Assembly (NCBI GenBank): GCA_026387935.1
Contig: JAPLKU010000013.1
Location: forward strand, 124,001-188,000
Source: Gemmatimonadota bacterium
Lineage (GTDB): Bacteria > Gemmatimonadota > Gemmatimonadetes > Gemmatimonadales > Gemmatimonadaceae
Length of the DNA: 64,000 nucleotides
Direction of reading: 5' to 3'
The notes under the pieces were generated by a model, which searched no databases, had not been told where the DNA came from, and worked only from the letters and a program-made list of their open reading frames with translations. Below, one piece after another: positions 1 through 64,000 of the stretch (position 1 is the first letter of the stretch; every line of letters begins with the position of its first letter). The translations under genes and the position numbers were made by a program.

Positions 1-346
1 ACGAGCTGCCGCAGCCGCAGCCGCCAGTCGAATTCGGATTCTTGAACGTGAAGCCCGACCCCTGCATGGACGTCACGTAGTCGATCGTGACTCCCGAGAT
101 GTACTGCATCGAGAACGGGTCGACGAACACTTTGTAGCCTTCCAGCATGACGACCGTGTCGTCTTCGGCCGGTTTGTCTTCAATCAACAGGCTGTACTTG
201 AACCCCGAGCAGCCACCCGGCTGCACGGAGACGCGAAGGCCGCCCACCTCTGGCGAAACCTTCTCCATTTCCATGAACTTGCGAACTTCAACGGCCGCTT
301 CGGCCGTCATGTTCACGGCAAGTTCCGGCTGACTCATTGTGCCCAT
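1..346 (-). CDS. A-type iron-sulfur cluster carrier (HesB/IscA/ErpA family), C-terminus cut
   Basis: Small scaffold or carrier that hands Fe-S clusters to apoproteins in the cytoplasm. The protein starts MGTMSQPELAVNMT and carries the two family cysteine blocks, GGCSGFKYSL near residue 50 and the C-terminal GCGCGSS at about residue 108-114; the window edge removes only the last one or two residues. The ATG at 346 follows a strong GGAGGA site with 4-nt spacing; an internal ATG 9 bases later is an alternative. A sigma70-like promoter lies upstream at 395-423. IscA, SufA and ErpA cannot be told apart here. Confidence 0.93.
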   Translation of the reverse strand, partial: MGTMSQPELAVNMTAEAAVEVRKFMEMEKVSPEVGGLRVSVQPGGCSGFKYSLLIEDKPAEDDTVVMLEGYKVFVDPFSMQYISGVTIDYVTSMQGSGFTFKNPNSTGGCGCGSS

Positions 347-394
347 GTTATCCTCCTTACGAAGCCCACAAATGACGTCGGGCGTACCCCAATA

Positions 395-423
395 ACTATA
401 CCGTGGATCGCGAGCGTTCTCAA
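395..423 (-). promoter_or_regulatory. Sigma70-like promoter of the Fe-S carrier gene
   Basis: On the minus strand, TTGAGA (423-418) and TATAGT (400-395) are separated by exactly 17 bases. Transcription would start near 388, giving a leader of about 40 nt with a GGAGGA ribosome site. The -35 box lies inside the first codons of the opposite gene at 403. Seen directly in sequence; activity is inferred. Confidence 0.65.
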
Positions 424-969
424 GGAATCCAGACCCTGATCGGGTTCGTTGGCCTGGTGGTCGTCTGCGGCGTGTTTGGGTATGGCGCGTGGAAGATCCT
501 CACCCGGCCAAAGTCAGGCGGTAGTTCGCAACGGGCGCGCCAAACCTACACCGGGCCTGACTCCGTGGGCTTCGTTTCCGTGGCCGGCGAAGGGGTTGAT
601 CTGGAGCTGACTGCGCCGAGTGGATCGAAAACGCAAACGGCCAGTTCACCGGCCGGCGCCGAGAAGATTAACGGCTCAGAAACAAGCGTCGACTGCCCCG
701 GCTTTGTCACCCCGGGGAGCACCGAGGCCGCATGCACGGCGAGCATCAACGTGAACACGCCGCCCATTGGAGACTACACCGTTACCGTACGGTCGTCGAC
801 GCTGCGCGCGGTGGTGCTGAACATCGGCTGGGGCAGTGCCTCGCAGGCAAAGCGTGGCGCGTTTGACATTCGGGTGCAGGTCGCGCGGGGTGGGGCAACG
901 GCATTCGGGATCATTGTGACGCGTGAAGGCGTCACGCAGCGCTCCGAGCCGCGAGCGGTGGCACCGTAG
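403..969 (+). CDS. Membrane-anchored hypothetical protein
   Basis: 188 residues from a GTG start (MDRERSQGIQTLIGF). One N-terminal hydrophobic segment at about residues 11-28 (LIGFVGLVVVCGVFGYGAWK) should anchor it in the inner membrane. The rest is soluble, rich in Ser, Thr, Ala and Val, with a beta-sandwich feel (the stretch around TPPIGDYTVTVRSS) and two cysteines (VDCPGF, AACTAS) that could form a disulfide outside the cytoplasm. No family recognised. No Shine-Dalgarno is seen before the GTG; the bases upstream are AT-rich. It runs co-directionally into the SDR gene 3 bases later. Confidence 0.75.
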   Translation: MDRERSQGIQTLIGFVGLVVVCGVFGYGAWKILTRPKSGGSSQRARQTYTGPDSVGFVSVAGEGVDLELTAPSGSKTQTASSPAGAEKINGSETSVDCPGFVTPGSTEAACTASINVNTPPIGDYTVTVRSSTLRAVVLNIGWGSASQAKRGAFDIRVQVARGGATAFGIIVTREGVTQRSEPRAVAP

Positions 970-972
970 CCG

Positions 973-1728
973 ATGGCCGAGGCCGCGCCGTCGTTCGCTG
1001 GTCGCGTTGCCGTCGTCACCGGCGCCGCGCGCGGGCTCGGCCTTGACGCCGCTCAGCGGCTCCACGAGCTCGGCGCATCCGTAGCCGTCAACGTCAGGGA
1101 CTCGGCCCGCGCAGAGGCCATTGTTGCATCACTCGGTGATCGCGCGCTCGCGGTGCCCGGCGACGTAGCGAGCGATGGGGTGCCCGCGGCAATTGTGCGC
1201 GCCACGCTCAAACGATTCGGGCGGCTCGACATTCTCGTGAACAACGCGGCCGTTGCGCGCTCCACGCGATTTGCCGAGCTGACGGCCGACGAGTGGCGTC
1301 AAACCCTCGAGGTCAACCTCACGGCTCCCTTCCTGCTCATGCAGGCCGCGTTGCCGACGATGAAGGCTCAGGGCTATGGTCGTGTGATCAATGTGTCGTC
1401 GTCCGCCGGCCGCATGGTCAGCACCCTCGGCGGCGCGCACTATACGGCGTCCAAAACCGGTCTGCTTGGGCTCACCCGCGCCGCGGCAAAGGAACTCGGG
1501 GCCTTCGGCATCACAGTGAATGCCGTCTGCCCTGGAATGATCGACACCGAACTCACACACGAGTATGCCTCGGACGAGCTGCTGAACAAGCTGGCTGCCG
1601 GCTATCCCATTCCACGGCTCGGCACTGCGCGTGAAGTCTCGGATCTCATCTGTTTCGCCGCGTCGGAGGCCGCCGGGTACATCACCGGCGCGTCGTTCGA
1701 CATCAACGGCGGGGATCTCATGATGTGA
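973..1728 (+). CDS. SDR-family oxidoreductase (FabG-like)
   Basis: 251-residue classical short-chain dehydrogenase. It shows the Rossmann cofactor motif TGAARGLG at about residues 16-23, NNAAV near 90, the catalytic Ser (NVSSSAGR) and YTASK around residue 157, and PGMID after it. Such enzymes reduce or oxidise carbonyl/alcohol groups with NAD(P)H; the substrate is not readable. FabG itself is possible, but the gene does not sit with other fatty-acid genes. Its stop overlaps the start of the symporter gene, so the two are probably translated together. Confidence 0.9.
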   Translation: MAEAAPSFAGRVAVVTGAARGLGLDAAQRLHELGASVAVNVRDSARAEAIVASLGDRALAVPGDVASDGVPAAIVRATLKRFGRLDILVNNAAVARSTRFAELTADEWRQTLEVNLTAPFLLMQAALPTMKAQGYGRVINVSSSAGRMVSTLGGAHYTASKTGLLGLTRAAAKELGAFGITVNAVCPGMIDTELTHEYASDELLNKLAAGYPIPRLGTAREVSDLICFAASEAAGYITGASFDINGGDLMM

Positions 1729-2966
1729 TGAAGGAAAGCACTCGTGTTCTGGCCAGCCTCGGTGCCGCCATCGCGCTTGGCCTGCTCGTTGGCGCGTCAG
1801 GCAGCGACGCCTTGCGGCACGCCACCGACTTCCTCGTGCCGATCGGAGCGCTCTGGGTGAGCGCCATTCGGATGACGGTCATTCCCCTCGTCGCGTCGCT
1901 GATTATCACGAGCATCGCGTCGGCCTCCGACGTGCGCGCCGTGAGCAAGCTTGGTGGCCGCACCTTGGTGGTGTTCGTCGCGATGCTCGCGGGCGCGGCC
2001 GCCGTTGCCATTCCACTTGCAAGGGGCGTGTTCTCGTTCCTGCCACCCGCCGCGTCGCGCCCTGCGCTTCCGGCTGGCGCGGCCGAAGCCGCCGCGGCCC
2101 TCGCGGCCGATCAACCGCAGACGCTTGCGGGATGGATTGGCTCGCTGCTGCCGTCGAATCCAGTCGCGGCGGCCGCGAGCGGTGCGATGGTGCAGCTCGT
2201 GCTCTTTGTATTCTTGCTGGCACTCGCCATTGCGCGCAGCAACGAAACGACGCGCACAACCCTCGTAGCCTTCTTCCAGGCGCTTGGCGATGCGATGCTG
2301 ACGCTCGTGCGCTGGGTGATTCTGGCGACCCCGATCGGGGTGTTCGCGCTGATCCTTCCGCTCGCCGCGCGCTCCGGAGCCAGTCTTGTGGGCGGCATCG
2401 GGTTCTACATAGTGGCCTACTCGTTGCTCAGCATCGCGTTGTCACTGGCGCTGTACCCGGTCGTGCTCATCGCGACCGGCACTCCCATGGGCCGCTTTGC
2501 TCGTGCAGCGTTGCCGGCGCAGCTAGTCGCGTTCAGTACGAGTTCATCGATCGCATCGCTTCCCGCGCTCGTGGAGAGTGCCGAGGTCGGCCTTGGGCTT
2601 TCGCGCGAAGTGCCGAGATTCGTGCTCCCGCTTGCCGTCTCAATGTTCAAGTTTGCCGCGCCGGTGTCATGGAGCGTTGGCACGTTGTTCGTCGGCTGGT
2701 TCTACGGGATTCCGATCAGCCTCGGCGCACTGGCTACCGTGGCGTTCGCGGCGGTCTTCCTGGCGTTCGCCGCACCGGGTGTCCCGCGCGGTGCGTTCAT
2801 CATGCTCGCGCCGCTGTTCAATGCGATCGGCCTCCCTGTCGAAGGGATCGGCATCCTGATCGCCGTGGATGTGTTGCCCGACGTGTTCGCGACGACGCTC
2901 AACGTGACCGGTAATCTTGCCGCGACGGCGATGCTGGCCGGCCGCCGGAGCGCGCGCAGCCCTTAG
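1725..2966 (+). CDS. SDF-family (dicarboxylate/amino acid:cation) symporter, divergent
   Basis: 413-residue polytopic inner-membrane transporter of the sodium/proton:dicarboxylate (GltP/DctA) type. The serine-rich hairpin motif FSTSSSIASLP is clear, as is a C-terminal NVTGN block. The segment where family members normally have NMDGT reads LAVSMFKFAAPVS, and the NVTGD aspartate of amino-acid carriers is Asn here, so the substrate may differ from glutamate or aspartate. Start is GTG at 1725 (or ATG at 1728), overlapping the SDR stop. Its own stop overlaps the stop of the opposing hydrolase by 4 bases. Confidence 0.85.
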   Translation: MMKESTRVLASLGAAIALGLLVGASGSDALRHATDFLVPIGALWVSAIRMTVIPLVASLIITSIASASDVRAVSKLGGRTLVVFVAMLAGAAAVAIPLARGVFSFLPPAASRPALPAGAAEAAAALAADQPQTLAGWIGSLLPSNPVAAAASGAMVQLVLFVFLLALAIARSNETTRTTLVAFFQALGDAMLTLVRWVILATPIGVFALILPLAARSGASLVGGIGFYIVAYSLLSIALSLALYPVVLIATGTPMGRFARAALPAQLVAFSTSSSIASLPALVESAEVGLGLSREVPRFVLPLAVSMFKFAAPVSWSVGTLFVGWFYGIPISLGALATVAFAAVFLAFAAPGVPRGAFIMLAPLFNAIGLPVEGIGILIAVDVLPDVFATTLNVTGNLAATAMLAGRRSARSP

Positions 2967-5908
2967 CGGATCGAATTGGCCGCGCTGACCACCGCGTCGG
3001 CGAGTGCTTGGCGCACACGCGTGATCTTCGTGTTGGCGCGCGTGGGATTGACGCGGTTGGTAAGCAGTACAACGAACAGATCGTTCGCGGGATCAATCCA
3101 GATCGATGTGCCCGTAAATCCAGTATGCCCGAACGCCGGCCGTTTCAGCAGGTGACCGGCTGAATTGTTGCCCGTCGGCGTTTCCCAGCCAAGCGCGCGA
3201 TTCGACAGCCCGGAGTCCTGCACGGTGGTGAACTGCTTGACGGTTGCTGCCGACCAAATGCGAGCGCCATCAAGTGTGCCGCCGTTGAGATAGGCCCGGC
3301 AGAGCCGCGCAACGTCGGCCGCGGTGCTGAAGAGCCCCGCGTGTGCCGACACACCGCCAAGCGCGAAGGCGTTTTCGTCATGCACTTCGCCACGCAAGTG
3401 CCGGCCGCGCCACGGATCGATCTCGGTGGGCGCGATGCGCGCCGAGTCGGCAGCGAGTGGGAGGTAGCGCGTGTCCGTCATCTTCAGCGGACCAAAGACA
3501 TGTGTTGCCGCGTAGGCGTCGAGGCGCTCGCCGGTGACCGCGCGCACGACTTCGCCAAGGAGAATCGCGCCAAGATCGGAGTAGACCATGCGCACGCCGG
3601 GTACGGTGTCGAGCGGTGTCTCGTAGACGAGCCGCATCGCCGCTGCGGTGTCGAACGCCTCTTTGTATACGGGCCGCCACGCGGGCAGCCCCGACGAATG
3701 CGTGAGGAGATGGCGAATCGTCACCTTCTCCTTGCTCAGCCCGGTCCACGTCGGCAAGTAGCGCTGCAGCGGGGCGTTGAGGTCCACGCGCTTTGCCTCG
3801 ACGAGTTGCATCATCACCGAAGTCAGCGCGGTCACTTTGGTCAGCGAGGCCATGTCCCACAGCGTGCGCGATGTTGGCACCGGCGATGCACGCCCGTCCA
3901 GATGCCCTGCGCCGTATTCGGCAATCACTCCGGACTTTCGGCCCACGATGGCGTAGGCGCCGGGGAACGCGCTGTCGCGCACAGCGGCGTCAAGAATCGC
4001 GCGGAGTGTATCGCTGAGCTGTGTCGCGGCGGGAGAGGGAAACATGGTCGCCGTTCCGCGAGCATCAGTGGCAGCCGAAGCGTCCATGTCGTCACGCGCG
4101 CCGACAAACGGCCGCATCAGTCCGTCGCCGCGCTGGAAGAAACCCGGTAGCGAAACAGGCGAACGCCCGGTGGCTGGCGCGGTGCCGGCGAGCACGCGCG
4201 CAGCGGCCTGCTCCAGCGCGGGGCCACGGCCGAACGTGGCCAGGTAGGTCATGACGTGCGGGATTTCGCGCAGGATGTATGGGTTCGCACCGGCCACTAC
4301 GAACACGTCGCGTACGGTGGCCACCGAATCGAGCCACTTCGCGAACGCCGGCGCGAGAACGAATCGACCTTCGCCCTCGACGGTGCGTACCAGCGCATGG
4401 ATGACGACGCGTTCACCTGGGCGAACGAGCGAGTCGAGCTGTGGGCGCGGAGTGCCCGGCGTCACCCGTACGCTGCGGGCTGAACGCAGCGTCTGGCGCA
4501 ATGCGGCGATGAACTCGCGTCCGGCCATCACGTCCTGGTCGCCGGCGTAGTTCACAATCACCGTCGGCGTGCCGTCGCGCATTGGCACGAGCGCGCGTGC
4601 ATCGCGGAGCAGGGTGACGCCTTCCTGCGCAATGCGGCCCGCTGTCGCGCGGTGTTCGGCGGACCCGACGATCGTGCGCAGGGAGTCGAGCGCGACAAAC
4701 CGATGCCGCGCGACGCCAGTGCGTGCCTTGAGTTCCAGGATGCGCCGCACCGACAGATCAATGCGAGCGGGCGTGATCTCGCCGCGACCAACCGCTGCGA
4801 CCACCGCGTCAATTGCGCGCTTGGTATCCGTCGGCATGAGCAAAATGTCACTGCCTGCCTGCACGGCGAGCACGGCACTCACTTCATTCGTGTAGCCCTT
4901 GCCGATCCCCTGCATCGTCATGGCGTCGGTCACGGCGAGGCCGGTAAATCCCAGCGTGTCGCGCAGCAGCCCCGTCATGATTGGCGCGGCGAGCGTCGCC
5001 GGAACCGAATCGTGCGAGATTGCGGGCAATGCGATGTGCGCGCTCATGATGCCCGCGATTCCGGCACGAACGGCCGCGCGAAACGGCGCCAGTTCAACCT
5101 CCGACAGTCGTGCGCGATCGCTGCGCACAATCGGCAAGGCGAGGTGCGAGTCAGTGTCCGTGTCGCCATGGCCGGGGAAGTGCTTGGCCGTCGCCGCCGC
5201 GCCGGCGCCCTGCACCCCGCGAATGAACGCGGCAGAAAAACGGGCAACCGTAGCGGGATCTTCGCCGAAGCTCCGGGTGTTGATCACCGGGTTCGATGGA
5301 TTGTTGTTCACGTCCACCACCGGCGCGAACACCAGTTGAATGCCAATCGCGCGCGCTTCGAGTCCGGTGATCCGGCCGGCGGCCTCGGCGTTTTCTTCCT
5401 TGCCGGATGCGCCTATCGCCATTGCGCTCGGCAGGATCGTGGCGCTGCCTCCGGTGTAGAGAGCGGGGGCAAACGCGCCACCTTCAAGTCGGCCAAGTCC
5501 CGGTTCGAGATCGCTTGCGACCATGAGTGGGATGCGAGCGGCGCGCTGCAGGTCGTTGACCTTTGCTGCAACTTCGATGGGTGAGCCAAGCGACATGACC
5601 ACACCGCCGACATGATCATCCGCGACCCAACTTCGCGCCTGCATGAATGTCGTATCCGATGTGCTCGTGTAGTCCCCCAGCACCCACACCATCACCATTT
5701 GTGCCACCCGGTCGCGGAGCGAGAGTGACGCGAGTGTTTGATCCACCCAGCGCCGCGACTCATCATTCAGTGGCGCATTCGGCGACACCGACGACGCCAC
5801 GGCCCCTGGGCCGGACGCCGCCGGAACTCTTGCACAGCCCGTGAGGAACGTGACCGCAACGCTCGCCGAGAGCACGGCAACCAGAATCGCGCCGCGTCTG
5901 CGTTGGAG
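2963..5908 (-). CDS. Fused GH3 beta-N-acetylglucosaminidase (NagZ-like) and beta-lactamase-fold serine hydrolase (AmiE-like), lipoprotein
   Basis: About 980 residues. An N-terminal lipoprotein signal (RRRGAILVAVLSAS then FLTGC) is followed by a two-domain glycoside hydrolase family 3 unit with the NagZ motif KHFPGHGDTDTDSH (about 5137-5188) and the nucleophile block VTDAMTMQGI, then a serine hydrolase with SLTK (about 3830-3850), YSD and HTG (about 3115-3133). In Bacillus NagZ and the amidase AmiE are separate proteins that trim muropeptides; here they are one chain, probably in the periplasm. The start is unresolved: no ATG/GTG/TTG is in frame at the signal peptide, the nearest upstream being TTG at 6019 and 6022. 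The end given here is where family-like sequence begins. Confidence 0.85.
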   Translation of the reverse strand, partial: LQRRRGAILVAVLSASVAVTFLTGCARVPAASGPGAVASSVSPNAPLNDESRRWVDQTLASLSLRDRVAQMVMVWVLGDYTSTSDTTFMQARSWVADDHVGGVVMSLGSPIEVAAKVNDLQRAARIPLMVASDLEPGLGRLEGGAFAPALYTGGSATILPSAMAIGASGKEENAEAAGRITGLEARAIGIQLVFAPVVDVNNNPSNPVINTRSFGEDPATVARFSAAFIRGVQGAGAAATAKHFPGHGDTDTDSHLALPIVRSDRARLSEVELAPFRAAVRAGIAGIMSAHIALPAISHDSVPATLAAPIMTGLLRDTLGFTGLAVTDAMTMQGIGKGYTNEVSAVLAVQAGSDILLMPTDTKRAIDAVVAAVGRGEITPARIDLSVRRILELKARTGVARHRFVALDSLRTIVGSAEHRATAGRIAQEGVTLLRDARALVPMRDGTPTVIVNYAGDQDVMAGREFIAALRQTLRSARSVRVTPGTPRPQLDSLVRPGERVVIHALVRTVEGEGRFVLAPAFAKWLDSVATVRDVFVVAGANPYILREIPHVMTYLATFGRGPALEQAAARVLAGTAPATGRSPVSLPGFFQRGDGLMRPFVGARDDMDASAATDARGTATMFPSPAATQLSDTLRAILDAAVRDSAFPGAYAIVGRKSGVIAEYGAGHLDGRASPVPTSRTLWDMASLTKVTALTSVMMQLVEAKRVDLNAPLQRYLPTWTGLSKEKVTIRHLLTHSSGLPAWRPVYKEAFDTAAAMRLVYETPLDTVPGVRMVYSDLGAILLGEVVRAVTGERLDAYAATHVFGPLKMTDTRYLPLAADSARIAPTEIDPWRGRHLRGEVHDENAFALGGVSAHAGLFSTAADVARLCRAYLNGGTLDGARIWSAATVKQFTTVQDSGLSNRALGWETPTGNNSAGHLLKRPAFGHTGFTGTSIWIDPANDLFVVLLTNRVNPTRANTKITRVRQALADAVVSAANSIR

Positions 5909-5914
5909 CGCCGC

Positions 5915-5962
5915 ATGATGCGCCGCATGATGCGCCGCGTGATGCGCCGCGTGATGCGCCGC
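5915..5962 (+). repeat. Four-copy 12-bp tandem repeat at a start codon
   Basis: Units atgatgcgccgc (5915-5926, 5927-5938) and gtgatgcgccgc (5939-5950, 5951-5962). On the + strand each unit encodes Met/Val-Met-Arg-Arg and offers new in-frame start codons; on the minus strand the same DNA reads His-His-Ala-Ala upstream of the NagZ-AmiE signal peptide. Copy-number change would leave both frames intact. Confidence 0.95.
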
Positions 5963-7171
5963 CTGGCTGTACTGGGTGTGGTCGCGCTCGGCCTGGCCGT
6001 TCAGTCGCTGTGTGCGCAACAAGCACGGCGCGATCCCGAGAACCTCCGGCCGGGAATCAACGTGCTGCTGGACGAGCAGCTCTCTCACATTCGCGGGCGT
6101 CGCGTGGTGCTCATCGTGGACGGTGGTGCGCGCGACAATCGCGGCGACCGCGTCACCGAGTTGTTTAGTTCCGACAAGCGCGTGCGCGCCGCGCGCATCG
6201 TCGTGGCCGGGAGTTGGCGACCGGAGAGCTGGCCAGAGGTTGGTGTTGGTCCCCTCGGCGGAGGACGCGCGGCGGATTCGGTTCAACTGGTTCGCCTGTC
6301 GAAGGTGATCGATTCGGTCGCTCAAGACGCGCAGACCCTTGTTGTTGACCTGCTTGATGGTGGCATGCGGAGCAGTGCAGCGCCCTGGATCATGCTCGCG
6401 GTGCTTCGCAGGGCCGCCCAAAACGCATTGCCCGTCGTCGTGCTCGATCGGCCCAATCCACTGACCGGTGAACATGTCGAAGGTCCGACGGCTGACTCGA
6501 CGGGTGGGGCATCGGACGCATTATATGGCCTCCCGTCCAGGCATGGAATGACGATCGGCGAGATCGCCCGCTGGTTCAACGCTGCGGGGCGGATCGGTGC
6601 GGCCCTCGAAGTGATTCCGGTTCGCGGCTGGCGGCGGTCGCTCTGGCCCCTTGATCGCCATCTCCCGACGATGTTGCCCGGCGGTCGCGAGATCACACCC
6701 GCACAGCTCGCACTGCTCGGGACGCTGGCGCCGCTGGGGGGCACGAACCTGTTGGTCTCGCCCGGACCAGGCCGAAACAGCGTGAGCATTGGCGCGCCCT
6801 GGCTCAACGCAAAGGCTGTTTGGAACGCGCTCGCGGACCGCCTCATGGCCGGTGTGAAGTTTACGTCTGGTCGGGAGGACTTTGCCCACGGGCCGGCCGC
6901 ACCAATTCGGCTGCCCTCCCTGAGCGTCGAGGTGACGGACCGCGACAATGCCGCAGGTCTGCGGGTGTTGCTCGGGATTCTCGCGGCGGTTCGGGCCGCG
7001 CACCCGGACTCGCTGCACCTCGATGCGGAACTATTCGATCGTCTTGTCGGCACGCCTACGGTTCGTTCCGCGCTGTTCCGTGGCGACGACCCTGATGCGA
7101 TTGCCGACCGCCATCTCGCATCCGTCCTTGATTTTCGGCGGCGCGCGCGACTGGCGCTGCTTTACCGCTGA
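5915..7171 (+). CDS. NamZ-like (DUF1343) exo-beta-N-acetylmuramidase homologue, secreted
   Basis: 418 residues. The start ATG at 5915 has a GGAG site 6 bases upstream. The N-terminus is a signal peptide with an arginine-rich n-region built from a 12-bp tandem repeat (MMRRMMRRVMRRVMRR, then a hydrophobic core ending near SLCAQQ). Family landmarks are LRPGINVLLDEQ, VLDRPNPLTGEHVEGP, SRHGMTIGEIARWFN and SIGAPWLNAKAV. NamZ enzymes release MurNAc from the non-reducing end of wall fragments, fitting the adjacent NagZ-AmiE fusion. The PEHG segment expected near residue 80 is replaced by VVAGSWRPESWPEVG, so activity is doubtful. Confidence 0.82.
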   Translation: MMRRMMRRVMRRVMRRLAVLGVVALGLAVQSLCAQQARRDPENLRPGINVLLDEQLSHIRGRRVVLIVDGGARDNRGDRVTELFSSDKRVRAARIVVAGSWRPESWPEVGVGPLGGGRAADSVQLVRLSKVIDSVAQDAQTLVVDLLDGGMRSSAAPWIMLAVLRRAAQNALPVVVLDRPNPLTGEHVEGPTADSTGGASDALYGLPSRHGMTIGEIARWFNAAGRIGAALEVIPVRGWRRSLWPLDRHLPTMLPGGREITPAQLALLGTLAPLGGTNLLVSPGPGRNSVSIGAPWLNAKAVWNALADRLMAGVKFTSGREDFAHGPAAPIRLPSLSVEVTDRDNAAGLRVLLGILAAVRAAHPDSLHLDAELFDRLVGTPTVRSALFRGDDPDAIADRHLASVLDFRRRARLALLYR

Positions 7172-7243
7172 GCGGAGCAGCTACATCGCGCGTTGCCGCT
7201 GTCTCTGCGCGGCGATAGCTTCCGCAGGTTGCCAGAGTCAAAC

Positions 7244-7262
7244 GGCACGTGATGCACGTGCC
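7244..7262. repeat. Inverted repeat between namZ-like gene and inositol-lipid operon
   Basis: Perfect 8-bp arms ggcacgtg and cacgtgcc around a 3-base centre (atg), flanked by a weaker outer gtca/tgac pair (7237-7240, 7267-7270). No T-run follows, so it looks more like a protein-binding dyad or processing hairpin than an intrinsic terminator. It lies 49 bases before the CDP-alcohol transferase start. Confidence 0.5.
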
Positions 7263-7310
7263 TGTCTGACATGGACTTAGCTCCACTCTATTTCTCCTTG
7301 CCCCCACGCG

Positions 7311-7934
7311 ATGTCGGCGATCTGGGATTGGTTTCAGAAGGGGTATCTCACGCTCGTTGACCCGCTCGCGGACGCGCTCGCGACGCGGGGCGTGAGTCCG
7401 AACACGATCACCACCATCGGGACCGCCTGCACCGTGGCGTCCGGCGTGATTTTCGGCTTCGGACATATCAGCATCGCGGGATGGGTGCTCGGACTTACCG
7501 CCGTGTTCGACGTAATTGATGGCGTTGTCGCGCGTCGGTCTGGGCGGGCGAGCGCCTTTGGTGCCTTCTACGATTCCTCGCTCGATCGAATCGCGGACGG
7601 CGCGGTCTTCGCCGGGCTCACGGTGTTCTGGGCCACCGAGGGTCCGTACCACAGTGTGACGATGGTCGCCATCGCGCTCGCCGCCATCATCGGCAGCTTT
7701 CTTACCTCCTACACACGTGCGCGCGCCGACAGTCTCGGGCTCGACGCAAAGGTTGGCTTGATTCAGCGTCCCGAACGTGTCGTGCTGCTCGCCGCGCCGC
7801 AGGCATTTTTTGGTCTTGCGTTCAACGGAGCGGTGCTCGAGTTCATTGTGCTGTTCCTTGCCGTCACGTCATGGATCACGGTGGCACAGCGCATCACCTT
7901 CGTTCGGCGGGCCACCGCCGGGGTGTCGCAATGA
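7311..7934 (+). CDS. CDP-alcohol phosphatidyltransferase, probable phosphatidylinositol-phosphate synthase
   Basis: 207-residue integral membrane enzyme. The family signature DG-x2-AR-x8-G-x3-D-x3-D is complete, starting IDGVVARR and ending with YDSSLDRIAD (about residues 73-101). These enzymes move a phosphatidyl group from CDP-diacylglycerol to an alcohol. The gene overlaps the inositol-3-phosphate synthase start by 4 bases, so inositol phosphate is the likely acceptor (as in actinobacteria and Bacteroides); a PgsA-like role cannot be excluded from sequence alone. ATG at 7311; no strong Shine-Dalgarno. Confidence 0.88.
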   Translation: MSAIWDWFQKGYLTLVDPLADALATRGVSPNTITTIGTACTVASGVIFGFGHISIAGWVLGLTAVFDVIDGVVARRSGRASAFGAFYDSSLDRIADGAVFAGLTVFWATEGPYHSVTMVAIALAAIIGSFLTSYTRARADSLGLDAKVGLIQRPERVVLLAAPQAFFGLAFNGAVLEFIVLFLAVTSWITVAQRITFVRRATAGVSQ

Positions 7935-9253
7935 ATCCGGCCACGCCGCGAGTCGCGATCGCGCCGCCGCGTGGGAAGCTTGGCGTGCTCACTCCAGGGC
8001 TCGGCGCAGTGGCCACGACCTTCATGGCCGGCGTCGAAAGTATCCGGCGTGGACGCAGTAAGCCGATCGGCTCACTCACGCAGATGGCGACGATCCGGCT
8101 GGGCAAGCGGACCGAGAAGCGATCGCCGCTGATCAAGGAATTTGTTCCGCTCGCCGGGCTTGATGACCTGGTTTTTGGCGCGTGGGATCCGATTCCCGAC
8201 GACGCGCTGACCGCTGCGCGAAAGGCCGGCGTACTCGACGCGCGCGATCTCGACCCGCTCGCCGACTTCCTCTCGGCCATCAAGCCGATGCCGGCAGTGT
8301 TCGACAATCACTACGTCACGCGGATCAACGGCAGCAACGTCAAGTCGGGCAAGACCAAGCGCGACCTCGCTGAGCAGCTGCGCCAGGACATGCGAGAGTT
8401 CAAGCAAGCGCATGGACTCGATCGGCTCGTGGTCGTCTGGTGCGCGTCCACGGAAGTGTTCATCTCGGCTGGACCGCAGCACGCGACGATTGAAGCGTTC
8501 GAGGCGGCGATGGACGCCAATGACGAAGCCATCGCCCCGTCGATGCTGTACGCGTGGGCGGCCATCATGGAGGGCGTGCCATTCGCCAATGGCGCGCCGA
8601 ACCTGACGGTAGATATGCCCGCGCTGGTGCAACTCGCCACCGAGAAGGGCGTCCCTATTTCGGGCAAGGATTTCAAGACCGGCCAGACCTGGATGAAGAC
8701 CGTGATCGCGCCAGGGCTCAAAGCGCGCATGCTCGGCCTGCGCGGCTGGTATTCCACGAACATCCTCGGGAATCGCGACGGAGAAGTGCTCGACGATCCG
8801 GCGTCGTTCAAAACGAAGGAAGCGTCAAAACTCTCGGTGCTGCATACGATCCTGCAACCCGACATTTACCCAGACCTCTACAAGGAGTTTTCGCACGTCG
8901 TCCGGATCAACTACTACCCCCCGCGCGGCGACAACAAGGAAGGATGGGACAGCATCGATATCGTCGGGTGGATGGATTACCCGATGCAGATCAAGGTAAA
9001 TTTTCTCTGCAGGGACTCCATCCTGGCTGCCCCGTTGGTGCTGGATCTCGCGCTCTTCAGCGACTTCGCCCACCGGGCGGGGATGAAGGGGATTCAGGAA
9101 TGGTTAAGTTTCTATTACAAGTCCCCGATGGTCGCTGCGGGATTGCAGCCGGAGCATGATCTTTTCATTCAGCAGACGAAGCTCAAGAACACGCTTCGAC
9201 ACCTGATGGGTGAAGAACAGATCACGCACCTCGGACTGGAGTACTACCCATGA
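7931..9253 (+). CDS. ino1: Inositol-3-phosphate synthase
   Basis: 440 residues. Converts glucose 6-phosphate to 1L-myo-inositol 1-phosphate with tightly bound NAD. The nucleotide-binding stretch LGVLTPGLGAVATTFMAGV lies near residues 18-36, followed by family blocks around residue 125 (FDNHYVTRINGSN), residue 235 (GVPISGKDFKTGQTW) and residue 282 (STNILGNRDGEVL). ATG 7931 overlaps the stop of the transferase; an upstream in-frame extension into that gene is not needed. With its neighbour it supplies the head group for an inositol phospholipid. Confidence 0.94.
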   Translation: MNPATPRVAIAPPRGKLGVLTPGLGAVATTFMAGVESIRRGRSKPIGSLTQMATIRLGKRTEKRSPLIKEFVPLAGLDDLVFGAWDPIPDDALTAARKAGVLDARDLDPLADFLSAIKPMPAVFDNHYVTRINGSNVKSGKTKRDLAEQLRQDMREFKQAHGLDRLVVVWCASTEVFISAGPQHATIEAFEAAMDANDEAIAPSMLYAWAAIMEGVPFANGAPNLTVDMPALVQLATEKGVPISGKDFKTGQTWMKTVIAPGLKARMLGLRGWYSTNILGNRDGEVLDDPASFKTKEASKLSVLHTILQPDIYPDLYKEFSHVVRINYYPPRGDNKEGWDSIDIVGWMDYPMQIKVNFLCRDSILAAPLVLDLALFSDFAHRAGMKGIQEWLSFYYKSPMVAAGLQPEHDLFIQQTKLKNTLRHLMGEEQITHLGLEYYP

Positions 9254-9702
9254 CCCGGATTGTGCGATTGCAACTCAAGCAGATCGTGGCGGTGATCGGA
9301 CTCGTGTCGGCCGCCGCCTGTGCGCCATCGAAACCGATCACCGACGAGCGCCTCTGGACGGACGACTTCGAGATCCGTGTCAGTTCCGAGCCCCTGCCGC
9401 CCCGCGCCCAGGAGCCCACGATGTACGCGATTTACGTGCGCGACAAGAAGACCCGTGAACCCATCGTGAATGGCGAGGGCCGGATCTTCGCTACGAACTC
9501 CGACCGGCACTCCACCTGGAATGGGTTCACCTACGGACCCGAGGTGGGGACGTATCATTCACGGCTGAAGTTCATCACCGCGGGCGAGTGGGCCTTGGGG
9601 GTCCAGTTCCGCCGAGACTCCACGCACGCACTCCAGCAGTCCCTCGATTGGCGGCAGATGGTCAGACCCGCCACTCCACTTGGTTCCGACACCAGCAAAT
9701 GA
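9250..9702 (+). CDS. Hypothetical lipoprotein coupled to inositol-phosphate synthase
   Basis: 150 residues with an N-terminal hydrophobic stretch (LKQIVAVIGLVSAAAC) ending in a lipobox-like SAAAC. The mature part has alternating polar and hydrophobic segments (FEIRVSSEPLPP, MYAIYVRDKKTREPI, YHSRLKFITAGEWALGVQF) that read like a small immunoglobulin-like or FixH/YtkA-like beta sandwich. No family is certain. Its ATG overlaps the previous stop (ATGA), as does its stop with the next gene, tying it to the inositol-lipid chain. Confidence 0.75.
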   Translation: MTRIVRLQLKQIVAVIGLVSAAACAPSKPITDERLWTDDFEIRVSSEPLPPRAQEPTMYAIYVRDKKTREPIVNGEGRIFATNSDRHSTWNGFTYGPEVGTYHSRLKFITAGEWALGVQFRRDSTHALQQSLDWRQMVRPATPLGSDTSK

Positions 9703-10010
9703 AGCACTTCCATCGCACGCATGTCCTTCCCGACGTCGTCCTCAGCGAGGCCGACGCCTTTTTCCAGACCATCGGCATGAAGCCGTCGGCCACCGCCGCT
9801 CGCTCGCGCACATTCGCGGGTGTCGTCGGAACGCCGGAAGAGCCGGTCACGCTGACGCTCACGGTCAAGATGGAAGGGGGGCACTACACCTTCGTTGAGG
9901 CGCACACGTCGGCGCAGGGTGAAAGCCGCCTCGACCGCAACGTGAAGAAGTTCTTTGTGCAGCTGCACCGGCTGGTGGACGCGCGGCACGGGTTGGCCGC
10001 CGCGTACTAG
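9699..10010 (+). CDS. Small hypothetical protein
   Basis: 103 residues from the ATG at 9699, which overlaps the previous stop by 4 bases (longer upstream readings run into the lipoprotein gene). Begins MKHFHRTHVLPDVVLSEADAFF. No signal peptide or membrane segment; the middle reads as a beta hairpin (VTLTLTVKMEGGHYTFVEAHT) followed by an amphipathic helix (LDRNVKKFFVQLHRLVDARHG), somewhat like small polyketide-cyclase/START-type or SRPBCC proteins. No family assigned. Confidence 0.7.
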   Translation: MKHFHRTHVLPDVVLSEADAFFQTIGMKPSATAARSRTFAGVVGTPEEPVTLTLTVKMEGGHYTFVEAHTSAQGESRLDRNVKKFFVQLHRLVDARHGLAAAY

Positions 10011-10025
10011 GCACCTGAAAAACGG

Positions 10026-10310
10026 ATGACTGACACGGGCATGCCGTCCACGGGCGGGGCGCCGGAGGCGGTTTCGACCGGACGCCGCGTCGCGATTGGT
10101 TGTTTCATGACGTGGATCGGCTTCCTGAGTTTCGGGATGGTCGGAGCGTTGACGTCGCGGTTCATGACCTTTGTCACCCGGGCGCGGAGCTGCCCGGATG
10201 TGCCCGCCTGCAACTGGCATGTGTACGTCGGAGTTGGCGGACTGATTGGCGCAATAACGCTGCCATGGCTCGTGGTTCGAGCCATGAGCAAGCCGAAGAA
10301 GACGACCTAG
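10026..10310 (+). CDS. Small membrane protein, hypothetical
   Basis: 94 residues. Two predicted transmembrane helices, about residues 21-42 (VAIGCFMTWIGFLSFGMVGAL) and 67-87 (VYVGVGGLIGAITLPWLVV), joined by a loop with two cysteines (RSCPDVPACNWH) that would be oxidisable if periplasmic. Short basic C-terminal tail (KPKKTT). No family recognised. It sits between a small soluble unknown and the E2 gene. Confidence 0.7.
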   Translation: MTDTGMPSTGGAPEAVSTGRRVAIGCFMTWIGFLSFGMVGALTSRFMTFVTRARSCPDVPACNWHVYVGVGGLIGAITLPWLVVRAMSKPKKTT

Positions 10311-10331
10311 ACCTGGGACGGGGAAGGCACC

Positions 10332-11690
10332 ATGGCTCGTATTGATGTGTTGATGCCGCAGATGGGCGAGTCGATCGCCGAAGGTACGGTCTCGCGCTGG
10401 CTGAAGAAGGTCGGCGACGAAATCAAGCGCGACGAACCGATCTTCGAAATATCCACCGACAAAGTTGACGCGGAGATTCCCTCGCCCGAGGCGGGCATTC
10501 TCGCGGAAATCATCGTCGGTGAAGGGACGACTGTCGCGGTGCAGGCGCTGGTCGCCCGCATCGAAACGGAGAAAGGCGCATCCATCGCGGCCGCTCCTGC
10601 GCCCGTTGTCGCCGCGCCCGCGCCCGCGCCCGCACCCGCACCCGCACCCGCGCCCGCACCCGCGCCAGTAGCGGTCGCCGCGTCTGCGCCGTCCGCCGTT
10701 CCACCAGCCCGTCTGGCCCCGGCGCACGTTGGTACGAATAGCGGCGGCAATGGCTCCCTCGAGGATCGCCTGCGCACCAAGAGCTCACCGCTCGTGCGGC
10801 GCATCGCCGCCGAGCATGGCGTCGAGATCTCACAGCTGAGCGGCAGTGGCATCGCCGGTCGCGTCACCAAGCGCGACATCCTCGGCTACATCGAAGGCGG
10901 CGCGACCGCTGCGCCGGATCGGACGGCGGCGATCGCAGTTCCAGTCGCGGAGATGCACGCGCCGGCCGCCACCGCATGGCCGGGTGATGTCGTCGAGCCC
11001 ATGTCGAAGCTTCGTCGCCTCACCTTCGACCATATGGCGATGGCGAAGCGCGTGGCCGCGCACGTCACGACGGTGTGGGAAATCGATCTCACCCGGGTTG
11101 CGCGCGTACGCGCTGCCATTCGCGCCGAGTTCGAAGCCGCGAGCGGGCAAAAGCTGTCGTACCTGCCGTTCATCATCCACGCGGTTGTCCATAACCTCAA
11201 GCGTCATGGCGCGCTCAACTCCGCGACCAACGGCGCGGACATCATCTACCGGAAGCGTTACAACATCGGTATGGCGGTCGCCATGGAGCCGACCGGTCTC
11301 ATCGTTCCGGTGATCAAGAACTGCGAGGATCTCTCGCTGTCCGGAATTGCAAAGGCGGTCAACGATCTCGCCGGTCGCGCTCGCGGAAAGAAGCTGGGGC
11401 CGGCGGATACGTCCGATTCCACATTCACGATCACGAATTTCGGCACCTTTGGTTCGATCATGGGCACGCCGGTGATTCCTGTAGGGACCACGGCGATTCT
11501 CGGACTCGGCGCTATCGAAAAACGCCCAAAGGTCGTCGCCGGTGCTGATGGAGATGATGTGATTGCGGTGCGCACTTGTGCGTATTTCTCGCTCTCGTTT
11601 GATCACAAGCTCGTCGACGGTGCCGACGCCGACCGGTTCATGGCTGACGTCAAGCGCACGCTCGAGACCGTTCCGGACCGGGGGTTCTGA
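10332..11690 (+). CDS. 2-oxoacid dehydrogenase complex E2, dihydrolipoamide acyltransferase
   Basis: 452 residues. Domains in order: lipoyl domain with the lysine in EISTDKVDAEIPSP (about residues 38-51), a long Pro-Ala hinge (residues about 90-120), a peripheral-subunit-binding domain (LVRRIAAEHGVEISQLSG, about 152-170), and the catalytic CoA-acyltransferase domain ending with the active-site block SFDHKLVDGADADRF. Transfers an acyl group from lipoate to CoA. ATG 10332 follows GGGACGGGGAAGG. No E1 or E3 gene is near, so pyruvate, 2-oxoglutarate or branched-chain specificity cannot be chosen; the overall look suits a branched-chain or 2-oxoglutarate E2. Confidence 0.93.
   Translation: MARIDVLMPQMGESIAEGTVSRWLKKVGDEIKRDEPIFEISTDKVDAEIPSPEAGILAEIIVGEGTTVAVQALVARIETEKGASIAAAPAPVVAAPAPAPAPAPAPAPAPAPVAVAASAPSAVPPARLAPAHVGTNSGGNGSLEDRLRTKSSPLVRRIAAEHGVEISQLSGSGIAGRVTKRDILGYIEGGATAAPDRTAAIAVPVAEMHAPAATAWPGDVVEPMSKLRRLTFDHMAMAKRVAAHVTTVWEIDLTRVARVRAAIRAEFEAASGQKLSYLPFIIHAVVHNLKRHGALNSATNGADIIYRKRYNIGMAVAMEPTGLIVPVIKNCEDLSLSGIAKAVNDLAGRARGKKLGPADTSDSTFTITNFGTFGSIMGTPVIPVGTTAILGLGAIEKRPKVVAGADGDDVIAVRTCAYFSLSFDHKLVDGADADRFMADVKRTLETVPDRGF
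10610..10672 (+). repeat. Pro-Ala codon repeat in the E2 hinge
   Basis: Alternating gcccgc/acccgc hexamers encode (Ala-Pro)n, the flexible linker that lets the lipoyl arm swing between active sites. Coding low-complexity sequence, not a mobile repeat. Confidence 0.85.
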
Positions 11691-11950
11691 TGGGACGCGC
11701 CCTCACGATCCAGCGCTCGGTGATTCCGATCTCTGACCGCGCCAGGCAGCTCGAGCGCCTCCGCAGCAAACGCGATCACTACCGCGCCAACGACTGCCGC
11801 TACTGGGTGTTCGAAGAAGCGTCGGTCCATGGCGCTTTCCTCGAGTTCGTCGAGGCCGACTCGGCCGACGCCATCGCCGCCGCGCACAGCAGCGCGCTCG
11901 ATGCGCCGATTGATGCTACGCGCATTTACCTCGAAGTGGAGCTTTCCTGA
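11690..11950 (+). CDS. Small hypothetical protein, possible ferredoxin-like fold
   Basis: 86 residues. The ATG at 11690 shares its A with the E2 stop. Sequence IQRSVIPISDRARQLERLRS, then YWVFEEASVHGAFLEFVEAD and ARIYLEVELS at the end of the chain; the helix-strand alternation recalls ABM-type monooxygenase or NIPSNAP-like dimeric ferredoxin folds, but no family motif is certain. Translation is clearly coupled to E2. Confidence 0.7.
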   Translation: MGRALTIQRSVIPISDRARQLERLRSKRDHYRANDCRYWVFEEASVHGAFLEFVEADSADAIAAAHSSALDAPIDATRIYLEVELS

Positions 11951-11951
11951 G

Positions 11952-12218
11952 ATGCCGAGCCGCAAAATCACGGTGGACGGAACTGCGTGGGAAGTGCTGC
12001 CATCCGGACATGTCACGCAGTACGACGGCGACGAGTTCGGCCTGGTGTTTCTGCGTGGATCGGGATCGTCGCGCGAGCTGCGCGTGACCCGGTATCGCCC
12101 GACGGCGACGCGTGGCCGCGAGCAGTCGCTTGCCGAACTGTCCGAGTCAGCGTTGCAAGACCTCTTCGCCTGCTCGCAGTCGAGTGAAACCTCGCCGGAA
12201 GGCGGTTACGCGCAGTGA
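11952..12218 (+). CDS. Small hypothetical protein
   Basis: 88 residues from the ATG at 11952, one base after the previous stop. Begins MPSRKITVDGTAWEVLPSGH. The N-terminal two thirds look like a small all-beta unit (GLVFLRGSGSSRELRVTRYR), followed by a helical tail (SLAELSESALQDLFACS). No family recognised. Its stop overlaps the GTG of the PHP gene. Possibly a partner of the 86-residue protein just upstream. Confidence 0.7.
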   Translation: MPSRKITVDGTAWEVLPSGHVTQYDGDEFGLVFLRGSGSSRELRVTRYRPTATRGREQSLAELSESALQDLFACSQSSETSPEGGYAQ

Positions 12219-12250
12219 GCGACGCAGTAAGCGAAGCAGTAAGCGGCGCG
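12215..12250 (+). repeat. Three-copy 12-bp tandem repeat at a start codon
   Basis: Units gtgagcgacgca (12215-12226), gtaagcgaagca (12227-12238) and gtaagcggcgcg (12239-12250). The first unit starts exactly on the GTG start codon and each unit adds four codons (Val-Ser-Asp/Glu-Ala type) to the N-terminus of the PHP protein. Confidence 0.85.
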
Positions 12251-13096
12251 GCGGGCGCGCCTGTGGAGCGCGGGAAGATTGACCTCCACGCACACACGAC
12301 CGCATCCGACGGCACCGCCAGTCCAGCGCAGTTTGTCGCGGCGGCCGTTGCGGCCCAGCTGTCCGCGGTCGCGGTTACCGATCACGACACCGTAGCCTCA
12401 GTTCCTGAAGTCACCCGGCTCGCAGAAGGCTCAGGTATCCGCGTGGTCGCCGGCGTCGAGCTTTCGGTGCACGACGCACAGGACCGCGAAGTGCACCTGC
12501 TCGGCCTGCATCTTGCTGATCTCTCGCTGATCGAGTCGGAACTCGAGCGGCTGCGTGATGCGCGTCGCGCGCGCGCAGTTCAGGTTGTGGAAAAGTTGAA
12601 TGCCGTCGGGGTGGCCATCACGATGGACGCAGTGTTGGCCGAAGCGGCCGGAGGTGCCATTGGCCGACCGCACGTCGCCCGTGCCCTGATGAACATGGGA
12701 GCCGTCGGTGGATTACAGGAGGCGTTTGATAAGTGGCTCGGCGGCGGCAAGGTGGCGTATGTCCCGAAGGAGCGGCTGCTCTTTGCAGACGGCATCGCCC
12801 TGATCCATAACGCCGGCGGCATCGCGGTCTATGCCCACCCCGGCTGGGAAGGCAATCGCGAGCGGATTGAACCGCTCGTCGCGCTCGGGCTCGACGGTGT
12901 GGAAGTGCGCCATCCAAGTCACGGTTCCGAAGACATCAAGCGCTTGAAGGCGTTGGTCGATCACTTCGGGTTGGTGCCGAGCGGCGGGTCGGACTGGCAT
13001 GGAGCCGGTGCGGGCCCGCGCCTGCTGGGCTGCATGAAGGTGAACCCCGAGTGGCTCGACCTTCAGCTCGCGCGCGCCGCTTCGGTGGCGATATAA
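12215..13096 (+). CDS. PHP-domain phosphoesterase (TrpH/YciV-like)
   Basis: 293 residues. PHP motifs are present in order: DLHAHTTASDG (about residues 23-33), VTDHDT (about 54-59), the central GRPHVARAL, VYAHPGW and the C-terminal GSDWHGAG. Metal-dependent phosphoesterases of this group act on nucleoside 3',5'-bisphosphates and short 5'-phosphorylated RNA. The GTG start overlaps the previous stop (GTGA); the first 14 residues (from MSDAVSEAVSGAAG) come from a 12-bp tandem repeat, and the conserved part begins at KIDLHAH. Confidence 0.9.
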   Translation: MSDAVSEAVSGAAGAPVERGKIDLHAHTTASDGTASPAQFVAAAVAAQLSAVAVTDHDTVASVPEVTRLAEGSGIRVVAGVELSVHDAQDREVHLLGLHLADLSLIESELERLRDARRARAVQVVEKLNAVGVAITMDAVLAEAAGGAIGRPHVARALMNMGAVGGLQEAFDKWLGGGKVAYVPKERLLFADGIALIHNAGGIAVYAHPGWEGNRERIEPLVALGLDGVEVRHPSHGSEDIKRLKALVDHFGLVPSGGSDWHGAGAGPRLLGCMKVNPEWLDLQLARAASVAI

Positions 13097-13098
13097 GC

Positions 13099-13872
13099 AT
13101 GGCGATGCGCGTCGGGTCGACGCGCGCGTCGACCCGACGCGCATCGCCGAGGACGCGGGTTGCCCTGGTCACCGGTGCCGGGAAGCGCGTCGGTCGCGCG
13201 ATTGCACTCGCGCTCGGCGCCGAAGGCTATCGCGTCGCCGTGCACTACAGCCGTTCGGCGGCCGGCGCCCGCGAAACCGTTCGCCTCATCCGCGCGGCAG
13301 GCGGTGAGGGGGCTGCGTTTCGTGCTGACCTCACGAGCTTAGGAGCGCCGAGCCGTCTCGTGAACGATGTGGTGAAGTCGTTCAGCAGGATCGACGTGCT
13401 GGTGAACTCCGCCGCATCAATGACACGCACACCGCTCAGTTCGGTGCGCGAAAAAGACTGGGACCGGATCTTTGCGCTCAACCTGCGCGCGCCATTCTTC
13501 TGCGCCGTTGCCGCCGCGCGGGCGATGGGCCGTCGTGGCGGTGCGATCGTGAACATCTCTGACCACATGGGTTTCGAATCGTGGCCCGATTTCGTTCCCC
13601 ACGGCGTGAGTAAGGCGGGTGTCGCGGCCATGACACAGGCACTCGCGGGGGCATTCGCACCTCGCGTGCGCGTGAACGCAGTGGCACCGGGATTTGTGCT
13701 CGCCCCAGAGGGATACTCGGCAGCAAAGTTGCGCCAGTTCGCGCGCGAGACGCCGCTCCGCCGAGTCGGATCGCCAGCCGACGTGGCCGATGCCGTTCGT
13801 TATTTCGTCAGAGCCAGGTACGTGACGGGTGAAGTGCTGTTCGTGGACGGCGGCCGGCACGGCGTGCGCTGA
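13099..13872 (+). CDS. SDR-family oxidoreductase (pteridine-reductase-like)
   Basis: 257 residues from the ATG at 13099 (an in-frame ATG at 13105 is equally possible). Cofactor motif TGAGKRVGRAIA starts near residue 22; NSAAS, then catalytic block VNISDHMG and the helix HGVSKAG, where the usual YxxxK tyrosine is replaced (H-G-V-S-K), an oddity also seen in some FolM/PTR1-like relatives. Ends with FVDGGRHGVR. The first 17 codons lie in a perfect 48-bp palindrome, so the start region of its mRNA should fold back on itself. Confidence 0.85.
   Translation: MAMRVGSTRASTRRASPRTRVALVTGAGKRVGRAIALALGAEGYRVAVHYSRSAAGARETVRLIRAAGGEGAAFRADLTSLGAPSRLVNDVVKSFSRIDVLVNSAASMTRTPLSSVREKDWDRIFALNLRAPFFCAVAAARAMGRRGGAIVNISDHMGFESWPDFVPHGVSKAGVAAMTQALAGAFAPRVRVNAVAPGFVLAPEGYSAAKLRQFARETPLRRVGSPADVADAVRYFVRARYVTGEVLFVDGGRHGVR
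13101..13148. repeat. Perfect 48-bp palindrome over the SDR start region
   Basis: Left arm 13101-13124 is the exact reverse complement of right arm 13125-13148, with no spacer: 24 of 24 pairs match, and the pairing breaks at 13100/13149. Centre is cgcg|cgcg, with a gtcgac core in each arm. It begins 4 bases after the PHP stop codon and covers codons 2-17 of the SDR gene. There is no T-run, so it is not a standard terminator. Confidence 0.97.
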
Positions 13873-13898
13873 CTCCTCTGCGCGCCCTGAAAGCAGCG

Positions 13899-14708
13899 AT
13901 GACCAGCGACACCGATACCGCACCTGTCCACTCCGACTTCGGCGTCGTCGTGGTCGTGGGCGGCGGATGTTACGGTTCGCAATACGTGCGCCAGCTTCGG
14001 CGCGCGCGCGCAGCGGGGAAGGCGACGTGGCGGACGGTGGTCGTCGTGGACCGCGATCCGGATTGCGCGCACGCGCGAGCCAGCGCGGCTGATCCGGCTG
14101 GGGCATCCGACCTCAGCGCTGCCCCCGACGCTTGGGCAGGCATCCGATTCGAGTGCAGCGAGTGGACGCCGTTCTTTGCCCGTTGGCTCGACGACGCGGT
14201 CGCCGCGCCGCAGGCGCACGTGACCGACACGATCGTGCCGTCGCCGCTCATGCCTCACCTGCTCTTTGAGTGGATGGTCACTCGCGCCCGAAACCGGTGG
14301 CCCGGAAGAGAGGTGGTCACTGAAGTCCCCGGCGAACTCGCCGGCGTTCCATGGCAAAAAGGCGGCGGGGATGGCACGCGTTATGCCAGTTACGCGACAT
14401 GGATCTGCCCAATCAACTGCATTGAGCCGCTCAAGTGCCCGCACACGGGCGGTCCGCGCGACTGGAGTTTTCACGAGTCGCTCCCGCGTGGGTCGGACTC
14501 GACGGCCCTCCTTCGTGTGACGCACCGCCACTATGGCGTCGGCATGATGGACGTTGCCGATGTGGTGGCCGCCGACGCGCTGATTCATCGCGAACTGCCC
14601 GCCGGTCGCACCGTGCGCGTCGCCACGGCGAGTCATTGCCACGGCGCAGTGGCCGGTATCAGAATGGCGGCGGCGGTATCGCCCGCTTCCCCTACTAGTC
14701 AGATTTAG
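13899..14708 (+). CDS. Conserved-looking hypothetical protein with nucleotide-binding-like N-terminus and Cys cluster
   Basis: 269 residues. The N-terminus has a hydrophobic strand followed by a glycine-rich turn (VVVVVGGGCYGSQYVRQL) and an acidic second strand end (VVVVDRD), like a Rossmann fold. Around residue 167 sits WICPINCIEPLKCPHTGG, three cysteines and a His spaced C-x3-C-x5-C, and the C-terminus has SHCHGAVAGI. Metal or Fe-S binding is possible but unproven. No family recognised. It starts 26 bases after the SDR gene and ends 51 bases before trxB. Confidence 0.78.
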   Translation: MTSDTDTAPVHSDFGVVVVVGGGCYGSQYVRQLRRARAAGKATWRTVVVVDRDPDCAHARASAADPAGASDLSAAPDAWAGIRFECSEWTPFFARWLDDAVAAPQAHVTDTIVPSPLMPHLLFEWMVTRARNRWPGREVVTEVPGELAGVPWQKGGGDGTRYASYATWICPINCIEPLKCPHTGGPRDWSFHESLPRGSDSTALLRVTHRHYGVGMMDVADVVAADALIHRELPAGRTVRVATASHCHGAVAGIRMAAAVSPASPTSQI

Positions 14709-14759
14709 GCAACCGGACGCGGTCCGCGACCGACTTTACCTGACAAGGAACCGAACGAA

Positions 14760-15749
14760 GTGGCAACACACGAATTGGATGTCGTCACCATTGGCGCAGG
14801 TCCTGCGGGTATGTGCGCCGGCATGTATGTCGGGCGCGCGATGCTCAAGGGCGTCGTGTTGGAGCAGGGGCTTCCCGGCGGAGAGCTGCTCAATACTGAA
14901 GTGATCGAAGACTACATCGGCTTCGAGCATGTCCTCGGCTATGACCTCGCTGAGAAGTTCAGCGCGCACGCGGCCAAGTTTGGCGCCGACGTTCGCACCT
15001 ACCATCGCGTCGAAAAGGTCCGGAAGATCGACGACGGCACTTTCGAGACCGTCATGGAAAACGGCGACATCTTCAAGTCGCCCGCGGTCATCGTGACGGC
15101 CGGCGGCACGCCCGTGAAGCTCGAAGTGCCCGGCGAAATCGAGTATGCCGGCAAAGGCGTCTCGTACTGTGCCATTTGCGACGGTGCATTCTTCAAGGGA
15201 CACACCATCATGGTCGTCGGCGGCGGCGACGCCGCCTGTGAGGAGGCCGACTTCCTCACGCGCTACGCAGCGAAGGTTTACATCGTCCACCGCAAGGGCG
15301 AGTTCCGCGCGTCGAAGCTTGTGCAGAGCCGCGTGTTCAAGAATCCGAAAATCGAAGTCATCTGGGACACCGTCGTTGACGCGATCGTCGGGGCGGACAC
15401 ACTGATGACGCACGCGAAGATCCGGAACGTCAACACCGGCGAAACACGGGACCTCACCGCGACGGGCATCTTCATCTTCATCGGCTTCAAGCCCAACACC
15501 GGCATCATCGAAGGCCACGTGCAGCACGACGCATCGGGCTATCTGATCACGGACGCGAATATGGAAACGTCCATTCGCGGGCTCTTCGCGGCCGGCGACG
15601 TGCGCGCGCAGCTGACGCGCCAGGTGACCACGGCAGTTGGCGACGCGACAACCGCGGCGATCGCCGTCGAGAAATTCCTCACCGCCCGCAAGAACGGAAA
15701 TCCTGCGCCCGCGCCGATGCCAATGTTGGCGCGCGGCGGCGAGGGTTGA
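14760..15749 (+). CDS. trxB: Thioredoxin-disulfide reductase
   Basis: 329 residues. Flavoenzyme that reduces thioredoxin with NADPH. FAD motif TIGAGPAGMCAGMY (about residues 10-23), redox-active cysteines in SYCAICDGAFF (about 136-146), NADPH motif VVGGGDAACEEADFL, and the C-terminal FAD block GLFAAGDVRAQLTRQVTTA. GTG start at 14760 preceded by AAGGAACCGAACGAA (AAGGA core). The following MBL hydrolase begins 19 bases downstream and is likely co-transcribed. Confidence 0.95.
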   Translation: MATHELDVVTIGAGPAGMCAGMYVGRAMLKGVVLEQGLPGGELLNTEVIEDYIGFEHVLGYDLAEKFSAHAAKFGADVRTYHRVEKVRKIDDGTFETVMENGDIFKSPAVIVTAGGTPVKLEVPGEIEYAGKGVSYCAICDGAFFKGHTIMVVGGGDAACEEADFLTRYAAKVYIVHRKGEFRASKLVQSRVFKNPKIEVIWDTVVDAIVGADTLMTHAKIRNVNTGETRDLTATGIFIFIGFKPNTGIIEGHVQHDASGYLITDANMETSIRGLFAAGDVRAQLTRQVTTAVGDATTAAIAVEKFLTARKNGNPAPAPMPMLARGGEG

Positions 15750-15768
15750 GCGCGCCGAGAGTTGCACT

Positions 15769-16416
15769 TTGATCGTTGATCATGTCACGGTCGGCCCGTT
15801 CGACGAGAACTGCTATCTCGTCGCCGATGAGGCGAGCGGCGCCGCGATTCTCGTTGACCCAGGCGATGAGGGCGACCGCATTGTCGAGATGGCGGAACGC
15901 AATGGCGTGGTGCCAGCGGCCGTCTGGCTGACGCATGCCCATCTCGACCACATCGGCGCGATCTCGGCCGTTCGCCGTGCCTGGCCGGGCATTCCAGTGT
16001 GCATGCATCCGCTCGACGCAGAGGTCTACGCAAATGGCGCGCGTTCGGCGGACAACTACGGCATCCCGTGGGAGCAGCCGACGCCCCCAGATCTCGAGCT
16101 GGCGGAAGGCGACGTGCTCTCGGTTGGTGCGCTTCGATTCGACGTCTGGCATGTGCCGGGCCACGCGCCAGGTCACGTGGCGTTTATCGGCAACGGCATC
16201 GTGCTCGGAGGCGACTGTATTTTCGCCGGCTCGGTCGGCCGCACCGATTTCCCTCTTTGCGATCCGCGCGCATTCACCGCCAGTCTCGCGCGCCTGACGA
16301 CGCTGCCCGACGAGACGGTGATCCACTCAGGCCATGGTCCGCGCACGACCATGGGCCGGGAGCGGGCGAGCAATCCGTTTCTGAATGGCGTCGCCCGCGT
16401 CCCCGGCGCCCGCTGA
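15769..16416 (+). CDS. MBL-fold metallo-hydrolase (glyoxalase II-like)
   Basis: 215 residues from a TTG start at 15769 (MIVDHVTVGPFDENCYLV). The two-metal motif THAHLDHIG (about residues 52-60), GHAPGHVAF, GDCIFAGSVGRTDF and the final HSGHGPRTTMGRE are all present. Members hydrolyse thioesters such as S-lactoylglutathione or act on other sulfur substrates; the exact substrate is unknown. The reading frame extends upstream into trxB, but family-like sequence starts at LIVDHV. Confidence 0.88.
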   Translation: MIVDHVTVGPFDENCYLVADEASGAAILVDPGDEGDRIVEMAERNGVVPAAVWLTHAHLDHIGAISAVRRAWPGIPVCMHPLDAEVYANGARSADNYGIPWEQPTPPDLELAEGDVLSVGALRFDVWHVPGHAPGHVAFIGNGIVLGGDCIFAGSVGRTDFPLCDPRAFTASLARLTTLPDETVIHSGHGPRTTMGRERASNPFLNGVARVPGAR

Positions 16417-16566
16417 ACCCCCGAGGACCGGTTTCGCCACCGTCGCGCGGCGCGTAACGTTCTGGGGAGTGGTGGGGTAATAGCAGTAACAAGGAAGCAC
16501 CCCCGCGCGTCGAATCTGGATTCGTACCGGCGCCCGCCACCGACGCACCCACACCACGACCCCATC

Positions 16567-17370
16567 ATGATTCGAAACAGGTCGCTCGCCGTCCTTCTCC
16601 TCGCCACCACGGTTGGTCTCGCGGCCTGCGATGGCATTACCGGCACCACGAGCGGCAGCCCCATCGGCGTCGGCAGCATCGGAGCGCGGACCAAGGGCAC
16701 TGGGTTTACCACCAATCCGCAGATCGCCTTCTATCGCGTGTCCGGGGCGACATTCGTCTCCGCGCCAGGCGTTCGCGATACCTGTTATCTCGCCGCGTAC
16801 TCTGAAAGCGGCGGCAGCGGCACCACCACGGCCAGCATTCTCAATGCCGGCAATTATCTGACGGTCGGGACTGGGAGTCGTCTCGACACGCTCAAGCGTA
16901 CCGGTGGCGCCCTCGATCCGACCTACCGCTCGACGTTAGCCGCCGGAATCCCGTACACGCCTGGTGACTCGGTGGTGATCACGGTTCCCGGCGACCGAAC
17001 CGGATTTCCGACGAGCACCTTCCGCGGCAAGACCGCCGAGGCTTTTACGATGGGCCAGCTCGTCGTGCCTCCTGACGGCAGTCCGATTAACGTGACATGG
17101 ACGCCGGCCTCCGATCTGAATGCGGCGATGTTCATCACGTTCCGTTACCGCAGCGCCCTGGCCACGACCCTCGATCGCCAGATTGCCTGCTCGTTCGTGG
17201 ACGATGGCAGTGGCCAGGTGCCCGCGACGATCGCCACGGCGTGGATCACGGCGACGACGCGCGACATGATCGCGCAGCGCGTGCGCACCATCCTCAGTCA
17301 GATCGACGTGCCGCTGTCGTACTTCAACATCATCTCGGCGTTCGACTGGCCGACGCCGATCTCGCCCTGA
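16567..17370 (+). CDS. Hypothetical lipoprotein
   Basis: 267 residues. Classic lipoprotein signal, MIRNRSLAVLLLATTVG then LAAC at residues 19-22. The mature region is Ser/Thr/Gly-rich with a pair of cysteines (RDTCYLAAY, QIACSFVDDG), likely a beta-rich envelope protein. No family recognised. It follows a gap of about 150 bases in which I see no clear promoter; its stop overlaps the next gene. Confidence 0.78.
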   Translation: MIRNRSLAVLLLATTVGLAACDGITGTTSGSPIGVGSIGARTKGTGFTTNPQIAFYRVSGATFVSAPGVRDTCYLAAYSESGGSGTTTASILNAGNYLTVGTGSRLDTLKRTGGALDPTYRSTLAAGIPYTPGDSVVITVPGDRTGFPTSTFRGKTAEAFTMGQLVVPPDGSPINVTWTPASDLNAAMFITFRYRSALATTLDRQIACSFVDDGSGQVPATIATAWITATTRDMIAQRVRTILSQIDVPLSYFNIISAFDWPTPISP

Positions 17371-18782
17371 CCAGCGCGCCGGCGTCCCGCACCGAGCACG
17401 ATCCGCTCGGTGAAGTCGCGGTTCCTGCCGCTGCGCTGTACGGCGCGCAGACGCAGCGGGCGGTAGAAAACTTCGCCATCTCCGGGCTGCGGCCGCTCGC
17501 GACGTTCGTTCGCGCGATTGTCCGCATCAAACGCGCGGCAGCAGTGGCGAACGCCAGCACGAAACGGCTTGACGCCGAGCGCGCCACGGCCATTCTCGCC
17601 GCGGCCGACGAAATTCTCGGTGGTTCGCACGCCGATGCGTTCGTCGTTGACGTCTATCAGGCGGGCGCTGGCACCTCGCTCAACATGAATGCAAACGAGG
17701 TCATTGCGAATCGCGCGAATGAACTGCTCGGCAAACCGCGTGGCAGCTATGCGCCGGTGCATCCGAACGATCACGTCAACATGGCGCAGTCCACCAATGA
17801 CGTGATTCCGACGGCGATGCGGATCGCGATGCTCGACGAGCTCGGCCCGCTCACCAGCGCGCTCGTAGGCCTCCAGCGCGCGCTTGCCGGCAAGGCGGGT
17901 CAATTCGACGACATCGTGAAAGCCGGTCGCACACACCTCCAGGACGCGATGCCGATTCGCCTCGGCCAGGAGTTCGGTGCCTGGGCCGGAAGCGTGGAAC
18001 GGTCTACGCGTCGAATTGTCGAAGCCGCCGACTATCTGCGCGATCTCGGAATTGGCGGAACGGCGGTCGGCACCGGTGTCAACGCCGTAGCCGAGTATCC
18101 CTCCGCGGTCGTCGCCGAACTTCGGCGTCTCACCTCGCAGCAGTTGCGGACCGGCGGCAATCGCGTGCAGCTCATGCAGTCCATGGGCGACTTCGTCGCG
18201 TTCAGCGGTGCGTTGCGCGGCGCGGCCGTTGAGATTTCCAAAATCTCGAGCGATCTGCGCCTCCTGGCGAGCGGGCCGCGCACCGGCCTCGATGAAGTGG
18301 TGCTTCCAGCCGTGCAGCCGGGCTCGAGCATCATGCCGGGGAAAGTGAATCCGTCCATTCCCGAAATGGTGAACCAGGTCTGCTTTCAGGTGATCGGTAA
18401 CGACGCGGCGGTGACCATCGCCGGCGAACATGGGCAGCTCGAGCTCAACGTCATGATGCCTGTGATCGCGCACAACGTGCTCTTCTCGATGCAGATCCTG
18501 ACCAACGCCGTCGTCGCACTCGACACACGGTGCGTCGTGGGCATTACGGCCAACACGGCGCAGGCGGCCTACTGGGTGGAACGCTCAGCGGCGCTCGCCA
18601 CGGCGCTCGCTCCGCACATCGGCTATGCCAAGGCCGCGGAACTCGCGAAGGAGTCAGTGAAAACCGGCGAGTCGATTCGCGAGCTCGCCAAGCGCCTCAA
18701 GGTGCTGCCGGACGCCGAGCTCGATCGTGCGCTCGACTTGCGCCGAATGACCGAGATCGGCGTTCCTGGGGCTGACTTGTAG
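17367..18782 (+). CDS. Class II fumarase/aspartase-family lyase
   Basis: About 471 residues. Superfamily signature GSSIMPGKVNPSI near residue 315 is intact, with NMNANEVIANRANELLG, QSTNDVIPTAMRIA and GRTHLQDAMPIRLGQE. The enzyme cleaves a C-N or C-O bond to release fumarate; the residues do not settle fumarate hydratase against aspartate ammonia-lyase. The conserved N-terminus begins about residue 12 (LGEVAVPAAALYGAQTQRA). No ATG/GTG/TTG exists in the right place; a CTG at 17367 overlapping the lipoprotein stop (CTGA) is the best start. Confidence 0.88.
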   Translation: MTSAPASRTEHDPLGEVAVPAAALYGAQTQRAVENFAISGLRPLATFVRAIVRIKRAAAVANASTKRLDAERATAILAAADEILGGSHADAFVVDVYQAGAGTSLNMNANEVIANRANELLGKPRGSYAPVHPNDHVNMAQSTNDVIPTAMRIAMLDELGPLTSALVGLQRALAGKAGQFDDIVKAGRTHLQDAMPIRLGQEFGAWAGSVERSTRRIVEAADYLRDLGIGGTAVGTGVNAVAEYPSAVVAELRRLTSQQLRTGGNRVQLMQSMGDFVAFSGALRGAAVEISKISSDLRLLASGPRTGLDEVVLPAVQPGSSIMPGKVNPSIPEMVNQVCFQVIGNDAAVTIAGEHGQLELNVMMPVIAHNVLFSMQILTNAVVALDTRCVVGITANTAQAAYWVERSAALATALAPHIGYAKAAELAKESVKTGESIRELAKRLKVLPDAELDRALDLRRMTEIGVPGADL

Positions 18783-18810
18783 TTAACCCTCGTCCCGGGC
18801 ACTATTCGGT

Positions 18811-19266
18811 ATGCGGATTACCACCTGGGCAGAGTACGGCGTGATCTGCGCCCTGCATCTCGCGAAGCGGACGGAGGAGTCCGCGGTCACCGGGCGCGAC
18901 ATCGCCGCCCGTGAAGGGCTCCCTGGTGACTATGTCGAGCAGATTCTGCTCCGCCTTCGTCGGGCAGGCATCGTCTCGAGTACGCGCGGCGCGCGCGGCG
19001 GGTATGCGCTCGCGAAGCCGGCCACCCACATCACCGTGCGCGAGATTGTCGCCGCCGCAGAACTCGTCACGTTTGACGTGCACTGCCAGAGTCATCCGAT
19101 CGATGAAGTGCGCTGCTCGAGTTCGCATGAGTGCAGTATTCGCCCGGTCTGGATGATGCTGCAGCGCCGAATCGATGAAGTGCTCAACGAAGTGTTCCTG
19201 TCCGACCTGCTGCAAACTGAGCCGATCGTGCGTCAGCGAATCGGGCTCCCGGTTCTGCAGGCCTGA
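18811..19266 (+). CDS. Rrf2-family transcriptional regulator, probable Fe-S sensor
   Basis: 151 residues. Winged helix at the N-terminus (MRITTWAEYGVICALHLA; recognition helix near DYVEQILLRLRRAGIVSS; wing RGARGGYALAKPA). Three cysteines at about residues 91, 102 and 107 (VHCQSHPIDEVRCSSSHEC) match the spacing that holds a 2Fe-2S cluster in IscR, NsrR and related regulators, so it may sense iron, oxygen or NO. It starts 28 bases after the lyase gene and could control it or an unlinked Fe-S regulon. Confidence 0.9.
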   Translation: MRITTWAEYGVICALHLAKRTEESAVTGRDIAAREGLPGDYVEQILLRLRRAGIVSSTRGARGGYALAKPATHITVREIVAAAELVTFDVHCQSHPIDEVRCSSSHECSIRPVWMMLQRRIDEVLNEVFLSDLLQTEPIVRQRIGLPVLQA

Positions 19267-19294
19267 GTCGCTCGCGCCAAGCGAAGCGCGCCCC

Positions 19295-19858
19295 GTGATT
19301 CCGTTTACTTCCGAGTGGCGCGCCGCACAGGCGCGGCAACAGAACGCCCGCCGCTACGTGGGGGCGGCGATGGCCGATCCGCTGGACGACGATGTGCGCT
19401 GGCTCTCCGGCGCGGCCGCGGCTGGCGACGAGGATCACGCGCGGTGGGAACTCCGGTATGCGCGCCTGTCGACCGCAGTTTTCGTGGCCGAACGCGACGC
19501 ACTCGATGACCGGACCGGCTCGGAAATCGTTGCGGCGCTGCATGAAGGGCTCGCGACCGATGAGCGCATCGCGCCCGACCTGAGGGTGCTCGCCGAGCGG
19601 CAGCTGTCCGATCGCATGCAGGGCTACCGCGAAGCGTTTTTCTCGCGCGGTGGGGCGACCGGGACCAGTGAAAACCTGGGTCGCGTGCTGCTGTCCTTTG
19701 CCTCCGACGGCGCTCGGAGTGCCGGAGCGCCGCTGGCCCGGGCAACGGCAGTCCTGGCTGGCTACTCGCTCGAGTGCAACGCTGCGCTGCGCGAGGCGTA
19801 TGGCACGGCGAACCTCCCGGAGCACCTGCCACCCAGCGAGGTCGCGGGGGGCAAGTAG
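19295..19858 (+). CDS. Hypothetical protein
   Basis: 187 residues from a GTG at 19295 (MIPFTSEWRAAQARQQN); an ATG at 19370 (MADPLDDDVRW) would give a shorter protein. Soluble, alpha-helical, rich in Ala, Arg, Glu and Asp, with no signal or membrane segment and one Cys. No family recognised. It lies between the Rrf2 gene and a hairpin terminator and is the last gene of this run. Confidence 0.65.
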   Translation: MIPFTSEWRAAQARQQNARRYVGAAMADPLDDDVRWLSGAAAAGDEDHARWELRYARLSTAVFVAERDALDDRTGSEIVAALHEGLATDERIAPDLRVLAERQLSDRMQGYREAFFSRGGATGTSENLGRVLLSFASDGARSAGAPLARATAVLAGYSLECNAALREAYGTANLPEHLPPSEVAGGK

Positions 19859-19872
19859 GGGGGGACAACAAA

Positions 19873-19903
19873 AGCGAGTCCCCGCGCGCGGGACTCGCTC
19901 TTG
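19873..19903. terminator. Intrinsic hairpin terminator between facing transcripts
   Basis: A 10-bp stem (agcgagtccc / gggactcgct, 19873-19882 and 19890-19899) with a 7-base loop. CTTGTT follows on the + strand, and TTTGTTG lies on the other side for the minus strand, so it could stop both the upstream CDS and the opposing tRNA transcript. Confidence 0.7.
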
Positions 19904-19911
19904 TTCCAACC

Positions 19912-19996
<85 letters not shown>

Positions 19997-20054
19997 TGGG
20001 AGCAGCAAGCTAGCGCGTCGGCAGCCGATACCCAAGGCCATCCCGGAGCGTCAA

Positions 20055-20084
20055 TTGTCGAGGGGGAGTGCCTCCTCGTAAATT
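20055..20084 (+). promoter_or_regulatory. Sigma70-like promoter of smpB
   Basis: TTGTCG (20055-20060) and TAAATT (20079-20084) are 18 bases apart. The predicted start near 20091 leaves a leader of only about 9 nt before the smpB ATG. Confidence 0.55.
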
Positions 20085-20099
20085 CCTTTGATTCGTCGC

Positions 20100-20594
20100 A
20101 TGGCCAAGCCCACCGCATCTCCAGCTGAACGCGCTTCAAAACGCGACGCGATTGATACCGTCGCGCGGAACAAGCGCGCCCGCTTCGACTACGAGATCGT
20201 GGAGCAGTGGGAAGCGGGGATCATGCTCCTGGGCACCGAGGTCAAATCCCTGCGGGCCGGGAAGGCCACGATCAACGACGCCTACGGCATCGTGAAAGAC
20301 GGGGAAGTGTGGATCATCAACATGAACATTCAGCCGTACGAACAGGGCAACCTGTTCAACCACGACCCCACCCGCACACGAAAGCTGTTGCTGCATGGGC
20401 GCGAAGTCCGTCGCCTCATTGGCTCTATTGAACGGCAGGGGCTTACCCTCGTGGCAATGGAGCTCTACTTCAAGGGTTCTCACGCGAAGGTCCGAATCGG
20501 GCTGGGCAAGGGGAAGAAGGCTCATGACAAGCGAGAGACCATCAAGCAACGCGAATCCGCGCGTGAAATCGCCCGCGCCCTGAGAACACGATGA
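20100..20594 (+). CDS. smpB: SsrA-binding protein SmpB
   Basis: 164 residues. Binds tmRNA and delivers it to stalled ribosomes for trans-translation. Family blocks: NKRARFDYEIVEQWEAGI, LLGTEVKSLRAGKATINDAY, and the basic C-terminal tail GKGKKAHDKRETIKQRE that enters the mRNA channel. ATG at 20100 chosen; a TTG four codons upstream would add LIRR. The ssrA gene is not in the window. Its stop overlaps the amiC start. Confidence 0.96.
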   Translation: MAKPTASPAERASKRDAIDTVARNKRARFDYEIVEQWEAGIMLLGTEVKSLRAGKATINDAYGIVKDGEVWIINMNIQPYEQGNLFNHDPTRTRKLLLHGREVRRLIGSIERQGLTLVAMELYFKGSHAKVRIGLGKGKKAHDKRETIKQRESAREIARALRTR

Positions 20595-21499
20595 AGCCGC
20601 TCGTGCTCGCCACGCGCGCATGGGTGATCGCATGGGTGATCACATGGGCGCTCGCCGGGGCGGTCCCATTGGCGATCGCGCTCGGCGCGAGCGCTGGCGA
20701 CGCGCACGCGCAAGCCGCCAAGCGGGGATCGAACGCGACGCCTCGGGCCGTGGCGCAACCGCGCCGACGCACGGTTGTGCTGGACGCCGGCCATGGTGGC
20801 CAGGATCCCGGGATGTCCGGGCTCACCCAGTCGCAGGGCCGCATCTTCGAGAAAGACATCACGCTCCAAGTCGCTCGTCGTCTGGCGACACGGCTCGAGG
20901 CGGCGGGCGTCAGCGTCGTGATGACACGGTCGACCGACACGTTTGTTCCGCTCTCCGATCGTGGACGGATCGCCAATAAACAGAATGGCGACCTCTTCAT
21001 CTCCATCCACGTGAACGCTGCCAATCCGAACTGGAAAGAGCCGGGGGCCGCGCGGGGATTCGAGACGTACTTCCTCGCTGAGGCAAAGACAGAGGATGAG
21101 CGCCGCGTGGCGGCGATGGAAAATGAAGCGGTGCGCTTCGACGAAGACACCGAGGCGCCCAAGAACGACGCGTTGGGCTTCATGCTGAGTGACATGCTGC
21201 AAAACGAGCACCTCCGCGAGTCCAGCGATCTGGCCGATGCCATCCAGTCTCGCTTGGGTGGAACGCACCCGGGCCCGAGCCGCGGCGTGAAGCAGGCAGG
21301 GTTCCGCGTTCTGGTCACCGCGTTCATGCCGTCCGTGCTCGTGGAGATCGGGTTCGGTACGAATCGCGCCGAAGCGGCTTGGATCTCCAGTGTCGACGGC
21401 CAACTCCAGATCGCCGATGCGATCACGCGCGCCACTCTGGATTATCTTGCCCGGTACGAACGCCGCGTTGGTGGCGGCTCGACCGGCAAGGGACAGTGA
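20591..21499 (+). CDS. amiC: N-acetylmuramoyl-L-alanine amidase (Amidase_3), exported
   Basis: 302 residues. Zinc amidase that cuts septal peptidoglycan between MurNAc and the peptide. Signal peptide at residues 1-38, its core expanded by a repeat (AWVIAWVITWALAG). Zinc and catalytic motifs: VLDAGHGGQDPG, the Glu in IFEKDITL, SIHVNAAN, and LVEIGFGTNRAEAAW near the C-terminus. No AMIN domain is seen between signal and catalytic domain. Start ATG overlaps the smpB stop; stop overlaps pyrD. Confidence 0.92.
   Translation: MKPLVLATRAWVIAWVITWALAGAVPLAIALGASAGDAHAQAAKRGSNATPRAVAQPRRRTVVLDAGHGGQDPGMSGLTQSQGRIFEKDITLQVARRLATRLEAAGVSVVMTRSTDTFVPLSDRGRIANKQNGDLFISIHVNAANPNWKEPGAARGFETYFLAEAKTEDERRVAAMENEAVRFDEDTEAPKNDALGFMLSDMLQNEHLRESSDLADAIQSRLGGTHPGPSRGVKQAGFRVLVTAFMPSVLVEIGFGTNRAEAAWISSVDGQLQIADAITRATLDYLARYERRVGGGSTGKGQ
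20618..20653 (+). repeat. 12-bp tandem repeat in the amiC signal peptide
   Basis: Two exact copies of gcatgggtgatc (20618-20629, 20630-20641) and a third diverged unit acatgggcgctc (20642-20653). They add Ala-Trp-Val-Ile units to the hydrophobic core of the export signal. Confidence 0.85.
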
Positions 21500-22434
21500 C
21501 TCCACCAAAGCAGGGTCCGCTCGCAATTATCGCTGCGGGCCTCACATTCCAGAATCCAGTGGTACTGGCCGCGGGTACGGCCGCCTACGGCCGCGAAATC
21601 TCCCGGCTCGTTTCGCTCGACGCGCTCGGCGGCCTGACCACCAAGGCCGTGAGCGTTGAACCTCGTCTCGGAGCGCCGGCCCCGCGGGTTGCCGATTTCG
21701 GTGACGGCATGATCAACGCCGTTGGCCTCGCCAATCCTGGCGCCGACGCGGTCCGCCGCGACGAGCTTCCTTGGCTGGCGCGCGAACTGAAATCCGCGCG
21801 CGTCATCGTGAATGTGATCGGTCGCGTCATCGAAGATTTTCCGACGGTCGTCGGGATGCTCGACTCTGCCGAAGGCTTTCATGCCTACGAACTGAACGTG
21901 AGTTGCCCGAACATCCGTTCGGGAGGGCTCGAGTTTGGTGCCGATCGCGATTCGCTTACCGCCGTGGTGTCGCAGGCGCGCGCGGCCACCAAGCGGCCGC
22001 TCTTCGTGAAGCTTTCGCCGACGCTCGCCGACATTGGCACGACCGCCAAGATCGCGGCTGACGCGGGAGCCGACGGCATCACGGTGGTCAACACCATACC
22101 TGGACTCGTGATTGATGTGGACTCGCGTACGCCAGCGCTCGGTTTCGGCACGGGTGGTGTGAGTGGACCAGGGCTTCGGCCGGTCGGCGTATTGGCGACC
22201 TACAAGGTCAGTAAAGCCGTGACGCTTCCGATCATCGGTGTCGGCGGCGTCACATCAGCGGACGACGTGATCCAGTACCTGTTGGCCGGCGCATCTCTCG
22301 TCGGGATCGGCACCGGCGCGTTCGCGAATCCGCGACTGCCCGAGCAGATCGTACGCCAGCTGCGCGACTGGTGCGCGCGTCACGGCGTGACGCGTCTCGC
22401 CGATCTCATTGGAACCGTGAAGTGGCCAAGCTGA
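21496..22434 (+). CDS. pyrD: Dihydroorotate dehydrogenase (class 1B type)
   Basis: 312 residues. Oxidises dihydroorotate to orotate in pyrimidine synthesis. FMN-enzyme blocks: GLTFQNPVVLAAGTAAYG, NAVGLANPGADA, and the catalytic cysteine in NVSCPNIRSGGLEFG (about residue 136), which marks the cytosolic class 1; the partner subunit PyrK is not in the window. GTG start at 21496 overlaps the amiC stop; pyrF follows with a 1-base overlap. Confidence 0.94.
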   Translation: MTPPKQGPLAIIAAGLTFQNPVVLAAGTAAYGREISRLVSLDALGGLTTKAVSVEPRLGAPAPRVADFGDGMINAVGLANPGADAVRRDELPWLARELKSARVIVNVIGRVIEDFPTVVGMLDSAEGFHAYELNVSCPNIRSGGLEFGADRDSLTAVVSQARAATKRPLFVKLSPTLADIGTTAKIAADAGADGITVVNTIPGLVIDVDSRTPALGFGTGGVSGPGLRPVGVLATYKVSKAVTLPIIGVGGVTSADDVIQYLLAGASLVGIGTGAFANPRLPEQIVRQLRDWCARHGVTRLADLIGTVKWPS

Positions 22435-23138
22435 TGGCGACCCCCGTTCCCATCGTCGCCCTCGACGTACCGACGCTCGCCGACGCCAAGGTGCTTGTCG
22501 CACGGCTCGGCTCGGCCGCCGATTTCTACAAGGTTGGGCTCCAGCTTTTCACGCGCGAAGGGCCGGCGGTCGTGGACTGGCTCCGCGCCGAATCGAAGCG
22601 CGTCTTCCTCGACCTGAAGCTGCACGACATTCCCAACACCGTCGGGCGCGCCGCCGCATCGGCATCGGCGCTCGGCGCGGAGCTGTTGACCGTCCACGCG
22701 GTTGGTGGCGAAGCGATGGTGCGCGCGGCGGTCGAAGGCGCCGCCGAGAACAGTGGCACCACAGGGATTCTCGCGGTCACTGTGCTCACGTCGTTTGACG
22801 ACGACAGCTACGCCGCCGCGCTCAATTTTCCGGGCGTGCGAGCGGCCTATGCCGTGAGGCGTTTCGCTGAACGTGCGGCAGCCTGCGGCGCGCGCGGGAT
22901 CGTCTGTGCGGGAACCGAAGCCGCGGCTGCGCGCCGCGCGCATGGCGATGCGCTCGGCATCCTGGTTCCAGGGTTGCGCGCCGCGGGTGGCGCGACGCAC
23001 GATCAGGCGCGGGTGGCAACGCCCGGCGAAACGCGCGCCGCGGGAGCAACCTGGGTGGTGGTGGGTCGGATGGTCACCGCGGTTCCGGATCCCGCTCGTG
23101 CGTACGCGGATCTGCTCGTCGCGCTCGCGTCCGACTGA
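22434..23138 (+). CDS. pyrF: Orotidine 5'-phosphate decarboxylase
   Basis: 234 residues. Last step of UMP synthesis. Catalytic motif DLKLHDIPNTV (about residues 60-70), the N-terminal VALDVPTLADAKVLV strand, and the phosphate-binding end VVVGRMVTAVPDPARAY. ATG overlaps the pyrD stop, so orotate is made and used by one coupled pair. A weak hairpin (gcggtc/gaccgc) follows the stop at about 23139-23172. Confidence 0.95.
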   Translation: MATPVPIVALDVPTLADAKVLVARLGSAADFYKVGLQLFTREGPAVVDWLRAESKRVFLDLKLHDIPNTVGRAAASASALGAELLTVHAVGGEAMVRAAVEGAAENSGTTGILAVTVLTSFDDDSYAAALNFPGVRAAYAVRRFAERAAACGARGIVCAGTEAAAARRAHGDALGILVPGLRAAGGATHDQARVATPGETRAAGATWVVVGRMVTAVPDPARAYADLLVALASD

Positions 23139-23209
23139 GCGGTCTTGCACGCCGTTCACGGGTCCGACCGCGTTGCTCACACACTTCTGATCGCAATCCC
23201 GGAGGCACG

Positions 23210-23809
23210 ATGACGTCGAGTCCACACGCACGGCGCTCGCTTAGCGCGGTACTCCTTGCTCTTGGCGCGACCCTGTCCATATCGGCGTGTGCGAGTGGTA
23301 GCGCCAGCACGGCGACGACCTCGACCGACGCCAGTGTCGCCCCGTCGCCGCAGCAGATCACGATGGCCTCAGGGCAGAACGTACGGTTCAACACGACCTC
23401 AACGACGATCGCCGTCTCCGAAATAATTCCGGTTGGCGCTGATTCGGCGTACAACTTGCTGCTTAAGGTGTTCGCCGATCTGCAGATCCCGACGACGAAT
23501 CTCGACTCGCGTCAACGGATGGCCGGTAACTCGCTCTTCAAGGTGCGGCGTCGCCTCGGCGGTGTGACACTCTCGAAGTACGTGGACTGTGGCAACAAGG
23601 ATGGTGGGTCCAACGCTGAGACGTACGATCTCGTGCTGACGATCAACAGTGCCGTTGGTGGCTCTGGACCGGCCGCGTCGACGATCTCGACGCGGGTGGA
23701 TGGCGTCGCGACTCATCCAGTTTTTTCGACCCAAACGACCTGTTCGACGACCGGTGAACTCGAAAAACGAATTGCGTTGGCAGTCAAAACGAAGGCAGGG
23801 CGTAGCTAA
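23210..23809 (+). CDS. Hypothetical lipoprotein
   Basis: 199 residues. Start ATG after a clear GGAGG (about 23200). Signal peptide with lipobox at about residues 22-25 (ATLSISAC), then a Ser/Thr/Ala-rich linker and a compact domain (SEIIPVGADSAYNLLLKVF, NSLFKVRRRLGGVTLSKYVDCG) with two more cysteines. No family recognised with confidence. Followed by a good terminator, so this is the last gene of its transcript. Confidence 0.78.
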   Translation: MTSSPHARRSLSAVLLALGATLSISACASGSASTATTSTDASVAPSPQQITMASGQNVRFNTTSTTIAVSEIIPVGADSAYNLLLKVFADLQIPTTNLDSRQRMAGNSLFKVRRRLGGVTLSKYVDCGNKDGGSNAETYDLVLTINSAVGGSGPAASTISTRVDGVATHPVFSTQTTCSTTGELEKRIALAVKTKAGRS

Positions 23810-23848
23810 GCCGCTGAACTGCAACGAGTTATTTCGGACTGACGGGCT

Positions 23849-23884
23849 GAAGGGCCGAGAGACGTTTCCCGGCCCTTCGCTGTT
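23849..23884 (+). terminator. Intrinsic terminator
   Basis: Perfect 9-bp stem gaagggccg (23849-23857) / cggcccttc (23870-23878) with a 12-base loop, followed by GCTGTTT. Separates the lipoprotein gene from the ribosomal operon promoter. Confidence 0.75.
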
Positions 23885-23938
23885 TCAAGCCGCCATGATG
23901 TCGAATGCTCCGGGATGCGTACACGTCAGTACGGCCAC

Positions 23939-23967
23939 TTGTGTCAAGGCCTGCCCCCCGCTATCAT
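23939..23967 (+). promoter_or_regulatory. Sigma70-like promoter of the alpha ribosomal operon
   Basis: TTGTGT (23939-23944), exactly 17 bases, TATCAT (23962-23967). Predicted start near 23974 gives a leader of about 53 nt before rpmJ, containing a short cccc/gggg hairpin at about 23979-23991 and an AGGGGA ribosome site. Confidence 0.65.
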
Positions 23968-24026
23968 CCATGACTGGCCCCAAACCGGGGTCTGACAACG
24001 TTTTGCCCGTTTGAGGGGACTCTCGA

Positions 24027-24143
24027 GTGAAAGTTCGCACCAGCGTGAAAGCGATCTGTGAGCACTGCAAGGTGGTAACCCGCCGCGGTGTGGTTCGGAT
24101 CATCTGTTCGCGCAATCCCAAGCACAAGCAGCGGCAGGGCTAA
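24027..24143 (+). CDS. rpmJ: 50S ribosomal protein L36
   Basis: 38 residues from GTG ([17 protein letters not shown], ending [10 protein letters not shown]). The zinc-binding C-x2-C ... C ... H form is intact. GAGGGGAC lies just upstream. First gene of the alpha operon; infA, which often precedes it, is absent. Confidence 0.96.
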
Positions 24144-24148
24144 CCGAC

Positions 24149-24526
24149 ATGGCACGAATCGCTGGCGTCGACCTTCCGCGCGAAAAGCGGGTTGAGATCG
24201 GCCTGACCTACATCTACGGCATCGGCCGCGTCATCGCGCGCCGAATTCTTGAAGCGTCGGGCGTCAGCCCGGATCAGCGCATCAAGGACCTTACGGACGC
24301 TGACGTCAACAAGCTCCGTCAGGAAATCGAAAAAAACACTCGCGTCGAGGGTGCGCTCCGGACTGAGATCGCCATGAACATCAAGCGACTCATGGACATC
24401 GGATCGTATCGCGGCACGCGCCATCGCAAGAACTTGCCGGTCCGCGGTCAGCGCACTCACACCAATGCCCGCACTAAGAAGGGTCCGCGCCGCGCGATCG
24501 CCGGCAAGAAGAAGGTGACCAAGTAA
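24149..24526 (+). CDS. rpsM: 30S ribosomal protein S13
   Basis: 125 residues, normal length. Head protein of the small subunit that contacts P-site tRNA and forms the B1 bridges. Begins [19 protein letters not shown], with the helix-hairpin-helix [14 protein letters not shown] and the conserved tail [19 protein letters not shown]. Its stop shares one base with the rpsK start. Confidence 0.98.
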
Positions 24527-24903
24527 TGGCTATCGGTAAGAAGACCAAGCGCGTGATCGAGGCGGAAGGCGTCGCCCACGTGAGCGCCACTTTCAATAAC
24601 ACGACCATCACGATTACTGACACGCACGGCAACGCCGTGTCGTGGGGGTCATCGGGCAAGGCGGGCTTCAAGGGCTCCAAGAAGTCCACGCCATTCGCCG
24701 CCACCGTCGCCGCGGAACAGTGCGCGCGCGAGGCGATGACGCTCGGTGTGCGTCGTGTTCACGTTCAGGTACAGGGCCCGGGTTCGGGCCGTGAGAGCGC
24801 GATTCAAGCGCTCGCCGCTGCCGGCCTCGTCGTGAAGTCCATCAAGGACGTCACGCCGATTCCGCACAACGGTTGCCGTCCACCGAAGCGCCGGAGGGTC
24901 TAA
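24526..24903 (+). CDS. rpsK: 30S ribosomal protein S11
   Basis: 125 residues. Platform protein near the Shine-Dalgarno helix. Typical blocks [34 protein letters not shown] and the C-terminal [21 protein letters not shown] overlaps the rpsM stop by one base. Confidence 0.98.
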
Positions 24904-24906
24904 GCC

Positions 24907-25539
24907 ATGCGGTACACCGGACCCGCCTGCCGTCAGTGCCGTCGCGAAGGCACGAAGCTGTTCCTGAAGGGCACCAAGTGCTTCACCGAGAAGTGCCCCG
25001 TTGAGCGTCGCCCGTATGCGCCTGGTCAGCATGGCCAGAGCACGGCGCGTCGCCGCAAGGTGTCGGAGTACGCCAAGCAGCTGCGCGAGAAGCAGAAGAT
25101 CAAGCGCATCTATGGCCTCACCGAACGTCAGTTCCGAAACACGTTCCAGAAAGTCCGGTCGCTGCCGGGCGTGACGGGTCACAACCTGCTCGCCGCACTC
25201 GAAAGCCGCCTGGACAACATGATCTACCGGATGGGTTTTGCGGCGAGCCGCCGCGCGGCCCGCCAGCTCATTCGTCACCGCCACATCGAAGTGAACGGCA
25301 AGACGGTGGACGTCGCGAGCTTCGTGGTTGAGCCGGGCCAGGCCGTGCGGATGCGCGAAGCGTCGCGCACCAACGTGGCCGTACTCGCCTCGATGGAGCA
25401 GTCGTCGCGTGGCGCCGCTGCTACGTGGTTTGCTGTGGACAAGGACTCCTTCACCGGTCGTATGCTCGAGCGCCCGGCCCGCACGGCGATTCCGATTGCC
25501 GCGCAGGAGCAGTTGGTCGTCGAGTTGTACTCGAAGTAA
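24907..25539 (+). CDS. rpsD: 30S ribosomal protein S4
   Basis: 210 residues. Primary 16S rRNA binder. The N-terminus has four cysteines (CRQCRREG ... CFTEKCP), the zinc-binding form. The S4 RNA-binding domain starts near SRLDNMIYRMGFAASRRAARQ and includes RQLIRHRHIEVNGK. In proteobacteria S4 represses this operon; here a structured 130-base gap follows the gene. Confidence 0.98.
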   Translation: MRYTGPACRQCRREGTKLFLKGTKCFTEKCPVERRPYAPGQHGQSTARRRKVSEYAKQLREKQKIKRIYGLTERQFRNTFQKVRSLPGVTGHNLLAALESRLDNMIYRMGFAASRRAARQLIRHRHIEVNGKTVDVASFVVEPGQAVRMREASRTNVAVLASMEQSSRGAAATWFAVDKDSFTGRMLERPARTAIPIAAQEQLVVELYSK

Positions 25540-25560
25540 ACGCAGTCAGTACCGCTTTAT

Positions 25561-25650
25561 CAGGCAACGGTCGGATCCCTGACATTCCGACGGGCCTGCC
25601 GCGCGTCAGGGGCGGGGCAGGGCGTAGGCGCCGCGCAAGCGGCGTCTGAC
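25561..25650 (+). promoter_or_regulatory. Structured spacer upstream of rpoA
   Basis: Within the 130-base rpsD-rpoA gap: a compound stem (caggc 25561-25565 with gcctg 25594-25598; gtcgg 25570-25574 with ccgac 25587-25591), then an 8-bp stem ggcgccgc/gcggcgtc (25627-25646, one G-U) closed by a GCAA tetraloop, with a possible outer gtcag/ctgac pair. No T-run follows. Candidate protein-binding or attenuation element; function inferred only. Confidence 0.5.
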
Positions 25651-25669
25651 CAACACCAGGATTCATCTA

Positions 25670-26728
25670 ATGGCACAAGCAATTGATCTGCGCGGCCTTG
25701 TTCGGCCCGCGCTCGTTGAAGCAACCAAGCGGGACGAAAACCCGAATGTCGCCGAGTTCCGGCTCCAGCCACTGGAGCGGGGATTTGGGCACACGCTGGG
25801 CAACGCGATGCGGCGTATGCTGCTCTCGTCGCTGCGCGGCTCGGCAGTGTGGGGGTTCCGCATCGATGGCGTGCTCCATGAGCACCAGACCATCCAGGGC
25901 GTCGTCGAAGACGTCCACCAGATCATCGGCAACCTCAAGACGCTGACGCTGCATCTGGATGATGATGTCGAGGAGACCATCCTCCGCATCAGCATCACCA
26001 AGGGAGGCGCCGTCACGGCGGCCGCCGTTGAGAATCAGAAGGGCGTGCGTGTGGTCAACCCGAAGCACCATCTCTTCACGCTGCATGACGACCGTGAACT
26101 GTCGGTTGAGCTGTACGTGAACAAGGGCCGTGGCTACGTCGAGGCGGATTCGCATCCGTCTGACCGGTCGCTGCCGGTTGACCTCGTTCGCATTGACTCG
26201 CTCTATTCGCCGGTTCGCCGCGTGAATTTCTCGGTCAGCGAAACGCGAGTCGGCCAGCGCACGGACTACGATCGCCTGGCCCTCACGGTCGAGACGAATG
26301 GCACGGTGACGCCGGAAGAGGCCGTCAGCTATGCCGCGGCGCTCGCGCAGACGCACTTCCAGTACTTCACCGGCTTCGGCACGCACACGGCCGCCGCGGT
26401 TGGCGACGCGACGTCCAACGCCGCTCGCCTCTCGCAGCTGCTGGCGATGTCGATCGACAGCCTCGAGCTCTCGGTCCGCTCGGTGAACTCTCTCAAGAAC
26501 TCGGCCGTGCGCACGCTGGGCGACCTGGTGCGGCTCACGGAACAGCAGATTCTCGAAGTCAAGAACTTCGGAAAGAAGTCGCTCCAGGAGATCGCAGATC
26601 TGCTTGAGCGTGAAGGACTGAATTTCGGCATGCGTTTCGAGGAAGTCGAAGACGGCATTCGTGTCACCGACTGGGGTACGCCTCCGAGCCGCGCCGCCGC
26701 CAACGCACCAGACGACGTCGAGGAATAG
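25670..26728 (+). CDS. rpoA: DNA-directed RNA polymerase subunit alpha
   Basis: 352 residues. N-terminal assembly domain (FRLQPLERGFGHTLGNAMRR, LLSSLRGSAVWGFRIDGV) and C-terminal domain with the helix-hairpin-helix that contacts UP elements and activators (LELSVRSVNSLKNSAVRTLG, then ILEVKNFGKKSLQEI). Separate from rpsD by a structured gap, which could let it be set apart from the ribosomal genes. About 20 residues longer than the E. coli protein. Confidence 0.98.
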   Translation: MAQAIDLRGLVRPALVEATKRDENPNVAEFRLQPLERGFGHTLGNAMRRMLLSSLRGSAVWGFRIDGVLHEHQTIQGVVEDVHQIIGNLKTLTLHLDDDVEETILRISITKGGAVTAAAVENQKGVRVVNPKHHLFTLHDDRELSVELYVNKGRGYVEADSHPSDRSLPVDLVRIDSLYSPVRRVNFSVSETRVGQRTDYDRLALTVETNGTVTPEEAVSYAAALAQTHFQYFTGFGTHTAAAVGDATSNAARLSQLLAMSIDSLELSVRSVNSLKNSAVRTLGDLVRLTEQQILEVKNFGKKSLQEIADLLEREGLNFGMRFEEVEDGIRVTDWGTPPSRAAANAPDDVEE

Positions 26729-26733
26729 GACAC

Positions 26734-27090
26734 ATGCGTCACCGTAAAGTCGGGCGCTCACTGCGCCGTACGAGCGAGCAGCGCCTGGCGCTGCTCCGCA
26801 ACCTTGCCACCTCGCTCATCGAGCAGGGCGCCATCCTGACGACGGAAGCGAAGGCGAAGGAACTGCGCCCGTTCGTCGAGAAACTGATCACCAAGGCGAG
26901 GACGGGCACGCTGCATGCGCGCCGCCTCGCCGGCATTCATATCCACAAGCGTGGCGCTGCCGACAAGCTCTTCCAGGAGATCGGCCCGAAGTTCGCGACG
27001 CGGAAAGGCGGATACACGCGCATCATCAAGACCGGTCACCGCAAGGGTGACGCGGCGGAAATGGCGCGCATCGAGCTCGTTGGGGAATAG
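26734..27090 (+). CDS. rplQ: 50S ribosomal protein L17
   Basis: 118 residues. Begins MRHRKVGRSLRRTSEQRLAL, with the conserved block KAKELRPFVEKLITKA and a basic C-terminal half (KGGYTRIIKTGHRKGDAA). Standard last gene of the alpha operon, 5 bases after rpoA. Confidence 0.98.
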   Translation: MRHRKVGRSLRRTSEQRLALLRNLATSLIEQGAILTTEAKAKELRPFVEKLITKARTGTLHARRLAGIHIHKRGAADKLFQEIGPKFATRKGGYTRIIKTGHRKGDAAEMARIELVGE

Positions 27091-27093
27091 GCA

Positions 27094-27330
27094 ATGGCTA
27101 TCGATCGTCATAAGTGCTATGTGTGTGACAAGGGCGTCACGTTCGGAAACGCCGTCTCGCACGCGAATAACAAAACGCGCCGTACCTGGAAGCCAAACCT
27201 TCAGGTCGCCCGCATCTTGATCAGCGGGAAGGTCACGCGAATCAAGGTCTGCACGCGTTGCCTCGCGGCCAATAAGATCCGTCGTGCGCCGCGCGGTGCG
27301 GCCGCTATCGCTACCGCCGCTGCGAAGTAA
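27094..27330 (+). CDS. rpmB: 50S ribosomal protein L28
   Basis: 78 residues. Conserved GNAVSHANNKTRRTWKPNLQ. Two Cys pairs (CYVC and CTRC) form the zinc-binding version. The Ala-rich C-terminal tail (about 10 residues) is longer than usual. It is 3 bases after rplQ; L28 is more often beside rpmG, so its place in the alpha operon is unusual. Terminator follows. Confidence 0.96.
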   Translation: MAIDRHKCYVCDKGVTFGNAVSHANNKTRRTWKPNLQVARILISGKVTRIKVCTRCLAANKIRRAPRGAAAIATAAAK

Positions 27331-27348
27331 ATGATGTTGCCGTGAAGG

Positions 27349-27377
27349 AAGGGAGCCCTTCGCGGGCTCCCTTTTTT
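27349..27377 (+). terminator. Strong intrinsic terminator of the ribosomal operon
   Basis: Stem aagggagccc (27349-27358) / gggctccctt (27364-27373), 5-base loop, ending in a run of six T. Textbook rho-independent terminator. Confidence 0.93.
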
Positions 27378-27394
27378 CGTATCATAGAGGACAT

Positions 27395-28369
27395 ATGCCC
27401 ACAGCGCTGATTACCGGGATCACCGGCCAGGATGGTTCCTACCTCGCGGAGTACCTGCTCGCGAAGGGATACCGCGTGGTCGGTATCGTACGTCGCAGCT
27501 CGACCACCCCGTATGATCGGATCGCGCACCTGATCGATCGCGTCGAGCTTGTCTCCGCCGATCTGCTGGACCAAACGTCGCTGATGGACGCGATCGAAGA
27601 CGCCAAGCCCGACGAGATCTATAACCTCGCCGCGCAGAGCTTCGTCGCCACCTCGTGGACGCAGCCCGTGCTCACCGGCGAGTTCACGGCCCTCGGCGTG
27701 ACGCGCCTCCTCGAGGCGATGAAGCGCGCGGCGCCAAAGGCGCGTTTCTACCAGGCGAGTTCCAGCGAACAGTTCGGCATGGTGCGCGAGACGCCGCAAA
27801 AGGAAACAACACCGTTCTACCCGCGTTCGCCCTATGGCGTCGCCAAGGTGTACGCGCACTGGATCACCGTGAACTATCGCGAGTCATTTGGGCTGCACGC
27901 CGTGAGCGGCATTCTCTTCAATCACGAAAGCCCGCGGCGCGGCTTGGAGTTCGTCACGCGCAAGGTGACCGACGCGGTCGCGCGCATCGCGCTTGGCATG
28001 ACCGACCATGTGGAGCTCGGGAACCTCGAGTCGCGCCGCGACTGGGGCTTTGCCGGCGACTATGTGGACGCCATGTGGCGCATGCTCCAACAGCCGACGC
28101 CCGACGACTATGTGATCGGTACCGGCAAGACGTGGACGGTGCGTGAACTTTGCGAAGAGGCGTTCTCGTACAAAGGGCTCGACTACAAAGCCCATGTCCG
28201 CCATTCGGCCAAGCACGTGCGTCCGGCCGAAGTGGACCTGCTCGTCGCCGACCCGTCCCGCGCCAAGACGGAACTTGGATGGGAGCCGAAGGTGGAGTTT
28301 CGTGAGCTCATCCGGATGATGGTGGACTCAGATGTGGCCGCGCACGTCAACACGCGAGCGGCGAAGTAA
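27395..28369 (+). CDS. gmd: GDP-mannose 4,6-dehydratase
   Basis: 324 residues. Makes GDP-4-keto-6-deoxymannose from GDP-mannose. Extended SDR with cofactor motif [15 protein letters not shown] (about residues 7-21), the family block [15 protein letters not shown], and active-site [10 protein letters not shown]. The ATG follows AGAGGACAT; a TATCAT box (27380-27385) sits just after the terminator. It feeds the reductase encoded immediately downstream. Confidence 0.96.
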
Positions 28370-29338
28370 GTGGCCGATCGCCGGGCTCTCGTCACCGGCG
28401 CCGGTGGGTTTGTGGGGCAGTGGTTGTGCCGCGAACTTGTGCGCCACGGCTGGCAAGTCAACGGATCGTCGCTGACCGGCGCTCCGGGGCCGGGTGTCCT
28501 CTCGCCCGAGGATCATGCCGCCGTTCGCTGGCGTCGCGACGACCTCTTGCACGCGGAATCCGTGCGCGACGCCATTGACGATTCCGAGCCCGATGCCGTC
28601 TTCCACTTGGCCGGAGTGTCGTTCATTCCTGCAGCCGGTCGCGATCCGGCGCTCGCACTGGACACGAACGTTGGCATTGCCGTTCGCCTGCTCGATGTGC
28701 TCGAAGAACGACGTATTGCCGGCACGCTGGACCCGGCGGTGCTCATCGTCGGCAGCGGCGAGCAGTACGGGCGCCATGACGCGAGCGCGCTCCCCCTTCC
28801 GGAGGAAGCGGACTGCCGCCCCGTGACGCCGTATGCGGCCAGCAAGATGGCGCAGGAGATGTTCGCACTCGCGGCATTCCGCCGGTCTGGTGTGCGGGTG
28901 GTGTGCACGCGGTCGTTCAATCACAGTGGGCGCGGCCAGTCTCCGGACTTCGTGATTCCCGGGCTCGTACAGCGTGTCGTGGCGGCGGCACGTGCCGGGG
29001 AACGATCCACGACTATCGGGAACACGTCCGTGGCGCGCGATTTCCTGCATGTCGAAGACGTCGTGCGCGCGTATGTCGCCCTGGCGAGCGACGGTCTGCC
29101 GGGTGAGGTCTACAACGTGTGCAGCGGCACGGCGGTAACCATCGGCGAGATCGCCAGCCAAGTGGCCGCGATCGTCGGCGCCACGATTGAGTTTCTTCCC
29201 AATGCGAATCTCCAACGCGCGGTGGATCTCCCCGTGCTGGCCGGACGAAACCAGCGGTTGCGCGATGACACGGACTGGGCGCCGCGCCACACGGTCAACG
29301 ACATCATCAGGGATGTCGTCGCCGCCGAAATGGGCTGA
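28370..29338 (+). CDS. rmd: GDP-6-deoxy-4-keto-mannose reductase (RMD type)
   Basis: 322 residues. SDR epimerase/dehydratase family: VTGAGGFVGQWLCREL at the N-terminus, catalytic VTPYAASKMAQE, and SFNHSGRGQSPDFVIPGL, a block typical of RMD enzymes. Together with Gmd it should yield GDP-D-rhamnose; GDP-fucose synthase is less likely because that enzyme's sequence differs. GTG start directly after the gmd stop. Confidence 0.88.
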   Translation: MADRRALVTGAGGFVGQWLCRELVRHGWQVNGSSLTGAPGPGVLSPEDHAAVRWRRDDLLHAESVRDAIDDSEPDAVFHLAGVSFIPAAGRDPALALDTNVGIAVRLLDVLEERRIAGTLDPAVLIVGSGEQYGRHDASALPLPEEADCRPVTPYAASKMAQEMFALAAFRRSGVRVVCTRSFNHSGRGQSPDFVIPGLVQRVVAAARAGERSTTIGNTSVARDFLHVEDVVRAYVALASDGLPGEVYNVCSGTAVTIGEIASQVAAIVGATIEFLPNANLQRAVDLPVLAGRNQRLRDDTDWAPRHTVNDIIRDVVAAEMG

Positions 29339-29346
29339 CCCGCCGT

Positions 29347-29352
29347 TAACTT
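29347..29352 (+). promoter_or_regulatory. -10-like TAACTT directly before carB (leaderless candidate)
   Basis: TAACTT ends 6 bases before the carB ATG, and there is no Shine-Dalgarno in between. Transcription would begin at or next to the A of the start codon. The -35 region is not consensus. Confidence 0.4.
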
Positions 29353-29358
29353 TGATCC

Positions 29359-32300
29359 ATGCCGCGTCGTAACGATATCCACAGAATTCTGCTGATCGGT
29401 TCCGGGCCCATCATCATCGGGCAGGGCGCCGAGTTTGACTATTCCGGGACGCAGGCCGCCAAGGCGCTTCGCGAAGAAGGCTACGAAGTCATTCTCGTCA
29501 ACTCCAATCCGGCGACGATCATGACCGATCCCGAAGTCGCGGATCGGACGTACATCGAACCCGTCACAGCGGAGTTTGTCGAGAAGATCATCATTCGCGA
29601 GAAGCCTGACGCGTTGCTCGCCACCATGGGCGGCCAGACGGCGCTGAACGTGGCGATGGATCTGTTCAACAGTGGCGTGCTCAAGAAGCACAATGTCGAG
29701 CTGATTGGCGCCAACGCGCGCGCGATTGCCGTCGCCGAGGACCGAAAGCTTTTTGGCGAAGCGATGGTGAAGATCGGCCTCAAGTGCCCGGAAGGGAAAA
29801 TCGCGACGACGTGGGACGAGGCGCTCGACATCGCGAACTTCACCGGATTTCCGGCGATCATCCGCCCGGCGTTCACGCTTGGCGGTTCGGGCGGTGGTGT
29901 CGCGTACAACCGCGAAGAGTACGAGGCCATCGTCAAGCGCGGCCTCGCCGAATCGCCGATTTCGCAGGTGCTCATTGAGCGGTCGCTGCTGGGATGGAAG
30001 GAGTTTGAGCTCGAAGTGATGCGCGACTGTGAGGATAACGTCGTCATCGTCTGCTCCATCGAAAATCTCGACCCGATGGGTGTTCACACCGGAGACTCGA
30101 TTACGGTGGCGCCCGCAATGACGCTCACCGACCGCGAATATCAGGTGATGCGGGACGCGTCGATCAAGGTCATTCGTGAGATCGGCGTGGATGCGGGCGG
30201 CTGCAACATCCAGTTCGCGATCAATCCGGCGAATGGCGACATGGTGGTCATTGAGATGAACCCGCGCGTGTCACGCTCATCGGCGCTGGCGTCGAAAGCG
30301 ACGGGTTTTCCCATCGCCCGGATCAGTGCGAAGCTCGCCGTCGGGTATCGTCTCGACGAAATCCCGAACGACATTACGAAGATGACGCCGTCCTGCTTCG
30401 AGCCGGTGCTCGACTACGTCGTCGTGAAATGCCCGCGCTTTGCTTTCGAGAAGTTCCCGGGCGCGAGTCCGGTGCTGACGACGCAGATGAAGTCGGTCGG
30501 CGAGTCCATGGCGATCGGACGCACCTTCAAGGAAGCGTTGCAGAAGGGACTTCGTGCGCTGGAAAATGGACGGACCGGCTGGGTGGTCAGCGAGCGTCCT
30601 CAGGACGACCGCGTCGCGGACGATTCGCTCGACGCCGTCAAGGCCGCCCTTGGGTCGCCGACGCCGGAGCGCATCTTCCAGGTGAAGCGCGCGATGCTCC
30701 TCGGGATGTCCGACGCGGAACTCTTCGAGCGCACCTGGATTGATCCCTGGTTCCTGGCGCAGATGCGCGAGCTGGTCGAAGCAGAACAGGAATACGCCGC
30801 CCTCCCGGCGGTGGACGCCGAAGTGACACTGGCCATGAAGCGCCTCGGCTTCGCCGACGTCCAGCTTGGTACGCTCCGCGGCGAAACAGAGAAGGTGGTG
30901 CGCGACCGTCGCTGGAAAATGGGCATTCGTCCGGTCTACAAGATGGTGGACACCTGCGCCGGCGAGTTTCCGTCAAACACGCCCTACCTCTACTCGACGT
31001 ACGACGAAGAATCAGAGTCGCCGCGGTCTGGGAAGAAATCCGTCGTCATTCTCGGTAGCGGTCCCAACCGAATCGGGCAGGGCGTCGAGTTCGACTACTG
31101 CTGCGTGCGCGCCGCGATGGCGCTGCGCGAGCAGGGATACGAGACGATCATGGTCAACTCGAATCCCGAGACCGTCTCCACCGACTACGACACCAGTGAC
31201 AAGCTCTATTTCGAGCCGCTCACGCTCGAGCACGTGCTCGAGATCGTGCACCGCGAGCAGCCAGTTGGTGTCATTGTGCAGCTTGGTGGCCAGACGCCGC
31301 TCAAGCTCACGCGTCCGCTCGAAGCCGAAGGCGTGCATATCCTCGGCACGAGTCCGGACTCGATTGATATCGCGGAAGATCGGCGCCGATTCGACAAGAT
31401 GGCCCGCGAACTGCACGTCGCGCAGCCGCCGAACGGTACGGCGACGAGCGTGGACGGCGCCGTTGAAGTGGCGACGCGTATTGGCTATCCGGTGCTGGTG
31501 CGGCCGAGTTATGTGCTGGGCGGCCGCGCGATGGAGATCGTGTACGATGAGCCGTCACTCCGGGAGTATTTCACGCGTGCCGTGCGCGTGTCGGAGGACC
31601 GCCCCGTGCTTATTGATTGCTTCCTCGAGGATGCGATCGAAACCGACGTGGATGCCATCAGCGACGGGACGCAGGTGGTCATTGGTGGCGTGATGCAGCA
31701 CATCGAGCAGGCGGGCATTCACTCCGGCGACTCGGCGTGCGTGCTGCCGCCATTTCTGATTTCCGAGCAGGCCCTGCGCACCATGCGCGCGCATACCGTG
31801 TCGTTCGCGAAGGCGCTGAAGGTCGTCGGCTTGATCAACGTGCAGTACGCCGTGAAAGACGACACGGTGTACGTGATCGAGGTCAATCCTCGCGCCAGCC
31901 GTACGATTCCGTTCGTGTCGAAGACCATCGGTGTGCCGCTCGCCTCGTTCGCCGCCCGAGTCATGCTGGGCGAGACCCTCGCGTCCGTGGGATTCACGAA
32001 GGAGATCGTCGCGCCGTACGTGGCCGTGAAAGAAGCCGTGTTTCCGTTTGCAAAGTTCCGCGAGTTCGATCCCATCCTCGGTCCGGAGATGCGCTCGACC
32101 GGCGAAGTGATGGGCGTGGCTGATACGTTTGGCCCGGCGTTCGCGAAGGCGCAGCTTTCCGCGGGCAATGGACTTCCACTCGGTGGCACGATCTTCGTGA
32201 CGGTCAACGACCATGACAAACCCGCACTGCTCCCGATCGCCAGACGGTTCCACGCGCTCAACTTCAAGTTGGTCGCCACCGGCGGCACCGCGCGGTACCT

Positions 32301-32586
32301 TCGGGAACATGGGGTGCCCAGTGATGTCGTGCAAAAGGTCAGTGAGGCGCGACCGAATGCGGTTGACCTCATCAAGAATGACGGGGTCCAGCTCTTGATC
32401 AACACGCCGCTCGGGATGCGGGCGCTTCGCGACGACGAGACGCTTCGCCAGTCGGCGATTTCCCGAAAAGTACCGTATACGACGACGCTTGCCGCGGCCG
32501 GGGCGGCGTGCGATGCCATTGAAGCGATGCAGTCCAGCTCGATGGGCGTGAAATCCATCCAGGAGTGGCAGAAGGAGATCGTGTGA
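29359..32586 (+). CDS. carB: Carbamoyl-phosphate synthase large subunit
   Basis: 1075 residues, full length. Two homologous ATP-grasp halves, each opening with the [17 protein letters not shown] / [17 protein letters not shown] motif (residues about 15 and 567), oligomerisation segment between, and a C-terminal MGS-like regulatory domain ([19 protein letters not shown]). Makes carbamoyl phosphate for arginine and pyrimidines; carA is not in the window. Its last codons overlap the first codons of wbpD, linking it to sugar-nucleotide genes. Confidence 0.98.
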
Positions 32587-33170
32587 CCAAGCCGCCGTTT
32601 GTGCACGAGAGTGCCTATGTGGATGAGGGTGCCGTGATCGGCGCCGACACCAAGGTGTGGCATTTCTGCCACGTAATGCCGGGGGCGGTGATCGGCGCAG
32701 GTTGTTCGCTCGGCCAGAATGTCGTGGTCATGGGCGGCACCAAGATCGGCAACAACGTGAAGATTCAGAACAATGTCTCGGTCTACGAAGGAGTGGAGCT
32801 CGAGGACGACGTGTTCTGCGGACCGTCGATGGTGTTCACGAACGTCGTCAACCCGCGGAGCCATGTGCCGCGGAAGAGCGAATACAAAAAAACGCTGGTG
32901 AAGCGGGGGTCGAGCATCGGCGCGAACGCGACGATTGTGTGTGGCATCACGCTCGGTGAATACGCCTTTATTGGCGCCGGCGCGGTGGTCACGCGGGATG
33001 TGCCTGCCCATGCGCTGATGACCGGTGTTCCGGCCAAGCGGACGGGCTGGATGTGCGAGTGCGGCGTGAAGCTCGAGGAGGGAATCCTCGACATCGCGTG
33101 CGGCGCGTGCGGAAAAACATATGCGCGCAAGAGTCAGTCGATCGCCCGCATCAACGAGGAGGGCGCGTGA
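32583..33170 (+). CDS. wbpD: UDP-2-acetamido-3-amino-2,3-dideoxyglucuronate N-acetyltransferase (WbpD-like)
   Basis: 195 residues. Left-handed beta-helix acyltransferase: hexapeptide repeats from [18 protein letters not shown] through [17 protein letters not shown], and the family block [19 protein letters not shown]. Acetylates the 3-amino group of the UDP-sugar acid made by WbpA, WbpB and WbpE. A C-terminal CECGVKL ... CGACGK zinc-ribbon-like pair of CxC/CxxC motifs extends the normal fold. GTG start at 32583 overlaps the carB stop. Confidence 0.9.
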
Positions 33171-34204
33171 CCTCAGAACAGCCCATCCGCGTCGCCCTCG
33201 TCGGGTGCGGCCGGATCAGCAAGAACCACATCGATGCGATCGCGAAGGTGGACAATCTCACACTGGTGGCCGTGTGCGATGAGGTTGAGGCGCGTGCGAA
33301 AGCGGCCGGTGAGGCGTCTGGCGTGCCCTGGTTCGCCGACTACGCCACGATGCTGAGCGCGGTGCCCTGTGATGTCGTCACGATTGCCACGCCAAGCGGA
33401 TTGCATCCTGCGCACGGCATTGCGGCGGCGAATGCCGGCAAGCATGTCATCTGCGAAAAGCCGATGGCGATTTCACTCGCCGGTGCCGATGCGCTTGTGG
33501 CGGCCTGTGATGCGGCCAAGGTGCAGCTCTTCGTGGTCAAGCAGAATCGGCTGAATCCCCCAATCCAGCTGCTGAAACGCGCGATTGATAAAGGCCGATT
33601 TGGTCGAATTGTGGTCGCGAATGCCACGGTGTGGTGGACGCGCCCGCAGGAGTACTACGATCAGGCTCCGTGGCGCGGCACCTGGGAGTTCGACGGCGGA
33701 GCGCTCCTGAATCAGGCGTCGCATTACGTCGATTTGATGCAGTGGCTCGTCGGTCCGGTCGAGAGCGTCATGGCGAAGACCGCCACGCTCGCACGAAAGA
33801 TTGAAGCCGAAGACACCGGCATCGCCGTCCTCAAGTACCGGAGCGGCGCACTCGGGTCGATTCAGGTCACGATGCTCACCTACCCGAAGAATCTCGAGGG
33901 GTCGCTCACCATCCTCGGGGAGAAGGGAACTGTGAAGATTGGCGGGACTGCCGTGAACAAGATCGAGCATTGGTCGTTCGCCGACGCCGATGAGGATGAC
34001 GCGCTCCTCGACGCTGCCAATACCGCGCCTCCGACTGTTTATGGGTTCGGCCACGAGGGGTATTATCGCAACGTGGTCTCCACGCTGCGCGGCACCACGC
34101 GCCCCGAAACTGATGGACGCGGCGGCCGGAAGTCGCTCGAACTGATCCTCGGGATCTACGAATCCGCCCGGACGGGCACGGATGTGTCGTTTCCGCTCAA
34201 GTAG
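33167..34204 (+). CDS. wbpB: Gfo/Idh/MocA-family dehydrogenase (WbpB-like)
   Basis: 345 residues. Rossmann motif [17 protein letters not shown] at the N-terminus, the family EKP motif in [17 protein letters not shown] (about residue 100), and the tail typical of the UDP-GlcNAcA 3-dehydrogenase group ([16 protein letters not shown], then [16 protein letters not shown]). Oxidises C3 so that WbpE can transaminate it. GTG start overlaps the wbpD stop. Confidence 0.88.
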
Positions 34205-34206
34205 GT

Positions 34207-34249
34207 AGACGGGAGACGGCAGGCGACTGCTCGCGACCAACTCCCGTCT
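34207..34249 (+). terminator. Possible hairpin terminator after wbpB
   Basis: Perfect 9-bp stem agacgggag (34207-34215) / ctcccgtct (34241-34249) with a long 25-base loop, followed by a short T-containing stretch (CTCGGTTTTCG). Weak by usual standards because of the loop length. Confidence 0.4.
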
Positions 34250-34339
34250 GCCGGCTCGGTTTTCGTTGACTTCGCCCTCTCAAGGGGCGATTTTCAATGG
34301 CTGGGGTACAACCACTTGCCCTGCGTAATATCACAAAGT

Positions 34340-34348
34340 TGCTATCAC
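34340..34348 (+). promoter_or_regulatory. Extended -10 TGCTATCAC just before wbpE (leaderless candidate)
   Basis: TG-C-TATCAC ends 6 bases before the wbpE ATG (34355); no Shine-Dalgarno is present. The extended -10 may act without a good -35. It would place the start site at the start codon. Confidence 0.45.
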
Positions 34349-34354
34349 TCATAG

Positions 34355-35467
34355 ATGCCTGTTCCTTTGCTCGATCTCTGCGCCCAGCACGCCCGAATTC
34401 GGGAAAGTGTCGTGGCCGCGATGATGAAGGTGGTGGACGACCAGACGTTCATCCTCGGGAAGCCGGTCGCGGACCTCGAGGCTGACGTCGCGGCGCTTTC
34501 CCATTCCAAGTACGCCGTCGGCTGCGCCAGCGGAACGGACGCCCTGCTGCTCGCGCTGAAGGCGCTTGATGTCGGTGCCGGCGATGAGATCGTCACCACT
34601 CCGTTCACCTTCTTCGCCACCGCCGGCACGATTCACAACGTCGGCGCGCGCGCGGTCTTCGTCGACATCGATCCGAAGACGTACAACATTCGTCCCGACC
34701 TCGCCGCGGCAGCCGTGACGAGCAAGACGAAGGCGATCATCCCCGTGGATCTGTTCGGGCAGATGGCGCCACTCGAAGAGATTCAGCGCCTCGCGCCGCG
34801 CATCCCCGTGATCGAAGACGCCGCGCAGTCCATAGGTGCGCGCCGTCAGATTGACGGTGCATGGCGCATGGCAGGCGAGTGCGCGACCATCGGCACCTTT
34901 TCGTTCTTCCCGTCCAAGAATCTCGGCGGCTACGGCGACGGCGGCATGATGGTCACGCAGGACAAGGCCATTGCCGATCGCCTGTTGAAGCTCCGGATGC
35001 ATGGCGGGTCGAAGCTCTATTTCCACGACGAAGTCGGCTTCAACTCGCGCCTCGATGCGCTGCAGGCTGCCGTGCTCCGCGCCAAGCTGCCGTTCCTCGC
35101 GGAATGGTCGGCCAAGCGCCGGGAGAACGCGAAGTTCTACGACGCCGCGTTCGCCGATCTCACCGATCTCGTGACGCCATTCGTCGAGCCCGGCAACGAA
35201 TCGATTTTCAACCAGTACACAATTCGCGTTCCGCGTCGCGATGCATTCAAGGCGCATCTCGCGGCCAAGGGAATTGGCCACTCCGTGTACTATCCGCTGC
35301 CGCTCCATCTGCAGGAGTGCTTCGCGTACCTCGGCTACAAGCAAGGGGCGTGCCCGGAGTCGGAACGCGCGGCGAACGAAGTCCTGTCGCTGCCGATCTA
35401 TCCCGAACTGTCACGTGCGCAGCTCGACGAAGTCGTCGCGGCCGTACGCGGGTTCTTCGGCAAGTAG
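34355..35467 (+). CDS. wbpE: DegT/DnrJ/EryC1 aminotransferase (WbpE-like)
   Basis: 370 residues. PLP-dependent sugar aminotransferase: SGTDALLLALKALDVG, TTPFTFFATAGTIHNVGA, VIEDAAQSIGA and the Schiff-base lysine in FSFFPSKNLGGYGDGGM (about residue 188). Transfers an amino group from glutamate to the 3-keto UDP-sugar acid made by WbpB. Begins its own transcript: the 150 bases before it carry a hairpin and an extended -10 box. Confidence 0.92.
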   Translation: MPVPLLDLCAQHARIRESVVAAMMKVVDDQTFILGKPVADLEADVAALSHSKYAVGCASGTDALLLALKALDVGAGDEIVTTPFTFFATAGTIHNVGARAVFVDIDPKTYNIRPDLAAAAVTSKTKAIIPVDLFGQMAPLEEIQRLAPRIPVIEDAAQSIGARRQIDGAWRMAGECATIGTFSFFPSKNLGGYGDGGMMVTQDKAIADRLLKLRMHGGSKLYFHDEVGFNSRLDALQAAVLRAKLPFLAEWSAKRRENAKFYDAAFADLTDLVTPFVEPGNESIFNQYTIRVPRRDAFKAHLAAKGIGHSVYYPLPLHLQECFAYLGYKQGACPESERAANEVLSLPIYPELSRAQLDEVVAAVRGFFGK

Positions 35468-35471
35468 CCGG

Positions 35472-36920
35472 ATGCCGCAGACGCTAGTGAAGGACCGACT
35501 GCTCGCGAAGATTCGCGACCGTTCCGCCACGGCCGGCGTCATCGGCCTTGGCTATGTCGGACTGCCGCTGGCCATGGAGTTTGCCGAAGCCGGCTTCACG
35601 GTCATCGGCTACGACGTCAGCGAGAAAGTGGTCCGCGCGCTGATGCGGGGTGAGTCGCATATCCAGGACGTGCCGTCGAAGCAGATTGCCAAGCATGTGA
35701 AGTCGGGGCGTTTCATCGCCACGACGGACGAGGCGCGGCTCTCGGACGCGGACACGATTTCCATCGCGGTGCCGACGCCGCTGGCGAAGACACGCGATCC
35801 GGATATGACGTACGTGATTGCCGCCGCCGAAGCCGTCGCGCGCCGCGCGCGGCCCGGGATGCTCGTCGTCCTTGAAAGCACGACGTACCCTGGCACGACG
35901 CGCGATGTGTTGCAGCCGCGGCTCGAAGCGCGTGGACTGGCGATCGGCACCGATGTGTTCCTCGTGTTCTCCCCCGAGCGCGTCGATCCCGGCAACGCCA
36001 CCTGGCATACCAAGAACACGCCCAAGGTCCTTGGCGGCATCACGCCCGCGTGCACCGAAGTGGCGACGGCGCTCTACAAGGGCACGATCGACACCGTTGT
36101 TCCCGTGTCATCGCCGGAAGCGGCCGAGCTGGTCAAGCTGCTCGAGAACACCTTCCGGTCGGTGAACATCGGGCTCGTCAACGAGATGGCGATCATCTGC
36201 GACCGCCTCGGCGTGGATGTGTGGGAAGTGATTGATGCGGCATCCACGAAGCCGTTCGGATTCATGCGCTTTACGCCAGGTCCGGGCATCGGCGGCCACT
36301 GCATCCCGCTCGACCCGCACTACCTCGCGTGGAAGATGCGGACGCTGAACTACAAGACGCGCTTCATCGATCTCGCGAGCGAGATCAACAGCGCGATGCC
36401 TGACATGGTCGTGCACAAGGTCGCGGATGCGCTGAACGACGAGAAGAAAGCGCTGCGCGGCAGTCGCATCCTCGTGCTTGGCGTCGCGTACAAGAAAGAC
36501 ATCGACGACATGCGCGAAAGTCCTGCGCTCGATGTCATTCGGCTGCTCGAGGAGCGTGGCGCCGAAGTGCAGTATCACGACCCGCACGTCGCGACCTTCA
36601 CGGAAGACGGGCACCCGCGCTCGAGCGTGGGGCTGAGCGATGCGGTGCTCAGGAAGGCGGACGCCGTCGTGATCGTTACAGACCATTCGTCCATCGACTG
36701 GGACCGGGTGACCGCTCGGGCGACACTCATCGTGGATACGCGCAATGCGCTGGGCCGATCACGACCGACCAAGGCACGCGTGGTCGCGTTGACGCCACGC
36801 GCCGCGTCGCTGGCGCCGTCTGCTCTCACGCCGGCCGTGAAGGCCGGCGTAAAGGGCGGCGTGAAGCGTGCGGTGGCCGGACAGGCGGCTACGCGCGGCG
36901 CAGCCCGGCCGCGCAAGTAA
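35472..36920 (+). CDS. wbpA: UDP-N-acetyl-D-glucosamine 6-dehydrogenase (WbpA-like) with basic tail
   Basis: 482 residues. Nucleotide-sugar dehydrogenase: NAD motif [18 protein letters not shown] (about residues 20-37), [10 protein letters not shown], and the catalytic cysteine in [19 protein letters not shown] (about residue 275). First step of the UDP-GlcNAc3NAcA pathway. The enzyme normally ends near residue 435; here about 50 extra residues rich in Ala, Lys, Arg and Val follow, built partly from a 12-bp repeat. The tail ends GAARPRK. Confidence 0.92.
36832..36867 (+). repeat. 12-bp tandem repeat in the wbpA tail
   Basis: Three imperfect units around cggccgtgaagg, ccggcgtaaagg and gcggcgtgaagc (36832-36867), encoding a Val-Lys-Ala/Gly-Gly pattern. 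Same unit length as the start-codon repeats at 5915, 12215 and 20618. Confidence 0.7.
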
Positions 36921-36939
36921 GCGCGCAGCGGACGAGATC

Positions 36940-38244
36940 ATGCGCATCACGGTCATCGGTACCGGCTATGTTGGTCTGGTCGCCGGAGCCTGCTTAGCGG
37001 AAACGGGAAGCGAGGTCATCTGCGCCGACGTTGACGCGAAGAAAATTGATGGCCTGAAGAAGAATGTCCTGCCGATCTACGAGCCTGGGCTGGATGCGCT
37101 CGTCGAGCGGAATCAGGCGCAGGGTCGCCTCACGTTCACAACGGATGTTCCTGCTGCCGTGCAGTCAGCTGATGTGATTTTCATTGCCGTGGGCACGCCG
37201 CCAGACGAAGATGGATCCGCAGACCTGCGCTACGTGATTGCGGTTGCCGAGACGATCGGCCAGCACATGGCGCGCGAGACCGTCGTTGTGACGAAGTCCA
37301 CCGTGCCGGTCGGGACGGCAGACAAAGTGCGGGCCGCGGTGGCGGAGAAGGCGAAGTTTCCGTTTCACGTCGTCTCGAATCCCGAGTTCCTCAAGGAAGG
37401 CGCCGCCGTTGACGACTTCCTCAAGCCCGACCGCGTGGTGCTCGGCGTGGACAGCGATTTTGCGCGCACCGTGATGGCCGAGTTATATGCCCCGTTCGTG
37501 CGCACCGGCAAGCCCGTGATCTTCATGGACATCGCGTCGGCCGAAATGACCAAGTACGCGGCGAACGCGATGTTGGCAACACGCATCTCGTTCATGAACG
37601 AGATCGCGAATCTCTGTGAAAAAGTGGGCGCGAACGTGGATCTCGTGCGCCGCGGCATCGGCAGCGATTCGCGGATCGGTTCGAGTTTCCTGTTCCCAGG
37701 TCCAGGCTACGGTGGCTCCTGCTTCCCGAAGGATGTGCAGGCGTTGTTGCGCACCTCGGAGGAGATGCGCGCGCCGATGCTCGTGCTGCGCGCCGTCGAG
37801 GATGCGAACGATCGACAGAAGACGCGACTCTTCGAAAAACTCCGCGACGCACTGGGCGACGTGAAGGGCAAGCGGATTGCCGTCTGGGGCCTCGCCTTCA
37901 AGGCGCAGACCGACGACATGCGTGAGTCTCCGTCGCTGACGCTCATCGATGCGCTGCTCAAGGCAGGCGCGTCGGTAACCGCGCACGATCCGGCAGCCAT
38001 GCACGAGGCCGAGCGTCGCCTCGGATCGCGCATCCAGTATGGCAAGACCAACTACGACACGCTCGATGGTGCCGACGCACTCGTCGTGGTGACGGACTGG
38101 AACGAGTATCGCTTCCCGGACTTCGCGAAGATCAAGGCGGCGCTCAAGCAGCCCGTCCTTATCGACGGTCGGAACCTCTACGATCCGGCGAAGATGTCGC
38201 AGCTTGGCTTTACGTACCGCTCGATTGGACGGGGCGCCGAGTGA
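36940..38244 (+). CDS. ugd: UDP-glucose 6-dehydrogenase
   Basis: 434 residues. Oxidises UDP-glucose to UDP-glucuronate. Motifs [19 protein letters not shown] at the N-terminus, [39 protein letters not shown] and the catalytic Cys in [17 protein letters not shown] (about residue 262). Start ATG at 36940, 19 bases after wbpA. The product is used by the decarboxylase whose start overlaps this gene's stop. Confidence 0.96.
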
Positions 38245-39197
38245 GGGTGCTGATCACCGGCGCCGCCGGCTTTCTTGGATCGCACCTGACTGATCGCTTT
38301 CTCGCGGACGGCCATAGCGTCGTCGGGCTGGACAACTTCATCACCGGCCACCGCGATAACATCGCGCACCTGAGCAGCAACCCGAAGTTCAGCTTCGTCG
38401 AACACAACATTTCGACGTACACGCTGGTAGACGGCCCGCTCGATGGCGTGCTCCATTTCGCGAGCCCGGCGAGCCCTATCGACTATCTCAAACTTCCGAT
38501 TCAGACCCTGAAGGTCGGCTCGCTCGGCACGCACAACTCGCTCGGCATCGCGCTGGCCAAGAAGGCCCGCTTCTTTCTCGCGTCGACGAGTGAGGTGTAC
38601 GGCGATCCGCTGGAGCACCCCCAAACGGAGAGCTACTGGGGCAATGTGAATCCGGTCGGCCCGCGCGGTGTGTACGACGAAGCCAAGCGGTTCGCCGAAG
38701 CGATGACGATGGCGTATCACCGCTTTCATGGCGTGGACACCCGCATCGTCCGGATTTTCAACACCTACGGCCCGCGCATGCGTCCGCGCGACGGTCGCGT
38801 GGTGTCGAACTTCATCGTGCAGGCGCTCAACAACGAGCCGCTCACGATCTATGGCGATGGCTCGCAGACGCGTTCGTTCTGCTACGTGAAAGACGAGGTC
38901 GAGGGGATCTACCGGCTGTTCATGAAGGGCGATCCGCAGCCGACGAACATTGGCAATCCGTTGGAGTTCACCGTGCGGCAGCTGGCCGAGTTGGTCATTG
39001 AGCTCACGGGCACCACTTCGCCGATCGTGGCGAAGCCGTTGCCCGAGGACGACCCGAAGGTGCGCCAGCCCGATATTACCCGGGCGCGCACCATGCTGGG
39101 ATGGGAACCGAAGGTGGACCTCCGCGCCGGCGTGGCGCGGACAATCGACTTTTTCCGCGGGCTGGTTGGTACGGCTCGCATGGCGGGGACTGCGTGA
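38241..39197 (+). CDS. uxs: UDP-glucuronate decarboxylase (UDP-xylose synthase)
   Basis: 318 residues. Extended [20 protein letters not shown], the UXS block [27 protein letters not shown], catalytic [11 protein letters not shown] and [19 protein letters not shown]. Converts UDP-glucuronate from Ugd to UDP-xylose. GTG start at 38241 overlaps the ugd stop (GTGA), a strong sign the two act in sequence. Confidence 0.93.
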
Positions 39198-39241
39198 CCG
39201 TGCAGCGAACGATGCGGACAACTTGGGGTACCAACGGCGTG

Positions 39242-40066
39242 ATGCTTGTGCGCCGACGGTTCATTTTCTTCGTGGTTGTCGCACTCGCGACGGCGGCCTG
39301 CTCGCGCGGGTTCCAGGGGCGGAAGTTCCCGACGAACGACGGGCTCTACACGGCGTCGCTGGCGGAGTTCAAAACCAAGAAGTGGGACAACGCGATTTTC
39401 GGGTTCGAGAAGCTGACCCTAGAGCTCTCCGCGCGCGACACGCTGCTCCCGCTTTCGCACTGGTATCTCGCGCAGGCGCACGAAGCCAAGAGCGAGCACA
39501 TTCTCGCCGCGACCAGCTTTACGCGCCTCGCCGAGTCGTTCCCTGATGATTCGCTGGCCGACGACGCGCTGTATCAGGCGGGTGCCTCGTATCTCCGCAT
39601 CTGGCAAAACCCCGAGCTCGATCCGCAGTACGGCACGCTGGCGCAATCGCACATCCGCACGTTGCTCTCGGTGTATCCCGACTCGCCGCTCCGGAAGGAC
39701 GCCGAGGCCGCGCTGCTCTCGCTCGATGATCGCTACGCGTCGAAGGACTACCTGAACGGCATGTTCTACGTCCGCCGCGGCGCCTTTGACTCGTCGATCA
39801 TCTACTTCAAGAGTGTGGTCAAGGACTATCCAAACACCGAGCATGCGCGCCTCGCGTTGATGCGCATGGTGGAGGTGTATCGGACGCCGCAAATGAACTA
39901 CAAGGAAGAGGCCGCCGAGACGTGCACGACCCTTCGCACCGCCTACGCAGGCGACAAGGAGGTTGTGAAGCTCTGTGGTAGCCCGGCGGCGGTGGCGGAT
40001 TCGGCAGCGAAGCCGATCAAGCCAGCGGCGGACTCGGCAGCGCCGGCCCGTAAGTCGCCGCGCTGA
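39242..40066 (+). CDS. bamD: Outer membrane assembly lipoprotein BamD
   Basis: 274 residues. Lipoprotein signal MLVRRRFIFFVVVALATAAC with lipobox at 17-20, then TPR repeats (FKTKKWDNAIFGFEKLTLE; HWYLAQAHEAKSEHILAATS; LADDALYQAGASYLRI) in the YfiO/BamD pattern, and a low-complexity Ala/Pro/Lys tail. Works with BamA to insert beta barrels. GTG at 39194 (overlapping the uxs stop) is an alternative start but would give an overlong n-region. Confidence 0.9.
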   Translation: MLVRRRFIFFVVVALATAACSRGFQGRKFPTNDGLYTASLAEFKTKKWDNAIFGFEKLTLELSARDTLLPLSHWYLAQAHEAKSEHILAATSFTRLAESFPDDSLADDALYQAGASYLRIWQNPELDPQYGTLAQSHIRTLLSVYPDSPLRKDAEAALLSLDDRYASKDYLNGMFYVRRGAFDSSIIYFKSVVKDYPNTEHARLALMRMVEVYRTPQMNYKEEAAETCTTLRTAYAGDKEVVKLCGSPAAVADSAAKPIKPAADSAAPARKSPR

Positions 40067-40100
40067 CCGGCCCGACCCGCACTTTCCGACTGGACGCGCG

Positions 40101-40670
40101 ATGCGCGTTGGCATCTTCGGCGGGACCTTCGATCCTCCGCATGTCGGGCACCTGATCGCCGCCTCTGACGCCTGTGAGGCGCTCGGGCTCGACCAACTGG
40201 TATTCGTGCCGACGGGCATCCAGCCGCTCAAGGCCGGGAAAGAGGCTGCCTCAGCGGCGCACCGGCTGGCCATGATCAAGCTTCTGGCCGCCGGCGACCA
40301 ACGATTCTCCGTGGATTCGATGGAGATCGACCGGGGTGGGTTATCTTTCACCGTGGACACTCTCCGGACGCTTCGGCAGCGGTGGCCTGCCGGAACGGCT
40401 GACCTGATAGTCCTTCTTGGCGCGGATGCAGCGGCACAGTTCCCGCAATGGAAGGACCCAGTGGCCATTCAGGCGCTGGCTGAGGTCGTTGTGCTGACGA
40501 GGGGTGAGGCGCCGGTGGCGACTCCTAACGGGCTTAGGGGAGTCACGACGCGGCGCGTGGATGTCTCGTCAACGGAGATTCGCGAACGCGTGAGCGCCGG
40601 GAAGCCGGTGGGCGCGCTTGTCACGGAACCGGTCGCGGCGTACATCGCGCGCACCGGCTTGTATCGCTAA
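40101..40670 (+). CDS. nadD: Nicotinate-nucleotide adenylyltransferase
   Basis: 189 residues. Adenylates nicotinate mononucleotide in NAD synthesis. Nucleotidyltransferase motif GIFGGTFDPPHVGHL at residues 4-18 and the second motif VSSTEIRERVSAG near residue 158. ATG at 40101 after a short gap; secA begins 16 bases after its stop. Confidence 0.96.
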   Translation: MRVGIFGGTFDPPHVGHLIAASDACEALGLDQLVFVPTGIQPLKAGKEAASAAHRLAMIKLLAAGDQRFSVDSMEIDRGGLSFTVDTLRTLRQRWPAGTADLIVLLGADAAAQFPQWKDPVAIQALAEVVVLTRGEAPVATPNGLRGVTTRRVDVSSTEIRERVSAGKPVGALVTEPVAAYIARTGLYR

Positions 40671-40686
40671 CGGAGCGCACTACGGA

Positions 40687-43926
<3,240 letters not shown>

Positions 43927-44016
43927 CGGTCCGGTTTCTGATCCATGCACCGCGAGTGCAATGAAATAGGCTGCGCGGCGGGGAAACGATGAGAGCGGAG
44001 GCCGGCCCCACGCGTA

Positions 44017-44769
44017 ATGTGGCGCATGCCTCCGCTTCGCATTCGCGGCACCGTCGTCGGCGGACCAACGTCCGCTGCTCCGCGCCCGCCGCTCAGGATT
44101 CAGGAACTCCCCGTGGGCGAACGGCCTCGTGAGCGCTTTCGCGAACACGGCGCGCGCTCACTCTCCATCACCGAACTGCTCGCGCTGGTGATCGGCTCCG
44201 GTTCGGCGCGACGGTCCTCACTCATCGTCGCGCACGACCTGCTGGCCTCCGCTGACGGGTCGTTGCGGCGGCTCGCGTCGCATTCGCAGGGCACGCTGAC
44301 GCGCATCGACGGCCTCGGATCGGTGCGCGCCCTGGCCATTCATGCGGCGCTCGAACTCGGCCGACGCATGTCGGCGGAATCGTGTGAAGACGGAATGCCG
44401 CTCCGTTCGCCGCGCGATGTGTGGCGCGCGTACGCACCGCGCCTGGAGGACTTGCCGGTTGAGGAGTTCCATGTGGCGGTGCTCGATGCGCAGCATCGCC
44501 TCGACCGCGATGTGCTGATTACGCGCGGGATTCTGAACTCATCCCTCGTGCACGCGCGCGAGGTGTTCCGCGAGGCGATCGCGGAGCGAGCGGCGGCCAT
44601 CGTGCTGGTCCATAATCATCCGAGTGGGGACCCGACGCCGAGCCCGGACGACCGGGCCATCACGACACAGCTCGTGGCGGCAGGGAAGTTGCTGGATATC
44701 CCAGTTGCGGATCATGTGATAGTTGGGCGCGGCCGGTACCTGAGCTTCTCGGAGGCGGGGATGCTCTAG
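44017..44769 (+). CDS. radC: RadC-family JAB1/MPN protein
   Basis: 250 residues. N-terminal helix-hairpin-helix half (LSITELLALVIGSGSARR, IDGLGSVRALAIHAALEL) and C-terminal JAMM metal-binding motif VLVHNHPSGDPTPSPDD (about residue 200). Despite the name its DNA-repair role is not established. ATG 44017 or 44026; no clear Shine-Dalgarno. Confidence 0.93.
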   Translation: MWRMPPLRIRGTVVGGPTSAAPRPPLRIQELPVGERPRERFREHGARSLSITELLALVIGSGSARRSSLIVAHDLLASADGSLRRLASHSQGTLTRIDGLGSVRALAIHAALELGRRMSAESCEDGMPLRSPRDVWRAYAPRLEDLPVEEFHVAVLDAQHRLDRDVLITRGILNSSLVHAREVFREAIAERAAAIVLVHNHPSGDPTPSPDDRAITTQLVAAGKLLDIPVADHVIVGRGRYLSFSEAGML

Positions 44770-44820
44770 CTACCCGTCCCCGTGCCCGTGTACCCATACC
44801 CTCCCCATTCCCCTCTCCCG
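44770..44820. other. C-rich intergenic tract between radC and rel
   Basis: About 50 bases made mainly of CCC-containing repeats (cccgt, cccat, ccct), almost free of G runs on the + strand. Function unknown; the opposite strand is G-rich, though runs are short. Confidence 0.5.
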
Positions 44821-44826
44821 TAGTTT
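44821..44826 (+). promoter_or_regulatory. -10-like TAGTTT before rel (leaderless candidate)
   Basis: TAGTTT ends 5 bases before the rel ATG; the 5 bases between are GCAGG, too close to the ATG to serve as a normal ribosome site. No good -35 because the upstream tract is C-rich. Confidence 0.4.
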
Positions 44827-44831
44827 GCAGG

Positions 44832-47018
44832 ATGGCCACGACGGCTCTTGCCGAGATCATTCCCGGTTGGTCCCTCTCCGCTGATGCCAATGCGGAGCGG
44901 CTCGACGCGGAGCTCCTCGCGCGTGCCTATCACTTCAGCGATCGCGCGCACGCGGGCCAGCGGCGCAAGAATGGCGATCCCTTTGTCACGCACTGCGTCG
45001 AAGTCGCGAAGATTCTCGCCAACTTGCAGCTTGACTCCGTCACGGTCGCGAGCGGGCTGATTCACGATGTCGTGGAGGACACCAACGTCACGCTCGAGGA
45101 CGTCGAGCGGGAGTTTGGCCGCGAAATCGCACAGATCGTCGATGGCCTGACGAAGATCGGCCATCTGCCGATGACGTCGAAAGAGGAGCGGCAGGTTGAG
45201 AACTACCGCAAGCTCCTCCTCTCCATCGCGAAGGACATTCGCGTCATCCTCATCAAGCTCGCCGACCGCCTGCACAACATGCAGACGCTCGACTACCTCG
45301 ACCCCGCGAAGCGCGCGCGTATCGCCCAGGAGACCCGCGATCTCTACGCGCCGCTCGCGCACCGGTTTGGCCTCGCCAAGATGAAGGCCGACCTCGAGGA
45401 TCTCGCTTTCAAGTTTCTCGAGCCTGCCGAATACAAGGCACTCGCCAAGCAGGTCGTGCAGAAGCGGGCGCAGCGCGAGGCGCTGGTGGAGGAAATGGCG
45501 ACGCCGCTCCGGAAGCGGCTCGCTGACGCGGGCATTCTGGTCTACGAGGCCAGCGGCCGGCCAAAGCATCTCTGGTCGATCTTCAAGAAGATGCAGAAGC
45601 GTGACAAGCCATACGAGGAGATTTATGACCTTCTCGCGATTCGCGTCCTCGTGGAGAATGTGCAGGAGTGCTACCACACGCTCGGCGTGATTCATGGCGA
45701 GTGGACTCCACTGCAGGAGCGCATCAAGGACTACATCGCAAGTCCCAAGTCGAACGGCTACCAGTCGCTGCACACGACGGTCTTCGGCCCGCGCCATACG
45801 CTGTTCGAAATCCAGATCCGGACGCGCGAGATGCATCGCACGGCCGAGTTCGGTATCGCCGCGCACTGGCTGTATAAATCGGGCGATCCGGACAGCGACG
45901 AGCTCGACAAGGCGCTGCATTGGTTTCGCCAGGTGCTGGAGATGCAGCTCGATGCCGAAACGCCGGCCCAGTTCCTGGAGTTCCTGAAGCTCGACTTGTA
46001 TCAGGACGAAATCTTCGTCTTCACGCCGGCCGGCGACGTGATCCAGCTGCCGCGCGGCGCGACACCGCTCGATTTCGCTTTTGCCGTGCACACCGAAGTC
46101 GGTGTGCACACGCAGGGTGCAAAGGTGAATGGCCGGCTCGTTCCGCTCTCACGTGAACTGCGAAACTCCGAAACGGTCGAGATCGTCCGCTCGCCGAACT
46201 CGCGGCCGAGCCGGGATTGGCTCGCGCATGTGCGTACTGGCCGCGCGCGCCACAAGATCCGGCAGTGGCTGCGCAATGAAGAGCAGCGCGCGTCGGTGGC
46301 CATCGGCCAGGAGATTCTCGAACGCGAGATCAAGCGGCGCAAGCATCCCAAGCTCAATAGCGAGCAGTTGCAAGAGGCGAGCAACACGCTGAAGCTGTTC
46401 GATGTGAACCATCTCTATGCGTCGCTCGCGCAGGGCGATGTAAACGTGACACAGGTGTTGCGCACGCTCTATCCCGACTTCGACGAGCGCGACGATGCCG
46501 CGCTCAAGGCGAGTCCACTTGAACGCTTGCTCGACCGCGTGCGAAACGTGGCCCAGTCGCCGCGGGGGTTGCGCATTCAGGGCGTGGATGGGCTGATGGT
46601 CCGCTATGCCCAGTGCTGCCAGCCCGTGCCTGGTGACAAAGTCGTCGGCTACGTCACGCGCGGCCGCGGCGTGAGCGTGCACCGGTCCGACTGCCCGAAC
46701 CTGCTGCAACTCGCGCATGAGCCGGAGCGCCGACTCGAAATCGATTGGCAGAAGAGCGAAGGCGAGCGTTTCCTGATTCGCCTAGCCATCGAGGCGACGG
46801 AACGACGCGGCCTCTACGCCGATCTGGCCACGGCGGTCAGCGAAACCGGCACCGACATCAAATCCCTCGAATTGAAAACCACGGACGGCCGCGTGACTGG
46901 CGCCTGCCTCGTGGAGGTCGAGCATCTGACGCACCTGGAGAAGATCGTGAAAGCACTGCGGAAGGTGAAAGGCGTATCAGAAGTGGCCCGGAGGGAGCGA
47001 ATCACGTCGGAGGTGTAG
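44832..47018 (+). CDS. rel: Bifunctional (p)ppGpp synthetase/hydrolase
   Basis: 728 residues. HD hydrolase domain with intact THCVEVAKIL and GLIHDVVEDTNV motifs and DRLHNMQTL; synthetase domain with RPKHLWSIFKKMQ, EIYDLLAIRV and SPKSNGYQSLHTTVFG; TGS domain (DEIFVFTPAGDVIQLPRGAT); zinc-finger-like CCQPVPGD helix; C-terminal ACT domain. Makes and destroys the stringent-response alarmone. It appears complete for both activities, so may be the sole long Rel enzyme. Confidence 0.96.
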   Translation: MATTALAEIIPGWSLSADANAERLDAELLARAYHFSDRAHAGQRRKNGDPFVTHCVEVAKILANLQLDSVTVASGLIHDVVEDTNVTLEDVEREFGREIAQIVDGLTKIGHLPMTSKEERQVENYRKLLLSIAKDIRVILIKLADRLHNMQTLDYLDPAKRARIAQETRDLYAPLAHRFGLAKMKADLEDLAFKFLEPAEYKALAKQVVQKRAQREALVEEMATPLRKRLADAGILVYEASGRPKHLWSIFKKMQKRDKPYEEIYDLLAIRVLVENVQECYHTLGVIHGEWTPLQERIKDYIASPKSNGYQSLHTTVFGPRHTLFEIQIRTREMHRTAEFGIAAHWLYKSGDPDSDELDKALHWFRQVLEMQLDAETPAQFLEFLKLDLYQDEIFVFTPAGDVIQLPRGATPLDFAFAVHTEVGVHTQGAKVNGRLVPLSRELRNSETVEIVRSPNSRPSRDWLAHVRTGRARHKIRQWLRNEEQRASVAIGQEILEREIKRRKHPKLNSEQLQEASNTLKLFDVNHLYASLAQGDVNVTQVLRTLYPDFDERDDAALKASPLERLLDRVRNVAQSPRGLRIQGVDGLMVRYAQCCQPVPGDKVVGYVTRGRGVSVHRSDCPNLLQLAHEPERRLEIDWQKSEGERFLIRLAIEATERRGLYADLATAVSETGTDIKSLELKTTDGRVTGACLVEVEHLTHLEKIVKALRKVKGVSEVARRERITSEV

Positions 47019-47035
47019 TTCGGGGCTACCCGAAC
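47018..47035 (+). terminator. Weak hairpin after rel
   Basis: gttcggg / cccgaac, 7-bp perfect stem with a GCTA loop starting on the last base of the rel stop codon. Followed by AAAAG rather than T, so intrinsic termination on the + strand is doubtful. Confidence 0.35.
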
Positions 47036-47049
47036 AAAAGCCGATAGGT

Positions 47050-47055
47050 TAGTTT
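47050..47055 (+). promoter_or_regulatory. -10-like TAGTTT before uvrB (leaderless candidate)
   Basis: TAGTTT ends 7 bases before the uvrB ATG, with no Shine-Dalgarno between them (TAGGCCG). Same hexamer as upstream of rel. Confidence 0.4.
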
Positions 47056-47062
47056 TAGGCCG

Positions 47063-49141
47063 ATGCCGAAAGCAGAATTCGACCTCCGAGCACCCTTCCA
47101 ACCGGCCGGCGACCAGCCTCGTGCGATCGCCGAGCTGACGGCTGGGCTTGAGCGCGGCGACCGGTTCCAGACCCTGCTTGGCGTGACCGGTTCAGGCAAG
47201 ACTATGACCGTCGCCAACGTCATCAGGAACTGGGGGCGTCCCACCCTCGTCCTCTCGCACAACAAGACGCTCGCCGCACAGCTCTATGGTGAGCTGAAGT
47301 CGTTCTTTCCAAACAACGCTGTCGAGTACTTCATCTCGTACTACGACTACTACCAGCCCGAAGCGTACGTCCCCTCGAGCGACACCTACATCGAGAAGGA
47401 TGCGTCGATCAACGACGATATCGACCGGCTGCGGCTGCGCGCCACCTCGTCGTTGATGGAGCGCGACGACGTGGTGATCGTGGCCACGGTCTCTGCCATC
47501 TACGGACTCGGCGATCCCGAGACCTATCGCGCGACGATGGTCACGCTGCAGGTGGGCCAGAAGATTGCCCGCGACGACATCCTCCGGTCGCTGGTGCGGA
47601 TTCAGTACTCGCGCAACGACGTGGCCTTCGAACGCGGCACCTTTCGCGTGCGCGGCGACACGGTTGAAATCTTTCCGGCGTACGAAGAGCAGGCGGTGCG
47701 CCTGGAAATGTTTGGCGACGAGATTGAAAAGATCTCCAAGGTGAATCCGCTCACCGGCGAGACGATCGTGTCACTGCCGCGCACTGCGGTCTATCCCGCG
47801 AAGCACTTTGTCACGACAAGGCCGTCGCTCGAACGCGCCATCGGGCACATCAAGGTGGAACTGAGCGAGCGGCTCGCCGTCCTGCGGGCGGCGAACAAGC
47901 TGCTTGAGGTGCAGCGGCTCGAGTCGCGCACGAACTTCGACATCGAAATGATGCTCGAGATCGGATCCTGCCCTGGCATCGAGAACTACTCGCGGCACCT
48001 GGCGCAGCGGCAGTCCGGCGTGCGCCCCGCCGTGCTCCTTGACTATTTCCCCGACGACTTCCTCGTCGTCGTGGACGAATCGCACGTGACGCTGTCGCAA
48101 GTTGGCGCGATGTTTGCCGGCGACCGGTCGCGAAAAACCACGCTGGTGGAATACGGATTCCGTCTGCCCAGCGCACTCGACAACCGCCCGCTGATGTTCG
48201 ATGAGTTCATCTCACTCTCGCCGCGCGCGTTGCTGGTCTCCGCCACGCCGGGCGACCTCGAACTCAAGCTCTCGCAGGGCGTGGTCGTCGAACAGGTCAT
48301 CCGGCCGACTGGACTGATCGACCCGCCAATTGAAATCCGGCCCGTGCGCGGTCAGGTGGACGATCTCCTTCATGAGATTCGTCTCCGTGAACGGAAGGGT
48401 GAGCGCGTGCTCGTGACGACGCTCACCAAGCGCATGTCCGAAGATCTCGCCGACTACATGCAGCAGGTCGGTGTCCGCGTCCGCTACCTGCACTCCGACA
48501 TCGACGCCATCGAGCGGATGGAAATCATCCGCGGCCTTCGCCTCGGCGAATTCGACGTGCTCATCGGCATCAACCTGCTCCGCGAGGGGCTCGACATGCC
48601 TGAGGTCTCGCTCGTGGCGATCCTCGACGCCGATCAGGAAGGATTTCTCCGCAGCGAACGCTCGCTTATCCAGACCATCGGTCGCGCCGCACGCCACATC
48701 AATGGGCGGGCGATTTTCTACGCGGACCGGATCACTGGCTCCATGCAGCGCGCCATGGATGAGACGGGTCGGCGTCGCGCAATCCAGGTGGCGCACAATC
48801 TCGAGCATGGTATCATTCCGACGAGCGTGATCAAGAGTGTGGATGAAGTACGCTTCGTTACCCGCGTCGCCGACGCGCGCGATGAGCGCGAAGCGCAGGA
48901 AGAAGGCCGCGCCGACGTGCGGAAGCAGAAAAAGGTCGCAGAAGCCGGTGTGAAGTACGGGAGCGACGACATGCCCGGTCTCGTGAAGCGGCTCGAGGAC
49001 GAGATGCGCGACGCCGCGAAGAATCTCGATTTCGAAACGGCCGCGCGATTGCGCGACGAACTGTTCGATGTGCGCGTTGCGATGGACGGCAAGCGACCCT
49101 CACCGCGGCGGCAGGCGCCCCGCCAGCCCGCTCGCCGATGA
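47063..49141 (+). CDS. uvrB: Excinuclease ABC subunit UvrB
   Basis: 692 residues. Damage-verifying helicase-like subunit of nucleotide excision repair. Walker [16 protein letters not shown], beta-hairpin [19 protein letters not shown], helicase motif [20 protein letters not shown], and the C-terminal UVR domain ([20 protein letters not shown]) that binds UvrC. C-terminal 20 residues are basic and Pro/Arg-rich. Stop overlaps tsaE. Confidence 0.98.
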
Positions 49142-49593
49142 ACAGCGCAACTTCGCCCACGCCGACCGTCCGCGAAGCGCACGGCACACGCGATCTCGAC
49201 CTCGCGGGCCTGGCCGCGTGGGGGGAACTGTTTGGTGCGTCGCTCTCCGCCCCTGCGCTCGTCACGCTCGACGGCGAACTTGGCGCGGGAAAAACGACGC
49301 TTGCGCAGGCCATATGCCGCGGCTGCGGCGTGAGCGAGCCGGTCACCAGCCCGACGTTCGCGTTGGTGCACCAGTACCGCGGCACGCGTACCATGGTGTT
49401 TCATCTCGACCTCTATCGCATCGACACGCCGGCCGATCTCGCCACCCTCGCCTGGGATGAGATCGCTGGCGCGAATGCTGTTGTGCTGGTTGAGTGGCCG
49501 GAACGTGCTGGCGCGTTGCTCGGGACGGCAGACATCTCCATCCGGCTCGAACACATCGCCGCCGACCTCGCGCGACGAAGGCTCGCGTGGTAA
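49138..49593 (+). CDS. tsaE: tRNA t6A threonylcarbamoyltransfer ATPase TsaE
   Basis: 151 residues. Walker A in [16 protein letters not shown] (about residues 43-58), [14 protein letters not shown] and HLDLYRI. ATPase of the TsaBDE complex that makes t6A37 in ANN-decoding tRNAs. The gene order tsaE-tsaB-rimI with overlaps is the classic bacterial arrangement; tsaD is not in the window. Confidence 0.95.
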
Positions 49594-50282
49594 GCGACCG
49601 CCCGGTACCTCCGTCACAGGGCGCGCGCGTCACGCTCGCCCTTGATGCGGCGACGTACGAGGGCAGCGTCGCCGTCATCCGAGCCGGTGTTGTGGTCGCG
49701 GAGCGAACCGTCGCCATGCGCGGCGAAACTGAAGAACGTCTCATGCCGGCAGTCCTTGCGGCGCTCGCCGATGCTGGTTCCTCCGTGCGCGACGTCGAAC
49801 GCGTCGTCTGCGGCGAGGGGCCGGGGAGTTTTACGTCGCTCCGAATTGCCGGTGCGATTGCGAAGGGCATCGCGTTCGGAAACGTCATTCCGCTCTTTGC
49901 GGTCTCGTCGCTTGCGCTTGTCGTGGCCGGCGCCAGCGGGTTATCCGCCGGCACCCATCTCGCGGTGCTCGACGCGATGCGTGGCGAGCGATTCATCGCG
50001 CCATTCGGACGCGCGGCGGACGGTACGCTGGCCGTTCTCGGGCCCGCCTGCCGCGTGACGGCCGAGGAAGCAGCGAAGGTCGCCCTTGGTGGCGACGCGA
50101 TCGCCATCGGTCCGCTCGAATCGACGCGTGCGGCCCCCCATGCGCGCGGTGTCGCGCCGTTGCTCGAGGCGATCATTCGCTCCGGTGCCGTTTCGATTGA
50201 CGCGTGGGAGCCCGCCTACGGGCGGCTCGCCGAGGCACAGGTGAAGTGGGAGGCGGCGCATGGACGGCCGCTGCAGGCCTGA
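49587..50282 (+). CDS. tsaB: tRNA t6A modification protein TsaB
   Basis: 231 residues. ASKHA-fold dimerisation partner of TsaD: LALDAATYEGSVAVIRAG, ERLMPAVLAALADAG and the hallmark VVCGEGPGSFTSLRIAGAIAKGIAFG (about residues 70-95). GTG start at 49587 overlaps the end of tsaE by 7 bases. Confidence 0.94.
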   Translation: MVSDRPVPPSQGARVTLALDAATYEGSVAVIRAGVVVAERTVAMRGETEERLMPAVLAALADAGSSVRDVERVVCGEGPGSFTSLRIAGAIAKGIAFGNVIPLFAVSSLALVVAGASGLSAGTHLAVLDAMRGERFIAPFGRAADGTLAVLGPACRVTAEEAAKVALGGDAIAIGPLESTRAAPHARGVAPLLEAIIRSGAVSIDAWEPAYGRLAEAQVKWEAAHGRPLQA

Positions 50283-50740
50283 TGCCGACGCTCAAGGTGC
50301 AGCTCCGTGCCGCGCTCGCCGACGATGTTGACGCGATCCATGCCATCGAGGTGGCGTCGTTCGGTGATCCGTGGAAGCGGGACGGCTTTCGCGACCTCAT
50401 CCTCGGCGGCAACGCAACCGTTGTGGTCGCCGAGTCGGGAAGCGGAATTCTTGGTTTCGCGGTGAGCTATGCTGCGGCCGATGAAGCCGAGATTGCGAAT
50501 GTCGCAGTGGCCACCTTTGCGCGCCGCGGCGGGATTGGCCGCACGCTGGTCGGCCATGTTGTCGCCAAGGCGTCACGGGCGGGCGCACGGATGGTGTTCC
50601 TCGAAGTGCGCGAATCCAACGTCGCGGCGCGGGCGCTCTACACGGCGCTGGGCTTCGCCGAACTCGCGCGGCGCGCCGCCTACTACAACAACCCGCGTGA
50701 AGATGCCGTGGTCATGCGTCTCGATGTGCCGGCGCAGTGA
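50282..50740 (+). CDS. rimI: Ribosomal-protein-S18-alanine N-acetyltransferase-like GNAT
   Basis: 152 residues. GNAT acetyltransferase with the acetyl-CoA loop in ATFARRGGIGRTLVGHVV and the RimI-like tail LEVRESNVAARALYTALGF followed by RRAAYYNNPREDAVVMRL. Position after tsaB supports RimI. ATG shares one base with the tsaB stop. Confidence 0.93.
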   Translation: MPTLKVQLRAALADDVDAIHAIEVASFGDPWKRDGFRDLILGGNATVVVAESGSGILGFAVSYAAADEAEIANVAVATFARRGGIGRTLVGHVVAKASRAGARMVFLEVRESNVAARALYTALGFAELARRAAYYNNPREDAVVMRLDVPAQ

Positions 50741-50761
50741 TCTGGCACCATTTGCAAGCGA

Positions 50762-50790
50762 TTGGTGACGGTTCGTTTGGCGAGTAGATT
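50762..50790 (+). promoter_or_regulatory. Promoter of ssb with overlapping dyad
   Basis: TTGGTG (50762-50767), 17 bases, TAGATT (50785-50790). A perfect dyad gtaga-ttcat-tctac (50784-50798) covers the -10 and could be an operator. The leader of about 28 nt contains CCAGGAGGCG just before the ssb start. Confidence 0.6.
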
Positions 50791-50824
50791 CATTCTACAG
50801 CCGTAATTCCTTCCAGGAGGCGTT

Positions 50825-51304
50825 GTGAGTCGGAGCTTGAACAAGGTCACGTTGATCGGAAATCTCGGGAACGATCCCGAAGTCCGGACGACGACAGGCG
50901 GCAGCAAAGTGGCGAATTTCTCCCTTGCCACGACCCGCCAGTGGAATTCGGCGTCGGGAGAGAAGCAGGAAAAAACCGAGTGGCACAAGTGCATTGCGTG
51001 GAACATGGGCACGCGTGGCACCGGTCTCGCGGACATCGTCGAGCGCTACGTCAAGAAGGGCGACAAGCTCTACGTCGAAGGCCGCATCGAGTACCGCCAG
51101 TATCAGGACAAGGAGAACCAGACGAAGTACGTGACAGAGATCAACGTCCGGGAAATCCTCCTGCTCGGCGGGAAGAGTGGCGGTGGTGGCGGCGACATGG
51201 GTGACGCTCCACCGCGGGCCAAGGGTGGCGAGAAGCCCAAGGGAGGCGATTTCGAGGAGTTTCCGAACGCCCTCGAGCCTGGGGACGACGACCTGCCGTT
51301 CTAG
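50825..51304 (+). CDS. ssb: Single-stranded DNA-binding protein
   Basis: 159 residues from a GTG start with an AGGAGG site. OB-fold domain (LNKVTLIGNLGNDPEVR, FSLATTRQW, EWHKCIAWN, YVEGRIEYRQYQDKEN), Gly-rich linker, and the acidic tip DDDLPF that recruits repair and replication partners. Own promoter and terminator: a single-gene transcript. Confidence 0.97.
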   Translation: MSRSLNKVTLIGNLGNDPEVRTTTGGSKVANFSLATTRQWNSASGEKQEKTEWHKCIAWNMGTRGTGLADIVERYVKKGDKLYVEGRIEYRQYQDKENQTKYVTEINVREILLLGGKSGGGGGDMGDAPPRAKGGEKPKGGDFEEFPNALEPGDDDLPF

Positions 51305-51332
51305 GCCGGTTGCGCCGGGTTGGCATGGTTTG

Positions 51333-51366
51333 CAGAGGGCGGCCAGCGATTGGCCGCCCTCTGTTA
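51333..51366 (+). terminator. Strong terminator after ssb
   Basis: Perfect 13-bp stem (51333-51345 with 51351-51363) and a 5-base loop GCGAT, followed by TTATT. The stem sequence runs cagagggcggcca and its complement. Confidence 0.85.
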
Positions 51367-51413
51367 TTCACCCCCGGTGGCGTCCATGTTTCCCCCTGAG
51401 CGGCCCGTTCGTC

Positions 51414-51419
51414 TAAAAT
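51414..51419 (+). promoter_or_regulatory. Possible -10 box (TAAAAT) upstream of the 51.5-kb operon
   Basis: TAAAAT at 51414-51419 matches the -10 consensus at 5 of 6 positions, about 62 bases before the first gene of the tol run. The -35 region (TTTCCC about 19 bases upstream) is poor. Confidence 0.35.
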
Positions 51420-51481
51420 CGTAGCGGCTCGACCCGGTTAGCCCGGGGCGCGTCGTAGTTACCCGTGACCCTCAAGTCCGT

Positions 51482-51934
51482 ATGCGACCCATCTCGACTC
51501 GCACACATATCGCCGTCGTGGCCGGACTGGCCCTGACGGCTGGCTCCGCGCTTGCACAGGCGCCGGTGGAGCGGCCTGGGACGTACACCGTCAAGAGAGG
51601 CGACACGCTCCGAATGCCTTCCAACGTGTTCCCGGGCCGCATCGACTTCGGCGTCTCGACGCGCATCAGCTGGATCTACGCCGATCCGAAGCTCACGGGT
51701 GTCGGTGGCGCACTGATTCTCTCGGCCACCGGGGCGCAGGGCCTCGTCTCAGGAGATCAGGTGACACTGCGTCGCCCGCGGCCGGAATCTGGTGCCGATC
51801 TTCCCGACGAAGATCTGGCCGTTGCGCAGGTGACGCGCGTGACGCCGTGGGGCACATCGGCGGTGATCCTGTCATTGCAAGACGCCGGCATCGTGGCCGG
51901 CATGAAGGCGCAGGTCACCGCCAAAATGCCGTGA
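51482..51934 (+). CDS. Secreted hypothetical protein
   Basis: 150 residues. Sec signal peptide, MRPISTRTHIAVVAGLALT to cleavage near ALAQA (residue about 25). The mature part opens TYTVKRGDTLRMPSNVFPG, which echoes the start of a LysM repeat, but the rest of that fold is missing. It continues as a short beta-rich domain (GGALILSATGAQGLVSGD; QVTRVTPWGTSAVILSL). No family certain. Its stop overlaps the epimerase start. Confidence 0.75.
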   Translation: MRPISTRTHIAVVAGLALTAGSALAQAPVERPGTYTVKRGDTLRMPSNVFPGRIDFGVSTRISWIYADPKLTGVGGALILSATGAQGLVSGDQVTLRRPRPESGADLPDEDLAVAQVTRVTPWGTSAVILSLQDAGIVAGMKAQVTAKMP

Positions 51935-52914
51935 GTGTGCGGCGCGCGCTGGTCACGGGCGGTGCCGGCTTCATTGGCTCGCACGTGGCGGAGGCGCTCG
52001 CGTCGGATGGGTACGATGTCACGGTGCTCGACGACCTCTCGTCCGGGCGTCGCGCAAACGTCGCGTCGGGCATTCGCCTCGAGGAGCTCGATATTCGTTC
52101 GCCGGAGGCGGCCGGTCTGGTCAGGACCGGTGGATTCGCCGTCGTCTGCCATCTCGCAGCGCAGATCGACGTCCGAAAGAGCGTTGCCGATCCCGTCGCC
52201 GACGCGAGCCGCAACATCCTTGGATCGCTGAATATTCTCGAAGCGGCGCGCCAGGCACCGAAGCCGCCGCGCGTTGTGTTTTCCTCCACGGGCGGCGCGA
52301 TCTACGGCGACTTCGCCGAGCCACCAAGTGACGAAGGCGAGTCAAAGGATCCAGAATCGCCCTATGGAATCGCGAAGCTCGCAACGGAGTACTACCTCGC
52401 CTACTACGGCCGGGTGCACCGGATGGATGTCGTGTCGCTGCGCTATGCCAATGTCTTCGGGCCGCGCCAGGATCCTCATGGAGAAGCCGGCGTGGTCGCG
52501 ATCTTCTGTCAGCGACTGCTCGGCGGAACGCCACTGACCGTGTTCGGCGACGGGCGCCAGACGCGCGACTACGTGTTCGTGGGCGACGTGGCCCGGGCCA
52601 ATGTGCTCGCGGCCGGCGCAGCACTGCCCGCCGCAGGGCGACTCGATGAGCGCGCCTTCAATATCGGGACCGGTGTCCCGACGTCCGTGCTGGAACTCGC
52701 CGCCTCACTGCAGCGCGTGGCCGGCTCCGGCACGAAGATCGAACACGCCGCTGCCCGCCCCGGCGAGCAGCAGCGTTCGTTTGTCTCAATTGCGAAGGCC
52801 TTGAGCGTCCTGAAGTGGGCGCCGAAAGTGGCGCTCGACGCGGGGCTTCGCACAACGTTCGATTGGTTTCGCACACAAGCGACACCACAGGCGCCGTCAC
52901 ACGTGGCATCCTGA
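51931..52914 (+). CDS. NAD-dependent sugar epimerase (UDP-glucose 4-epimerase-like)
   Basis: 327 residues. Extended SDR: ALVTGGAGFIGSHVAEALA, DDLSSGRRANV, FSSTGGAIYGDFAEPP, catalytic SPYGIAKLATEYYLAYYG, and NVFGPRQDPHGEAGVVAIF, a pattern common to bacterial GalE-type UDP-hexose 4-epimerases. Exact substrate is not readable. GTG start at 51931 overlaps the previous stop. Confidence 0.88.
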   Translation: MSVRRALVTGGAGFIGSHVAEALASDGYDVTVLDDLSSGRRANVASGIRLEELDIRSPEAAGLVRTGGFAVVCHLAAQIDVRKSVADPVADASRNILGSLNILEAARQAPKPPRVVFSSTGGAIYGDFAEPPSDEGESKDPESPYGIAKLATEYYLAYYGRVHRMDVVSLRYANVFGPRQDPHGEAGVVAIFCQRLLGGTPLTVFGDGRQTRDYVFVGDVARANVLAAGAALPAAGRLDERAFNIGTGVPTSVLELAASLQRVAGSGTKIEHAAARPGEQQRSFVSIAKALSVLKWAPKVALDAGLRTTFDWFRTQATPQAPSHVAS

Positions 52915-52943
52915 CTGCCACTCGACTCCTTCATTGCGACGAT

Positions 52944-53645
52944 ATGATTCTCCAGGCAGGTAGCGCGATTCCGAGCACCGCGACTGAGCTCATCATGAGT
53001 TCGTCGCTCCCCACGAAGATCGTCCTCGCCGTCCTCGCCGTCCTGTCGCTCTACAGCTGGGCGATCATGCTGGCGAAGTGGCTGGAGTTTCGCCGCGTCG
53101 CGCGCCGGAGCGCGGGATTCCTCGAAGAGTTTTCACGGGCAACGAAACTCGATCAGGCCGGCGCGATGGCCAAACGGGCGCAGGCCAACCCGTACGCGCG
53201 CGTCGTGCTACGGGCCGTGGAGTTCGTCCACCAGATCACGCCGCTCGGCTTGGACGGGAAGGCCGGCACGCTGTCGTCGGCACAGGTGGAGGCGCTCCAT
53301 CTCGTACTCGAGTCGGAGTTTACGGCGGAACGTGACCGCATCGGGCAATACGTGCCTTCGTTGGCCGTCATTGGTTCGGCCAGTCCGCTGCTGGGACTTT
53401 TCGGCACGGTGCTCGGCGTGATCAACGCATTTCTCGGTATTGCGGCGAAAGGCGCCGGCAACCTCGGTGCCGTGGCGCCAGGCGTGGCAGAAGCACTGAC
53501 GGCGACGGCCGGCGCGCTTGCGGTGGCCGTGCCCGCAGTGTTCGCCTACAACGTCTTCGCCGCGCGCCTCAACCGTCTCGACGGCCAGATGGAAGGCTTC
53601 GCCGCTGAGATCATCGCGCTGCTCGCGCGTGAGGGCCGCATTTGA
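52944..53645 (+). CDS. tolQ: TolQ/ExbB-type proton channel subunit
   Basis: 233 residues. Three predicted membrane helices with the family motifs GSASPLLGLFGTVLGVINAF and VAPGVAEALTATAGALAVAVPAVFAYN. With TolR it converts the proton gradient into motion of the Tol system. TolQ rather than ExbB because tolR, tolA, tolB and pal follow. ATG at 52944; an internal ATG at 52995 is an alternative. Stop overlaps tolR. Confidence 0.94.
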   Translation: MILQAGSAIPSTATELIMSSSLPTKIVLAVLAVLSLYSWAIMLAKWLEFRRVARRSAGFLEEFSRATKLDQAGAMAKRAQANPYARVVLRAVEFVHQITPLGLDGKAGTLSSAQVEALHLVLESEFTAERDRIGQYVPSLAVIGSASPLLGLFGTVLGVINAFLGIAAKGAGNLGAVAPGVAEALTATAGALAVAVPAVFAYNVFAARLNRLDGQMEGFAAEIIALLAREGRI

Positions 53646-54058
53646 GGCGGCGCTCTCGCGGTGAACGGACGCCGATGTATGCCGAGGTCAACGTGGTGTC
53701 ACTCGTTGACCTGATGATGCTGTTGATGGTGATCTTCATGATCACCGCGCCGATCATGCAGGGCGGCGTGGACCTGACGCTCCCCAAGGCCGATGCACGC
53801 CCGGTGGAATCGAAGGGCGGCATGGTGGTGAGTGTCACCAAGGACGGCAAGGTGTTCATTGACGAGACGCCGATGACGTTCAGCCAGTTCAAGTCGAGCT
53901 TCGGGATCTACGCCAAGAGGGTCGGCAAAGAGGGCGTATACATCCGTGGCGACGGTCAGGCGACTTATGGCAGTTTGCTTCGCGTCCTCGCCGTCGTGAA
54001 AAACGCAGGAGTAACGAACGTGGCCCTCATGGCTGAGCCAGAGGAAACGCCTCCGTGA
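53642..54058 (+). CDS. tolR: TolR/ExbD-type subunit
   Basis: 138 residues. A single N-terminal membrane helix carrying the essential Asp (NVVSLVDLMMLLMVIFMI), then a periplasmic domain (GGMVVSVTKDGKVFIDE; VYIRGDGQATYGSLLRVL). TTG start at 53642 overlaps the tolQ stop; ATG at 53675 would shorten the cytoplasmic tail. Confidence 0.93.
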   Translation: MRRRSRGERTPMYAEVNVVSLVDLMMLLMVIFMITAPIMQGGVDLTLPKADARPVESKGGMVVSVTKDGKVFIDETPMTFSQFKSSFGIYAKRVGKEGVYIRGDGQATYGSLLRVLAVVKNAGVTNVALMAEPEETPP

Positions 54059-54777
54059 GCACACTTCGGGCCCCGTCGGCCTCGCTGACGCTCCCGATTG
54101 TCTCCTCTGCGATCCTGCACGTTGCGGTGCTCGGATTTATCGTCTACCGCGCTGCCGCACCGCTTCCGCCGCTGCCGCCTCTTTATCGGGTGGAGTTGAT
54201 CGCGGCGCCTGCAGGGCCGCGCGCCGAGGGTGTGGTGACTGAGGCACCCGCACCGCCGGCACCGTCGAAGGTCACGCCAGCGCCTGAGTCCAAGCGCAAC
54301 CTCGCCACGACCAAGGCCCCGGCAAAGAAGTTGCCGAAGCCGACCAAGACGGCGACGCCGAACCTGGCCGCGAAGGTCACGCCGAAGGCCACCCCCAAGA
54401 CGGTCGCTCCGCCTCCCAAGGCGGGCGGAGGTGAGCAGGGCGGCGCGGGCAATGACGTGGCGAACGTGCTGAGCGCCGGTATCGACTTTCCCTTCCCAGG
54501 GTACCTCAGCAACGTGGTGCGGCAGATCGCACTGCAGTTCGAAGTGCCGCGCGGGGCCGAGTCGTTGGTGGCCGAAGTGAGCTTTATGATCCGCCGCGAC
54601 GGATCTGTCAGCGGTATTCGGATGATCTCACGCAGCGGTGCCTACGTGTTTGACCAGTCTTGCCTTGCCGCGATCGAAGCGGCGGGGAGGTCGGGCAAGT
54701 TCGATCGTCTCCCTGACGGGTTCACCGATGATGTGCTTCCAGTGATCTTTCGGTTCGACCCAAAACGGATGCGATGA
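54055..54777 (+). CDS. tolA: TolA/TonB-like energy-transducing protein
   Basis: 240 residues. N-terminal helix (LPIVSSAILHVAVLGFIVY), a Pro/Ala/Lys/Thr-rich periplasmic spacer (about residues 60-135), and a C-terminal TonB-like domain (VAEVSFMIRRDGSVSGIRM, CLAAIEAAGRSGKFDRLP). Spans from TolQR to the outer-membrane partners. Much shorter spacer than in E. coli TolA. GTG start overlaps the tolR stop. Confidence 0.9.
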   Translation: MSTLRAPSASLTLPIVSSAILHVAVLGFIVYRAAAPLPPLPPLYRVELIAAPAGPRAEGVVTEAPAPPAPSKVTPAPESKRNLATTKAPAKKLPKPTKTATPNLAAKVTPKATPKTVAPPPKAGGGEQGGAGNDVANVLSAGIDFPFPGYLSNVVRQIALQFEVPRGAESLVAEVSFMIRRDGSVSGIRMISRSGAYVFDQSCLAAIEAAGRSGKFDRLPDGFTDDVLPVIFRFDPKRMR

Positions 54778-56099
54778 TCAAGTCAGCCAGGTTGTTGTGT
54801 GTGTGCTGTGTGTGCGGCCTGCTCTCCGGCCTGACTCCAGCGCAGACCCGTGCCCAAGACACCGCTGTCGCCTCTGGCGTCCGCATCGGCCTCACCTACG
54901 ATCGCCACGGCAAACCCGGCATCGCCATCACGCCGGTGAGTGGTCCGAACGCGGACTCCGTTCGCGCCATACTCATTCGCGACTTCGATTTCAGCGACCG
55001 CATTACCGTCATCGCGCCCGATAGTGGCGAGCCGCCCACCGGTGCGCTGAACTATCCGCTCTACGCAAAATTGCTGGCCACGACGGTCGTCCAGGCGGTG
55101 GTGACGCCGGCGGGAGCACTGCATGTGGCCGTGCACGACGTCGCACAGAAGCGGGTGGCGCTCGTTCTCGACATCGCATTGCCGACGCCCGCGTACTCGG
55201 GCGATTGGCGCGCGGTGGTGCACGCGGCGGCGGACTCAATCGAATGGATAGTGACCGGGCAGAAGGGCATTGCGGGCACGCGCGTGATGTACGCGCGCAA
55301 CAGCGGCCGGAGCACGCAGCTCTGGACGGTCGATTCCGACGGCGCGAATGCACGGCCGGTGGCTGGCACGGAAAACGCGATGTCTCCCGACTGGCATCCG
55401 AGCGGCAAGAAGATCGTGTACGACCTGCTCCCTGACGACGGGCGCCATCGGATTGTGGTACGCGACCTCACGGGTGCGACGCCGACCTGGTCCACGGGCG
55501 CGGCCTCGTTGAATTTTTCTCCCGTGTTCACGCCGGACGGATCAAAGGTGGTCTTCGCGGCCGGGAACGACGCCACGGACCTCTATGAGGCATCGCCCGG
55601 CTCCGCGGATCCGCCGCGACGGCTGACGTCGAGAAAAGGAAGTTCGAACAGCAGCCCGACGTTTAGTCCGGACGGCCGCCGCATTGCCTTCACTTCCGGG
55701 CTCCTCGGACACCCTGAGGTGTATATTACGGATGCGGACGGCTCGAGCTCAGAACTGCTTACTGCCAGCGGGTTTGGCGACCGATTGTTCCGGTCCAATC
55801 CTGCCTGGTCGCCGGACAATCGGCTCGTAGCGTTTCAGTCCAGAATTAACGATGTGTTTCAGGTGATGACGATCTCCGTGCGCGACAACTCGACTCGTCA
55901 GTGGACGAGCGATGGCGCGAACGAAGATCCGAGCTGGGCGCCAGATGGACGGCATCTCGTTTTTGTCAGTACACGCACGGGAACGAAGGAACTCTGGGTG
56001 TTGGATCTCGACACGTCCCGCGCGCGGCAGCTCACACATGGTGGACGCGTCCAGAATCCGGCGTGGTCCCCGCGACTCGAACTTTCCCGCCAGCCCTGA
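54774..56099 (+). CDS. tolB: Tol-Pal system beta-propeller TolB
   Basis: 441 residues. Signal peptide with an odd Cys-rich core (LLCVCCVCGLLSGLTPAQ), N-terminal alpha/beta domain (FDFSDRITVIAPDSG), and a six-bladed propeller of PD40/WD40-like repeats (MSPDWHPSGKKIVY, FSPVFTPDGSKVVFA, SSPTFSPDGRRIAFTS, NPAWSPDNRLVAF, DPSWAPDGRHLVFVS). Binds Pal. ATG overlaps the tolA stop. Confidence 0.95.
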   Translation: MIKSARLLCVCCVCGLLSGLTPAQTRAQDTAVASGVRIGLTYDRHGKPGIAITPVSGPNADSVRAILIRDFDFSDRITVIAPDSGEPPTGALNYPLYAKLLATTVVQAVVTPAGALHVAVHDVAQKRVALVLDIALPTPAYSGDWRAVVHAAADSIEWIVTGQKGIAGTRVMYARNSGRSTQLWTVDSDGANARPVAGTENAMSPDWHPSGKKIVYDLLPDDGRHRIVVRDLTGATPTWSTGAASLNFSPVFTPDGSKVVFAAGNDATDLYEASPGSADPPRRLTSRKGSSNSSPTFSPDGRRIAFTSGLLGHPEVYITDADGSSSELLTASGFGDRLFRSNPAWSPDNRLVAFQSRINDVFQVMTISVRDNSTRQWTSDGANEDPSWAPDGRHLVFVSTRTGTKELWVLDLDTSRARQLTHGGRVQNPAWSPRLELSRQP

Positions 56100-56126
56100 G
56101 GGGCCCCCACCTTCCGGAGAATCACG

Positions 56127-56732
56127 ATGAACACCCTTCGCCGATCGGTTTCCCTCATTGCCCTCGTGGCGGTGGCCGCCTGCTCCAAGAAGCAGCCGCC
56201 CGCACCGGCTCCTGCCCCCGCACCGGCGCCAGCGCCGCGCGTGAATCAGGATTCGATTGATCGCGCCAATGCGGCCAAGGCCGCTGCGGCCGCTGAAGCC
56301 GAGCGCCAGCGGCTCGCCGCTGCGACCGCTGCAGAAGCGAGCCGCCTCGACGCTGCGCGCACCGCTGCCCGAGCCAAGCTCGGCATGGTCATCTACTTTG
56401 ACTATGACAAGGACGAGATTCGCGAAGACCAGCGTGTGACGCTCGACGCGAAGGTGCCGATTCTCAATGCGAACCCCGACGTGAAAATGCGTATCGCCGG
56501 ACACACCGACGATCGTGGTTCCGACGAATACAATCTTGCGCTCGGCCAGCGCCGTGCCGCAGCCGTGCGCCGCTACATGGCGGCTCGGGGCGTGGCAGAC
56601 GGTCGATTCGAAGTGGTGAGCTTCGGCGAGCAACGCCCGGCGTCGCCAGGCGAGTCGGAAGATGCGTGGGCAAAGAACCGTCGCGCGGAATTCGAAATCA
56701 CGGGCGGCGGCACCGCACTCAAGGTTCCGTGA
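56127..56732 (+). CDS. pal: Peptidoglycan-associated lipoprotein Pal
   Basis: 201 residues. Lipobox VAVAAC (about residues 15-20), a Pro-Ala repeat and an Ala-rich coiled-coil segment, then an OmpA-like domain (VIYFDYDKDEIRED, IAGHTDDRGSDEYNLALGQRR, VSFGEQRP) that binds peptidoglycan. GGAG lies 8 bases before the ATG. The stop overlaps cpoB. Confidence 0.96.
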   Translation: MNTLRRSVSLIALVAVAACSKKQPPAPAPAPAPAPAPRVNQDSIDRANAAKAAAAAEAERQRLAAATAAEASRLDAARTAARAKLGMVIYFDYDKDEIREDQRVTLDAKVPILNANPDVKMRIAGHTDDRGSDEYNLALGQRRAAAVRRYMAARGVADGRFEVVSFGEQRPASPGESEDAWAKNRRAEFEITGGGTALKVP

Positions 56733-57559
56733 GCATAGTCCGTCGCCTGACCGCTGTACTGCTGCCGGCCGCGCTCCTCGCGACTGGCGGATGTCTTGCG
56801 ACCTCTGGTGACATCGAGAAACTGCAGCTCACGCTAAAGTCCATGCAGGATTCGATTCGCGTGCGTGATGCGCGATCGGATTCGCTGCAGGTGCAGACCG
56901 TTCGCGCCGCGGCGCTGCAGCTCGCGCAACAGTTTGCCCGTGAGCTCGCCGTGGTGAGTGATTCGGTGCGTCAGCTTTCCGGGTCGGTGCAGCGCCTCCA
57001 AGGCGACGTCACCCTATCCATGCACGACCTCAGGACGCAGTTGGTGACGGTGCAGGAAGGAATCGGCCAAAGCCGGAAGGGCATCCAGGACCTCAAGTCG
57101 ACCGTGGAGTCCGCCGCACCAGTCGCCATGCCCCCCGCCGCTCCGGGCAAGGGCGCCGACCCGGCCGCGGTAGGCGTGCCACCGGCTGCAACGCTCTTTT
57201 CGCTCGGACGAAAGAGCCTCATCGGCAATGCAACCGGTGCTGCGCGCGAGGCCTTTCAGCAGCTGATCACGAGTTATCCGACCAGCGACCAGGCCGGCGA
57301 AGCACAGATGAACATTGGCAACGCCTACGCCCAGGAAGGGAATCCGGCGGCGGCGGATTCGGTCTACGCGCTGGTGACGACGAAATACGCCGGACGCCCG
57401 GAAGCCGCCACATCGCTCTACAAGCGCGCCATGGCGCTGAAGGAAGCCGGGCAGGCAGCGCAAGCACGGAAGCTGTTCCAGGAGATCATGGACAAGTACC
57501 CGCGCTCCGATGAGGGGTATCTCACCGTCGAGATCCTCAAGTCGCTGAAGCAGCCGTAG
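56729..57559 (+). CDS. cpoB: Tol-associated TPR protein CpoB (YbgF)
   Basis: 276 residues. Lipoprotein-type signal (LTAVLLPAALLATGGC), a long coiled-coil trimerisation region (SGDIEKLQLTLKSMQDSIRV), a Pro/Ala linker, and a C-terminal TPR domain (LIGNATGAAREAFQQLITSY, AQMNIGNAYAQEGN, ALKEAGQAAQARKLFQEI). Coordinates peptidoglycan synthesis with outer-membrane constriction. Lipobox Cys is unusual for CpoB, which is soluble in E. coli. Confidence 0.93.
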   Translation: MSIVRRLTAVLLPAALLATGGCLATSGDIEKLQLTLKSMQDSIRVRDARSDSLQVQTVRAAALQLAQQFARELAVVSDSVRQLSGSVQRLQGDVTLSMHDLRTQLVTVQEGIGQSRKGIQDLKSTVESAAPVAMPPAAPGKGADPAAVGVPPAATLFSLGRKSLIGNATGAAREAFQQLITSYPTSDQAGEAQMNIGNAYAQEGNPAAADSVYALVTTKYAGRPEAATSLYKRAMALKEAGQAAQARKLFQEIMDKYPRSDEGYLTVEILKSLKQP

Positions 57560-57582
57560 TCGCACCCGCGGCACCGCCACCA

Positions 57583-58380
57583 GTGCCCATCGACCAGCCC
57601 AACACGCCGTCGGAGATGCCGTTCCTCGATCACCTCGAGGAACTGCGCTGGCGTCTGGTGAAGAGCCTCGCCGCGCTCATGGTGAGCTTCTTCATCGCGT
57701 TCTATCTCGCGTGGACCTACTTCAACCCGATCATGGGTTGGATGGTCAAGCCGATCCTGCCGATCCTCGAGAACGGGAAGTTGGTGTACACGCACCCTAT
57801 GGGCGCGTTCACGATCATTATGCAGCTCGCGGGCATGCTGGCGATCATCCTGGCGAGTCCAGTCATCGTCTATCAGGTCTGGTGCTTTCTCTCGCCGGCG
57901 ATGAACGCACGCGAACGAAAGATCATTGTGCCTGTGCTCGGGTTTGCCTTGGCGCTCTTTCTTGCTGGCGTAGCCCTTGCCGTTTTCATCTTTGTCCCGG
58001 TGACGGCGGCGATGATGACGACCGTCAAGTCGGAGTGGCTGACGTCCATGATTACGGCCGAGGAGTACTTCGGCTTCATCTTTTTCATCTCGCTCGCGTT
58101 CGGCGCCGTTTTCGAGCTGCCGATCCTGGTGCTGATCCTGACCGCGCTCGGGCTGATCACGCCCCAGCTGCTGCAACGAGTCCGGCGCTGGGCCGTGGTC
58201 ATTTCGCTGGTGGTCTGCGAAATCATCACCCCGGGCGATGCCATCATTTCAACGCTCATTCTCTGGGTTCCGGTGTATGGACTCTATGAAATGAGCATCA
58301 TCGTCTCCTGGTTCGTGCATCGCGCGCGCTTGAAGCGCATCGCCGCCGCAGAAAGCATCGGGGCAGAGGCCGCCAGCTGA
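57583..58380 (+). CDS. tatC: Twin-arginine translocase subunit TatC
   Basis: 265 residues, six predicted membrane helices. Signature FLDHLEELRWRLVKSL at about residues 14-29 and the conserved Glu/Phe helix VQ-rich region FIFFISLAFGAVFELPILVL. Recognises twin-arginine signal peptides of folded exports. tatA/tatB are not here. GTG start at 57583; its stop shares one base with lptD. Confidence 0.96.
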   Translation: MPIDQPNTPSEMPFLDHLEELRWRLVKSLAALMVSFFIAFYLAWTYFNPIMGWMVKPILPILENGKLVYTHPMGAFTIIMQLAGMLAIILASPVIVYQVWCFLSPAMNARERKIIVPVLGFALALFLAGVALAVFIFVPVTAAMMTTVKSEWLTSMITAEEYFGFIFFISLAFGAVFELPILVLILTALGLITPQLLQRVRRWAVVISLVVCEIITPGDAIISTLILWVPVYGLYEMSIIVSWFVHRARLKRIAAAESIGAEAAS

Positions 58381-61328
58381 TGCGCGGCGCGCTGCGCGCC
58401 GTGTTGTGCGGTGTGCTATTGGGCGCGCTGGCTCCGGTCGCTTTCGTGTCGCGCGCCGGCGCACAGGTGCTGCCGCGCCCGCAGGCCGCTCCGGCCGGCG
58501 TGGCCCGTGCCGATTCGGCAAAGGCGAAGGCGGGCACGGTCCAGTGGTCACTTGTAGACGCGGTTGCACTTGAACTGCTGAAACGGCCCGGGATGACCGT
58601 CGTCCGGTACCAGGCCAACGAGGTCGAGTACAACGCCAAGACCGGCGTCATGACGCTCATCGGGAAGAAGGGGGCACGCGCTGCTGTTGAGCGCGAACCC
58701 ACTTCGCTCACCGCCGACACGATTGAGTTTGCCCAGCTGGTGGACAGCGTCAGGGCCCGCGGCGACACGATCGTGCTGCACGACCCGGCGAAGGGCGACG
58801 ATTTTATCGCCCGCGGGTTCCTCGCGTACGACATGGCGCGGCGCGAGGGCAGTGCGAGCGACGTGTCGAGTTCAGCAACGATCGGCGCGAACTGGTCCGT
58901 CGAGGCCCACCGGGCCGCGTTCGCGACGGGCGACTCGGCCTCGAACAAAGACAACGTGTTCTACGGGTCGAAAGGCATCCTCACGTCCTGCGATGACACC
59001 ATTCCGCACTACCACTTTGCCGCAGGCGAGATCAAACGCATCTCGAACGACATGGTCGTTGCGCGCAATGTGGTGATGCACATCATGGGCGTGCCGGTGA
59101 TGTGGCTGCCGTTCATGTTCCAGGACGCGCGCTCTGGGCGCCGCAGTGGAATCCTCACGCCGCGTTTCGGCTTCACCGAACTGTTGCGCAACAGTCCGCT
59201 GTACCGGCGCACCGTCGAAAACGTCGGCTACTATTTCGCGTTTTCGGACTACGCCGATTTCGCCGCCTCCATGGACTGGCGTTCGAGCGCCAACGCCTCG
59301 GCGAATGACCCCGGCTGGGTGCGCTGGAACTCCCAGCTCAACTATCGATGGCTGGATCGGTTCGCGTCGGGTCGCATTGGCGCGAGCTTGCACAACCTGA
59401 GCTCCGGGCAATCGAATACCCAGATCGCCTGGAACCACCAGCAGGATTTCTCCATCCACGAGCACCTGTCGGCCGACCTCAACTTCTCCACGAGCACGAC
59501 GGTGCAGCGGCAGACCGCGATTGCCCCACTGGCATCGCTCGCGACGATTGCATCGGCCCTGAACTACGGGCGCGACATTGGACCGCTCAAGCTCAGCATC
59601 GGTGGCACCCGGCGTCAGTATCCGGGCCGTTTGCAGGTGGACGAGGACTATCCAAGTGTCAACCTGACGTCGCCGTCGGTCGGAATCGGTGACTGGTTCA
59701 CCTGGTCGCCCGGCATGAGCTTCTCGTCCTCCGCCAGTCGCCATCTCGACAGTCAGGGCGATTTCGCCCGTCGCTTCGTGGCGCGCTCGGACGGAACGAT
59801 CGACAGCACGAAAGTGGACCGTGGAACGCAGCGGAGCGCGTTCACGCTCACCACGCCGTTCAAGATCTTCGATTTTCAGATTCAGGCGTCGCTGCGGATG
59901 GCGGATCGCGCGAACAACTATCCGGAGCTGCGCACCGTCATCAATCCCGTCGACACGAGCCAGCGAAGCACGCGCGTCTATGAAAAGACCTGGCTGAGCG
60001 AAGTGGACTTCGACTTGGGGATGAACCTCCCGGCATTTTTCCGCGGCACGCTGAACTTCTCGCCGTCCGTCCAGATGTCGAACGTTGGCCCGGGCGCCTT
60101 CAGCGTCCGCACTGAACGCACGGGCTCAAAATGGGTCACACAAGGCAAGCGGCTGAGCTACGGGCTCGGCATTTCTCCGACCTTTTTCGCGCTCTTTGGG
60201 GGCTTTGGCCCTATCTCGCGAATCCGGCATACGCTGACTACGTCGATGTCCTATTCGTACTCGCCCAAGGCGACACTCGGTTCGGAGTATCTCGCGGCAA
60301 TCGGCCAAACGCAGGTGGGGTTCCTCGGCGCCAACGCCCAGAATCGCGTGACGCTGTCGTTCAATCAGGTCTTCGAAGCCAAGCTCAAGTCCGACAAGGA
60401 CTCCGCCAACGCGGAAGGCGGCCGGAAAATAAAACTCCTCTCGTTGACGACGTCGCCGCTCACCTGGGACTTCGAGCGCGCGCGCGCGTCGAAGGGCGGG
60501 TCGGGCTTCGCCACCGATCGGTTCGACGCCTCGTTGCGCTCCGATCTCGTGCCCGGGCTCGATGTCGGGTTCGGATATTCGCTCTTTCAGGGAAACAGTC
60601 TTTCCGATTCTGCGGTGTTCAGTCCGTATCTCGAATCGGTGCATGCGAGTTTCAGCCTTGGAGCCGGCTCGGGCATCGGCAGCGTGCTGGGCCGCCTCTT
60701 TGGCGGTCCAGAGCTGACGGAGGCCGATACCACGGCTCGCCCCGGCACGCCGGCGCAGCGCAACGCACAGCGTTCGGGGAGCGCCGGCATTGCCGGACAG
60801 TCGATTCGCGGCGCGCAGCTTGGCATCCCAAGTGGCAAAGGCTTCGAGGCGCAGGTCTCGTTTTCACTGAGCCAGCAACGTCCACCCGTCGGCGGGCATA
60901 TCGTGGACTATGATCCCACCCTACAGTGCGCGTCGTTTAAGGACATCAATCCGTTCCAGTACGATCTCTGTGTACGGAATGCGCTCGCCGCTCCGCCGGC
61001 AGACGTGAACTCCACACAGACCACATCGGGTGGCACCTTCTTTCGAATCCCACCGCAGATGAACGTGCAGCTCAGTACGTCGTTCAACCTGACCGAGAAG
61101 TGGGCCGCACGGTACGCCAGTAACTACGACTTTCAGACGAGCCGGTTCGGTTTGCAGACCGTAACGCTCCAGCGCGACCTGCATGACTGGAAGGCCGTCT
61201 TCGGGTTTACGCAGGCGCCAAACGGCGCATTTACATTTACCTTTTTTGTGTCCCTGACGGCTCAGCCGGACATCAAGTTTGACTACAACCGCTCCACGTA
61301 CGGCACCCAAACCGGAATTCCAAGATGA
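58380..61328 (+). CDS. lptD: LptD-like LPS-assembly outer-membrane protein
   Basis: 982 residues. Signal peptide cleaved near RAGAQ (residue about 30), an OstA/LptA-like N-terminal domain (GVMTLIGKKGARAAVEREP, SLTADTIEFAQLVDS), then a large C-terminal beta barrel that starts with the LptD block VPVMWLPFMFQDARSGRRSG and ends in aromatic-rich strands (FNLTEKWAARYASNYDF). Two conserved-type cysteines (TSCDDT, then LQCASF, LCVRN near the C-terminus) could form its disulfide. No lptE nearby. Confidence 0.85.
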   Translation: MRGALRAVLCGVLLGALAPVAFVSRAGAQVLPRPQAAPAGVARADSAKAKAGTVQWSLVDAVALELLKRPGMTVVRYQANEVEYNAKTGVMTLIGKKGARAAVEREPTSLTADTIEFAQLVDSVRARGDTIVLHDPAKGDDFIARGFLAYDMARREGSASDVSSSATIGANWSVEAHRAAFATGDSASNKDNVFYGSKGILTSCDDTIPHYHFAAGEIKRISNDMVVARNVVMHIMGVPVMWLPFMFQDARSGRRSGILTPRFGFTELLRNSPLYRRTVENVGYYFAFSDYADFAASMDWRSSANASANDPGWVRWNSQLNYRWLDRFASGRIGASLHNLSSGQSNTQIAWNHQQDFSIHEHLSADLNFSTSTTVQRQTAIAPLASLATIASALNYGRDIGPLKLSIGGTRRQYPGRLQVDEDYPSVNLTSPSVGIGDWFTWSPGMSFSSSASRHLDSQGDFARRFVARSDGTIDSTKVDRGTQRSAFTLTTPFKIFDFQIQASLRMADRANNYPELRTVINPVDTSQRSTRVYEKTWLSEVDFDLGMNLPAFFRGTLNFSPSVQMSNVGPGAFSVRTERTGSKWVTQGKRLSYGLGISPTFFALFGGFGPISRIRHTLTTSMSYSYSPKATLGSEYLAAIGQTQVGFLGANAQNRVTLSFNQVFEAKLKSDKDSANAEGGRKIKLLSLTTSPLTWDFERARASKGGSGFATDRFDASLRSDLVPGLDVGFGYSLFQGNSLSDSAVFSPYLESVHASFSLGAGSGIGSVLGRLFGGPELTEADTTARPGTPAQRNAQRSGSAGIAGQSIRGAQLGIPSGKGFEAQVSFSLSQQRPPVGGHIVDYDPTLQCASFKDINPFQYDLCVRNALAAPPADVNSTQTTSGGTFFRIPPQMNVQLSTSFNLTEKWAARYASNYDFQTSRFGLQTVTLQRDLHDWKAVFGFTQAPNGAFTFTFFVSLTAQPDIKFDYNRSTYGTQTGIPR

Positions 61329-62836
61329 GCCTGATCCCCTCCGTCCAAGTGGACGGCAAGTCGCTCTCGCTCGACGCACTGCGTGCGGTGGCGGAGGATG
61401 GCGCGCGCGTAACGCTCGCGCCTGACGCGAAGGTACGAATGCAGGTCAGCCGCGCGATCATCGAGAAGATCGTTGCGTCCGGGGCGGCAGTGTACGGCGT
61501 CACCACTGGCTTCGGAAAAATGTCCGACGTGAGCATTCCGTCAGACAAGCTCGCCGAGTTGCAGGTGAATCTCGTGCGATCGCATGTGTGCGGCGTGGGG
61601 CCGATCATGCCGAAGCGCGAAGTGCGCGCCATGATGCTGTTGCGAGCGAATGTGCTTGCGGCCGGCTACTCTGGCGCGCGCCCCGAGCTTGCTGAACTGC
61701 TGCTCGGCATGCTGAATGCCGATCTCTGGGCGCCGGTGCCGGAGCAGGGCAGCGTTGGCGCGAGCGGTGACCTTGCCCCGCTCGCCCACCTCGCGCTGTC
61801 GCTCATGGGCGAAGGCGACGTGATGCACGGTGAGAACAAGCTGCCGGCGGAGCGCGCACTCGCGCTCGCGGGATTGAAGCCGGTTGCCCTGCAGTCGAAG
61901 GAAGGCGTGGCGCTGATCAACGGTACGCAGGCGCACACGGCCATTGGTGCGCTCGCCCTGATCGATGCAGTTCGCATCTGGGAAACGGCGCAGGTCGCCG
62001 GATCCGCAACGCTCGACGCACTGCTTGGAACTCCAGCCGCATTCGACGAGCGGATTCACGCCGCGCGCGGGCAGGTTGGCCAGCTTCACGCGGCGAAGCG
62101 CCTCCGTGAACTGTTGCACGGCAGCGAGATTCGCGAGTCGCACCGCACGGGTGACAAGCGCGTGCAGGATGCGTACTCGCTCCGCTGCATGCCGCAGGTG
62201 CATGGACCTGCGTGGGACGCCATCAGCTTCGCGAAGGGATTGTACGAGCGTGAAATCAACGCGACGACCGATAATCCGCTTGTATTCGATGATGGCACGG
62301 TCATTTCTGGCGGCAACTTCCACGGTCAGGTCGGTGGTATGGCCGCCGACGTGCTCGCGATTGCACTGACCAACCTCGCGACGATGTCCGAGCGGCGTAT
62401 CGACCGGTTGACGCATCCTGACATGAACGAAGGCTTGTCGCCGTTTCTCGCACATTCGCCCGGACTGCACTCGGGCTACATGATGGGGCAGGTGACGGCG
62501 GCGGCGCTCGCGAGCGAGTGTAAGGTGCTCAGTCACCCCGCGAGCGTCGATTCGATTCCCACCGGCGCGGGCAAGGAAGATTTCGTGCCAATGGCCATGG
62601 GCGCGGCCACCAAGCTCCGTCGCGTGGTGAGCAATGTGCGCTACGTGATCGCCATTGAGCTGATGTGCGCCGTGCAGGGCATTGAGTTCCGGCGACCGCT
62701 CAAATCATCGCCGTTGCTCGAAGAAGTGGTTCTCCGCGTTCGGAAAATCGTGCCAACGCTCGGCCCTGATCGTGCGCTCGCCGGCGATTTTGCGGCGCTC
62801 GCCGACGCCATCAGCCGGGGTGAATTCATTGTCTAG
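61325..62836 (+). CDS. hutH: Histidine ammonia-lyase
   Basis: 503 residues. First step of histidine breakdown to urocanate. The MIO-forming ASG triad is in [17 protein letters not shown] (about residues 142-158), with [12 protein letters not shown] and [12 protein letters not shown] typical of HutH. ATG overlaps the lptD stop, so the hut genes are carried on the envelope-gene transcript or have a promoter inside lptD. Confidence 0.96.
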
Positions 62837-64000
62837 CGCCACATCAGGCACCGAGTCGCCGCATCAGTCGCGCGTGGTCCGTGCGCCGCGCGGATCCACT
62901 TTGTCGTGCAAAGGATGGGCACAGGAAGCCGCCCTCCGCATGCTGATGAACAATCTTGACCCCGAGGTGGCCGAGCGGCCCGAAGACCTCGTGGTGTATG
63001 GCGGCACAGGGAAGGCCGCTCGCAACTGGGAGTCGTTCGACGCGATAGTGAAGGCGCTGCGCGCACTCGAGAACGATGAAACGTTGCTGGTGCAGAGCGG
63101 CAAACCGGTCGCCGTGTTCAAAACATTCGCGCATTCCCCCAGGGTGCTGATCGCGAACTCGAACCTTGTTGGCCGCTGGGCCACCTGGGAGAAGTTCCGT
63201 GAGCTCGAGCGCGCCGGGTTGATGATGTATGGCCAGATGACCGCGGGCTCGTGGATCTACATCGGCTCGCAGGGCATCGTGCAGGGCACCTATGAGACGT
63301 TCGGTGCCATGGCCGATCAACATTTCGGCGGCTCGCTCGCTGGGCGATTGATTGTCACCGCCGGACTTGGCGGCATGGGCGGCGCGCAGCCGCTCGCCGC
63401 CACCATGCAGGGCGCCGCGATGCTCGCCGTTGAAGTGGACGAATCGCGTATTGATAAGCGCCTCGCCACGAAATACTGCGACATGAAGACCGCCTCGCTT
63501 GACGAAGCGCTCGCCTGGCTCGATGCGGCGTGCAAGGAAAAACGTGCGCTCTCGGTGGCGCTGCTTGGCAATGCGGCCGACGTGCTGCCCGAACTCGTGC
63601 GTCGCGGCATTACACCTGACGTCGTGACCGACCAAACGAGTGCGCACGACATGCTGAACGGCTATGTGCCGGCGGGGATGCCGCTCGCTGACGCCGAACG
63701 GCTGCGCGTGAGCGATCCGACGGAGTATCTGACGCGTTCCACCGCGTCGGTCGTCGCGCATGTGCGCGCCATGCGCGCGATGCAGGACCGCGGCGCACGG
63801 GCGGTGGATTACGGCAACAACATCCGTACTGTGGCGTTTGACGCCGGCCTCACCGACGCGTTCAAGATTCCAGGCTTCGTGCCCGAGTACGTCCGCCCGC
63901 TCTTCTGCGAAGGAAAGGGACCGTTCCGCTGGGCCGCCCTCTCCGGCGATCCCAAGGATATCGCACGACTCGATGATCTCGTGCTCTCGCTTTTTCCGAA
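62829..64000 (+). CDS. hutU: Urocanate hydratase, C-terminus cut by window end
   Basis: First about 390 residues of roughly 550. NAD-dependent hydration of urocanate. Begins [13 protein letters not shown] from a TTG start at 62829 (8-base overlap with hutH); family blocks are [65 protein letters not shown] and [15 protein letters not shown]. The NAD-binding and catalytic blocks in view are intact. Confidence 0.95.

Follow-up and report, generated by a model that had tools for sequence, protein, structure and literature searches.

Perfect Palindrome at the Start of an SDR Gene

The start of an SDR gene in a Gemmatimonadaceae genome is occupied by a perfect 48-bp palindrome (positions 13101-13148) that is present in the sequence, is non-random and is unique within the data searched. 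It probably originated as a lineage-specific inverted duplication, made at the junction of a PHP gene and the SDR gene by DNA-polymerase template switching (quasipalindrome extension). The source genome is a 28-contig draft of 2.8 Mb, and the window (the whole stretch of 64,000 nt analysed here, to which all positions refer unless a locus is named) corresponds to positions 124001-188000 of the 273-kb contig C23.

The upstream neighbour (12215-13096, forward strand) encodes a PHP-domain phosphoesterase resembling 3′,5′-nucleoside bisphosphate phosphatase or RNase RNM (Pfam PF02811, E 1e-12; best NCBIfam model NF041577, 175 bits, under its cut-off of 400). The SDR gene (13099-13872, forward strand) encodes 257 aa from an ATG at 13099 and matches Pfam adh_short/adh_short_C2; the closest NCBIfam model is that of pteridine reductase (NF006598, 221 bits, under its cut-off of 288). 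The nearest public relatives of the protein come from Gemmatimonadota/Gemmatimonadaceae assemblies, and the orthologs in the genus and family are 59-75% identical to it. The near in-frame starts are ATG 13099 and ATG 13105, and there is a GTG farther upstream, at 13051. Past the SDR gene, a frame of 269 aa (13899-14708) is without a Pfam or NCBIfam match.

All 24 of the 24 pairs in the palindrome match with a spacer of 0 nt, and the flanking bases, T 13100 and G 13149, are unpaired, giving sharp edges. Arm 1 (GGCGATGCGCGTCGGGTCGACGCG, 13101-13124) contains ATG 13105, and arm 2 (CGCGTCGACCCGACGCGCATCGCC, 13125-13148) follows it directly. The palindrome begins 4 nt past the PHP stop codon (TAA, 13094-13096), the G of ATG 13099 is its first base, and it covers SDR codons 2-17 (residues 2-17 of the protein). 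The first-pass annotation had thus described both the spacer-free pairing with abrupt edges and the placement relative to the two genes correctly. It had also called a chance origin extremely improbable, and the estimates agree: the expected number of such palindromes is ~4e-8 per 2.8 Mb genome at the sampled composition (63% GC), and still ~2e-5 if the region is taken at 80% GC.

The encoded segment lies in the N-terminal tail of the protein. The Pfam adh_short match begins at residue 20, and an AlphaFold2 model built from a 13-sequence alignment has a pLDDT below 50 over residues 1-15 and its first strand spans residues 21-24; the palindrome therefore falls in a dispensable-looking part of the protein. 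This tail is variable, is predicted to be disordered and precedes the Rossmann fold.

No perfect inverted repeat (spacer 0-8 nt) with arms as long as these was found elsewhere in ~0.8 Mb sampled from the source genome, in 0.4 Mb from relatives within the genus or in 0.5 Mb taken from 80 public loci picked by SDR similarity. The runner-up, in the source genome, has 21 bp arms and a 5-nt loop, and the source-genome sample holds one other spacer-free repeat with arms of at least 14 bp (14 bp arms). The remaining long repeats in these samples have loops of 1-8 nt, save a few short-armed spacer-free ones. In a published survey, perfect inverted repeats of bacteria most commonly have a 4-bp spacer and cluster after gene ends (PMC13155455), so that a long spacer-free repeat within a gene start is unusual. 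Long perfect hairpins of the source genome besides the palindrome, probably intergenic, are located at L186:7320-7366 (contig C6), L176:4839-4880 (C1) and L182:13212-13246 (C5), with arms of 21, 19 and 17 bp and loops of 5, 4 and 1 nt, respectively.

Inner Structure of the Arms

Each arm holds its own inverted repeat of 7-8 bp with a 3-nt spacer, namely GCGCGTCG-GGT-CGACGCGC in arm 1 (13107-13125) and GCGCGTCG-ACC-CGACGCGC in arm 2 (13124-13142). The whole palindrome can be written as GGCGAT-(GCGCGTCG-GGT-CGACGCG)-(CGCGTCG-ACC-CGACGCGC)-ATCGCC, that is, as two tandem 17-bp units whose spacers, GGT and ACC, are mutually inverted. An inner repeat of at least 7 bp arises in 0.35% of shuffled arms (chance ~0.0035). 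In addition, the heptamer TGGCGAT at the 3′ end of the PHP gene (13087-13093, forward strand) recurs at 13100-13106 and is complementary to the ATCGCC that ends arm 2; more speculatively, it might have provided microhomology for a template switch.

The PHP-SDR Junction in Relatives

Matches to the SDR protein were found in 61/61 genomes searched, with a clear ortholog in most; the nearest available relatives share 72-75% SDR identity, and there is no close strain among them. In 10 of the 11 readable same-genus junctions, the SDR start overlaps the PHP stop by 4 nt (ATGA/GTGA); among the same-genus junctions, between 23 and 119 nt separate the PHP stop from the conserved RVALVTG. In the source genome, TAAGCATG leads into the palindrome instead of the 4-nt overlap, and by this comparison of sequences the junction is a rebuilt exception within the genus. 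A comparison of orthologous SDR start regions, which had been proposed as a check, turned up neither the palindrome nor a comparable fold at any of 24 other junctions, where the longest predicted stem is 10 pairs vs. 23 in the source genome.

The polarity of the duplication is suggested by one of these junctions. The SDR of relative G003 starts with ATG ACC CGA CGT GCG (MTRRA), and arm 2 reads TCG ACC CGA CGC GCA (STRRA) in the same frame; over GACCCGACG(C/T)GC, arm 2 and the G003 junction (locus L005) agree in frame at 11 of 12 nt, with a shuffle P of ~0.003 that is uncorrected for ~48 comparisons. A match of arm 1 with similar strength occurs in G005 (GCGCGTCGGG, P ~0.017), and the G003 junction resembles arm 2 more closely than arm 1. 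The parallel between MTRRA in G003 and STRRA suggests, though it does not prove, that arm 2 is the ancestral N-terminal coding sequence of the SDR gene and arm 1 its newer, inverted copy. The KRVG codons further downstream (13182-13193, GAAGCGCGTCGG) were considered as a source of the arm and discarded; they match at 11 of 12 nt, which by a rough estimate is not unexpected in a CpG-rich region. At the same junction of a genus relative (G014, locus L010), ATGAGCGTGCG is repeated in tandem in about three copies, and the junction therefore seems either predisposed to local rearrangement or able to tolerate it.

Probable Origin by Template Switching

The features that speak for a template switch include the perfect pairing, which is more extensive than at this place in any relative, the sharp edges, the single copy, the rebuilt junction and the nested repeats with inverted spacers. 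In the proposed course of events, the ancestral genes probably shared the 4-nt ATGA/GTGA overlap that prevails in the genus, and the ancestral SDR start would have resembled the present arm 2. A small inverted repeat may then have led the nascent strand to change template during replication; after copying ~24 nt in reverse orientation it would have returned to its original template, so that arm 1 came to face arm 2. The 48 bp preserve the reading frame, TAAGCATG would have taken the place of the stop/start overlap, and arm 1 and its edge would have supplied the new start codons. The palindrome may have persisted because the residues it alters belong to the tail that precedes the Rossmann fold, which is variable and apparently disordered.

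Related cases are known from several systems. In Escherichia coli, template switching turns quasipalindromes into perfect or more perfect ones (PMC7202029), and the thyA hotspot and lacZ reporters resemble the present case in that a small imperfect inverted repeat in a bacterial gene gives rise to a longer perfect palindrome; those cases, however, were observed as mutations, whereas the present one is known from its outcome, a palindrome that lacks a spacer. In coding genes of yeast, homogenisation of the arms and inversion of the spacer are signatures of template switching (PMC8604942). As in yeast, there is a perfect inverted repeat within a gene and a spacer in both orientations (GGT/ACC); the yeast ancestor is known from strains, whereas here the ancestor is deduced and both orientations adjoin on a single molecule. 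Perfect inverted repeats also lie within the coding sequences of mitochondrial genes of Nematomorpha, where they are numerous, reach 284 bp and occur in conserved protein regions, in contrast to the single repeat in a non-conserved tail described here (PMC6649704). More generally, template switching has been proposed as the source of hairpins of tens of bases that are beyond the reach of ordinary mutation (PMC8794818).

The missing spacer speaks against this origin, since simple fold-back within one strand does not yield it directly; a switch between strands, or more than one step, would be required. A stepwise reconstruction of the event is impossible because the nearest relatives are as distant as noted above. 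Among the four readings that the first-pass annotation had put forward (a dimeric-protein site, a translational switch, an inserted palindromic element and an inverted duplication), inverted duplication is nevertheless the best supported; the match behind the ancestry of arm 2 is short, and we infer the polarity of copying and the template-switch mechanism. If this origin is right, the junction is a compact example of template switching that rebuilt a bacterial operon junction, with one or a few steps adding codons, relocating a start codon and creating a strong mRNA hairpin. It would also mean that regulation need not be the reason for a perfect palindrome located at a start codon; the palindrome opens no new system.

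Alternative Explanations

The palindrome could instead be a hairpin selected for regulation, in which the SDR start is hidden unless the PHP gene is translated or a factor opens the structure. The very stable mRNA hairpin anticipated by the first-pass annotation is borne out by prediction: the RNA would form a 23-pair stem (counted from the neighbour of G 13101) with a 4-nt CGCG loop at approximately −50 kcal/mol, its base ~4 nt past the PHP stop, with fold z-scores of −4.5 to −5.3. Moreover, it sits where the stop of one gene meets the start of the next in the same orientation, which is a known setting for structure-based coupling (PMC12548453). However, none of the 24 other junctions is comparable (z −2.2 to +1.7, against −5.3 for the source genome in the same comparison), and a conserved cis-regulatory RNA hairpin was not detected on folding them, since the structure is not kept in the orthologs. 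The self-complementarity of the CGCG loop and the exact 24/24 identity also exceed what an RNA hairpin needs. A translational switch is thus physically plausible, given the stability of the predicted hairpin, yet it is conserved in no relative and therefore shows no sign of selection; nor is a switch needed, because the 4-nt overlap, a common coupling arrangement, is already present in most of the genus. We regard a selected hairpin as unlikely.

An assembly or library artefact, such as a chimera formed by fold-back or a hairpin resolved wrongly during assembly, must be weighed because the palindrome is known from a single record in a 28-contig draft, and fold-back artefacts are known to yield perfect palindromes. 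Such an artefact normally returns into the same flank; here, the flanks are collinear with those of relatives (the PHP end on the left and the SDR body on the right) and the reading frame is kept. The site also lies more than 130 kb inside the 273 kb contig, and one short read can hold 48 bp. These points make an artefact, too, an unlikely explanation.

Perfect dyads, and a 17-bp repeat in two tandem copies, would be in keeping with an operator for a dimeric regulator, or with two operators in tandem, each CGCGTCG-N3-CGACGCG, at a distance of 17 bp. This idea of a dimeric-protein site gained no support: the genome contains no exact copy of the inner dyad beyond these, a scan limited to sigma-70-type promoters detected no promoter-like site near the palindrome, and the dyad arrangement is absent in relatives. 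At 1-2 mismatches the inner dyad has 141 matches in the genome, a count that is uninformative because the control pattern was the same dyad. An operator is accordingly improbable. Among other known signals, the only Rfam models matched were those of miRNA hairpins, all under their gathering scores, and an intrinsic terminator was rejected because the stem is followed by GAGGACGCGG and not by a T run.

A short mobile palindromic element of the Rickettsia palindromic element (RPE) or REP/MITE type, inserted in frame, is very improbable and as a reading largely refuted: the in-frame position at a gene start and the sharp edges do recall in-frame insertions of RPEs, which likewise are palindromes read in frame within protein genes (PMC2229807), but those are 105-146 bp long with many dispersed copies, whereas the present palindrome has 48 bp, is unique within the data searched and has no directly flanking target-site duplication evident in the sequence. 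The search for the 24-bp arm in the genome and its relatives, also proposed earlier, bears this out: the arm is single-copy in the source genome at up to 3 mismatches, a facing pair of arms is absent from the 288 searched genomes of the order, and viral contigs gave no exact match, so that a dispersed element is excluded within the reach of these data. Arm matches with 2-3 mismatches are scattered over 61 other genomes of the order. A 53-base match to a plasmid of Gemmatirosa kalamazoonensis lies in unrelated long frames and is non-palindromic there, and was therefore set aside as a match of composition.

Expected Effect on Translation

The predicted hairpin would be expected to act on translation. 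In the library study of Chemla et al., as cited in PMC12548453, structure located just downstream of an upstream stop codon correlated negatively with coupling, and ribosomes finishing the PHP gene would open the base of the stem; lower, PHP-dependent expression of the SDR gene is therefore expected. Structure-dependent translational coupling shares with the present junction a hairpin between the stop and start codons of co-oriented genes, and differs from it in that the hairpin here is unconserved and its effect is a prediction (PMC12548453). A stronger version, in which one template switch replaced the ATGA overlap by the spacer-free hairpin, inverted a CAT into the ATG of the new start and made SDR translation strictly dependent on that of the PHP gene, seems doubtful. 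We infer that the most likely outcome is the simpler one, in which the hairpin lowers initiation at the SDR gene and makes its translation dependent on the PHP gene.
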